The notes below the pieces were generated by a model. The model did not search any database, was not told where the DNA came from, and saw only the letters and a program-made list of their open reading frames with translations. DNA of 36,653 nt from Verrucomicrobiota bacterium (GTDB taxonomy: Bacteria; Verrucomicrobiota; Verrucomicrobiia; Limisphaerales; Fontisphaeraceae), in assembly GCA_037139415.1 (NCBI GenBank), contig JBAXGN010000066.1:1-36653 (forward strand), given 5' to 3'. Position numbers and translations under genes: made by a program. The first letter of the stretch is position 1. Every line of letters begins with the position of its first letter. Positions 1-36,653 of this stretch are shown here, one piece after another.

Positions 1-44
1 TTTCTTATCCTCTCAGCTATCTTTGACCACTTACACGAAAATAT

Positions 45-425
45 CTAAACCTCCGCTTTTGGAATTGGTAGTGAGAAAAATGTCTTCACATCACGTTTCA
101 ATCCTTCTTGTTTCGTTAGTAGTTCATCCTCAAGTGCTTCATGCACACCGCTTGTATGTGAAATGACCATGTTAACGAATAGTTCCTCTACCGGAGTGAT
201 CGGCTGTTTGAAAATATCTGCTTTGGGGTCAATAATCCGGACGAGTTCCGGGTGACTGAAGAGTTTTTGCCAGAGTTCGCGGTGATTGGCAGTGATGGCT
301 AGAAGATTGGCAATGCGCCTGGTCTTGGTTTCCGAATGCAGGGCGAAAGCCGTAAAGAGCAGGCTGGCAATGATGCCACCTGTGCTAATGAGGTTGAACC
401 AATTTTCGACAAGCCATTGTCCCAT
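45..425 (-). CDS. Small membrane-anchored hypothetical protein
   Basis: A 126-residue protein. Residues ~8-30 form one hydrophobic segment (around NLISTGGIIASLLFTAFAL). A charged, mostly helical cytoplasmic part follows, with the stretch ANHRELWQKLF and the acidic patch EALEDEL. It ends with FFSLPIPKAEV. The layout of one N-terminal membrane helix and a soluble tail resembles a family of small conserved hypotheticals found in accessory DNA; I know no function for it. The gene lies on the same strand as the 82-residue gene at 459-704, 33 bp away, so the two may be cotranscribed. The C-terminus is abrupt and could be a truncation; I could not confirm this because the window ends 44 bases further on. 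Confidence 0.6.
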   Translation of the reverse strand: MGQWLVENWFNLISTGGIIASLLFTAFALHSETKTRRIANLLAITANHRELWQKLFSHPELVRIIDPKADIFKQPITPVEELFVNMVISHTSGVHEALEDELLTKQEGLKRDVKTFFSLPIPKAEV

Positions 426-458
426 GTCCCCATTGTATCATGATGGGGACAAAAGACG

Positions 459-704
459 CTAGAGCCGGTCGGGGATATCCCGCTTGGCATTCACGAGCAA
501 GTTGCGCGGCAGGCGGACAATCTTTTCATCCGGCCCGCAACCGGCCGTTTTTGGCAGAAGCGGAGTGGCATCAGCAGTAATGTCGATACCGATTACGGCA
601 AAATCACCATTGTCGAGTTCCCAAATATCCGGGCAGCCATAGCAGCCAACGGTTCGGGCTCCATTAGCGTGCGGGTCAGGGCCAATACGTTTTATGAATT
701 TCAT
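459..704 (-). CDS. Conserved hypothetical protein, 82 residues, Cys-containing
   Basis: I place the start at the ATG ending at 704 (MKFIKRIG), not at the more upstream in-frame ATG at 740, because the conserved part of the protein begins there. The body contains GCYGCPDIWELDNGDFAVIG, and then AGCGPDEKIVRLPR. I recognise this as a compact protein that recurs in accessory regions of many bacteria without an assigned function. The two Cys in CYGC and the Cys in GCGPDE could bind metal, but that is a guess. It is divergent from the HTH regulator at 766, with 61 bp between the two starts. Its neighbours (HTH proteins, serine recombinase) suggest it belongs to a mobile or accessory module. Confidence 0.75.
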   Translation of the reverse strand: MKFIKRIGPDPHANGARTVGCYGCPDIWELDNGDFAVIGIDITADATPLLPKTAGCGPDEKIVRLPRNLLVNAKRDIPDRL

Positions 705-714
705 ATGCCCAATA

Positions 715-773
715 CTTGACAATAGCAAAGTAACAGTCAAGCCGAATTTTTGATAATTTTTAAGCGTGTCAAG
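715..773. promoter_or_regulatory. Candidate operator region: three GTCAAG half-sites between divergent genes
   Basis: Between the start at 704 (minus) and the HTH gene at 766 (plus), CTTGAC at 715-720 and GTCAAG at 736-741 form an inverted repeat. A third GTCAAG at 768-773 overlaps the first codons of the HTH gene. Centre-to-centre distances are 21 and 32 bp, close to two and three helical turns. This is what a self-regulating Xre-type repressor site could look like. The -35-like TTGACA at 716-721 overlaps the first half-site. No convincing -10 at normal spacing was found, although GATAAT occurs at 752-757. Function is inferred only. Confidence 0.35.
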
Positions 774-1023
774 TGCTGGCTACTATCAAGCCGTCTGTGC
801 AGAGGTCATACGCCTTTTGCGTGAAGAACGCAAAAAGCGTAAGCTCTCAAATTATGCCGTCGCACAAAAGTCCGGTGTATCTGAATCCATGTTGAGCTTG
901 GTGGAACGAGGGTTTCGCAATCCATCCATGGAACTCATGCTGAAAATTGCTGATGGGGCTGGCGCTGATCTTCCCGCCTTAATTAAAAAAGCGCAGGCAA
1001 CCATTTCAAAATTGGGAAGGTAG
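766..1023 (+). CDS. Xre-family HTH transcriptional regulator
   Basis: An 85-residue protein that is almost entirely one HTH_3 (Cro/CI-type) domain. Residues ~12-70 read VIRLLREERKKRKLSNYAVA, then KSGVSESMLSLVERG and NPSMELMLKIADG, the usual five-helix layout with the recognition helix around SESMLSLVERG. The start is a GTG at 766; no ATG is available before the domain, and no Shine-Dalgarno sequence is visible. It diverges from the small gene ending at 704 and converges with another small HTH gene at 1025-1264, leaving one base between the two stops. It likely acts as a local repressor for this accessory block and its own promoter; the GTCAAG half-sites in front of it are candidate targets. 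Confidence 0.85.
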   Translation: MSSAGYYQAVCAEVIRLLREERKKRKLSNYAVAQKSGVSESMLSLVERGFRNPSMELMLKIADGAGADLPALIKKAQATISKLGR

Positions 1024-1024
1024 T

Positions 1025-1264
1025 TCACGGCTTCGTTTCGATTTGATACAACGGGCCGGAAATCTTGGAAGACGAGCATTTCTCGATGATTTTGATTCGT
1101 AGTTTCGTGAGACTCATATCAGCGTATTCCTCAGCTTGATGAATCGTACCTCTTGTAACATTTAATTGCCGCGCTATTTCTGCTTTTGATAAATGGGCAT
1201 GCTGTCGTGCTGCCTTCGCCAGGCTCGCCAGTTCACCCTCTCCCACCAATCGCTTTTGTTGCAT
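1025..1264 (-). CDS. Small HTH DNA-binding protein
   Basis: A 79-residue protein. Residues ~10-50 contain LASLAKAARQHAHLSKAEIA followed by RQLNVTRGTIHQAEEYADMS, a clear helix-turn-helix in which LSKAEIARQLNVTRGTIHQAE is the HTH core. The remaining ~30 residues (TKLRIKIIEKC and onward) may aid dimerisation. It is convergent with the Xre gene at 766-1023 and divergent from the serine recombinase, so it could regulate the recombinase promoter in the 84-bp gap at 1265-1348. Nothing identifies its ligand or targets. Confidence 0.7.
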   Translation of the reverse strand: MQQKRLVGEGELASLAKAARQHAHLSKAEIARQLNVTRGTIHQAEEYADMSLTKLRIKIIEKCSSSKISGPLYQIETKP

Positions 1265-1348
1265 GCCGGGATACCATCACAAAGATTAGCAAAAAGACAT
1301 ACTTTTTTCTTGCAGCCGAATGGCATTTCCGATATGAAGTAGTGGTAT

Positions 1349-2839
1349 ATGAAGGAAAATTGTGTCTTGAACAAACCGGTCGGTATTTGGATTCGGGTTT
1401 CCACCGAAGACCAGGCGCAAGGTGACAGTCCAGAACACCACGAAGAGCGCGCTCGCAGCTATGCCAAAAGCCGGGGCTGGCAGGTCAAAGAAGTATATGA
1501 TCTTGCCGGGCAAAGTGGCAAAGCGGTGATGCAACATCCGGAAGCCAAGCGCATGATGAAGGATATTGAACGAGGACATATCACTGGCTTGGTTTTCTCC
1601 AAACTCGCCCGATTGTCCAGAAACCGCCGAGAACTAGAAGACTTTGCCGACTATTTTAACAAACACCAAGCCGACCTCATTTCCTTGAGTGAAGCGATTG
1701 ATACGAGCACTGCCGGTGGCCGGATGTTCTTCCATCTGCTTGGAGTGTTTGCCCAATGGGAACGGGAGGAAATCACCGAACGTATTAACGCATCCGTCCT
1801 TACCCGTGCCAAGCTTGGCAAATCCATCAATGGCAGTGTCCCGTATGGGTACCAGTGGAAAGACCGCAAGTTAGTCATCCAACCCGAAGAAGCCGCCATT
1901 CGTGCCAAGGCATATAATTTATTTTTGGAATGCCGACGCAAGGGCCAGGTTGCCGGATTCTTGAATGACGCCGGGTATCGCACCCGCAACGGCAGTATCT
2001 GGCGCGATACTTCGATTGTTCGTATTCTTGAAGAATCAAGTGCCAAAGGTGTGTATATTTTCAACACAGTAAGGCACACCGGATCATGGCGATATGCACC
2101 CAAGCCAGAAAGTGAATGGGGTAAAATTGCCTGTGAACCCATTGTATCAGAAGAACTTTGGAATCAGGTGAACGAGATTATTGAGGAGCAATTGAAGGCA
2201 TGGAAGAAGCCTGGCAAACCGCCAGTACATTTGTTCAGTGGTTTAACCTTTTGTTCCTGTGGTGCCAAAATGTATGTGCGTGCTGATAACACAAAATACT
2301 TTTGTCGAAAATGCTGTAACAAGATTCCCATCATGGACTTAGAGAATATTGCCAAACAGGAATTGGAGGTATTTTTCGGTCAACCGGAACGCATTGCCGG
2401 ACATTTGCTGGCAGCGAATAAAAACCTAGCTGAGAAGTCCGCACTGCTTGATACCCACCAGCGGGAAATCCAAAAGGTACGTGATGAAATGAAGCAGACC
2501 CACCGATTGTATCTCGATGGTCAAATCACTTCCCAAGGATTTGGTGACTTCTACAAACCTGCCGAAGTACGACTGAACCAACTCATGGCCGAACTACCCA
2601 AGCTTGAAGCTGACGTGGATTTTGTGAAGGTGAATAAACTGTCCGCCGATGATATATTACATGAAGCTGAAACTTTATATGAACGCTGGCCAAAACTACC
2701 ATTCCAAGACAAGCGAAAGATCGTTGAATCACTCATTGAAAAGATCACGATTGGCGATGGTGAAATCGACATATCCCTTTCACACTTACCTACTTCTGAA
2801 GAACTGTGCAAAAACCAACAAAGCTTAGGAACGAGGTGA
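1349..2839 (+). CDS. Large serine recombinase (site-specific integrase/resolvase family)
   Basis: A 496-residue protein with the full large-serine-recombinase layout. The resolvase catalytic domain spans ~10-150, with the nucleophile Ser18 in IRVSTEDQ, and SKLARLSRNRRELEDF at 85-100 matching the conserved Arg cluster. A recombinase domain follows at ~165-285 (GSVPYGYQW, RNGSIWRDTSIVRIL). A zinc beta-ribbon has C302/C304 and C319/C322. A coiled coil lies at ~350-440. Such proteins cut and rejoin DNA at short att sites and mobilise islands or phages. The start at 1349 has no Shine-Dalgarno; TTG at 1367, preceded by AAGGA, is a possible alternative. The last two codons and the stop lie inside the first copy of the repeat array (2833 onward), so the natural C-terminus may have been altered by repeat insertion. 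Confidence 0.92.
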   Translation: MKENCVLNKPVGIWIRVSTEDQAQGDSPEHHEERARSYAKSRGWQVKEVYDLAGQSGKAVMQHPEAKRMMKDIERGHITGLVFSKLARLSRNRRELEDFADYFNKHQADLISLSEAIDTSTAGGRMFFHLLGVFAQWEREEITERINASVLTRAKLGKSINGSVPYGYQWKDRKLVIQPEEAAIRAKAYNLFLECRRKGQVAGFLNDAGYRTRNGSIWRDTSIVRILEESSAKGVYIFNTVRHTGSWRYAPKPESEWGKIACEPIVSEELWNQVNEIIEEQLKAWKKPGKPPVHLFSGLTFCSCGAKMYVRADNTKYFCRKCCNKIPIMDLENIAKQELEVFFGQPERIAGHLLAANKNLAEKSALLDTHQREIQKVRDEMKQTHRLYLDGQITSQGFGDFYKPAEVRLNQLMAELPKLEADVDFVKVNKLSADDILHEAETLYERWPKLPFQDKRKIVESLIEKITIGDGEIDISLSHLPTSEELCKNQQSLGTR

Positions 2840-2938
2840 GGGGGTATGCAACTCCGGGAATCTCCCCATTGTCAGAATCCCCCGCACCATCATAATTAGC
2901 CGCGCAATCTTGACCGTTGGGAGCAGTATTCAGTTCCG

Positions 2939-3141
2939 TACCCCCTCACCCTAGCCCGCTCCCTTGGGGGAGAGGGAATGCCGCGCGCGGCGCATTGGCA
3001 TTCCCAATGTCACTCGTGCGCTCTCGCCATGGACGGATTCTGCGCCGGACGCCAAAGCCCCCGCAGACAGCCCATAATCCGCTCCCTCAGCCGCAGAACA
3101 GACCTCCTCTCCCCGAGGGAGAGGAAAGAGGTGAGGGGGTA
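2939..3141. repeat. MITE-like module 1 with 12-bp terminal inverted repeats
   Basis: The left end TACCCCCTCACC (2939-2950) is the exact reverse complement of the right end GGTGAGGGGGTA (3130-3141). Next to each end are GC-rich palindromes built from CTCCC/GGGAG. There is no coding capacity for a transposase. The sister module is 3234-3434, and an isolated right end lies at 2835-2846 over the recombinase stop codon. No target-site duplication was recognised. Confidence 0.6.
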
Positions 3142-3233
3142 TGCAACTCCGGGAATCTCCCCGCTGTCAGAATCCCCCGCACCATCCTATTTAGCCGTGC
3201 AATCTAAACCGTCGGGAGCAGTATTCAGTTCTG

Positions 3234-3434
3234 TACCCCCTCACCCTAACCCTCTCCCTTTGGGAGAGGGAATGCCGCGCGCGGCGCATTGGTATTCCCA
3301 ATGTCACTCGTGCGCTCCCGCCGCTGACGGATTCTGCGCCGGACGCCAAAGCCCTGCAAGCAACCCATAATCTCCTCCCGCAGCCGCAGAACAGACCTCC
3401 TCTCCCCAAGGGAGAGGAAAGAGGTGAGGGGGTA
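3234..3434. repeat. MITE-like module 2 with 12-bp terminal inverted repeats
   Basis: Second copy of the palindromic module: TACCCCCTCACC at 3234-3245 and its complement at 3423-3434, 201 bp in total. It keeps the central GCCGCGCGCGGCGCATTGG tract seen in module 1. It differs from module 1 by scattered substitutions, for example in the CCGCTGACGG tract, so the duplication is not recent enough to be identical. Confidence 0.6.
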
Positions 3435-3570
3435 TGCAACTCCGGGAATCTCCCCGCTGTCGAAATCCCCCGCGCCAACTTATTATTACTTTCCTGCATT
3501 ATTTTATTGCACCCCGCCGCCGACCTGATTAGCTTCCCTTCCGCCAGCACGCACACAGAGAAGGAACGAC

Positions 3571-4311
3571 ATGGATCGTTACGGGCAAATGGTTGCGGTA
3601 TCGGGTATCATTCCGACCGGACAACAGGACGCGCTAACCAGCGCGAGCCCCGCCATTTCCCCCGCCCCCGCCCAAACCGTGGCGCGCCTAATCGGCGTAT
3701 CTGACACGACCACCCTCCCCGGCGAATCATTCCCCGGCCTGGGGCGGGTTTTGCCCGGATCGGGGGAGGTTTCCACCGGGGCGGGGCAGGTTCCGCCCGT
3801 ACCGGGGGGATTTTCCCCCGGACCGGGGCGATGTTCCCTCGGACCCGCAGAGGTTCCCCCACGGTCCGCGAGGGTTCTGCCCGTGGCGGGGGGAAGTTCC
3901 CCCGTACCGGGGCGAGGTTCCCCCGGACCAACAGAGGTTCCCCCCCGGTCGGCGAGGGTTCCGCCCGTGGCGGGGGGATTTTCCCCCGTACCGGGGCGGA
4001 GTTCACCGGTAGGCGGTCGGGTTTCGCCGGAGGCGGGGGGATTTCCCCCCCACGCCTCAAAAACGCCCATTTCCTGTAATTTACGTCAAAAACTGGCCCA
4101 AAAGGCCCCGCCCGGCAGGTTTTGCCCGGCCAAATCACCAAAAAACCGCCATTATGAGAAATCTCTATTGGAATTCCGGGAATCCCGAAGATGTTTGGGG
4201 GAACCCCAACCTTCGCTGGGGCAGCCCGTCCTACGTACTGGAGCCAGGCGATCCTGGCTATATCCCTTTTCCTCCCGTCCCACCTGCAACCATAACCCCA
4301 TCAAAACATAA
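3571..4311 (+). CDS. Low-complexity Pro/Gly-rich ORF carrying a heptapeptide minisatellite
   Basis: The ATG at 3571 has a good Shine-Dalgarno (AAGGA at 3561-3565, spacing 5). Residues 1-53 (MDRYGQMVAVSGIIPTGQQD and onward) look like ordinary protein. Residues 54-158 are fifteen 7-residue units such as FPGLGRV, SPGPGRC, PPRSARV and SPVPGRS, encoded by a 21-bp minisatellite. After the repeats the frame continues for ~85 residues and overlaps the first 158 bases of the next gene in another frame. The normal start and ribosome site favour expression of at least the N-terminal part. The long overlap suggests the true protein is shorter, is joined to the next gene through a shift within the repeats, or is not translated past them. 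Function unknown. Confidence 0.4.
   Translation: MDRYGQMVAVSGIIPTGQQDALTSASPAISPAPAQTVARLIGVSDTTTLPGESFPGLGRVLPGSGEVSTGAGQVPPVPGGFSPGPGRCSLGPAEVPPRSARVLPVAGGSSPVPGRGSPGPTEVPPRSARVPPVAGGFSPVPGRSSPVGGRVSPEAGGFPPHASKTPISCNLRQKLAQKAPPGRFCPAKSPKNRHYEKSLLEFRESRRCLGEPQPSLGQPVLRTGARRSWLYPFSSRPTCNHNPIKT
3730..4044. repeat. 21-bp minisatellite (15 units) with 84-bp higher-order period
   Basis: In the +1 frame from 3571, units of 21 bp run from 3730 to 4044: FPGLGRV, LPGSGEV, STGAGQV, PPVPGGF, SPGPGRC, SLGPAEV, PPRSARV, LPVAGGS, SPVPGRG, SPGPTEV, PPRSARV, PPVAGGF, SPVPGRS, SPVGGRV, SPEAGGF. Blocks of four units repeat: 3814-3897 matches 3898-3981. The DNA alternates C-runs and G-runs (TTCCCCCG, ACCGGGGCG), so every unit can fold on itself and most frames on both strands stay open. 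No other part of the window has this pattern. Confidence 0.9.
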
Positions 4312-5014
4312 AAAGCATATGCAAAAGCATAGTTATATCAAAGAACCCGATCTGGAGTTCGTGCAGCAACTCCTGACGTTCTCAACCAACGCTCCCAAAT
4401 ACATGACGATTCTGGGCTTGACCCAGGATCAACTCACCGCCCAGACCAATGATGCCAAGTACATGGAATACCTCATGACTTGCCTGGACATCTCCCATAA
4501 TAACTCCAAGAAATGGACGAGTGTCAAAGACATCATGCGTGACGGCGGCGTCATGCCCGCAGCCGGTTTGCCGCTCACGCTCACCTTCCCCACCCCCGTC
4601 CCGCCGGTGGACGCGGACATCGAGGGGCGTTTCCGTGACTTGGTTAAAGATATCAAAAAACACCCCAATTACAATGAGGCCATCGGCAAGGAACTGGGCA
4701 TTGAAGGCATTGAAGTCACCCCACCCGATTACAACACCCTGCAACCGGATCTCAAACTGGACCTGCGCAACAACGGCGTGTATATCCACTGGAACTTTGG
4801 CCATTACCGCTTGTTCCTGGACCAATGCAAAATCGTCGTGGACCGTGGCGACGGCAAAGGCGAAGTCCTGCTGGCCATGGATAGCACCCCCAATTATCTG
4901 GACACCACGCCGTTCCCCAGCGCCGCCGCCAAGTGGACCTACCGCGCCGTCTATATGTACAAAGACCAGCAAGTCGGCCAATGGAGCAAGCCCGTCACCA
5001 TCAACGTGGGCTAA
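4154..5014 (+). CDS. Conserved hypothetical protein, Verrucomicrobia-type, possible Fn3-like C-terminus
   Basis: A 286-residue protein without a signal peptide. The N-terminus is rich in Trp, Asn and Pro (MRNLYWNSGNPEDVWGNPNL). The middle is helical (~55-165), with FSTNAPKYMTILGLTQDQL and the stretch RFRDLVKDIKKHPNYNEAIG. The last ~90 residues alternate in a beta pattern (NGVYIHWNFGHYRLFLDQC, KWTYRAVYMYKDQQVGQWS), reminiscent of a fibronectin type III or similar sandwich. I recall near-identical N-termini in multi-copy verrucomicrobial hypotheticals but know no function. There is no Shine-Dalgarno at 4154; its 5' end overlaps the repeat-bearing ORF at 3571-4311. A strong hairpin follows at 5048-5073. 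Confidence 0.75.
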   Translation: MRNLYWNSGNPEDVWGNPNLRWGSPSYVLEPGDPGYIPFPPVPPATITPSKHKKHMQKHSYIKEPDLEFVQQLLTFSTNAPKYMTILGLTQDQLTAQTNDAKYMEYLMTCLDISHNNSKKWTSVKDIMRDGGVMPAAGLPLTLTFPTPVPPVDADIEGRFRDLVKDIKKHPNYNEAIGKELGIEGIEVTPPDYNTLQPDLKLDLRNNGVYIHWNFGHYRLFLDQCKIVVDRGDGKGEVLLAMDSTPNYLDTTPFPSAAAKWTYRAVYMYKDQQVGQWSKPVTINVG

Positions 5015-5047
5015 GCCGGGGAAAAAACCGCTCGACAACCACCCACT

Positions 5048-5073
5048 GCCGCGCTTCTATTAAGAAGCGCGGC
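5048..5073 (+). terminator. Strong stem-loop downstream of the 4154-5014 gene
   Basis: GCCGCGCTTCT, loop ATTA, AGAAGCGCGGC gives an 11-bp perfect stem 33 bases after the stop codon. There is no following T-run, so intrinsic termination would be weak by E. coli rules, but the position suggests 3'-end formation or mRNA stabilisation. Its presence argues against translation starting at the GTG at 5075. Confidence 0.6.
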
Positions 5074-5101
5074 GGTGGCCGTGAAAATTCATATTACTAA
5101 A

Positions 5102-5788
5102 ATGAGTGCACAAAATAACGCTGGGGAAGCTGAATTTCCTTTTGATAGACAAACTGTGTTCGATGCGCTTATCAGGGCAATTGCGCTAATTGAGGGAATG
5201 AGCGTTCACTCATCCGACCGTCTTAGCGGCCGAGTTGTTATAAAAACAGGAATGAGTCTTTTCTCCTGGGGTGAAAACATCCCCATAGGACTAACCGAAT
5301 CAGGCCCGAATAGAACAATGGTGCGTGTCTCTTCCGCTCCTAAAGTCGGCAGTTCTATCACTGGTTTTGTTGATGATGGTATCATTGTGGGGGGAGACTT
5401 TGATTTCGGAAAGAATCGAAAGAATATCGAAAAGATTTTTGCCGAACTTTCCCGTGAGCTAAGCAAGTTAACTCCAGTTGCAGAGCCAAAAAAGAAAAAG
5501 TGCCCCTTTTGTGCAGAGTTAGTTCAACAAGAAGCAATCAAGTGCCGATTCTGTGGGAGTGACCTCAAGCAGAAGCCGGAGGAGGAAGTACAATACGCAA
5601 TAGCGGAGGACGGTTCTGTTCCTCCGGTACTCCTTGGGAAGGAGGCATCCACTCCAGTACGTATTGGGAACGAGGTGCATTTTGAGTGCCACACCTGCCA
5701 ACAACCGATTGCAACAGATGTTGAAGCCAGAGGCCAAGAATTTCGTTGTCCAGAGTGCGGCGAAAATCTCGTGGTACCGAGTGTTTAA
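5102..5788 (+). CDS. Double zinc-ribbon protein of unknown function
   Basis: I choose the ATG at 5102 (MSAQNNAGEAEF), giving 228 residues; upstream GTG codons at 5075 and 5081 abut the hairpin at 5048-5073. Residues ~10-125 form an alpha/beta domain (FPFDRQTVFDALIRAIALIE, then GRVVIKTG and FVDDGIIVGGDFDF). A Lys-rich linker precedes a zinc ribbon with CPFC and CRFC. A second ribbon near the C-terminus has CHTC and CPEC. Two four-Cys ribbons point to a structural or protein/nucleic-acid-binding role. Codon use is AT-richer than in the catabolic genes further on, which fits acquired DNA. The next 160 bases to 5950 hold no gene I can support. Confidence 0.75.
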   Translation: MSAQNNAGEAEFPFDRQTVFDALIRAIALIEGMSVHSSDRLSGRVVIKTGMSLFSWGENIPIGLTESGPNRTMVRVSSAPKVGSSITGFVDDGIIVGGDFDFGKNRKNIEKIFAELSRELSKLTPVAEPKKKKCPFCAELVQQEAIKCRFCGSDLKQKPEEEVQYAIAEDGSVPPVLLGKEASTPVRIGNEVHFECHTCQQPIATDVEARGQEFRCPECGENLVVPSV

Positions 5789-5950
5789 AAATCTTGTCTT
5801 GAAACCGTGCAATTCATTAACAGAGCACGCGTTTTTCCCAATGCCACGAGTGGCCTTTTTCTGGATGGTCGACACCATGAAAATCAACCGGCCACCGGAA
5901 ACAACGAACAAAAATTAGTTCAATAATACTGTAATGCTACTCACACGCAC

Positions 5951-6280
5951 ATGGATACGAAACATGCAAAAGAGCTGATACTAACTGGCCTAGGAACACT
6001 ACTGGCAGCATTAGTGGTCGGCAGATTAACAGCGCATGGTGATGTGAGCATGCCAAAGTCAGTCCTAAGCGGCGGAGGAATGCTGGTTCTCGGTGTTCTT
6101 TCGTACACATTCGTTTTGTGGCGTCGCGACCAGCACAGAGAGCGCATCAGATTCGCAGAGGAGCATGAATGGCTTGTTTGCCATTGCACCCAGGAGGGGA
6201 CGATTTGCGTTATGAAGTACACAAAAGAGGGGCCAGGGTATCACCACTGTCCAGCCTGTAAAAATGACTATCCGGCCTAA
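5951..6280 (+). CDS. Small two-helix membrane protein with C-terminal zinc-ribbon-like Cys cluster
   Basis: A 109-residue protein. Membrane segments lie at ~9-29 (LILTGLGTLLAALVVGRL) and ~37-57 (VLSGGGMLVLGVLSYTFVLW). A basic loop follows (RRDQHRERIRF), then a cytoplasmic tail with CHC at 77-79, C86 and CPAC at 100-103, which could bind zinc. There is no Shine-Dalgarno before the ATG at 5951. The stop codon TAA lies inside GCCTAAC, the left core of a candidate attC site, as is usual for integron cassette genes. Function unknown; the layout is typical of orphan cassette proteins. Confidence 0.7.
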   Translation: MDTKHAKELILTGLGTLLAALVVGRLTAHGDVSMPKSVLSGGGMLVLGVLSYTFVLWRRDQHRERIRFAEEHEWLVCHCTQEGTICVMKYTKEGPGYHHCPACKNDYPA

Positions 6281-6341
6281 CGAGTTGTGGCCTCCGACGC
6301 TAAGAGTCAGTGATCCGGTGTGGCTGCGCTCGGCGTTAGCA
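6275..6341 (+). other. Candidate integron attC-like recombination site
   Basis: GCCTAAC (6275-6281) matches the consensus RYYYAAC core, and GTTAGCA (6335-6341) resembles the partner core GTTRRRY but mismatches at one or two final bases. CTAACG and CGTTAG at the ends pair perfectly. The total of 67 bp and the stop codon of the preceding small gene embedded in the left core are typical of attC sites. The inner L-box pairing is only partial, no integron integrase gene is in the window, and no second attC was found upstream of 5951. It may instead be a genomic palindromic repeat. Confidence 0.4.
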
Positions 6342-6413
6342 ATCCAAAACGAAAACGGGGTCATTCAATAACCAAACCACCGGCGTCTTATTCGTTTAGC
6401 CGCTGGGCGATGG

Positions 6414-7646
6414 TTATTTCAAGGCATCCTTGCCATCGGTGAGCCATTCGAGGTTGAAGCGGGCGAGGGTGAGGCGGTCCCCGGCGAAGCCGGACTTTTC
6501 ACCGCGTCCGTAAAAGCAAAGGATGGTGCCGCGTTGGGTGACGGCAATATCACTGTAGCAACTCCAGCCCGGCTCGATGGGTTTGGAGATGACCCAGGTC
6601 CGGCCTTCATCGTAGCTGAGTTTGACCGTGAGGTTCTTGCGGTCGCGGCTTTTGCCGGGGGCCTCTTTGCCATCGGCGCGGGTGAGGTTGTCCGGGTTGC
6701 AGAAGAGGATGCGGTGCTTGCCGCCCGCCGGCGCGGTGGAAAGGCGGATGATGCCGCCCATGCAGATGGGTTCCACCAGGGCGTCATCGAACTTGGGCGC
6801 GGTCCAGCCGGTGGCGCCATCCGGGCTAAAGGTGATCAGGCGGCGGTGTACCTTGGATTCGCTGCGCGCATTGAGCATCACCCGGCCATCGGCCAGTTCC
6901 AGGGCGACGGTTTCATTGGGGTTGATCCATTCTTCCGTGCAGGGCAAGGCGATGTCCCCGGCCTGCCAGGTGCGCCCGCCGTCATCACTGTAAATGGTGG
7001 CGGTGACGGATGGCCGGTGGGCGTTGCCGCCGGTGCCGGTGGAGAGCCACACGGGGACGATCAAGCGTCCGCTGCGAAGCTGAATGCTATGATTGGGGCC
7101 GGTGGCGAGGACTTTCCAATCGTACGCGGGCCGGAATTTCTCGAAGGCGCTGGTGATCTCCATCGGGGCGGACCAACTCACGCCGTCATCCGTGCTGCGC
7201 TGGTAGAAGCAGCGCAGGTATTCGAGGCAGAACAGCATGTGGACCGTGCCATCGCGGTCGGCGATGACGACGGGGTTGTCATAGGTGACATCCTCGGGAT
7301 TCACGAACTTCAACTTGAGCGCGACGGGGTTTTTGGGCTTTGGCCCCGGCACATCGGCGACGCGTTTGGGCTCGCTCCAGGTCAGGCCATCATCGGTGGA
7401 ACGGCGCATGAGGATGTCAATGGTATCCCAGTCATGATTCTTTTTGCGCGCTTCATACCAGGCCAGCACCGTGCCTTTGGCGGTGACGACAATGCCGGGA
7501 ATATGGTTCTGCGCGTAACCGCCATCGCCGCTTTTGCAGAGGTCCGTTTTATCCAGGAACGGCTTGGCCCCAAGCGCGGTGGCCGGGGGAAGCACGGTGA
7601 AGGTAAACAGGCCAATCATGGCCATGAGGAATTTGCGTTGATACAT
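6414..7646 (-). CDS. Secreted sialidase-fold (GH33-like) exo-glycosidase
   Basis: The start is the ATG ending at 7646: MYQRKFLMAMIGLFTFTVLP opens a signal peptide, and the gene then lies 29 bases after the GH106 stop. Further upstream starts would overlap that gene. The 410-residue product is a six-bladed propeller with Asp boxes STDDGLTW (83-90), STDDGVSW (151-158), SDDGGRTW (220-227) and a degenerate SPDGATGW (274-281). Retained are the candidate Glu in NET (246), Arg in NARS (261), Arg337 and a Tyr in YSDIA (364). The usual first Arg motif (RIP) reads HIP (48-50), so the carboxylate-binding triad is incomplete and the substrate may not be ordinary sialic acid. It is the last gene of the FAD oxidoreductase-GH106 operon. 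Confidence 0.85.
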   Translation of the reverse strand: MYQRKFLMAMIGLFTFTVLPPATALGAKPFLDKTDLCKSGDGGYAQNHIPGIVVTAKGTVLAWYEARKKNHDWDTIDILMRRSTDDGLTWSEPKRVADVPGPKPKNPVALKLKFVNPEDVTYDNPVVIADRDGTVHMLFCLEYLRCFYQRSTDDGVSWSAPMEITSAFEKFRPAYDWKVLATGPNHSIQLRSGRLIVPVWLSTGTGGNAHRPSVTATIYSDDGGRTWQAGDIALPCTEEWINPNETVALELADGRVMLNARSESKVHRRLITFSPDGATGWTAPKFDDALVEPICMGGIIRLSTAPAGGKHRILFCNPDNLTRADGKEAPGKSRDRKNLTVKLSYDEGRTWVISKPIEPGWSCYSDIAVTQRGTILCFYGRGEKSGFAGDRLTLARFNLEWLTDGKDALK

Positions 7647-7675
7647 AGGTTTGTACGGTTTGTCTTGGTTCACAA

Positions 7676-10663
7676 TTACGGTTGCTTGATCTCCATCGCC
7701 TGAAGGGTCACTGGGCCGAGCAGGCCGGATTCCAGCAAGGGCATGTTTTTCTTGAACGGGTTCCAGGTGGCGAAGGCGTAACGCTTTTCCGGCGGCAGGG
7801 ATTGGTCGCCGATCAGGCGGTTCGGCCAGAGATTGGCCACGGCGATTTCCAACTGATTCGCCTTGGCCTTCGCGGCGCTGGTGATTTCCACCCGCCATGG
7901 GGCGCACCAGGCAACCCCGAGATCGCGCCCGTTAAGCCGCACGCGGGCCATGTTTTTCACTAACCCAAGATCGAGATAGATGCGCTGGCCGCGCGGGACC
8001 TGCGGCAGGTCAAAGGTCTGGCGATAGGTGGCCGTGCCGGAATAAAAGCGGATGCCTTCTTCGGGACGTTTGCTCCAGTCTTCCAGCGATGGAAAGGTGA
8101 TCTGATCCGGCCCGCCCCATTTGGGATCGAATGCCACCTCCCAAGGGCCGGTCAACTCGGTGATTTTGGCGAAGTCGCAAAAGTTCGGCCCGCGGGTTTT
8201 GCCCGGCGTGGACGTCTTTCGGAAAACGATGAAGCCGGATTCGTTCGGTTCAAACCGCATGGGCACAGTGGTGCGCCCGTCTTTGACAAAGTATTCCGGC
8301 AGATCGGAAATATCGCCGATCAGTGGATTCCAGAGTTCCGGCGCTTTTCCCGAAACCCGGAAGGTGCAATGGCCGCGGATCGTTTCGCTGGTCGCATTGG
8401 CCACAAAGTAAATCTCCGCCTCCCCGGTGCTCCGATGCGTATAGCGGAGCGGCAACTCCGATTGAAAGTCAGGCGGCACGCCCATCTTCTTCAAAAGATC
8501 GGCCACCACGGTGTAATCGCCGTACTGCTCGGGATTGGCGGGCGGTTTGCTGTGATTCGACTGCGAAAGCGGATCGCCCGATTCTTTTTCAGTTTGTGCT
8601 GTGGCATCCCGGATCACCCGTCCTCGTCCCACTGGGTGCTCCATTCCAGGCTGGCCGTTGCTGTTTCCCCAAAGCGCATCGGCCAGTAGCTTCACCTCAT
8701 CATCACACTGCGGATAACCGCTGAGACTGGGTGACTTCAGCGGTGGTGCCCCAATGATGGTGGCTCCGGCCTCGGCGAGTTCCTTCACCTTGCGAAGCAA
8801 GGCCGGAGTCATGGTTGGATTATTGGGCAACACCAGGACCTGGTAACTCATGCCGTCCGGCAGCACCAGCCGCCCGTTATTTACCGAGACCCGGGAAATC
8901 AAGGTTTCGGGCGCACAACCGTCAAAGTTGTAGCCGCGCCGATCCGGCAATTCGCCACTCAGGGCCGACTTGGGTGGCAGGAACACGTGCGGCGCACCCT
9001 CTGCCGCCAGATAAAGAATATCCGCGACAGGCAGGCCGTGTTGAAGCAGCGTCTGGCAGCGGGCCAGGTAGGCGTGATACGCGGGAACCATGTCCCACCA
9101 GGTTTGCGTGCGTTCCCAGTGGACGCCGTAAGGCCCCATCGTCATGCCGGGCTTGCGATCCGCCCAGGGCTGATGTTGAAAACGGTGAAACACAATCCGG
9201 TTGATGCCCGCGCAAAACGCCCAATCACCCTGCGATTTCATTGCGCCGGGATATTGTTGCCAGCGCTCGCTGGAACCGGAGGTAAACGCTTCGGCTGCGA
9301 TGATCGGGCGTCCCATGACGTGTCCAATGGAAACCGATTCAATGCAACTGAACTCGGATTTGAAGCCATAGCCTTTGGACCAGAATTCGCACATGGGCAC
9401 ATCCGCCACGCTGCCCAGACTCAGATCCCCGGCGGGGTTCATATCATAGGGTTCAATGGAAAGGCCCATTCCATTGCGGTGTGCCAGGTCTTTGAGGTGT
9501 TGCGCATGGTTTTCCACGGCCAATTCCTGCGCGGTGCGGCGCAGATCCCAGAGAAAGCGCTCGGAGATTTCCACGCTATCCACGATGCGCCCGGATAGTG
9601 CGGGCAAGTACCGCAACAGATCGTACCCGCGTCGCTTTTGGAATTCCTCCCGCATTCTGCCGGTCCAATTCTGCGAACTCATCTCCCAGCTATCAATGTG
9701 CAGCATCGTCCAGCCGACCCCCGGCTTGCGGGGACCCACCGCGCGCAAGAGGGGTTCCACGAATGCCGCGAAGTGCGCATCCAATGCCGCCGGATCGAGT
9801 TTGTCGCATTCCAGCCCCAAGCCGGGCTGCGGCGCGGGCCGGGTTCCCTGGCCGGTGCTGGTTTTTCCCAGACGCATGATGGTCCACTGGCCGGGCGGTA
9901 CATCCCATACCAGTCGGCCTTCCGGGGTGAGGCGGGAGGTCAGGTCAAGGATGCCGCTGCTGGCGATGCATTGCTCGACTGGAATCTTCGCGTGTTCAGC
10001 CGGCGCTGCCAGCCATGGTTTGACGCCGGGCTGTGAGGAAAACGGTGCGCGTTGATACAACGCCTTTTCTTCGATGTCCTCGATGCGTTGGTTGCCGGAT
10101 GGAGTGGGAAACGCCAGCACCGCCACGTCCCGGTAAAAGGCTTTGCGCTCTTTTTCAATGTCAGCCGGCAAGTGGCCATCGCCAAAAAACGGACGTCGCG
10201 GCAGCGGGCGGGGCAGGGGCGCATCGAAATGCATGGGACCACTGGCGAGATTGGTTTCTGATGACACCAGATGCTGCATGGATTGTTCGGGCTTGATCCA
10301 GGGACCGCCACTGCCGGTCCAGCCCGGTCCCGCGTTCAGCGTGATTTGTAATCCCAGACGTTCCGCCTCTTTGACCGCATGGCGAAAACACACCTGCCAT
10401 TCCGGGCTCATGAATTTTACCGTGCCACGGGGAATGCCGACGTCCACTTCCATCATGATCACGCCCCCGATGCCGGCTTGTTTCATCGCTTCCAGGTCGG
10501 CGGTCATGCCCTCCTGGCTGAGATTGCCATCCATGAAAAACCAATAGACCCAGGGCCGGGCGGCCGCCGGCGGTTGGGCGAAGTCCTTGGCCAGCTCCGG
10601 TATTCCACCGAAGGCGCAGGCGCAGCCAAGGCACACGGCGAGAAGGGTTCGATAAATCATCAT
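7676..10663 (-). CDS. Secreted GH106-family alpha-L-rhamnosidase-like protein
   Basis: A 995-residue protein with a signal peptide (residues 1-~19, around LLAVCLGCACAFGG). RPWVYWFFMDGNLSQEGMTA followed by LEAMKQAGIGGVIMMEVD and GPGWTGSGGPWI is the opening signature of Glyco_hydro_106. The central barrel contains GWTMLHIDSWEM and AEAFTSGSSERW. A C-terminal beta-sandwich (~870-980; LNGRDLGVAWCAPWRVEI, NQLEIAVANLWPNRLIGD) is like the galactose-binding lobes of GH2/GH106 enzymes. The family hydrolyses terminal alpha-L-rhamnose from plant or algal glycans. It is the second gene in a minus-strand operon, 15 bases after the FAD oxidoreductase and 29 before the sialidase-fold gene. I cannot assign the catalytic acids with certainty by eye. 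Confidence 0.88.
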   Translation of the reverse strand: MMIYRTLLAVCLGCACAFGGIPELAKDFAQPPAAARPWVYWFFMDGNLSQEGMTADLEAMKQAGIGGVIMMEVDVGIPRGTVKFMSPEWQVCFRHAVKEAERLGLQITLNAGPGWTGSGGPWIKPEQSMQHLVSSETNLASGPMHFDAPLPRPLPRRPFFGDGHLPADIEKERKAFYRDVAVLAFPTPSGNQRIEDIEEKALYQRAPFSSQPGVKPWLAAPAEHAKIPVEQCIASSGILDLTSRLTPEGRLVWDVPPGQWTIMRLGKTSTGQGTRPAPQPGLGLECDKLDPAALDAHFAAFVEPLLRAVGPRKPGVGWTMLHIDSWEMSSQNWTGRMREEFQKRRGYDLLRYLPALSGRIVDSVEISERFLWDLRRTAQELAVENHAQHLKDLAHRNGMGLSIEPYDMNPAGDLSLGSVADVPMCEFWSKGYGFKSEFSCIESVSIGHVMGRPIIAAEAFTSGSSERWQQYPGAMKSQGDWAFCAGINRIVFHRFQHQPWADRKPGMTMGPYGVHWERTQTWWDMVPAYHAYLARCQTLLQHGLPVADILYLAAEGAPHVFLPPKSALSGELPDRRGYNFDGCAPETLISRVSVNNGRLVLPDGMSYQVLVLPNNPTMTPALLRKVKELAEAGATIIGAPPLKSPSLSGYPQCDDEVKLLADALWGNSNGQPGMEHPVGRGRVIRDATAQTEKESGDPLSQSNHSKPPANPEQYGDYTVVADLLKKMGVPPDFQSELPLRYTHRSTGEAEIYFVANATSETIRGHCTFRVSGKAPELWNPLIGDISDLPEYFVKDGRTTVPMRFEPNESGFIVFRKTSTPGKTRGPNFCDFAKITELTGPWEVAFDPKWGGPDQITFPSLEDWSKRPEEGIRFYSGTATYRQTFDLPQVPRGQRIYLDLGLVKNMARVRLNGRDLGVAWCAPWRVEITSAAKAKANQLEIAVANLWPNRLIGDQSLPPEKRYAFATWNPFKKNMPLLESGLLGPVTLQAMEIKQP

Positions 10664-10678
10664 GTTCAGGTCAGGGCA

Positions 10679-13507
10679 TTATTCTGTGTAAGCGCGCACC
10701 TCGAAGATGCGGGCGGATTTGTCACCGTTGGTGGCATGGACCAGGATGCGAATGCGCTGCGTGGCGACCTCCGGGAAACGGTGAATGCGGCGGCGTTGAA
10801 AATTATCCTTGGCCGTGGCCACGTCCCGCCAGCCCGTGGCATCCTGGATTTGCACCGAATAGTCGCGGACGCAGCGGGGCGGCAAAGGCGTGGTGGCCGA
10901 CCGTTCGTTCATGTCGGTGTCAAAGGTGAGGTACACGGTATTGACCTTGGTGGCCCGCCCGAAATCCAACTCGAGCCATTGCGGCAGGGGTTGCGCGGGA
11001 TCGGAGGCCCATTGGTTCATCTGCTTGCCGACCGTTCGTGAAACCCCGTTGATGACATTTTCCGTCTGGTATCCGGCTTGAGTAATGATGGGCGGGTCGG
11101 TATATGTGGCGTAATACTGCCCTTTCACGGATGACCATGGCCGGTTTGGCCCACCGCCATAAGCCCGCGATGATTCCAATGGCGCCTGGGTCATCATCAC
11201 CCATTCGATACCCTTGGCGGCCGGAAGCCAAAACCAAACAAAGGGATCATCCACCCGGCAATTGACGGTAAATTTTACCCACGCCTGTTTTTTGGCAGGC
11301 ACGTTGGCGGTGGCGGTCGCCAGGTCATTGGCGGCGGTGAAGTCCCCGGCGCTTTTGCCGCCGCGCACATGCAAGGTCAAGGGCGTTGCTTCCGTTCGCT
11401 CGGAGCGCAAGAGCACATAAACGGTCTGCAGGGATTGATTCACGCCGCGTGGAAACTGTATCCCGCGCGGCATGGCAAGTTCATGGCTGTCGTGCGTTGT
11501 GATCCGGTTTTTGTCGAACGAATCACCCGCCGACACGCTGGATGCCGTGATTTTGGCAGTGCGCGCCAAATCCAACGGGTCTTCATTCTTCAACTCGGGA
11601 ATGTATTGGTCGTGTTTCAGCAGGGTTTGCTGCAGCAGGTCAAGGTGCTTCAGGCCCAGTGCTCGCGGCGTGGCGTTTTTTTGCAGGCACAGGGCGGCGG
11701 CTACCCCCACGGCCTGGCCCAAGGTTGCAAGCGTCCCCTGCACGCGCACTGTTCCCAAGGCGATATGTGTCACGCTGACATCGCGTCCGGCGAAAAAGAG
11801 GTTCGCGATATTGGTCGAATACAGGCAGCGATAGGGGATGGTGTAAATGGGGACGCGTGTATCGCAGTAGAACGGCCCTTCTTTGCCGGAAAACACACCT
11901 TTCGGATGATGCACGTCAATCGGCCAGCCGCCATAGGAAATGCGGTCGGGGAAAACGGTGCCATTGAGCACATCCTGCTGGCGCAGGAGATAATCGCCTA
12001 TCAGCCGTCGGGTCTCCCGTTTGGCGTTCATGAAAGGCACATAGGTCAGCACATGGGCGCGGGCTGTCTCGCGTTCCTCCCAGTGATTCTTGATGAAATT
12101 CCAATAGGCAAAACTGATTTTGATCAGCTCATCCCGTGCCAGTTCGGGATCCCAGAGGTCGTCAATTTCTCCCGGATGTTCCAGCCACCACTCGCCGGTG
12201 GTGACGTGTCTGATGCGGCGTCCAAATTGATCCGCCGGCGGTAGTTTGGGTGCCCACACGGGGGGGACATAAGGAACGTTGCCACCGGTTGGTTTGGCAT
12301 GAAATGAGATGGCGTAGTTGCCCATCAGGCAGCCGCTCATGGTGATCTTGTCGGCTCGGGGCGGCGCCAGGTCCTCGCCGAATTCCTCGCGCGCTTCGCG
12401 GCCTAGGCGGAACTGGGCTCCGGCGAAGTACCCCAGCCATCCGTCCCCCGTGCAATCAATAAAATACCGGCCGCGCACCGTGCTCTGGCTGCCATCCAGG
12501 GTATTCACGGATTTGGCCTGGGCGATCGTTCCCGGGTTGCTCATGGCCACTCCAGTAACCCGGTGATTGTAAAAAATCGTGAGGTTGGTTTCTGCTTCCG
12601 CGAGCATCCGGAAACTTTCGCTCATGCGATCATGGTGGTACTTTGCCCGCAGCCGTCCGGCTTCCTCGATGATGCCGCTTTCGCGCGCGTTGGGATGCGT
12701 CACGCTCGCGCCGCACATTCCCACACCCAGTTCATCGCTGGCATTGCCGCCCAGCACCGGGCGATCCTGCAGCAGCGCGGTGCGTGATCCCATCCGCGCG
12801 GCGGCGATGGCCGCGCTGCAGCCGGCCGCACCCGCTCCCACCACGACCACATCAAAGTCGCCTTCTGGTTTGGGTTCCAGTGATATACCGCTTAGCCGCG
12901 CCCGTTCCAATTGCAGTTTGGCCAGATCGGCTGGCGGAGTGTAAGTGAGGTCGGTGGTGAGCAATAGTGCATCGCACCGGCCAAAGTAACCGGTCAAGTC
13001 ATGCAGCGTGATGGTGGTGGAACCTGCTGGGAGTGGGAAATCCCCGGCGGATTCCCAAATCCAATCCGTCGTCGGAGCCGCCCCGAATACCTTTTGGGAG
13101 CGGGTGTCGCCCACCAGAATGGTGAATTTCCCGGGGGCGTGGTCCTTGATCCAGTTTTTCGCCCGCACCCACACGCGGTACGTGCCGGCTTTGGTGATTT
13201 GCACGGGTGTTTGTGCATCTGCGATGGGGCGGCCGACCCCGGCGGCAATGAGATACGCGGAGCCCATTTGTTGCACAAACTGGGTGTCCAGCCGCCAGTC
13301 CCCGTAATTCTGAAAATCCTCCGCTTCGATCCAGAGAAAACCATCCTGGACCATTTTGACTGGTTGGGAAGGTTTGCGGAATGAGGTATAGGAAGTGATG
13401 GTTTCGATAGGGTATTCCGGGGTTTGTGCCGAAAGCCAATTGGCATCCGCCAATCCGGCCAACGCTAACACCCAAAGCCCATTCAATAACGATATCGCCA
13501 GCTTCAT
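10679..13507 (-). CDS. Secreted FAD-dependent oxidoreductase with flanking carbohydrate-binding-like domains
   Basis: A 942-residue protein with a signal peptide (residues 1-~28, LLNGLWVLALAGLADANW). Residues ~55-185 form a beta-sandwich (GFLWIEAEDFQNYGDW and AGTYRVWVRAKNW are typical of CBM-like modules). The FAD_oxidored domain starts at ~218 with VVVVGAGAAGCSAAIAAARM (GxGxxG at 224-229), then LLQDRPVLGGN. Later FINCTGD-type motifs (FIDCTGDGWLGYFAG) and FFAGRDVSVTHIALGTVRVQ complete the flavin site. The C-terminal ~300 residues contain another sandwich (WLELDFGRATKVNTVYLTFD), like discoidin/F5/8 domains. It leads the operon with GH106 and the sialidase-fold gene, so oxidation of a sugar or polyol from the same glycan is likely. 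The substrate is unknown. Confidence 0.85.
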   Translation of the reverse strand: MKLAISLLNGLWVLALAGLADANWLSAQTPEYPIETITSYTSFRKPSQPVKMVQDGFLWIEAEDFQNYGDWRLDTQFVQQMGSAYLIAAGVGRPIADAQTPVQITKAGTYRVWVRAKNWIKDHAPGKFTILVGDTRSQKVFGAAPTTDWIWESAGDFPLPAGSTTITLHDLTGYFGRCDALLLTTDLTYTPPADLAKLQLERARLSGISLEPKPEGDFDVVVVGAGAAGCSAAIAAARMGSRTALLQDRPVLGGNASDELGVGMCGASVTHPNARESGIIEEAGRLRAKYHHDRMSESFRMLAEAETNLTIFYNHRVTGVAMSNPGTIAQAKSVNTLDGSQSTVRGRYFIDCTGDGWLGYFAGAQFRLGREAREEFGEDLAPPRADKITMSGCLMGNYAISFHAKPTGGNVPYVPPVWAPKLPPADQFGRRIRHVTTGEWWLEHPGEIDDLWDPELARDELIKISFAYWNFIKNHWEERETARAHVLTYVPFMNAKRETRRLIGDYLLRQQDVLNGTVFPDRISYGGWPIDVHHPKGVFSGKEGPFYCDTRVPIYTIPYRCLYSTNIANLFFAGRDVSVTHIALGTVRVQGTLATLGQAVGVAAALCLQKNATPRALGLKHLDLLQQTLLKHDQYIPELKNEDPLDLARTAKITASSVSAGDSFDKNRITTHDSHELAMPRGIQFPRGVNQSLQTVYVLLRSERTEATPLTLHVRGGKSAGDFTAANDLATATANVPAKKQAWVKFTVNCRVDDPFVWFWLPAAKGIEWVMMTQAPLESSRAYGGGPNRPWSSVKGQYYATYTDPPIITQAGYQTENVINGVSRTVGKQMNQWASDPAQPLPQWLELDFGRATKVNTVYLTFDTDMNERSATTPLPPRCVRDYSVQIQDATGWRDVATAKDNFQRRRIHRFPEVATQRIRILVHATNGDKSARIFEVRAYTE

Positions 13508-13560
13508 GGGCCTGATTAGACCGCAAGTCGTTACTTTGCGCCATCGGAAAATGGTGCGGC

Positions 13561-13580
13561 GAGATTTTCCGGAAAATCTC
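13561..13580. promoter_or_regulatory. 20-bp perfect palindrome, candidate operator in divergent promoter region
   Basis: GAGATTTTCCGGAAAATCTC is a perfect 10+10 palindrome in the 129-bp gap between the FAD-oxidoreductase operon (minus) and the SulP gene (plus). It sits immediately upstream of a candidate -35 for SulP. A nearby TTTCCGG is repeated twice at 13593-13606. It fits a dimeric repressor or activator serving both directions. Confidence 0.5.
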
Positions 13581-13584
13581 TTTG

Positions 13585-13612
13585 TTTACATGTTTCCGGT
13601 TTCCGGTAGTAT
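13585..13612 (+). promoter_or_regulatory. Candidate sigma-70-type promoter for the SulP gene
   Basis: TTTACA (13585-13590) and TAGTAT (13607-13612) are separated by 16 bases and lie 24 bases before the ATG at 13637. The match to consensus is moderate. The palindrome at 13561-13580 abuts its upstream edge. Confidence 0.35.
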
Positions 13613-13636
13613 CCACCCAGAACTGATAAAGACAGC

Positions 13637-15865
13637 ATGACCGAAATTCAACCAACCAGTTCATCGGGAGCCGCACGCAAGGTGGGCGATGTCTTTGGCG
13701 GATTTGCCGCCATGCTGGTGGCGCTGCCTTCGGCCATCGCTTTTGGCATTTCCATTTACCTGATTCTGGGGCCGGAGTACGCCGCGCGGGGGGCCATGGC
13801 TGGGATTATCGGCGCGGTGGTCATTGGCATCATTACCCCTGCGCTGGGGGGGGCTCCCCGTCTGATCTCCGCGCCCTGCGCCCCGGCGGCAGCGGTCATG
13901 GGCGCGTTGACGGGCGAGTTGTTCAAGGCCTTGAAGATTCCACCGGAACAGGCGGGCGGCTTGCTGACGGTGGTCGCAGGGTTGTCGGCGTTGCTGCAAA
14001 TCCTCTATGGCGCGGTCAAAGGCGGGCGGTTGATCAAGTACATTCCTTACCCGGTCGTCTCCGGGTACCTGAGCGGGGTGGGCCTGCTTATTTTTATCAG
14101 CCAGGTGCCCAAGTTTCTGGGGGTTGGCACGGGACACTCGTTCTGGATGGGACTGGCCAACCCGATGTTTTGGCGTTGGGAGGCGATCACCATTGGCACC
14201 GCGACGATTGTGGGCGTCGTGCTTGCGCCGCGCCTGACCAAAACGTTTCCAGCGACCATCATTGGACTCATCAGCGGGTTGGTGGCGTACTTGATGATCG
14301 GGCTGGTAAATCCAGCCGTGTTCGCGTTGAAGGGCAATCCGTTGGTCATTGGGCCGCTGTTCGAGCACTCCTCCGGCCTCTTGGGGAACCTGCGCCAGCA
14401 TTGGTTGAATTTAGCGGGCGTTGATTTCGCCATGCTGTCCCATCTCCTGGTGCCCGCGTTAACCCTCTCGGTATTGCTCTCCATTGATACGCTGAAGACT
14501 TGTGTGGTGCTTGATGCCCTGACACACAGCCGGCACGATTCCAACCGGGAATTGATGGCGCAAGGCATCGGCAACCTGGCTTCGGCGGCGTTTGGGGGAA
14601 TGCCGGGGGCGGGCACGATGGGGGCGACGCTGGTTAATCTGAATAGCGGTGGAAAAACCAGACTCTCAGGAATTTTGGAAGGCGTGGGCACTGCCGTCAC
14701 GCTGCTGCTCTTCGGCCAGTTGGTCGGCTGGATACCCATCGCCGCGCTGGCCGGTATCCTCATCGTCGTTGCCGTTCGGATGGTGGATCGCACCTCGTTT
14801 CATCTCCTGCGCCAACGGAGCACTCTGCTTGATTTTGCGGTCATCGCGGTCGTGGTCATCGTTGCGGTGGCGTTCAATCTGATCGCCGCCTCGGCCACCG
14901 GGATTATTCTGGCCATCTTCCTCTTTATCCGGGAACAAATCCAGGGGGCGGTCATCCGCCGGAAAGCTCATGGCGACCAGATTTCCTCCAAGCAATACCG
15001 GATTACCTCGGAAAAAGAGATCTTGAAGCAGCATGGGCGCGAGATCACCCTTTGCGAGTTGCAGGGCAGCCTGTTCTTTGGCACCACGGATAAACTGTTT
15101 ACCGAGCTGGAGCCGGATTTCAAGACCTCAAAATTCCTCATCCTGGACATGCTGCGCGTGCAGGCGGTGGACTTCACCGCGGTACACATGTTGAACCAAA
15201 TCGAAGACATGCTGGCCGAACACGGGGGTTTTCTCCTGTTCAGCAATCTGCCGCCGCATTTACCCACCGGAAAAGACCTGCGCACGTATTTTGGACAAAT
15301 GGGCCTCGTGAATTCCGAACAAAAAACCCTGGTATTTGAATCGCAGGACGAAGCGTTGGAATGGGCGGAAGACCGTATTTTAAACGATGAAAAGCAAGCC
15401 CATCATTTCGGCGAAATCCCGCTTGAACTGGGTGAAACTGAACTCATGAAAGGTGCGGGGGGAATGGAGATTGCCGACGCCATGGCGGCGTGCTTTGAAC
15501 TGCGCATCTTCAAGACCGGCGAAACCATCTTCAAGCAAGGCGATGTGGGGGATGAACTGTTCCTGATCCGCAAAGGCGTGGTGCGCATCCGGCTGGACTT
15601 GGCGGAAGACCGGCATTACCTCATCGGCGTCTTTGGCCGTGGTAATTTCTTTGGCGAAATTACCTTCCTTGATCGTGGTCACCGCACCGCCGATGCCGTT
15701 GCCGGGGCGGATACCGAATTATATGTTCTTTCACGCAGCCGGTTTGATGTGTTTGCCCGGCAGAATCCGGCTCAGGCGGCGGAACTGTTCGCCCGCCTCG
15801 CGCGGGGACTGGCCATTCGCCTGCGCTATACCGATAGCGAACTCCGCGCGCTCAAAGAAGCCTAA
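13637..15865 (+). CDS. SulP-family anion transporter fused to STAS and cyclic-nucleotide-binding domains
   Basis: A 742-residue inner-membrane protein. Residues ~15-440 are the SulP carrier with many hydrophobic helices (GFAAMLVALPSAIAFGISIY at the start; SAPCAPAAAVMGALTG; FGGMPGAGTMGATLVNLNSG). Residues ~450-570 are a STAS domain (ITLCELQGSLFFGTTDKLF, LILDMLRVQAVDFTAVHML). Residues ~605-735 are a CAP_ED cyclic-nucleotide-binding domain (FKTGETIFKQGDVGDELFLI, GNFFGEITFLDRGHRTADAV). SulP carriers move sulfate, bicarbonate or related anions. The fused nucleotide sensor suggests allosteric control by cAMP, cGMP or a similar ligand. Given the sulfatases nearby, sulfate is attractive but unproven. 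It diverges from the oxidoreductase operon across a palindrome-bearing promoter region. Confidence 0.9.
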   Translation: MTEIQPTSSSGAARKVGDVFGGFAAMLVALPSAIAFGISIYLILGPEYAARGAMAGIIGAVVIGIITPALGGAPRLISAPCAPAAAVMGALTGELFKALKIPPEQAGGLLTVVAGLSALLQILYGAVKGGRLIKYIPYPVVSGYLSGVGLLIFISQVPKFLGVGTGHSFWMGLANPMFWRWEAITIGTATIVGVVLAPRLTKTFPATIIGLISGLVAYLMIGLVNPAVFALKGNPLVIGPLFEHSSGLLGNLRQHWLNLAGVDFAMLSHLLVPALTLSVLLSIDTLKTCVVLDALTHSRHDSNRELMAQGIGNLASAAFGGMPGAGTMGATLVNLNSGGKTRLSGILEGVGTAVTLLLFGQLVGWIPIAALAGILIVVAVRMVDRTSFHLLRQRSTLLDFAVIAVVVIVAVAFNLIAASATGIILAIFLFIREQIQGAVIRRKAHGDQISSKQYRITSEKEILKQHGREITLCELQGSLFFGTTDKLFTELEPDFKTSKFLILDMLRVQAVDFTAVHMLNQIEDMLAEHGGFLLFSNLPPHLPTGKDLRTYFGQMGLVNSEQKTLVFESQDEALEWAEDRILNDEKQAHHFGEIPLELGETELMKGAGGMEIADAMAACFELRIFKTGETIFKQGDVGDELFLIRKGVVRIRLDLAEDRHYLIGVFGRGNFFGEITFLDRGHRTADAVAGADTELYVLSRSRFDVFARQNPAQAAELFARLARGLAIRLRYTDSELRALKEA

Positions 15866-15951
15866 GCCGGGAAAAATATTCATGCGGAACGTGGTTTCGA
15901 CTGGACGTAACTCCCAGGGCATTCTAATCCTTAAGCGGATTGACGCCGACT

Positions 15952-17085
15952 ATGACGAAAAAACAATTGCAAACACTCGCCCGGCAGCAGGGAACCCCCC
16001 TGGTGCTGATTGATCATGACATCATCCGCCGCAACTATGCTGAATTCCGAAAGCACTTGCCGCGTATCCAGGTGTATTATGCCGTCAAAGCCAATCCCGC
16101 GCCCGAAATTGTTCACACGCTCTACCAGGCTGGCGCCAGCTTCGATGTCGCCTCGCTGCCCGAATTCATGCTGGTCTATGACAACATCAAGCAACTCGCG
16201 CCCAAAGCGCAGCAGGATTTCATTTGGGACAAGATCATTTACGCCAATCCCACCAAACCCAAGGAAACCCTGACCGCCCTGGACCAGTACAAGCCGCTGG
16301 TCACCTACGACAACCTCAACGAACTCAAGAAAATTAGGCAATACGCGCCGCACGCCGGCGTGGTGCTCCGGCTGCGCGTGGCCAACACCGGTTCCCAGTG
16401 CGAGCTTTCCTCCAAATTTGGCTGCGATCCCGGTGAGGCGGTGGATTTGATCCTGGCCGCGTTCAAACTCGGGCTGGTGGTGGAAGGATTAAGCTTTCAC
16501 GTGGGCAGCCAATGCACCAATTTTGAGAACTTCGTGCAGGCGCTCAACGTCTCTGCCGCCGTCATCAAGGAAGCCCGGGAACGCGGGCATGACATCAAAA
16601 TTCTCGACATTGGCGGCGGTTTCCCTGCGCCTTATGACAAACATGTCCGCCCATTCAAGGAGTTGGCGCTGAAAATCAACGCGGAGATTGACCGCCTATT
16701 CAGCAAGGAAACGCAAATCCTCGCGGAACCCGGTCGCTTCCTGGTGGCCACCGCCGCCACCTCCATCGCCAAAATCATCGGCAAAGCTGTGCGTGATGGC
16801 AAACCGTGCTACTACATTGACGATAGCGTCTATCACACCTTTTCCGGGATCATCTTCGACCACTGCCAATATCATCTCAAGGCGTTTCGCCCCGGCAAAG
16901 CGGAAGTCTGCGCGGTCTTTGGCCAGACGTGCGACGGCTTGGATACCATTTCACAATCCGAACTGCTGCCGGACCTGGACATCGAGGAACTGGTCTATGC
17001 TGAGAACATCGGGGCTTACAGCAATGCCTCGGCCACCTATTTCAACGGTTTTCCACCCGCCAAAGTCATCCACCTAAACGCGTGA
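15952..17085 (+). CDS. PLP-dependent ornithine/diaminopimelate-type decarboxylase (fold III)
   Basis: I choose the ATG at 15952 (MTKKQLQTLAR), 377 residues; an in-frame TTG at 15940 is a weaker choice. The alanine-racemase-like barrel holds the PLP lysine K46 in YYAVKANP. Further motifs are SSKFGCD, HVGSQ, DIGGGFP (the phosphate-binding Gly loop) and EPGRF. The C-terminal sheet domain carries Cys327 in CDGLD and GAYS, both part of the active site at the dimer interface. The length and these motifs fit ornithine (or lysine/ornithine) decarboxylase better than LysA or arginine decarboxylase, so putrescine or cadaverine synthesis is likely. It lies 86 bases after the SulP gene on the same strand and may share its transcript. 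Confidence 0.88.
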   Translation: MTKKQLQTLARQQGTPLVLIDHDIIRRNYAEFRKHLPRIQVYYAVKANPAPEIVHTLYQAGASFDVASLPEFMLVYDNIKQLAPKAQQDFIWDKIIYANPTKPKETLTALDQYKPLVTYDNLNELKKIRQYAPHAGVVLRLRVANTGSQCELSSKFGCDPGEAVDLILAAFKLGLVVEGLSFHVGSQCTNFENFVQALNVSAAVIKEARERGHDIKILDIGGGFPAPYDKHVRPFKELALKINAEIDRLFSKETQILAEPGRFLVATAATSIAKIIGKAVRDGKPCYYIDDSVYHTFSGIIFDHCQYHLKAFRPGKAEVCAVFGQTCDGLDTISQSELLPDLDIEELVYAENIGAYSNASATYFNGFPPAKVIHLNA

Positions 17086-17131
17086 GCGTTCAGCGTGCAG
17101 ATGGATTATTGCAAATGCGCTTTTGACTTTA

Positions 17132-19009
17132 TCACGGCTTGGCAACCGTTGGATAAACCAGCGGTTGCTCACGGCCTTCGAGCACGTCAATGACGCGAGT
17201 CAGGATGCGGATCGGATATTGTTCGCCAGTGTTGCCCACACCCTTTTGTGTTTTGCTCGCCGCTAATGCCGCTTTCAAAGCCGGAAGCGAAGGGCGGGCG
17301 GCTTCGCCCAAGCGGTCAAGCACGTTGGCGGCCTGGACGGCAAACGGCAGAGTGTCCGTTTGGTGAATCCAGCGTTCCAAGACCGGCAGCGCGGTGTCCA
17401 GTTTGCCGAGTCTGGCTAACGCTTCCGCAACCGCCACTTGCACGGCACCGGATTTGTCGGTGAGTTGTTGGCAGAGCGCGGTTTCCGCAGGGGCAGCTTT
17501 CTCCCGGAGCATAGCGCAGCCTTGCGCGCCCCACCAGCGGATGGGTTCGCATGGATCGCCGAGTGCCTCGATCAGTTTCGGCAGATTAACGGCGTTGCGC
17601 TCGGAGGCGAGGTTGGCTAGCGCGAGAACGCGCTCGATCGGGAAAGCTCCGGGCACGCGCGAGGCTTCGTAGCCTTCCAACGATGAACCTTCTGGTAATA
17701 ATCCATTGTCGTTATTAGCGATCATGCGTTTTTCCAGCGCGGCACGCATCCGGGGCAAAGTTTCGCGATGCACGGAGTCGGTGGCCAGGTTGTGAATACT
17801 GTCGGGATCGGCGAGGGTGTCGTAGAGTTCCTCGGTGGGTTTCTCGCCCCAGAACATCGCGGTGGCGGGCGTGAGTTTACCTTCGCGGGCGAGGCCCGCC
17901 CAAGATTGGTAACCGTGCGCTTGAAACATATAACTGAGTGGCTGCACGTAGGCCAGATCAGGTCGGTAGTTGCGAATGTAAAGCCAGCGTTTATCCATGG
18001 CCGAGCGCATCATGTCATAGCGTTCGTCCATGCGGTCGCGCGTGCAGAACACAAACTCGTTCGGCTCGGCCTTGGCGGAACCAGCAAAGGCGCGGCCCTG
18101 CATGTAGTCGGGAATCTTGACGCCGGCCAGCGAGAGTACGGTCGGAGCGAAGTCAATGAAGTGGACCGGGTCCTTGATGCGCGAGCCGGGCGGGGCAGGG
18201 GCAAGGTGGCGCCATTTCGGCGGGAAACGAATGATCAGCGGGACATGCGTACCGCTTTCCTGAAGGAAGCGTTTGCTGCGCGGGAGGACGCCACCGTTAT
18301 CGGAGTAGTAAAACACAATAGTATCGTCGGCAAACCCGGAATCATCGAGATCTTTTAGCTTGGCGGCAATTTGGTTGTCCATTTTCTCCATGCGGCTGTA
18401 GTAGCGGGCCCAGTCCGCGCGCATCTCGGGCGTGTCGGGCTGGTAGGGGGGGATGCGCATCTTGGCCGGATCGAACGTGGGGGCCTCGTTCTGCGGGAAC
18501 AGACAGCTCTCGTGGGTGACCTCGTGGTTGAACACGCTGAAGAACGGCTGCCCGGCAGCACGGCTCCGATAGTGCCCCTGCTTGCCGCTGACATCCCAGG
18601 CTTCCTTGATGCTGATTGGCGAGTTGTAGTCGGTCTTGGAATTATTCGAGGTGTAATACCCCGCCGCGCGCAGGTATGCTGGGAAGCCCTTGAGCCATGC
18701 GGGGATTTTCCCCTGTGCGCGCATGTGTTGCGCCGGGCCGCAGGTGGTGGGATACATGCCGGAGATCAGGGTGAACCGCGATGGCGCACAGACTGGCATC
18801 GCGAAGCAACGCTCATACAATACGCCTTCGCGCGCCAGCTTGTCCAAAGTTGGCGTACGCGCCAATGGATCGCCATAGCAACCGAGGAACGTGTCATTGT
18901 CCTCGCTGACGAGCCAAAGGATGTTGGGGCGGTCAGCGGCGAACACCAACTGGGTCGCCATGGCGCATAAGCCGATCAAAACGCGAATCATTCGATGCAT
19001 GGTTTTCAT
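17132..19009 (-). CDS. Secreted sulfatase with C-terminal HEAT-like repeats
   Basis: The start is the ATG ending at 19009 (MKTMHRMIRVLIGLCAMATQ, a signal peptide), giving 625 residues; the frame is open further upstream but would run through the neighbouring sulfatase gene. The type I sulfatase signature CAPSR (74-78) supplies the Cys/Ser converted to formylglycine. Metal ligands are SEDND (35-39) in place of the usual DD pair, and YYSDNGG further on. Residues ~480-615 are HEAT-like helical repeats (LPKLIEALGDPCEPIRWWGA, GAVQVAVAEALARLGKLD), seen on some planctomycete and verrucomicrobial sulfatases and probably a docking module. It is the last gene of the sulfatase cluster, 31 bases after the preceding one. 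Confidence 0.9.
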   Translation of the reverse strand: MKTMHRMIRVLIGLCAMATQLVFAADRPNILWLVSEDNDTFLGCYGDPLARTPTLDKLAREGVLYERCFAMPVCAPSRFTLISGMYPTTCGPAQHMRAQGKIPAWLKGFPAYLRAAGYYTSNNSKTDYNSPISIKEAWDVSGKQGHYRSRAAGQPFFSVFNHEVTHESCLFPQNEAPTFDPAKMRIPPYQPDTPEMRADWARYYSRMEKMDNQIAAKLKDLDDSGFADDTIVFYYSDNGGVLPRSKRFLQESGTHVPLIIRFPPKWRHLAPAPPGSRIKDPVHFIDFAPTVLSLAGVKIPDYMQGRAFAGSAKAEPNEFVFCTRDRMDERYDMMRSAMDKRWLYIRNYRPDLAYVQPLSYMFQAHGYQSWAGLAREGKLTPATAMFWGEKPTEELYDTLADPDSIHNLATDSVHRETLPRMRAALEKRMIANNDNGLLPEGSSLEGYEASRVPGAFPIERVLALANLASERNAVNLPKLIEALGDPCEPIRWWGAQGCAMLREKAAPAETALCQQLTDKSGAVQVAVAEALARLGKLDTALPVLERWIHQTDTLPFAVQAANVLDRLGEAARPSLPALKAALAASKTQKGVGNTGEQYPIRILTRVIDVLEGREQPLVYPTVAKP

Positions 19010-19040
19010 GAAAATATATCTTTGTGTTTTGCAATTGTAA

Positions 19041-20792
19041 TTATTGCTTCGTTTCGGGTGGCGTCTTACCTTGATAAATAAACTCTTCCCGCGAAAGAAA
19101 TCCGTCTTTATCCGTGTCCCAAAGGTCGAAGCGCGGCTTGGCGGCTTCTGGGTCAGGCTGGTTGGCCATGAACTCTTCGCGGCTGAGCTTGCCGTCATGA
19201 TTTGTATCTTTCTTTTCAAACAAGGCGGCACGGTCCACGGCCGGTTTGGTGGTACCTTTGCCACCTTTCTTGGTGGTTGGCGAATCCACCGCTGGTGGCA
19301 GGTGTTTGGATAGCGCCTCCACCACCGATTTATGTTCGGGCTTGCTGGCGAGATTCGCCGATTCGGCGGGGTCATTCTGCTCATCGTAGAGTTCGGTCGC
19401 CACAATTTCCTGGTTATTGCGGTCCCGCCACAGCGTTAAGCGCCAGCGCGCATCGCGGATGCTGTAGCCCATGAGTTGACGGCCGCCCGCTACAATCCCG
19501 CCGCGCGGATATTGGCTGATGGCTACCTTCGTCGCTGGGACGTCTGGATTTTCGAGCCACGGCTTGAGGCTTATACCGTCAAGGCCGGGCGGGATGGACA
19601 AGCCGCAGAGGTCAGCAAGCGTGGGATAGACATCCACGAACTCCACCGGCGCCTCGCATTTCCGACCGGCGGTCTTGATTCCCGGGACGCTAATCAGCAA
19701 CGGGGCGCGGGTGGCGAGTTCAAAGTTGGTGTGTTTATGCCAGAGCCCGTGGTCGCCGAGTTGCCAACCATGGTCTCCCCAGAGAACGATGATGGTGCTC
19801 GCGGCAAGCCCTTCGCGTTCCAGCGCATCAAGGAGACGGCCCACTTGGGCGTCCGTGTAGCTGACGCAGGCGTAGTAACCATGGCGCAATGTTTTGGCCA
19901 GATCGCCGGGGATGGGATTACCCTTGGGAATATTGGCATAGGAGTGCAACTCACCATTGTCATGCCCGGCGAACGTCGGCGCTCCTTCGGGCAGATGATC
20001 AATGGCTGGCACCGGAATTTTGTTCGGATCGTAAATGTCCCAGTATTTCTTTGGGGCAACGAACGGCAGATGCGGTTTGAGAAAACCGACGGCGAGGAAG
20101 AACGGCTGGTGTTTGGCCTTCAACTCGGGAAGGCGCTGGATGGCTTGGGCGGCGGTGAAACCGTCGGGCAGTTCATCGTCGCTCTTGGGGCTCACTTCAA
20201 AGGCGTCGCCTTTGGGGGCTTTGCTGGGGCGTCCGGCATTTGGTTTGTCGTTGTCCACGGGCATGGGCAGCTTGGTGTATTCCTTGACCCCGGTTCCGGA
20301 TCGTTTCGTGATCCGCTTGGTCCAATCAGCCGGATCGGTGTCAATGGTGGTTCCACTGGGATACCAATGGGGCTCACTCCAGGAACGGCCATCTTCATAG
20401 CCATGATGGAATATTTTGCTGAACGCGGCACAGTAATAGCCGTTGCCCTTGAAATGTTGAGGCAGCGTAATGGTGTTTGGTAAGGCTACGCGGAAATGAG
20501 TTTCGAGATCCCAAACTCGGGTCGCGTCGGGGCGGCGGCTGGTCATGATGGAACTGCGGGAGGGGCTGCAAACCGCCTGCTGGCAATACGCCTTGTTGAA
20601 CACCATGCCTCGCGCCGCCAACCGGTCAATGTTCGGCGTTTTCACCACCGTGTTACCATAGCAGCCCAGCTCGGGCCGCAAATCATCCACCGCGATGAAC
20701 AGCACATTGTATTTGGAAGCGGCGGATAGGGAAGTGGCCACCAGAATTATCGAGGCTACAGTTCCCAACAGTTTTCTTGGTCGTGTGTTCAT
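19041..20792 (-). CDS. Secreted sulfatase, iduronate-2-sulfatase-like, with EF-hand tail
   Basis: The start is the ATG ending at 20792 (MNTRPRKLLGTVASIILVAT, a signal peptide), 583 residues. VDDLRPELGCYG (35-46) and CSPSR (75-79, formylglycine site) are the iduronate-2-sulfatase pattern. LWGDHGWQLGDHGLW supplies later metal and sulfate ligands. The last ~60 residues hold two EF-hands: DTNHDGKLSREEF and DTDKDGFLSREEF. These probably bind calcium and may anchor or stabilise the exported enzyme. The tail is very similar to that of the sulfatase at 21867-23462, although the catalytic domains differ. There is a 154-base gap to the upstream esterase stop, so it may have its own promoter. Confidence 0.92.
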   Translation of the reverse strand: MNTRPRKLLGTVASIILVATSLSAASKYNVLFIAVDDLRPELGCYGNTVVKTPNIDRLAARGMVFNKAYCQQAVCSPSRSSIMTSRRPDATRVWDLETHFRVALPNTITLPQHFKGNGYYCAAFSKIFHHGYEDGRSWSEPHWYPSGTTIDTDPADWTKRITKRSGTGVKEYTKLPMPVDNDKPNAGRPSKAPKGDAFEVSPKSDDELPDGFTAAQAIQRLPELKAKHQPFFLAVGFLKPHLPFVAPKKYWDIYDPNKIPVPAIDHLPEGAPTFAGHDNGELHSYANIPKGNPIPGDLAKTLRHGYYACVSYTDAQVGRLLDALEREGLAASTIIVLWGDHGWQLGDHGLWHKHTNFELATRAPLLISVPGIKTAGRKCEAPVEFVDVYPTLADLCGLSIPPGLDGISLKPWLENPDVPATKVAISQYPRGGIVAGGRQLMGYSIRDARWRLTLWRDRNNQEIVATELYDEQNDPAESANLASKPEHKSVVEALSKHLPPAVDSPTTKKGGKGTTKPAVDRAALFEKKDTNHDGKLSREEFMANQPDPEAAKPRFDLWDTDKDGFLSREEFIYQGKTPPETKQ

Positions 20793-20946
20793 GTGTTCTA
20801 TTGCTGGTGAAGATTTTACCGACAGAGTCAGCGCTTGTCCACGGGTTAAACGTGGTAATGCAATGTGGATTTGGGATTCAGTGTCGAACATTGGTTTCTC
20901 ATTCAACCTGCAAGTATTGGTATCATGAAGACATCATGGTGGTCGC

Positions 20947-21870
20947 CTACTTGGCTGTCTTCGGCTTGCGTTTTGCTGCCGGCGGCGGGATACTTGCAGG
21001 ATCGGGCTCCTTTAAGGTTGGCGGACCGTTGAGCCAGCCGAGCGATACCAGAAAGGAGTCTGCCTCGATCAGCGTCTTCGACTTGAACGGCTCTTGGTTA
21101 AAGAAACCATGGCCCTGCTGCGCGTAAAAGAAAACATCACAGCGCACGCCAGCGGATCTCATGTTTGACTGGAACCGTTCGACGACGGCGACGGGGATCA
21201 GTTTGTCGTTGCGGCCAAGGAATACAATGGCAGGGGGGGCATCGGCGCTGACATTGTGGGCGGGCGAAAACTCCTTCACGCGGTCGCCAACCCGTGCTTG
21301 CCCCCAGCCGCCATCCGGGCCGTTGTCGAAGACGGGATTGAAGAGTAACAAGGCGTTGGCTTTGGGCGAAATACTCAAATCATCTTGGGGATCGTCCAGG
21401 CCTTTAACCATGCCGACGAACGCCGCGAGATGGCCGCCGGCGGAACCGCCGCCCGTCCCGATGCGATTGGGATTGATGCCGAGTTCGCCAGCGTGTGCGC
21501 GCACCCAACGCATGGCCGACTTCGCATCGGCGCAGCAGACGGTCGGCGGGCCTTTGTCACCTTTTGGAATCGTCCGATACTCTACGCGGATGCCCACGAT
21601 ACCACGCGTGGCCAGATATTCGCTCTGGTTTCGGAACTGTTCCGGGGTGCCACCGACCCAGCCACCACCGAAGAAAAACACCATGGCGGGACGTTGATCC
21701 GTGGCTTTCCACGAGGAAGGTTTCTCGATGAGTAGCTTTAGTTCGCGATCACCGACTTTCTTGTAAATAACCGTTTCTGCGCTCGGGACCGCGTTGTCCG
21801 CAGCGTGCAGCGCGGCTAGCGTGGTCTGCAGCAGTGTCGCAAGGAGGATGATTTTGGGTGGCAGACTCAT
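20947..21870 (-). CDS. Secreted alpha/beta-hydrolase, acetyl-esterase/lipase type
   Basis: A 307-residue protein starting at the ATG ending at 21870, with GGGAGG nine bases upstream and a 4-base ATGA overlap with the sulfatase stop, so translational coupling is likely. The signal peptide is MSLPPKIILLATLLQTTLAA. The oxyanion motif is FFGGGW (66-71) in place of HGGG. The nucleophile elbow is GGSAG with Ser143. VEYR and the later GRNDKLIPV supply the Asp region, and QQGHGF the His. It belongs to the BD-FAE/acetyl-esterase group, which removes acetyl or other acyl groups from glycans, so a role in de-esterifying the sulfated glycan fits. A Pro/Lys-rich tail (PPPAAKRKPKTAK) follows the fold. Confidence 0.88.
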   Translation of the reverse strand: MSLPPKIILLATLLQTTLAALHAADNAVPSAETVIYKKVGDRELKLLIEKPSSWKATDQRPAMVFFFGGGWVGGTPEQFRNQSEYLATRGIVGIRVEYRTIPKGDKGPPTVCCADAKSAMRWVRAHAGELGINPNRIGTGGGSAGGHLAAFVGMVKGLDDPQDDLSISPKANALLLFNPVFDNGPDGGWGQARVGDRVKEFSPAHNVSADAPPAIVFLGRNDKLIPVAVVERFQSNMRSAGVRCDVFFYAQQGHGFFNQEPFKSKTLIEADSFLVSLGWLNGPPTLKEPDPASIPPPAAKRKPKTAK

Positions 21871-23462
21871 TTTGATTTTCCTCCCATGTTGATGAATTCC
21901 GCGCGTGACAGAAAACCGTCCTGGTCGGTATCCCATTGCGCGAAACGTTTCTTCGCGGTCTCGGGATCAGTTTGATTGGCCAGGAATTCATCCAAGCTCA
22001 ACTTCCCGTCATGGTTCTGGTCTTTTTGATCGAAGAGGGCAGCGCGGTCTTGGGGTAATTTTGCGCCAGCAGTGGCGGCTTTTCCTTTGCCAGCTTGGGC
22101 GGATTGCGGATTGGCGCGGGGTGGCAGCGGGGTACTCCAGTCGAGCCATGCGCGGTGGAGTTTCTCGACCCATTTCGGTTGCTCGCCACTGAGGTCGTTT
22201 TGTTCCCCGATATCAGCGGCTAAATTGAACAGTTGCAGTTTTGGTTGCAATGCGCTGATGACCAGTTTCCAATCGCCCTGGCGCACCGCGCCTTGGTCGC
22301 CATTTTTCCAGAACAGGATTTCATGCGGAACGCCGGCTTTTTCGCCTGACAGATACGGCAGCAGGTTCACGCCGTCGAGCTTCGTGCCAGCCGGCACGGG
22401 TGCTCCGGCAGCGGCACAGAACGTGGCATAAAGGTCCATCGTACTGACCGGTTGACGATATGTGTCACCGGCTTTGAGGGTTGCCGGCCAGCGTACGATA
22501 AACGGCTCACGAATGCCGCCCTCGAAGAATTGCGCTTTGTAGCCACGGAGCGGACCGGCGGAACCCACGAGGATCTTTTTGGGCCAGTTCTCGGGCCAGA
22601 CTTTGATATTTGGGCTGCCCATCGCCGGGCCATTGTCACTCGTGAACACGACGAGCGTGTTCTGCTCCAGACCGGCGGCTTTCAGTTTGGCCAATACGCA
22701 GGCAATATTCTCGTCGAGCGAAGCGATCATCGCGGCATAAAAATTGAGCGGCGGGTCTTTGAGATGCGCGAAGCGTTCGCGGGCGGCGGTCTTTGCACTC
22801 CATGGGCTGTGAACAGCGTTGAAGGCAAGATAGAGGAAAAACGGTTGCGCCTGGTGTTTTTCGATGAACTCAACGGCGTGTCGGCCAATGCGGTCGGTCA
22901 GGTATTCATCGCTGGCGCGCTTCGGCCCCCAGACGCCCTGCACTTTGCTGGAGGCGTGCTCGGACGGACTATCCAAGCCAACGTAGTGGCCGGTCTGGTC
23001 CGGGAAATAATCGGCTTCCCAGTCAATCACGTCATAGGTTTCGTCAAAGCAGCCCGTAATATCGGCCCCGACGTTCCACTTGCCAATGTGGCCGGTGACA
23101 TAGCCAGCCGACTTTAGGGCCTGGGGCAGGAGCTTGTGTGGACCGACGTTGTACTTTGCGCGGTCTTCGTTCCACTGAATGCCGAAACGCTGGTTGTATG
23201 CACCAGTCATGATGCCGCAACGGCTCGGGGCGCAGACCGGCGCGGTGACATAGCCATCGGTGCAACGCACGCCCTCGCGGGCCAGCGAATCAATTGCCGG
23301 GGTCGGCGCAAGCTTGCCGCCATAGCAGCCGGAGTCTCCGTAGCCCATGTCATCGGCGAGGATGAGCAAGATATTGGGTTTGGCTGATTTTACCTCCGCA
23401 GCAGACACGGCGCTGCACCAGCAAGCCAACCCTATCAATGACAGTAGTGCGAGTTTGGTCAT
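21867..23462 (-). CDS. Secreted arylsulfatase-type sulfatase with EF-hand tail
   Basis: A 531-residue protein with signal peptide MTKLALLSLIGLACWCSAVS. ADDMGYGDSGCYGG (36-49) carries the metal Asp pair, and CAPSR (77-81) is the formylglycine site. FTSDNGPAMGSPN and LRGYKAQFFEGGIREPFIV are typical of the arylsulfatase A-like subgroup. The C-terminus has two EF-hands (DQNHDGKLSLDEF, DTDQDGFLSRAEF), closely similar to those of the 19041-20792 enzyme. It sits between DUF1080 (18-base gap) and the esterase (4-base overlap) in one minus-strand operon. Export and formylglycine maturation are family expectations; no maturase is in the window. Confidence 0.93.
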   Translation of the reverse strand: MTKLALLSLIGLACWCSAVSAAEVKSAKPNILLILADDMGYGDSGCYGGKLAPTPAIDSLAREGVRCTDGYVTAPVCAPSRCGIMTGAYNQRFGIQWNEDRAKYNVGPHKLLPQALKSAGYVTGHIGKWNVGADITGCFDETYDVIDWEADYFPDQTGHYVGLDSPSEHASSKVQGVWGPKRASDEYLTDRIGRHAVEFIEKHQAQPFFLYLAFNAVHSPWSAKTAARERFAHLKDPPLNFYAAMIASLDENIACVLAKLKAAGLEQNTLVVFTSDNGPAMGSPNIKVWPENWPKKILVGSAGPLRGYKAQFFEGGIREPFIVRWPATLKAGDTYRQPVSTMDLYATFCAAAGAPVPAGTKLDGVNLLPYLSGEKAGVPHEILFWKNGDQGAVRQGDWKLVISALQPKLQLFNLAADIGEQNDLSGEQPKWVEKLHRAWLDWSTPLPPRANPQSAQAGKGKAATAGAKLPQDRAALFDQKDQNHDGKLSLDEFLANQTDPETAKKRFAQWDTDQDGFLSRAEFINMGGKSK

Positions 23463-23480
23463 GTTACGTTCGCTTGCTGG

Positions 23481-24308
23481 CTATTTCGTTTCACCCACCG
23501 GTAATTTACGCAGCCAGATATTGCGGAAGTGCAGCGGATTATGATGGTCTTGCAAGCCGAGGGTGCCTTCGGTGGCCCCGCCACCCAGGTCAACGTGGTC
23601 CTGCACCAGGATGCCATTTTGGAGCAGGGTAAGGCGGCAGGGACGAATCAACTTGTGTTGCGCATCGTAGCGGGGTTGTTCGAGGGTGATGTCGTAGCTC
23701 TGCCATTCGCCTGGTTTTCGGCAGACGTTAAACAACGGCGGATACATGCCGTAGATCGCGGCGGCTTGACCATCCGCATAGGTGTCGTTCTGATATGAAT
23801 CGAGCACCTGAATCTCGTTGTGCCCAGGCAAAAACACACCACTATTGCCGCGGCCCTGACCTTTCATAGCGGGATTGATCTCCGCTGGCGTGGCCCACTC
23901 AATATGAATCTGGCAGTCGCTGAACTTGTCCTTGGTGTAAAGGCTGCCGCTTTTCGGGACGACCCCCACATAACCGTTCTCCACTTTCCATTTCGGCTCA
24001 ATGGACTTATCCACGTCCTTGGCGTCAGGCTTGCGCACCCATTGCGATAAATCACTGCCGTTGAACAGTACCACCGCATCGGCAGGCGGTTTGGCAAATT
24101 CGTTGTCGGATGGCGCACCCGGATCGCGGACCGGCGGCTTGGGCCGGTTCATGTCGTGTCGCCGATACTGACCGCCGGGTGTGAGCGGCTCCTCTTTTTT
24201 TTGTGAGGTCGGGTTGTTTTTTGCCGTTACCGGTGTTTCCGCAGACCAGCCGGCCAGGCTCGTACCCAGTACGAGCAGGGTGGTGAAAAACACACATTTG
24301 CTTGTCAT
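23481..24308 (-). CDS. Secreted DUF1080 (3-keto-disaccharide hydrolase-like) protein
   Basis: A 275-residue protein with a signal peptide (TTLLVLGTSLAGWSAETP). A Pro-rich linker precedes the DUF1080 jelly-roll (~80-275): VVLFNGSDLSQW, WKVENGYVGVVPKSGSLYTK, CQIHIEWATP, GNSGVFLPGHNEIQVLDSYQ, and ending LGLQDHHNPLHFRNIWLRKL. Members of this family hydrolyse 3-keto-glycosides made by sugar 3-dehydrogenases. It heads the sulfatase operon and diverges from the NIPSNAP gene. The best Shine-Dalgarno (GGGAGG, 24325-24330) is too far from this ATG and instead faces a 4-codon leader ORF whose stop overlaps the start (see 24305-24330). Confidence 0.88.
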   Translation of the reverse strand: MTSKCVFFTTLLVLGTSLAGWSAETPVTAKNNPTSQKKEEPLTPGGQYRRHDMNRPKPPVRDPGAPSDNEFAKPPADAVVLFNGSDLSQWVRKPDAKDVDKSIEPKWKVENGYVGVVPKSGSLYTKDKFSDCQIHIEWATPAEINPAMKGQGRGNSGVFLPGHNEIQVLDSYQNDTYADGQAAAIYGMYPPLFNVCRKPGEWQSYDITLEQPRYDAQHKLIRPCRLTLLQNGILVQDHVDLGGGATEGTLGLQDHHNPLHFRNIWLRKLPVGETK

Positions 24309-24330
24309 ATAATCGTCATGGTAGCCTCCC
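24305..24330 (-). promoter_or_regulatory. Shine-Dalgarno plus 4-codon leader ORF overlapping the DUF1080 start
   Basis: On the minus strand GGGAGG (24330-24325) is followed after 5 bases by ATG ACG ATT ATA TGA, whose TGA overlaps the DUF1080 ATG as ATGA. Ribosomes would load at the leader and reinitiate at DUF1080. Whether this happens is inference. Confidence 0.3.
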
Positions 24331-24331
24331 G

Positions 24332-24347
24332 GCGTAAAATTTCACGC
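24332..24347. promoter_or_regulatory. Imperfect palindrome in the DUF1080/NIPSNAP divergent region
   Basis: GCGTAAAATTTCACGC has arms GCGT-AAA and TTT-ACGC with one mismatched pair. It lies upstream of both divergent genes and may bind a regulator. No clear -35/-10 pair was assigned nearby. Confidence 0.25.
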
Positions 24348-24463
24348 ATTTTTTGCCGCGTATTTTTCCACGATAAATCGCGTTGCGCGGTGATATTAAG
24401 TTTGCATTGGGCGGCGGATTTCGCCATGGTCATTCAAAATTAAACCCGATAAACAGGATTAAT

Positions 24464-25273
24464 ATGAAACGACGCAACTTTCTTGGTCTCTCCAGCGCAG
24501 CGCTGGGGTTGGCTTCATTCGGCGGCATGTCCGTCTTCGCCCAAGGTGCCGATGGCGAACGGCAATATCTCGAACTGCAAAAATTCACTTTCGAGAAAGA
24601 AGAGCAGAAACAGGCCTTTCACGCGTACATGAAGGAGGCGGCTATTCCGGCGTTGAATCGCTTGGGGATCAAGCCCGTTGGCGTGCTGACGCCCGATCCG
24701 GCCAATCCGCCCAAAGATCCGGCTTACCTGAACAATATCTTTGTCATCTTGCCGCATCCTAACGCGGACTCGGCGCTTACCCTGAACCGGAAGCTGTTGG
24801 CGGATGCCGGATTCACTGGCAAGTCGGACGCGTATATTAGTGCGATCAAAGCCGAGGCCCAATACAAGGAACTGGAAAGCTGGCTGATGCTGGCCTTCAA
24901 AGGGATGCCAAAAATCGAACGTCCCTCCACCGTGCCGGACCGCGTATTCCAGTTGCGCATTTATGAAAGTCCCAGCCTGAAAACCGGCCAGAAAAAGATC
25001 GAGATGTTTAATGACGCGGGTGAGATCAAAATCTTCCGTGAAGTGGGGTTGAACCCGGTCTTCTTTGGCGAGGTGTTGTTTGGCGCCAAGCTGCCCAATC
25101 TCACTTACATGTTGAGCTTCGACAATACGGATGCCATGAAGGCCGCCTGGAAAAAGTTTGGCGGTCATCCTGAGTGGCAGCGCCTCAAAGGAATGCAGGA
25201 ATACGCGGATAACCGCATCTTGCGCAACATTATCAATTTGGTGTTAAAACCGACGGAATACTCGCAACTTTGA
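24464..25273 (+). CDS. NIPSNAP-family protein with Tat-like signal
   Basis: The start is the ATG at 24464, with AGGA five bases upstream, giving 269 residues. The N-terminus MKRRNFLGLSSAALGLASFG is a twin-arginine-type export signal. Two ferredoxin-like alpha/beta NIPSNAP halves follow: YLELQKFTFEKEEQKQAFHA (~35-130) and VFQLRIYESPSLKTGQKKIE (~155-260), the second containing MLSFDNTDAMKAAWKKFGGH. Tat-exported NIPSNAP proteins are common in Verrucomicrobia and planctomycetes near sugar catabolic genes; their biochemical role is not known. It is divergent from the sulfatase/DUF1080 operon and is followed by a 39-residue membrane ORF. Confidence 0.88.
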   Translation: MKRRNFLGLSSAALGLASFGGMSVFAQGADGERQYLELQKFTFEKEEQKQAFHAYMKEAAIPALNRLGIKPVGVLTPDPANPPKDPAYLNNIFVILPHPNADSALTLNRKLLADAGFTGKSDAYISAIKAEAQYKELESWLMLAFKGMPKIERPSTVPDRVFQLRIYESPSLKTGQKKIEMFNDAGEIKIFREVGLNPVFFGEVLFGAKLPNLTYMLSFDNTDAMKAAWKKFGGHPEWQRLKGMQEYADNRILRNIINLVLKPTEYSQL

Positions 25274-25324
25274 GCGGACAACGCGGCAACGGCCTTTCCG
25301 CCAATCAAACGGAAGTTGTTTGCC

Positions 25325-25444
25325 ATGTCACAAGCGGTAGATGACTGGCCTACCTGGCCATGGTGGCTCCTCCTGGTGTTGCTGGCTGGCATCATCTACC
25401 TGCGGCGGCGCTGGAGCCAGTATATGCAGAAAAAAGCGGCCTAA
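25325..25444 (+). CDS. Tiny single-span membrane protein (39 residues)
   Basis: Starts MSQAVDDWPTWPWWLLLVLL, continues AGIIYLRRRW, and ends QKKAA. One Trp-rich transmembrane helix (~residues 10-25) is followed by a basic RRR tail, a normal inside-positive signal-anchor layout. It lies 51 bases after the NIPSNAP stop on the same strand; the only Shine-Dalgarno-like sequence, GGAAG, is 9 bases upstream. Its convincing membrane topology is the main support. Function unknown, and it could be chance. Confidence 0.45.
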   Translation: MSQAVDDWPTWPWWLLLVLLAGIIYLRRRWSQYMQKKAA

Positions 25445-25475
25445 CGCGCTTGCGGTCCGGATTGTCTGGTCCCGG

Positions 25476-25775
25476 TTAATCACCAAACAACTTCTTGAGT
25501 TTGTCCCGGGCGGCGTCTTCGCGGGCGTTGCCGGATTTACCCTTCCATTCCCGGCGGATCATGTCGAAGTATTCGCAATAATTCGCCGCGTGTTTCTCCT
25601 GCACCAAGTCGGCTCGTTTTTCCCGGCACTGCTCGGCCACCCGGAGATCGTAATGAAGACAATTCAGGCAGCATCTTAAATCTGCTCCGCATTGATGGCA
25701 AGATTCGGTTCGTCCGGGATTACCCTTGAGGGCGTATTCCCAGCCGCATTGGTGACAGTGGCGCGTTAGTGACAC
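25476..25775 (-). CDS. Small cysteine-rich zinc-ribbon protein
   Basis: A 99-residue protein. C7/C10 (CHQC) and C26/C29 (CHQC) form a first ribbon. C36/C39 (CLNC), C50 and C67 form a second cluster in LNCLHYDLRVAEQCREKRAD and ANYCEYF. A charged helical tail ends with AARDKLKKLFGD. I recognise the pattern NCxxYD...CREKxAD...NxCEYF from small conserved bacterial proteins without an assigned function. It is convergent with the tiny membrane ORF and divergent from the Gfo/Idh/MocA gene. Confidence 0.8.
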   Translation of the reverse strand: MSLTRHCHQCGWEYALKGNPGRTESCHQCGADLRCCLNCLHYDLRVAEQCREKRADLVQEKHAANYCEYFDMIRREWKGKSGNAREDAARDKLKKLFGD

Positions 25776-25810
25776 GCCAATTGGGTTATTTCATGTCGGC
25801 CACAATGTCA

Positions 25811-25847
25811 CGATAAAAAAACAGATTATCGAATTCGGGTGCCGAAT
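25811..25847. promoter_or_regulatory. Two adjacent short inverted repeats upstream of the Gfo/Idh/MocA gene
   Basis: CGATAA (25811-25816) pairs with TTATCG (25826-25831), and immediately after it ATTCGG (25833-25838) pairs with CCGAAT (25842-25847). They lie in the 183-bp divergent gap between the zinc-ribbon gene and the Gfo/Idh/MocA gene and could be operator sites. Short arms make chance possible. Confidence 0.25.
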
Positions 25848-25958
25848 GGTTTTAACAGGGTAGGCGGACAAAGCCCGGATTTGCTTGTTTCCAAACCTGA
25901 ATCCTGCGGGGTGAATATTTTGCTTGCGTGGCGCGGGCGAAATACGTAGAAAGAACTC

Positions 25959-27356
25959 ATGCAAAATTTTACCAGTCAAAACAAAACGTCACAAACCCGT
26001 CGCGGGTTTATCAAAACCGGCACGCTGGCCGGCGCGGCCATTGTTGCCGCGCCCTACCTGTTGCGCGCCCAAGCGGAACGTAAAAAGCTCAACATCGCCT
26101 GCATCGGTGCGGGCGGCAAAGGGCAGAGCGATACGGATGGGGTGGCCAAGGAAAATATCATTGCGCTGTGTGATCCCGACAAACGCATCCTGGATGGTCG
26201 CCAACAGAAGTATCCGAACGTCAAAGTCTTTCAAGATTACCGGAAGATGTTTGAAGCGATCGGCAAGGATTTGGATGCCGTGACCGTTTCCACTCCCGAC
26301 CATCATCACGCCATTGCCAGTGCGCTGGCCATGCAGATGGGTAAACACGTTTTCTGCCAGAAGCCCTTGGTACAAACCGTATATGAAGCCCGCGTGCTGC
26401 GCAAACTGGCGCGGGAAAAGAAACTGGCCACCCAGATGGGTAACCAGGGCAGTGCCGGTCCCGGGCTTCGCCGCGCGGTGGAAGTCATCCAGGCGGGGGT
26501 CATCGGGCCGGTTCGTGAATTGCACGTATGGTCCAACCGTCCGATCTGGCCGCAGGGTGTGGATCGTCCGGAAGGCGAAGACCCGATTCCGGCGGAATTG
26601 GATTGGGATGTGTGGATTGGGCCGGCCCAGATGCGTCCGTTCAAAAACAAGGTGTATCATCCGTTCGCCTGGCGTGGATGGTTCGATTTCGGCACTGGTG
26701 CGTTGGGCGACATGGCTTGCCATACCGTCAACATGCCGTTCCGTGCCTTAAAGTTGGGGTATCCGACGAAGATTGAATGCGAGGATGTCTTCGGGGCCAA
26801 ACCGGAAACCTATCCCAAGAGTTCCCGCATACGCTTTGAATTTCCGGAACGCGAAGGTCAGGTGCCGGTTAAATTCTGGTGGTATGATGGAGATCCCAAG
26901 AGCCAGACCACCTTCCGTCCGGATCAGGAAAAGGTGAAGGAAATCCTGGACATGCAGGCGGGCAAACTCCCGGGCAGCGGTTGTTTATTGATCGGTGATA
27001 AGGGCAAAATTTTCTCACCGGACGACTATGGCTCGAAGTTCTATCTTAAGCTCAAAGACGAAGCTGAATACACCGGTGGCGACAAGCATGCCGCCGCCCA
27101 GAGTGTGCCGCAGACGATTCCGCGCAGTCCGGGCCACGTGCAGGAATGGATTGATATGATCCATGGCGGAGCCCCGGCCTATTCCAATTACGAGATTGCG
27201 GCGTACCTCACCGAAATCATTCTGTTGGGCTGCATCGCGCTGCGGCATGGGACCAAGAAACCCATCGAATGGGATGGCCCGAACGCCAAGGCGAAAAACG
27301 CCGATGTCTCTCACTTGGTCAAGCGCAATTACCGCAAGGGCTGGGACTTGGTGTAA
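25959..27356 (+). CDS. Tat-exported Gfo/Idh/MocA-family NAD(P)-dependent sugar dehydrogenase
   Basis: A 465-residue protein. The twin-arginine signal TRRGFIKTGTLAGAAIVAAP (13-32) directs folded export. The Rossmann domain starts with LNIACIGAGGKGQSDTDG, then STPDHHHAIASALAM. The catalytic loop usually reading EKP is CQKPL (133-137) with Lys135 kept. The C-terminal sheet domain contains GNQGSAGPGLRRAVEVI, LDWDVWIGPA and DFGTGALGDMACHTVNMPF, as in the verrucomicrobial/planctomycete exported subgroup. These oxidise or isomerise sugars or cyclitols with bound cofactor. With DUF1080 nearby it is a candidate glycoside 3-dehydrogenase partner. A strong terminator follows. Confidence 0.92.
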   Translation: MQNFTSQNKTSQTRRGFIKTGTLAGAAIVAAPYLLRAQAERKKLNIACIGAGGKGQSDTDGVAKENIIALCDPDKRILDGRQQKYPNVKVFQDYRKMFEAIGKDLDAVTVSTPDHHHAIASALAMQMGKHVFCQKPLVQTVYEARVLRKLAREKKLATQMGNQGSAGPGLRRAVEVIQAGVIGPVRELHVWSNRPIWPQGVDRPEGEDPIPAELDWDVWIGPAQMRPFKNKVYHPFAWRGWFDFGTGALGDMACHTVNMPFRALKLGYPTKIECEDVFGAKPETYPKSSRIRFEFPEREGQVPVKFWWYDGDPKSQTTFRPDQEKVKEILDMQAGKLPGSGCLLIGDKGKIFSPDDYGSKFYLKLKDEAEYTGGDKHAAAQSVPQTIPRSPGHVQEWIDMIHGGAPAYSNYEIAAYLTEIILLGCIALRHGTKKPIEWDGPNAKAKNADVSHLVKRNYRKGWDLV

Positions 27357-27382
27357 TTGATCCGCTTAAATTAAAGCTTACG

Positions 27383-27412
27383 ACGCCTCGGACTCAAATC
27401 CGGGGCGTTTTT
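27383..27412 (+). terminator. Rho-independent terminator after the Gfo/Idh/MocA gene
   Basis: ACGCCTCGGA, loop CTCAAA, TCCGGGGCGT forms a 10-bp stem (one T-G pair) followed by TTTTT, 26 bases after the stop codon. Confidence 0.85.
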
Positions 27413-27422
27413 GTTGCTGCAT

Positions 27423-27475
27423 GGGTGGCGGTTGCGAGTGCGATCCAGCGTACCTAAGTTTCGCAACTGCCACCC
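27423..27475. repeat. Long inverted repeat with 15-bp arms, unexplained
   Basis: GGGTGGCGGTTGCGA (27423-27437) and TCGCAACTGCCACCC (27461-27475) pair over 15 positions with a single G-T pair, around a 23-base loop. It lies directly behind the terminator in a 224-bp stretch (27357-27580) without a recognisable gene. It could be a structured RNA, a second terminator-like hairpin without a T-run, a protein site or the remnant of a palindromic repeat. Confidence 0.7.
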
Positions 27476-27580
27476 TAACTTCTTGACCATCAACGCTTGG
27501 ACTTTTTAAGCACTACAAAGTCGTGGCGGTTTTAGCGGTCCCGATCGTTTTGATTTTTGGCAAGGTGGCCCATGACATTC

Positions 27581-28159
27581 CTAAGCAGCGGTAAATATAT
27601 TTTTGTTCTTCCTCCGGTTCGCCTGCCTTGCGCACCCGATACACGGTGCCGCCCTTGGTTGGCAGGAGTAAGCAGCATCAAACGGCAAATTAAAGTACTC
27701 GAACACCGCTTTGGTCCGATAGTAAATCCGGTCTTCAAACATCTCTGCCCGATCACAAAGCAAGTTCATGTGGGGAAAATCGTGCTTCAGGAATTGCAAT
27801 ACTGCTAGGCAATTCCATTCCACCCTAGCAAGCGGTTGACCATCTACTTTCAATGCCCGGATGTCCTTTAAACAGCAGCATACCATCGCTCTCAGTGTAT
27901 CCTGGTCGAGATTGCAGAAATACAACCAATACGGCCAGGCTTGATGAAAGGCAGAGTAAAACCGTCGCACTTCGGGAATCGTATGAATTTCTCTCGGATC
28001 ATCGTCATAGCCTTCAATACAGAAGATCATACAATTCATCATTTCCCTCAGCTTTCGAGTTGGCAGCTTCTCTAACGCAAACTGGGCGAGAAAATCCGAA
28101 AAATCCCCTCGCTCTACTTTTGACCGGCTGAACTGGTAAAATATCAAGTCGCTGTCCAT
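27581..28159 (-). CDS. Conserved hypothetical protein, aromatic- and Cys-rich helical
   Basis: I choose the ATG ending at 28159 (MDSDLIFYQFSRSKVERGDF), 192 residues, five bases after the stop of the DNA glycosylase gene; a longer in-frame start would overlap that gene. The protein is helical and rich in aromatics and Cys: MMNCMIFCIEGYDDDPREIH, SAFHQAWPYWLYFCNLDQDT, RAMVCCCLKDIRAL. The C-terminus has CxPRAAPCIGC (PxAAPCIGCARQANRRK) and a basic tail. It resembles hypotheticals I recall from Verrucomicrobia, without a known function. Tight spacing suggests cotranscription with the AlkA-like glycosylase, so a link to DNA damage is possible but not shown. Confidence 0.75.
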   Translation of the reverse strand: MDSDLIFYQFSRSKVERGDFSDFLAQFALEKLPTRKLREMMNCMIFCIEGYDDDPREIHTIPEVRRFYSAFHQAWPYWLYFCNLDQDTLRAMVCCCLKDIRALKVDGQPLARVEWNCLAVLQFLKHDFPHMNLLCDRAEMFEDRIYYRTKAVFEYFNLPFDAAYSCQPRAAPCIGCARQANRRKNKNIFTAA

Positions 28160-28164
28160 ACGTT

Positions 28165-28764
28165 TCACCCATCCACGGCGCGCCATAAATACATCGCAGC
28201 TATAGTTCGATACGGTTTCCATCGTTCCCCAAAGGTTTCCAGCTTTTCAGGCTCAGGCAAGTCCTTTTTCCCATAAGCGATCTGAACGCCGCGTCGCACT
28301 CCAAGATCATGAACCGGTAACACATCTAGCCGACCCAGGTTAAACATCAAAAACATCTCCGCCGTCCATCTGCCCACGCCTTTGACTTCGGTTAATCGTT
28401 CAACAATCTCAGCATCCTCTAATCGGTCGCATTCTTCCAAAGTCAGCAATTCCTTCGCCACCGCTTTTTCACTGAGACCACGGATATAGTTGGCTTTGGG
28501 TTTCGACAGGCCAGCCGCACGAAGTTGTTCTGGTCCAATAGTTAAGACTTGTTCAGGAGTGGGAGGTTGATTGCCGAACAGCGCTTCAAACCGACCTAAA
28601 ATAGTATCGGCTACTTTCCCATTTAATTGCTGGTAGATGATGGATTGAACGAGCGATTGAAAAGGGGACAGGCGGCGGGGTTCCAGGGAAATGGGGCCAA
28701 TTCGTTTGATCAACCCAGCCATTACCAGGTCTTTGGCTAAATGTTCGACAATGTTCGTATTCAA
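28165..28764 (-). CDS. DNA-3-methyladenine glycosylase II-like (AlkA-type HhH-GPD)
   Basis: A 199-residue protein. The HhH-GPD fold spans ~30-195: RRLSPFQSLVQSIIYQQLNG (the conserved IxxQQ region), the helix-hairpin-helix LTEVKGVGRWTAEMFLMF (~124-141), and the catalytic Asp153 in LPVHDLGVRRG. It removes alkylated bases such as 3-methyladenine to start base-excision repair. It lacks the N-terminal domain of E. coli AlkA, as do the shorter bacterial and yeast Mag1-like forms. The downstream hypothetical starts five bases after its stop. The 244-bp region 28765-29008 upstream holds no gene I can support. Confidence 0.9.
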   Translation of the reverse strand: MNTNIVEHLAKDLVMAGLIKRIGPISLEPRRLSPFQSLVQSIIYQQLNGKVADTILGRFEALFGNQPPTPEQVLTIGPEQLRAAGLSKPKANYIRGLSEKAVAKELLTLEECDRLEDAEIVERLTEVKGVGRWTAEMFLMFNLGRLDVLPVHDLGVRRGVQIAYGKKDLPEPEKLETFGERWKPYRTIAAMYLWRAVDG

Positions 28765-29008
28765 GGAAGGATGAATAACAACAAAATGGCGCTCAAAGCA
28801 ATCTGGAAGCGTGTGAAATACTGAGTATATGATTGGGAAGGTGTGAACTGGTGGTGGTAGGGTTAGACCCCATGGCGAAGGCCGCCTGGTGGGCGCAAGT
28901 TAGGAGGGTTGGCATTTGGGTTGATCGCGGTGAAGCAATGTCTCCAGCGCGCCTTCAACCAGACACCAACATTGAATAAAAACAAAACTCAAAGAACGTA
29001 CGAAAATT

Positions 29009-29767
29009 ATGTTAAGCAAAGTCAAAACACTAAAGGGTTATAAATTGGACAGCTTGGACGGGGAAATTGGGAAGGTCAAAGAATTCTACTTCGACGACCT
29101 GCATTGGACCATTCGCTATCTGGTCGCTGACACAGGAAACTGGCTCACGGGGAGGAAAGTGTTAATTTCCCCGTATGCGCTGAACAACGTGATTAAGAGC
29201 GAAAAACATCTAACCGTTGACTTGACCAAAAAGCAGATCGAGAACAGTCCTGCTTTATCCAGTCACAAGCCCGTATCCCAGCAATTCGAGGAGGACTACT
29301 ACGGTTATTATGGCTGGCCATCGTACTGGAGCGGTTCATCCGTGTGGGGAGACTATCCTTACATTCAACGCGACCGCACCAAGTTGGGGAAATATACCAA
29401 AGGGGCGAAGTCCTGGGATCGCCATCTGCGCAGCACTCACGAGGTGACAGGCTACCATCTCCAAGCTCTGGATGGCGAGCTTGGCCATATTGTGGATTTC
29501 GTCATTGATGACGACACCTGGGCGATTCGCTATCTGATTGTCGGAACAAAAAACTGGTGGCCAGGGAAAAGTGTCCTGGTTTCACCGCAATGGATCGAGC
29601 GCGTGAGTTGGAGCGAAAAGAAAGTCTTCATTAATCTTTCGAGAGAGATCATCAAGGCGTCCCCGGAATACACCGACGAGTCGCTGCTCACGCGGGATTA
29701 TGAAATTGGACTGCATGGGCATTACAACCGCAAAGGATACTGGATTGATGAACTGGCGGCCGTGTAA
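29009..29767 (+). CDS. Protein with two PRC-barrel domains
   Basis: A 252-residue protein with two homologous PRC-barrels. The first (~4-75) reads LKGYKLDSLDGEIGKVKEFY, WTIRYLVADTGNWLTGRKVL and ISPYAL. The second (~145-215) reads VTGYHLQALDGELGHIVDFV, WAIRYLIVGTKNWWPGKSVL and VSPQWI. The linker is rich in Tyr, Gly and Trp (EEDYYGYYGWPSYWSGSSVW). PRC-barrels occur in photosynthetic reaction-centre H subunits, RimM and many small stress-related proteins; no single function can be assigned. No strong Shine-Dalgarno precedes the ATG. A nested hairpin follows at 29794-29835. Confidence 0.88.
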   Translation: MLSKVKTLKGYKLDSLDGEIGKVKEFYFDDLHWTIRYLVADTGNWLTGRKVLISPYALNNVIKSEKHLTVDLTKKQIENSPALSSHKPVSQQFEEDYYGYYGWPSYWSGSSVWGDYPYIQRDRTKLGKYTKGAKSWDRHLRSTHEVTGYHLQALDGELGHIVDFVIDDDTWAIRYLIVGTKNWWPGKSVLVSPQWIERVSWSEKKVFINLSREIIKASPEYTDESLLTRDYEIGLHGHYNRKGYWIDELAAV

Positions 29768-29793
29768 TCCCGATGCAAGGAATCACGATCCTG

Positions 29794-29835
29794 GGCTTCA
29801 AGTGAATGCGATGAAACGAGCGCATCCTTGAAGCC
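29794..29835 (+). terminator. Nested stem-loop after the PRC-barrel gene
   Basis: GGCTTCAAG (29794-29802) pairs with CTTGAAGCC (29827-29835), and the interior ATGCG pairs with CGCAT. It lies 26 bases after the stop codon. There is no T-run, so termination is uncertain; it may stabilise the 3' end. Confidence 0.4.
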
Positions 29836-29887
29836 TGGCTAGTATGGATTGACGCCCAGGCGCAAGTTCATACCAGAGTGATTACCT

Positions 29888-30476
29888 ATGAAAATCAAAA
29901 GTAGTGTCAGAGACTTTCCGGTTGTTTGCGTGGGCGGTTCGGTGGGTGGCCTCGACGCCTATATCCGGTTATTGCGACATCTGCCGGCCGATATGGGGGG
30001 TTGCGATCGTCATCGTGAATCACCTGCGAACCGTGGACACCCAACTCCACGAGATTCTACCGCGCTACTCAGCGATGCCGGTTGAACTGATCACGGAAAG
30101 ATTGCTCATTGAGCCCAACCATGTATTTATTATCCCGGCGCAGCGTGATTTGCACGTGCTTGATGGGGAGTTCCGGCTAATGCCGATTTCAAAGCCCAGG
30201 GGATGGCCGGACGTGATTACGGTTTTCCTGCGCTCCCTAACGCAACACTGGGATGGTAAACTGATTGCGGTTATTGTCTCTGGTTATGATGGAGATGGGG
30301 CCGCCGCGCTCTGCGGCATCAAAGACGTGGGGGGCATTACCATTGCCCAGCAGCTCGACACCGCCGGGCAGCCAGATATGCCGAAGAGTGCCATCGCAAG
30401 TGGGTGCATTGATTTTATTCTTTCGCCTGAGAATATAGCGAAAAAACTGGTGCAAATTGCGGCCGCGGTTGCATAA
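29888..30476 (+). pseudogene. Frameshifted CheB-type protein-glutamate methylesterase domain
   Basis: Two reading frames together make one CheB methylesterase domain without a receiver. The first frame from the ATG at 29888 gives VVCVGGSVGGLDAYIRLLRH (Ser nucleophile in GGSVGG). At the six-G run 29995-30000 the frame must drop one base to continue as VAIVIVNHL (His region), IIPAQRDLHVLDG, IVSGYDGDGAAAL (Asp) and MPKSAIASGCIDFILSP. All three catalytic regions are otherwise intact, so the break is either recent, a slippage-prone on/off switch or a homopolymer error. Stand-alone CheB domains usually act on chemotaxis receptors or accompany CheR-type hybrid proteins; no other chemotaxis gene is nearby. 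Confidence 0.85.
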
Positions 30477-30532
30477 ACGGTTACTTCCACTAAAAGCTGG
30501 TTTTGAAAGCTGTTTTCATTTCCCATTATATT

Positions 30533-30585
30533 TGATAGGAATTCGCTTTATGGCCCAATGCTTTCACTTGTCGCGTTGCGGTAAG
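30533..30585. repeat. Interspersed repeat copy A
   Basis: From TGATAGGA to the end of TTGTCGCGTTGCGGTAAG, this 53-bp stretch aligns along its whole length with 34182-34238, with few substitutions and one short gap. It lies between the CheB pseudogene and the amine-oxidase pseudogene, in a 152-bp gap without a gene. A partial third copy is at 36221-36250. Confidence 0.7.
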
Positions 30586-30628
30586 TGGGCATCAGGCGCG
30601 TTCAGGAATCAATTCGATGTGGCAACGC

Positions 30629-32282
30629 TCAATGCGAGACACTTACATAAAAAAGGACCCCACTTGAGATGAGCAGGAGCCATAGAAACAGATCAACGAT
30701 CTGGGGGGCTCTGATTCCATATAGCCAATCATCCAATTGGGTCGCAATCCTAATCCATCGTGGCCTATATTGGTCTAAAACCACCACTCGACTGTCAATC
30801 GCCTTTGCGGCTCTGCGGCCGCTTTCGACGGCGCCTTCAATACTCCATACTTGAGCTTGCGTCTTCGTGTGGGCACCAGCCAAAAACAGATTCCCAACCG
30901 GCGTTACCTGAGAGGGTAAATATGCTTCGGTATTGGTTGTATTGACCCATTTCGGTTGCAGGGGCTTGATTCCATCATTGGAGAACTTCCACTCATGCCA
31001 GACTTCAATGCCTATAATTGGAAAGTCTTTCAATGCTCGGCCATTATTGGCTGCTTTGATTAGTTCGTTCAGGGCTCCACAGCTATATATCTGAGCTTTA
31101 ATCTCCTCGATGAATTCTTCCTTTGTGCAATTTATTCACTGCCTTCTGGTAGATTCTTCCCGGGACGCCACTGATGCAGGAGGTGCCCGTCCAAAGAGAC
31201 TTAATGTTGTTTCCCAAATCCACCCCTTTGTCCCAGACCTGCTCTTCGGCAAAAAGGGTCAGGTTAAATTCGGAATCACTTACCACGACGGCTGTGCGCA
31301 CGCGGGGGAATCTGATCACATCGGAAAATGCCAGCCGGAAAGAGACCTGAGTGTGTGGGCCGCCTTGAATCAGGGGCTTAAACAACTTTAGCTGTTCCTG
31401 CCGCTCAAGTTCAGGGTCCGTGCTTAAAATCTCCGCTGTGGTGAAGGGATTGATCGCTAGAATATAAGCGTCGGCTTGGATTCTTTCCCCGGCACAAAAA
31501 GCGGAAACAATACGGGCCCCGTCGAACTCTAGTCTTGCCAGCGGTTTCTCCCAATAAAATTTCACGCCTTCCTCCCTCAGGTATTTAACCCAAGGGTTAA
31601 ACCAGTATTCACTACTCGGGCCTTTGAATAACAGCCAGCCGATTCCGGCGCCCTGCGTCCACGCGGGGCCATCCTGGTCCGCTTTATGTTGGTGGGGCGG
31701 TTTTGACGTCAGTTGTTTTCGGAAGAAATCACCGGCAGTTCGTAAGGAAACTTTGGGCCAATCCGATCCAATCCAGGGACCAAAACAAGAACGCCACGCT
31801 CGATAAGCTTTGCCTTCTAGCAAAGGCTTCCAAGCCTGCGCTGCATTGATCTTATCATATTCAATCTTACTTCGGTTGTCAGAAGTCCAGGTTTTCAGCA
31901 TTAGGTAACCCCATTTTATGAATTCCCATGTATTCATGCCGAACATCTTGGCGATGCTTTTGAAGCCATCGTAAAAATGAGCTTTATCGGTGTCCGGGAA
32001 GATCCCAAAATCAAGGGGGCGCGAGAGCGCCAAATCATAGATGCTTCCTTTTTCATTCAATGGAATGTGCTTCATTATATCAAAAGCATTATGATACCAG
32101 GGCCCCATGCCGTGCCACGAATACTCCGTAGGCATGTTGTTCTTATGGAGGCGGGAACTTCTGAAGAAGCCACCTGGCTGATCGGTGCTTTCATACACGG
32201 AAACGCTATGGCCTAAACGAATTAATTCATGGGCGGCACTTAACCCGGATATACCTGCCCCGAAAATAGCGATTGATTTCAT
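30629..32282 (-). pseudogene. Frameshifted FAD-dependent amine oxidase/phytoene-desaturase-like protein
   Basis: The start is the ATG ending at 32282 (MKSIAIFGAGISGLSAAHEL, a GxGxxG dinucleotide-binding motif followed by VYESTDQPGG). The frame runs to about 31127, where it must shift by one base (forward G at 31127) to continue as TKEEFIEEIKAQIYSCGALN. It then continues through VTPVGNLFLAGAHTKTQAQV and SIEGAVESGRRAAKAI, the C-terminal FAD motif. It ends with a C-terminal membrane helix (VDLFLWLLLISSGVLFYVSV). The conserved ends show one ancestral ~550-residue protein of the NAD(P)-binding amine-oxidase clan. Uncorrected, the product stops at 31098 and lacks part of the FAD site. It may be a true mutation or a sequence error. 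Confidence 0.85.
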
Positions 32283-32445
32283 GGGTCTTCTTTCTTGTAT
32301 CGTGAGTATTTGGGCGTTTGACCAGTGTGTTCTCCCAACCGCGTTGCCAGCCCGCCGGTGCGGACTCATGGAGGTCGGCTTCAACATTGATGATGACATC
32401 CACGCGGTTGCCAATCATGCCTTGGTCCGCCTGCTTCCCTACTAC

Positions 32446-32604
32446 CTATCGCTTCGAGCCGCGAAATCCGCCCATGAAATAAATGATCAGGCAGATCACT
32501 AGAATCAGGCCGAGCCCGCCACCGCCATAAACCGGGCCACCCATGTAAAACCCGCCACCACCGAACAGGAGGAGCAAAACCACTATGAGTAATATCATAT
32601 TCAT
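32446..32604 (-). CDS. Small glycine-rich membrane protein (DUF3309-like)
   Basis: A 52-residue protein starting MNMILLIVVLLLLFGGGGFY, with a Gly-rich middle (MGGPVYGGGG), a second hydrophobic stretch (LGLILVICLIIYF) and a basic end (RGSKR). The hydrophobic-Gly-hydrophobic layout matches the DUF3309 group of tiny membrane proteins, widespread and of unknown function. Another frame would give an unrelated Trp/Arg-rich peptide here, but only this frame has coherent membrane topology. No strong Shine-Dalgarno is present. It lies 163 bases before the amine-oxidase pseudogene start, on the same strand. Confidence 0.75.
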   Translation of the reverse strand: MNMILLIVVLLLLFGGGGFYMGGPVYGGGGLGLILVICLIIYFMGGFRGSKR

Positions 32605-32805
32605 GCGGGTAAGGTAACACCCGCTGGCACCTTTGCTATGGGGTCTTCACCCCATCGTGCGTCGTGCGGGTAACAGGTTAGCGCGTAGAGTTCGCCGCTC
32701 TCCACGCGCGGGGTATCCGCCGCCGGTGGCGGCGTGGCAGGCCGGGGCACGTGTCCAATCTTAGCAGGCGCAACGGTAGCTTTCACTGGCCCCAGAAGAG
32801 GATCG

Positions 32806-34176
32806 TCATGGCTTGGATTCCAGCTTATCAAGCAGAACATACCAACCATTGGCAGTCCGGCCCTGGATTCCAAGTTGATAAACAGGGTCTGCATCTTTTC
32901 GATCCAAGAACAGGCCAACCGCCAGTTTGTAGGTCCCCCACGGGATGGCCGGGCCTTTGATCGTGACGGTTTCCTTGGTGCTTACGTCCGGCCTCCAAGT
33001 TTTGGGAAGACTGTCGGTCAGCCAACATTTTTCGACAACCTGATCCTTCTGGTTCAGCAGGGCGATGGCCACTTGGCAGGGTTCGTAGAGGGGAGCGACG
33101 CCATCGTTCAGCCACTGCCATTGGATGGAAAACGGTTTCCTTGGCTCGATCCGGGCGGGGAGCGTCGCCTGTTGCAGAATAAAATGATAGCCGACTTTGT
33201 TGCCCAGTTTTCGGCAGAATTCGGGATTCTCCTCAAAGATCTTCGCGTTCCACTGCATGTAACTTGGTTTGCCTGCCTTGAAGTAGGTGTCCAGCAGCAG
33301 ATCAGGTTTCCACCAGCCGCGCTTCTTCATTTCGGCATAGCCATCGCAATACTCGAAAACGGCGGGGGCGTGGCCGTAGGCCCGGAAACATTCGGAGCCG
33401 TCCTTGGACCACACACTTAAGATGCCATCCCGGCGCATGCCGGCACCCTTGCTGACCGCCCAATCATAGACTTTGTCATACATGCTGCTCCCCCAGACGA
33501 TCATGAGCTGAGAATAGGGAAACGCCTCGATGTACGGCAGGAGGTAGTTGGTCTTCAGGTTGTCCGGCGGCGTGAGCATGATGCCGGGGGCCTTGAGCAT
33601 GCCGATGTGCCCTTCACCCCAGTTGCCGTAGGAGCGGATATCGAGGAAGGCAATGTCCGGGTTGCCGTCATAGCGCTTGCCCAGCGCTTGGACGAACGCC
33701 TTGAGCTTCTGGAGAAAGACCGGATCATCCCAGGTCTTGGGGATGATTTGCTGGCCGGTGGGCGAGGAGTCGTCGGGAACCGCCAGCGGGACCGCTCCCG
33801 CGTCGAAGACCCATTTCGGCGTGACGTACTGCCCCAACCCCGTGCTGACGCTCATCACGCCGAAGGCGGTCTTCTTGCCATGGCGTTTGAATTGGTTAAT
33901 GAAGCCGTCAATCTCTTTCCAGTTGTACTGACCTTCCTGGGGCTCCAGGACCGACCAAGCCCACCGCGTGTAGCCAATGCCGATGTGGTCCTTGGTGTAT
34001 TTATCGGAGCCGTAGTACTGCACCCAGCCTTTGCCAGGATTAAGCAGCATGGTGTCGTCTGTGGCCGGGCGGATGACGACGGTGTCAGGGTTGGTGGTGG
34101 CATCGGACTTTAGGACCGCGCCCAGAGCGTTCAGGGCATACCATCCCAAGATCAGAGAATGAATGAGAGTTTTCAT
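32806..34176 (-). CDS. Secreted DUF4832-type glycoside-hydrolase-like protein
   Basis: A 456-residue protein with signal peptide MKTLIHSLILGWYALNALGA. The barrel region (~40-330) has NPGKGWVQYYG, YTRWAWSVLEPQEGQYNWKE (as in GH42/GH2-like barrels) and FGVMSVSTGLGQYVTPKWVF, then LDIRSYGNWGEGHIG, where NWGE is in the position of a catalytic acid. Residues ~340-450 are a DUF4832 beta-sandwich (PFSIQWQWLNDGVAPLYEPC, IPWGTYKLAVGLFLDRKDAD). It is probably a glycan-active enzyme; the substrate is unknown. Its leader contains repeat copy B, ending six bases before the start codon. The 201-bp gap between its stop and the next gene (32605-32805) shows no gene I trust. Confidence 0.85.
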   Translation of the reverse strand: MKTLIHSLILGWYALNALGAVLKSDATTNPDTVVIRPATDDTMLLNPGKGWVQYYGSDKYTKDHIGIGYTRWAWSVLEPQEGQYNWKEIDGFINQFKRHGKKTAFGVMSVSTGLGQYVTPKWVFDAGAVPLAVPDDSSPTGQQIIPKTWDDPVFLQKLKAFVQALGKRYDGNPDIAFLDIRSYGNWGEGHIGMLKAPGIMLTPPDNLKTNYLLPYIEAFPYSQLMIVWGSSMYDKVYDWAVSKGAGMRRDGILSVWSKDGSECFRAYGHAPAVFEYCDGYAEMKKRGWWKPDLLLDTYFKAGKPSYMQWNAKIFEENPEFCRKLGNKVGYHFILQQATLPARIEPRKPFSIQWQWLNDGVAPLYEPCQVAIALLNQKDQVVEKCWLTDSLPKTWRPDVSTKETVTIKGPAIPWGTYKLAVGLFLDRKDADPVYQLGIQGRTANGWYVLLDKLESKP

Positions 34177-34181
34177 GACAC

Positions 34182-34238
34182 TGATAGGAAATTGCTTTTT
34201 GGCACATTGGATGCTATCACTTGTCGCGTTGCGGTAAG
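34182..34238. repeat. Interspersed repeat copy B, in the leader of the DUF4832 gene
   Basis: TGATAGGAAATTGCTTTTTG through TTGTCGCGTTGCGGTAAG, 57 bp, matches copy A (30533-30585) over its whole length and copy C (36221-36250) over its left half. It sits immediately 5' of the DUF4832 start on the coding strand, in a 229-bp gap (34177-34405) with no other feature seen. Confidence 0.75.
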
Positions 34239-34405
34239 CCGGAGATAAGCCGAATGGGTACCACCCTGTCCAAGTTGCTTGATCAGGGGGTATCGTCCTG
34301 AACCTACCTTTTGGCCGAATTTAAATAACATATCCGACATGTGCTTCCCGAACACTACCGAAGATAGGGCTGTTAGTGCAATCTGTTTTGATTCCAGACC
34401 GGGCG

Positions 34406-34507
34406 CTACTTCATCTTCGACTTAAGCCTGATCATTTTTCCAGCCACCATGAAGTTGCCATTCCCAAGATGATGAATCGTCCTTGGTTTTTTCACGGCGG
34501 GGTTGAT
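34406..34507 (-). other. In-frame C-terminal remnant of the flavin reductase gene beyond an amber codon
   Basis: After the TAG at 34508-34510 the same frame continues as INPAVKKPRTIHHLGNGNFM and VAGKMIRLKSKMK to a second TAG at 34406-34408. PRTIHHLGNGNFMVAGK is the conserved end of this flavin-reductase family, so the first stop probably replaces a Trp codon (TGG to TAG). Confidence 0.75.
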
Positions 34508-34942
34508 CTATGCTTTGATGACTTCCACGACAAACATGCAATACTTGGCCACCATTCTGGTATCCACAACGCGGCATTCGAGCTTTGCATAGCACTCTTC
34601 GATCAAAGGCGCCCCAACTCGCGACGCAGGCTTTGATGTCAGGCAAAACTGCTTAAACTTGTCGATAGTCGCTCCTGATGTATTGCCGCAACCCACCACC
34701 TTTTCAGCAAGCTCTACCGTGGGGATGTTAATGACACATTCCTTGGTCGCTTTCAGCAGACCAAAGGAATAGTTCCGATTGCTGATGATGCAACCGACCA
34801 ACGGCGGCTCAAACTCCATCATGGTGTGCCACGACATAGTCATAATGTTTGCACGTCCATTACGGGCAGTCGTGACCAAAACAACTGGCCCCGGTTCCAG
34901 CAACCCATAGACCTTGGATAGCGGATAGGATTTTTTAGCCAT
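34508..34942 (-). CDS. Flavin reductase-like FMN-binding protein, truncated by an amber codon
   Basis: 144 residues from the ATG ending at 34942 (MAKKSYPLSKVYGLLEPGPV). The FMN-binding split barrel is present: VVLVTTARNGRANIMTMSWH, EPPLVGCIISNRNYSFGLLK, ECVINIPTVELAEKVVGCGN, and CYAKLECRVVDTRMVAKYCM. The family normally continues ~35 residues further; here the frame meets TAG at 34508 and the expected C-terminus follows in the same frame to 34406. The gene is therefore a recent nonsense mutant, an assembly error or a candidate for readthrough. It starts five bases after the stop of the enolase-superfamily gene, so the two form an operon. Such enzymes supply reduced flavin to partner oxygenases or act alone as reductases. 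Confidence 0.8.
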   Translation of the reverse strand: MAKKSYPLSKVYGLLEPGPVVLVTTARNGRANIMTMSWHTMMEFEPPLVGCIISNRNYSFGLLKATKECVINIPTVELAEKVVGCGNTSGATIDKFKQFCLTSKPASRVGAPLIEECYAKLECRVVDTRMVAKYCMFVVEVIKA

Positions 34943-34947
34943 GGTGG

Positions 34948-36168
34948 TTAGGAAAAACCTGGTTCCTGTGGCATGACCATGTTCATCCGGCCATCGGATT
35001 GTGGACGCATATGTTTATCCAGAGTCTTCAGCCCTTGTTCGGAATTATACTCCAATATGGGACACAGCGTCTCTGGTTGGGACGCGACGCAATGGGGCGC
35101 TACGGTCCATGGACTGGTTATGTGGGGCACGACCATGACGCCGGGATATTGGCGGACCAGCTTGCAGACTTCCAACCATTCGGAGATACCGCCGCACCAA
35201 GTCGGGTCGGACTGCACAAAGTCCACGCATTTGCGGTCGAGAAACGCTTTGACGGCCCACCGGGTGTACCAATGTTCGCCGCCGGCGATGGGCAGGCCCG
35301 TTTCGCCTTTGATCCGCGCGTAGCCATCCACGTGCTCGGGGCAGATGGGCTCTTCGATCCAGAACGGCTTGAAAGGGGCCACCGCCTTGCAGAGGCGCAG
35401 CGAATAATCCACGTCGTCGCTGTAACGAATGCTGTGATTGTCGAACATCAGTGTCGCGTCGGGCAATTCTTCCCGCAGCGCGCGGACAAGCTCGACGTTT
35501 GCTTTGAAGCCCGCCTCGCCATCCTGCGCACCCTTGGCGAAATACCATTTTTGGCTGCGATACCCGCGATCATAGGCGTCGCGTGCTTTCCGCTTCGCCT
35601 CCATGGGCTCAATCCCCACTTCGCCCGGTCGCCAGTAAACTGCCACCTGCGCTCGTTGGGCCGGACCGATAATTTGGTACGCGGGCTTCTGCAGCAGCCT
35701 GGCGCGCAAATCCCACAGCGCGGTATCGGCGGTGCTGAACCCGATGAATAAGCGGCCCGTCTCCGTGTGCCGACTACCCCGCACTTTGTTTAAGCGCAAC
35801 TCTCCCGTAAGCGGATCACGCATCTCGCCGAATTCTTTGGCCTTCCCGGGGAAAATACCTTCCCAAAGGGTGGCACCCCCTAACGTGAAATCGAGGGGAT
35901 TCTGGCCAATCAGCAGTTCGCGAATTTTTGGGAGATGCTTTGCGAGGGCGGGAAGGTTTTGATTCCCACTCCCAGTCGCCGTCCCAATAACACCATTATC
36001 CGCCTCAATCGCGACGCCTTTGACGATCCGTACATCCTTGATCGTGACAGATGGATCTTTGGCCAGGGTTTTGGTTTGCGCGATCAGTCCACCGGCCAGG
36101 AGCGCGGTGGTCTCGATGAACCTCCGGCGGTTAAACCCGGCTGCCAACGGTTTTAGGTGTGGTTCCAT
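34948..36168 (-). CDS. Tat-exported enolase-superfamily protein (mandelate racemase/muconate-lactonizing type)
   Basis: A 406-residue protein. The twin-arginine-type signal is FNRRRFIETTALLAGGLIAQ (12-31). The N-terminal capping domain spans ~45-170. The barrel has Lys207 in SQKWYF, metal ligands Asp243 (FDNHS), Glu272 (IEEP) and Glu298 (GGEHW), and His349 in VVPHI. The position of these residues fits acid-sugar dehydratases of the mandelate racemase subgroup, which open sugar acids such as galactonate or rhamnonate. A rhamnonate-type substrate would fit the GH106 enzyme in the same window, but this is inference. Repeat copy C lies 53 bases upstream of the start. The flavin reductase follows five bases after the stop. 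Confidence 0.88.
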   Translation of the reverse strand: MEPHLKPLAAGFNRRRFIETTALLAGGLIAQTKTLAKDPSVTIKDVRIVKGVAIEADNGVIGTATGSGNQNLPALAKHLPKIRELLIGQNPLDFTLGGATLWEGIFPGKAKEFGEMRDPLTGELRLNKVRGSRHTETGRLFIGFSTADTALWDLRARLLQKPAYQIIGPAQRAQVAVYWRPGEVGIEPMEAKRKARDAYDRGYRSQKWYFAKGAQDGEAGFKANVELVRALREELPDATLMFDNHSIRYSDDVDYSLRLCKAVAPFKPFWIEEPICPEHVDGYARIKGETGLPIAGGEHWYTRWAVKAFLDRKCVDFVQSDPTWCGGISEWLEVCKLVRQYPGVMVVPHITSPWTVAPHCVASQPETLCPILEYNSEQGLKTLDKHMRPQSDGRMNMVMPQEPGFS

Positions 36169-36215
36169 AAATCAATAATCTTGGCAAAGGTGTTCTTCTT
36201 GGGTTCCAGAACGTA

Positions 36216-36449
36216 TTACGGATAGAACTTTGCTTTTTGACACGTTGATTTGGGTTTGGTGGAAGGGAGTGGAGGAATAGCTGTGAGACCGGCGAAATAA
36301 CCCTCCCACGCCCCGGCGAGGAATAGGCATTCAGGGGATTTGTCGTCGTCGAAGCGATCGGGCCCGGGGCTGGTCGCGCACACGCCAGAGACGCACAACG
36401 CAATCGCCATTCCGATGAGGATGTGATGGGTTCGGATGATTCTTGGCAT
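36216..36449 (-). CDS. Small secreted hypothetical protein
   Basis: The start is the ATG ending at 36449 (MPRIIRTHHILIGMAIALCV), with AAAGGAG eight bases upstream; a longer in-frame start exists but lacks this site. The 77 residues include a signal peptide to ~25 (SGVCA) and a short mature part (SPGPDRFDDDKSPECLFLAG). The last ten residues are encoded by repeat copy C (36221-36250), so the original end may have been replaced. I do not recognise the protein. From 36525 to the window end I see no gene. Confidence 0.6.
   Translation of the reverse strand: MPRIIRTHHILIGMAIALCVSGVCATSPGPDRFDDDKSPECLFLAGAWEGYFAGLTAIPPLPSTKPKSTCQKAKFYP
36221..36250. repeat. Interspersed repeat copy C (partial)
   Basis: GATAGAACTTTGCTTTTTGA followed by CACGTTG matches the left part of copy B (GATAGGAAATTGCTTTTTGG, CACATTG). 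It overlaps the 3' end of the small secreted ORF and lies upstream of the enolase-superfamily gene, in the same orientation as copy B relative to the DUF4832 gene. Confidence 0.5.
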
Positions 36450-36653
36450 GGTTTGTAACTCCTTTCTCTTGTTGCCGAACAATCTTATTGAACGAACTTT
36501 TTGTTCGTTGTTTTCGGTTTCCAATTTTTTGTCATGCTGCCGATAATCCCTAAAAAGGCGCTTCCGGTCAATGCGAAATGGCGATTACGAAATCATGAGG
36601 GTGTGTGACCGGAGAATAACCCAAAATTAAACCGCCTGTAGAAACAGGTATTT

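Follow-up and report, generated by a model that had tools for sequence, protein, structure and literature searches.

Tandem 21-bp arrays with dyad symmetry before mobile orphan genes in Verrucomicrobiota: possibly a cis element at the level of DNA

Introduction

A tract of short tandem repeats that can be translated in most of its frames and that stands before an orphan gene might act as protein, as RNA or as DNA. The choice also matters for annotation, where tracts open in most frames may be entered as Pro/Gly-rich proteins. The question is raised here by a locus in the window, that is, the 36,653-nucleotide stretch analysed, which is contig C66 of the 7.9-Mb genome (G000, 378 contigs) of a Verrucomicrobiota bacterium. 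The reading that we favour, to which we give slightly less than an even chance, is that the tract is a non-coding DNA-level cis element, a helix-phased array of dyads belonging to a mobile gene module. Three further readings are possible and rank, from the more to the less probable, as a functionless by-product, a translated array and an RNA array.

The Tract and the Gene behind It

The tract (3730–4044, + strand) is 315 bp long and consists of 15 units of 21 bp lying in a single frame of the open reading frame at 3571–4311, as the first-pass annotation had proposed. The 84-bp super-repeat that it had described was recovered by TRF as well (3789–3998, 2.5 copies, 88% matches, score 336), along with periods of 21 and 42 bp; in 100 dinucleotide shuffles of 3571–4150, the best TRF score was 53. 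Neighbouring units share a mean identity of 0.61, and units four places apart one of 0.74. The units are contiguous and so leave none of the unique spacers that separate the repeats of a CRISPR array. It had also been said that heptapeptides repeat exactly in frame, which is mostly not the case: of the three named, only PPRSARV was found twice, while SPVPGRG and PPVAGGF occur once each, with the near copies SPVPGRS, PPVPGGF and LPVAGGS. The statement that most frames stay open on both strands holds for the four of six frames that are stop-free, the other two having one stop each (1, 0, 0 on the + strand and 0, 0, 1 on the − strand).

The array is preceded by a leader (3490–3729, + strand), common by sequence match to contigs C113, C81 and C43, which contains an AGAAGGA motif and the ATG of the 3571 open reading frame. 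It is followed by a tail (4045–4153, + strand) that spans the 109 bp between the end of the array and the start of the orphan gene, P0002, and that alignment also finds on contigs C231 and C194, where array and tail occur without the gene. P0002 (4154–5014, + strand) encodes 286 aa, with a helical region and an FN3-like C-terminal domain. A direct repeat, AAAAAACCG, stands before the gene (4140–4148, + strand) and again after it (5022–5030, + strand), and an inverted repeat read from the sequence as a terminator-like hairpin lies at 5043–5078 (+ strand); comparable hairpins were seen by eye downstream of other copies of the gene.

The C-terminal domain of P0002 (residues 191–286) is predicted to have an FN3 fold, the model matching 8c7m_A with a Z of 11.5 and an rmsd of 2.1 over 92 aligned residues; the mean pLDDT of the whole model is 66.5. 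No informative match to P0002 was found in Pfam, NCBIfam or PHROGs: the weak matches of its family (Pfam, E 0.04; NCBIfam, E 0.012; PDB, E 0.027) and a match to PHROG 18922 (E 0.0053 over 27 residues) were judged uninformative. When viral proteins were searched by fold, two matches reached E ≤ 0.001 and the remainder were mostly FN3-like or weak.

Several observations concern the surroundings of other family members. In L042, L043, L139–L151, L076 and L165, a gene that starts with MSFDPNKPVEGS or MPFDPTKPANNSP, as judged by eye, recurs 3′ of the orphan gene, and in L042 this gene continues into a collagen-like stretch, likewise judged by eye. In L022, a tandem array of 22 bp/44 bp (2438–2724) lies on the downstream rather than the upstream side of a protein that has its N-terminus alone in common with P0002.

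The Array Recurs before the Gene

P0002 has ten further matches in its own genome, partial ones among them. With that genome included in both counts, 57 of the 320 order-level genomes searched with a profile have the family, as do 6 of 387 genomes sampled across the phylum. Its distribution is patchy, often with several copies per genome, and named records with relatives come from Verrucomicrobia(ceae), Spartobacteria, Prosthecobacter, Akkermansia, Chthoniobacteraceae, Phragmitibacter and Lentisphaerae MAGs. Sixty near full-length relatives' loci were taken from the more than 150 order-level matches listed, and 36 of the 51 named loci found were used.

Fifty periods were tried on the 86 of 103 loci with at least 300 bp of upstream sequence; one contig was counted twice among the 86 (L075 and L159 are identical), with no other overlap seen between the two locus sets. 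The best period was 21 or 42 bp in 73 of these upstream regions and the score was strong in 69, against 8 strong 21/42 scores in 980 control segments of the same loci, a control set in which other family members may be included and some regions overlap. TRF alone found an array of the 21-bp class upstream in 34 of the 56 loci having at least 450 bp of upstream sequence; 37 such arrays lay within 500 bp upstream, compared with 12 across the other bins to 10 kb on either side, and the median array extends from −320 to −126 relative to the gene start. A few loci have odd periods (41, 62, 64 or 83 bp), and no array was seen in the upstream region of the divergent-branch loci L130–L132 and L134. 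The unit is nearly always 21 letters long and often mirror-symmetric, with a sequence that varies from place to place.

The same arrangement is found before a second family. Behind another array of the window's genome lies P0004, a different helix-plus-FN3 protein, in which PF00041 falls marginally under the cut-off, passing it in a relative; homology between the P0004 and P0002 families was not detectable (hhalign probability 1.8%). The best period was 21 or 42 bp in 15 of the 22 upstream regions tested from the 27 second-family loci entered.

The link between gene and array holds in one direction, arrays without either family being common in the window's own genome. In 800 kb of it, 11 arrays of the 21-bp class were found (one of them a 126-bp repeat within an open reading frame), as against 5 other tandem arrays; none of the 11 adjoins the first family and one adjoins the second. 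In the one genome sampled for which neither gene family turned up, a member of the same taxonomic family, 400 kb contained none of these arrays and 8 other tandem arrays. In L262 (1483–1917), two adjacent arrays resemble those of contigs C43 and C22, with neither gene family alongside. In G000, the array or leader is found at a contig end, or close to one, on C113, C81, C122, C257 and C43; assemblies therefore probably break there, and the copy counts are likely too low.

Protein, RNA or DNA?

If the array were translated, it would be an upstream open reading frame of heptapeptide repeats in which the sequence is free while the frame is kept open. A period divisible by three would suit this, as would the ATG with AGAAGGA that precedes the array in the window. 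On the gene strand, 63 of 66 arrays across loci are open in one frame or more (57 ± 2.4 expected), and 126 of the 198 frames are stop-free (102 ± 5 expected), the null keeping dinucleotides to within about 5%; the excess on the other strand is not clear (96 against 89 ± 5), whereas under a simpler null it appears on both strands. An in-frame upstream ATG is found on the gene strand in 42 of 59 arrays and on the other strand in 26 of 59. This excess of open frames and ATGs on the gene strand leans towards translation, and the DNA-level reading does not explain it. Against translation, between-unit variation in open frames is not raised at third codon positions (an excess of 0.004 ± 0.031), pN/pS ranges from 0.64 to 1.57 in the open + frames of aligned arrays, and pN is about equal to pS in the leader, where counts are small; selection on the encoded peptide, as expected of a heptapeptide gene, is thus not seen. 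Moreover, starts that have a Shine-Dalgarno-like site show no such excess on the gene strand (4 of 59 arrays on +, 3 of 59 on −), and repeats that are Pro/Gly-rich at one locus are different at the next. A heptapeptide gene was accordingly rejected, or at least weakened, as the main reading on codon-position entropy, pN/pS, starts and the lack of 3-bp indels (see below), and translation in the wider sense is, in our estimate, rather unlikely. That the array is an N-terminal extension of the gene was also weakened or rejected, its open frames showing no preference relative to the frame of the gene.

The units themselves are often palindromic. Among the 66 loci whose array reaches 105 bp or more, dyad symmetry exceeds that of column-shuffled controls (p < 0.05) in 42; in the second family it does so in 12 of 14 arrays. 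It is not significant in the remaining 24 and 2, respectively. Individual dyads are not kept by paired changes, of which 1 in 6 double changes among five homologues would be an instance, so conservation of single dyads was discarded as an explanation and the symmetry belongs to the array as a whole.

Palindromic units, together with the order of repeat array, spacer, gene and terminator, might also indicate an RNA array, that is, transcribed hairpins acting as a structured leader or as a toxin-neutralising repeat RNA of the type III toxin-antitoxin kind. Pairing in RNA would favour G-U over A-C mismatches. At paired positions, G-U mismatches number 178 and A-C mismatches 200 (p 0.28), and with no excess of G-U the hairpin reading is weakened. 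Covariation in the five homologues is scant (a term of −4.3 out of −133), and Rfam gave no match in positions 1–8000 of the window. In ToxIN, the repeats are the RNA antitoxin of an endoribonuclease (PMC8860590). The likeness to the present loci lies in a locus-specific tandem repeat array preceding a gene; the difference is that the arrays here show no RNA-level signal in their mismatches and the gene has no toxin-family match in Pfam, a search of 13 family members at E 0.1 having given no match to a ToxN/AbiQ-type toxin. An RNA array is, on this evidence, improbable.

The equality of G-U and A-C mismatches, together with the absence of a codon-position signal, points to an element that would act at the level of DNA. 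Dyads that recur every 21 bp, i.e., every two turns of the helix, would all present themselves on one face. The fact that the sequence differs from place to place suggests that shape and spacing outweigh the letters, and the array might be recognised by a putative reader protein through its shape, phase and dyads rather than through a fixed sequence. It could then serve as a platform, for binding or for recombination, by which a module made up of the array, a tail of about 100 bp, the orphan helix-plus-FN3 gene and a terminator is controlled or moved; this module is horizontally mobile within Verrucomicrobiota.

How Arrays Vary and Are Kept

From one locus to the next, arrays mostly have unrelated sequences: best similarity averages 0.387 across all pairs of the 66, with higher values only among close relatives. 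With so low a value, the common genome-wide repeat sequence by which REP/BIME elements are recognised is lacking. REPs resemble the present arrays in being short palindromic DNA between genes; they differ in having a family sequence, where the arrays share a period and a symmetry (PMC3733652).

The first-pass annotation had suggested a tract that changes length by slippage and might switch phase. Length does vary: a near-identical copy on contig C113 of the same genome has one extra 21-bp unit compared with C66, so that unit number differs between copies, as in a VNTR, within one genome. Frame switching is another matter, since 21 is a multiple of three and the gain of a unit cannot shift the frame. 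Nor is slippage the mechanism in several pairs in which the entire array has been exchanged for an unrelated one. In L120 and L123, which share a genome, the genes are 92% identical in DNA and the flanks are conserved, while the arrays are unrelated. Nine pairs, chosen after their array similarity was known, were compared: four show a clean swap between conserved flanks (L120/L123, L123/L125, L122/L124 and L158/L164, the last retaining short matches of 35–37 bp), four have alignable arrays (L120/L125, L160/L158, L140/L144 and L163/L139), and the ninth (L162/L166) is neither a clean swap nor clearly alignable.

Among closer copies the picture is one of conservation. In five close homologues, the aligned arrays have no gapped column in 280 bp and are 86% identical, against 80% at third codon positions of the gene (counted without gaps, the gene alignments averaging 13.6 gapped columns) and 73%, with gaps, in the left flank. 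Over the short term, arrays thus appear to be constrained. Changes in unit length are also few: 15,811 bp from 84 loci contained 8 candidates, of which five involve 1 bp, two 2 bp and one 6 bp, with none of 3 bp. The register test behind this count detects an array only if 63 bp or more of it lie at lag 21, and is therefore biased towards a rigid register.

Turnover of this kind could also mean that the array has no function, the copying or insertion of the module leaving an array in 21-bp steps that then decays by point mutation. It would fit this explanation that similar copies differ in their arrays, that some arrays are nearly perfect (L162, L166 and L042) and others degenerate, that individual dyads are not kept and that gene-less arrays exist. 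However, a mere by-product would hardly be gapless and more identical than third codon positions in five homologues, or keep its position before two unrelated gene families. We regard this explanation as unlikely, if less so than the other alternatives.

A bolder possibility is that a dedicated process builds each module its own array of 21-bp dyads, before the gene, at insertion or duplication, with a private sequence and a common shape that a structure-specific protein would read. Such a private array, itself an unlikely proposition at present, would tag each copy and would also amount to a bacterial equivalent of satellite DNA. The arrays connect mobile orphan gene families with the helical phasing of DNA, and dozens of independent ones could be used for testing shape recognition and the birth and decay of arrays.

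Mobility of the Module

The modules are horizontally mobile, being patchy in distribution, multicopy and absent from orthologous places. One module (L124), some 1.75 kb long, is flanked in genome G235 by genes that their translations, judged by eye, mark as gcvP-like and gyrB-like. Among 29 compared loci of the genus, the flanks are at most 70 bp apart in 12, which represent the empty site, about 0.2 kb apart in 1 and 1.2–1.4 kb apart in 2, the gyrB side alone being recovered in 14. For a second module, L117, the site is empty in 2 of the 29 loci. The gene-less copies on C231 and C194 join at, or one base before, the AAAAAACCG repeat that flanks the gene in the window. No target-site duplications were resolved at the insertions.

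Origins from phages or plasmids were considered and set aside: a search of viral contigs (query A2) gave no relative, and one relative's protein, used as a query, found no match in plasmids or phages. In L117, the insertion carries, 3′ of the gene, an inverted pair, GTTAGGCGGCAT ... ATGCCGCCTAAC, that looks attC-like by eye.

Is the Array an Operator?

Some loci encode an XRE-type protein close upstream of the array; this protein would be another candidate for the reader, with the array as its operator. Of the 76 loci with enough sequence (own and other genomes), 26 have a gene of this type immediately upstream of the array and in the same orientation, and 27 of the 29 XRE matches lie on the gene strand within 2.5 kb upstream; over all pairs, XRE identity correlates with array similarity (rho 0.33). 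This correlation can stem from overall relatedness because array similarity also tracks the identity of the gene. Moreover, no XRE gene occupies that place in the other 50 of the 76 loci, 12 pairs with similar arrays have XREs less than 50% identical, and arrays are dissimilar in 9 of the 25 pairs whose XREs reach 70% identity or more; we do not regard the XRE protein as a sequence-specific reader. The operator reading is very improbable.

In the window, a small HTH_3 (XRE-type) gene (757–1020, + strand) lies 3.4 kb from the array, a distance that makes its membership of the module uncertain. It is followed by a serine recombinase with Resolvase and Recombinase domains (1349–2839), also upstream of the module.

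Comparison with Known Repeats

Plasmid iterons are direct repeats about two helical turns apart, with an element-specific sequence, that serve the gene of a replication initiator. The arrays resemble them in all three of the first features, that is, direct repetition, spacing of about two turns and element-specific sequence; they differ in that the P0002 family has no informative Pfam match and hence none to a replication initiator. Integron attC sites are recognised via their folded structure and vary in sequence, a likeness to the structure-based recognition proposed here, but each is a single site, not an array. A further parallel is eukaryotic satellite DNA with dyad symmetry, in which the organisation of units and the dyads outlast the turnover of sequence (PMC9070824, PMC13081366), whereas the present arrays are bacterial, have a 21-bp unit, extend over a few hundred bp and stand before genes. 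Such arrays were not found described in the open-access library searched. None of the bacterial repeat classes compared accommodates an array whose sequence is replaced but whose period, register, symmetry and position are kept across the phylum.

Other Repeats near the Locus

Other kinds of repeats occur in the same genome. A 295-bp tandem repeat (2827–3484, 2.2 copies, 90% matches) with inverted repeats of the GGGAGAGG type lies upstream of the leader in the window, and short stretches resembling it are found on contigs C113, C52 and C328. Tandem repeats of the AATGCGG type, with units of 7 and 14 bp, are scattered over the contigs of G000, as in L028 (784–810) and L041 (1631–1704).
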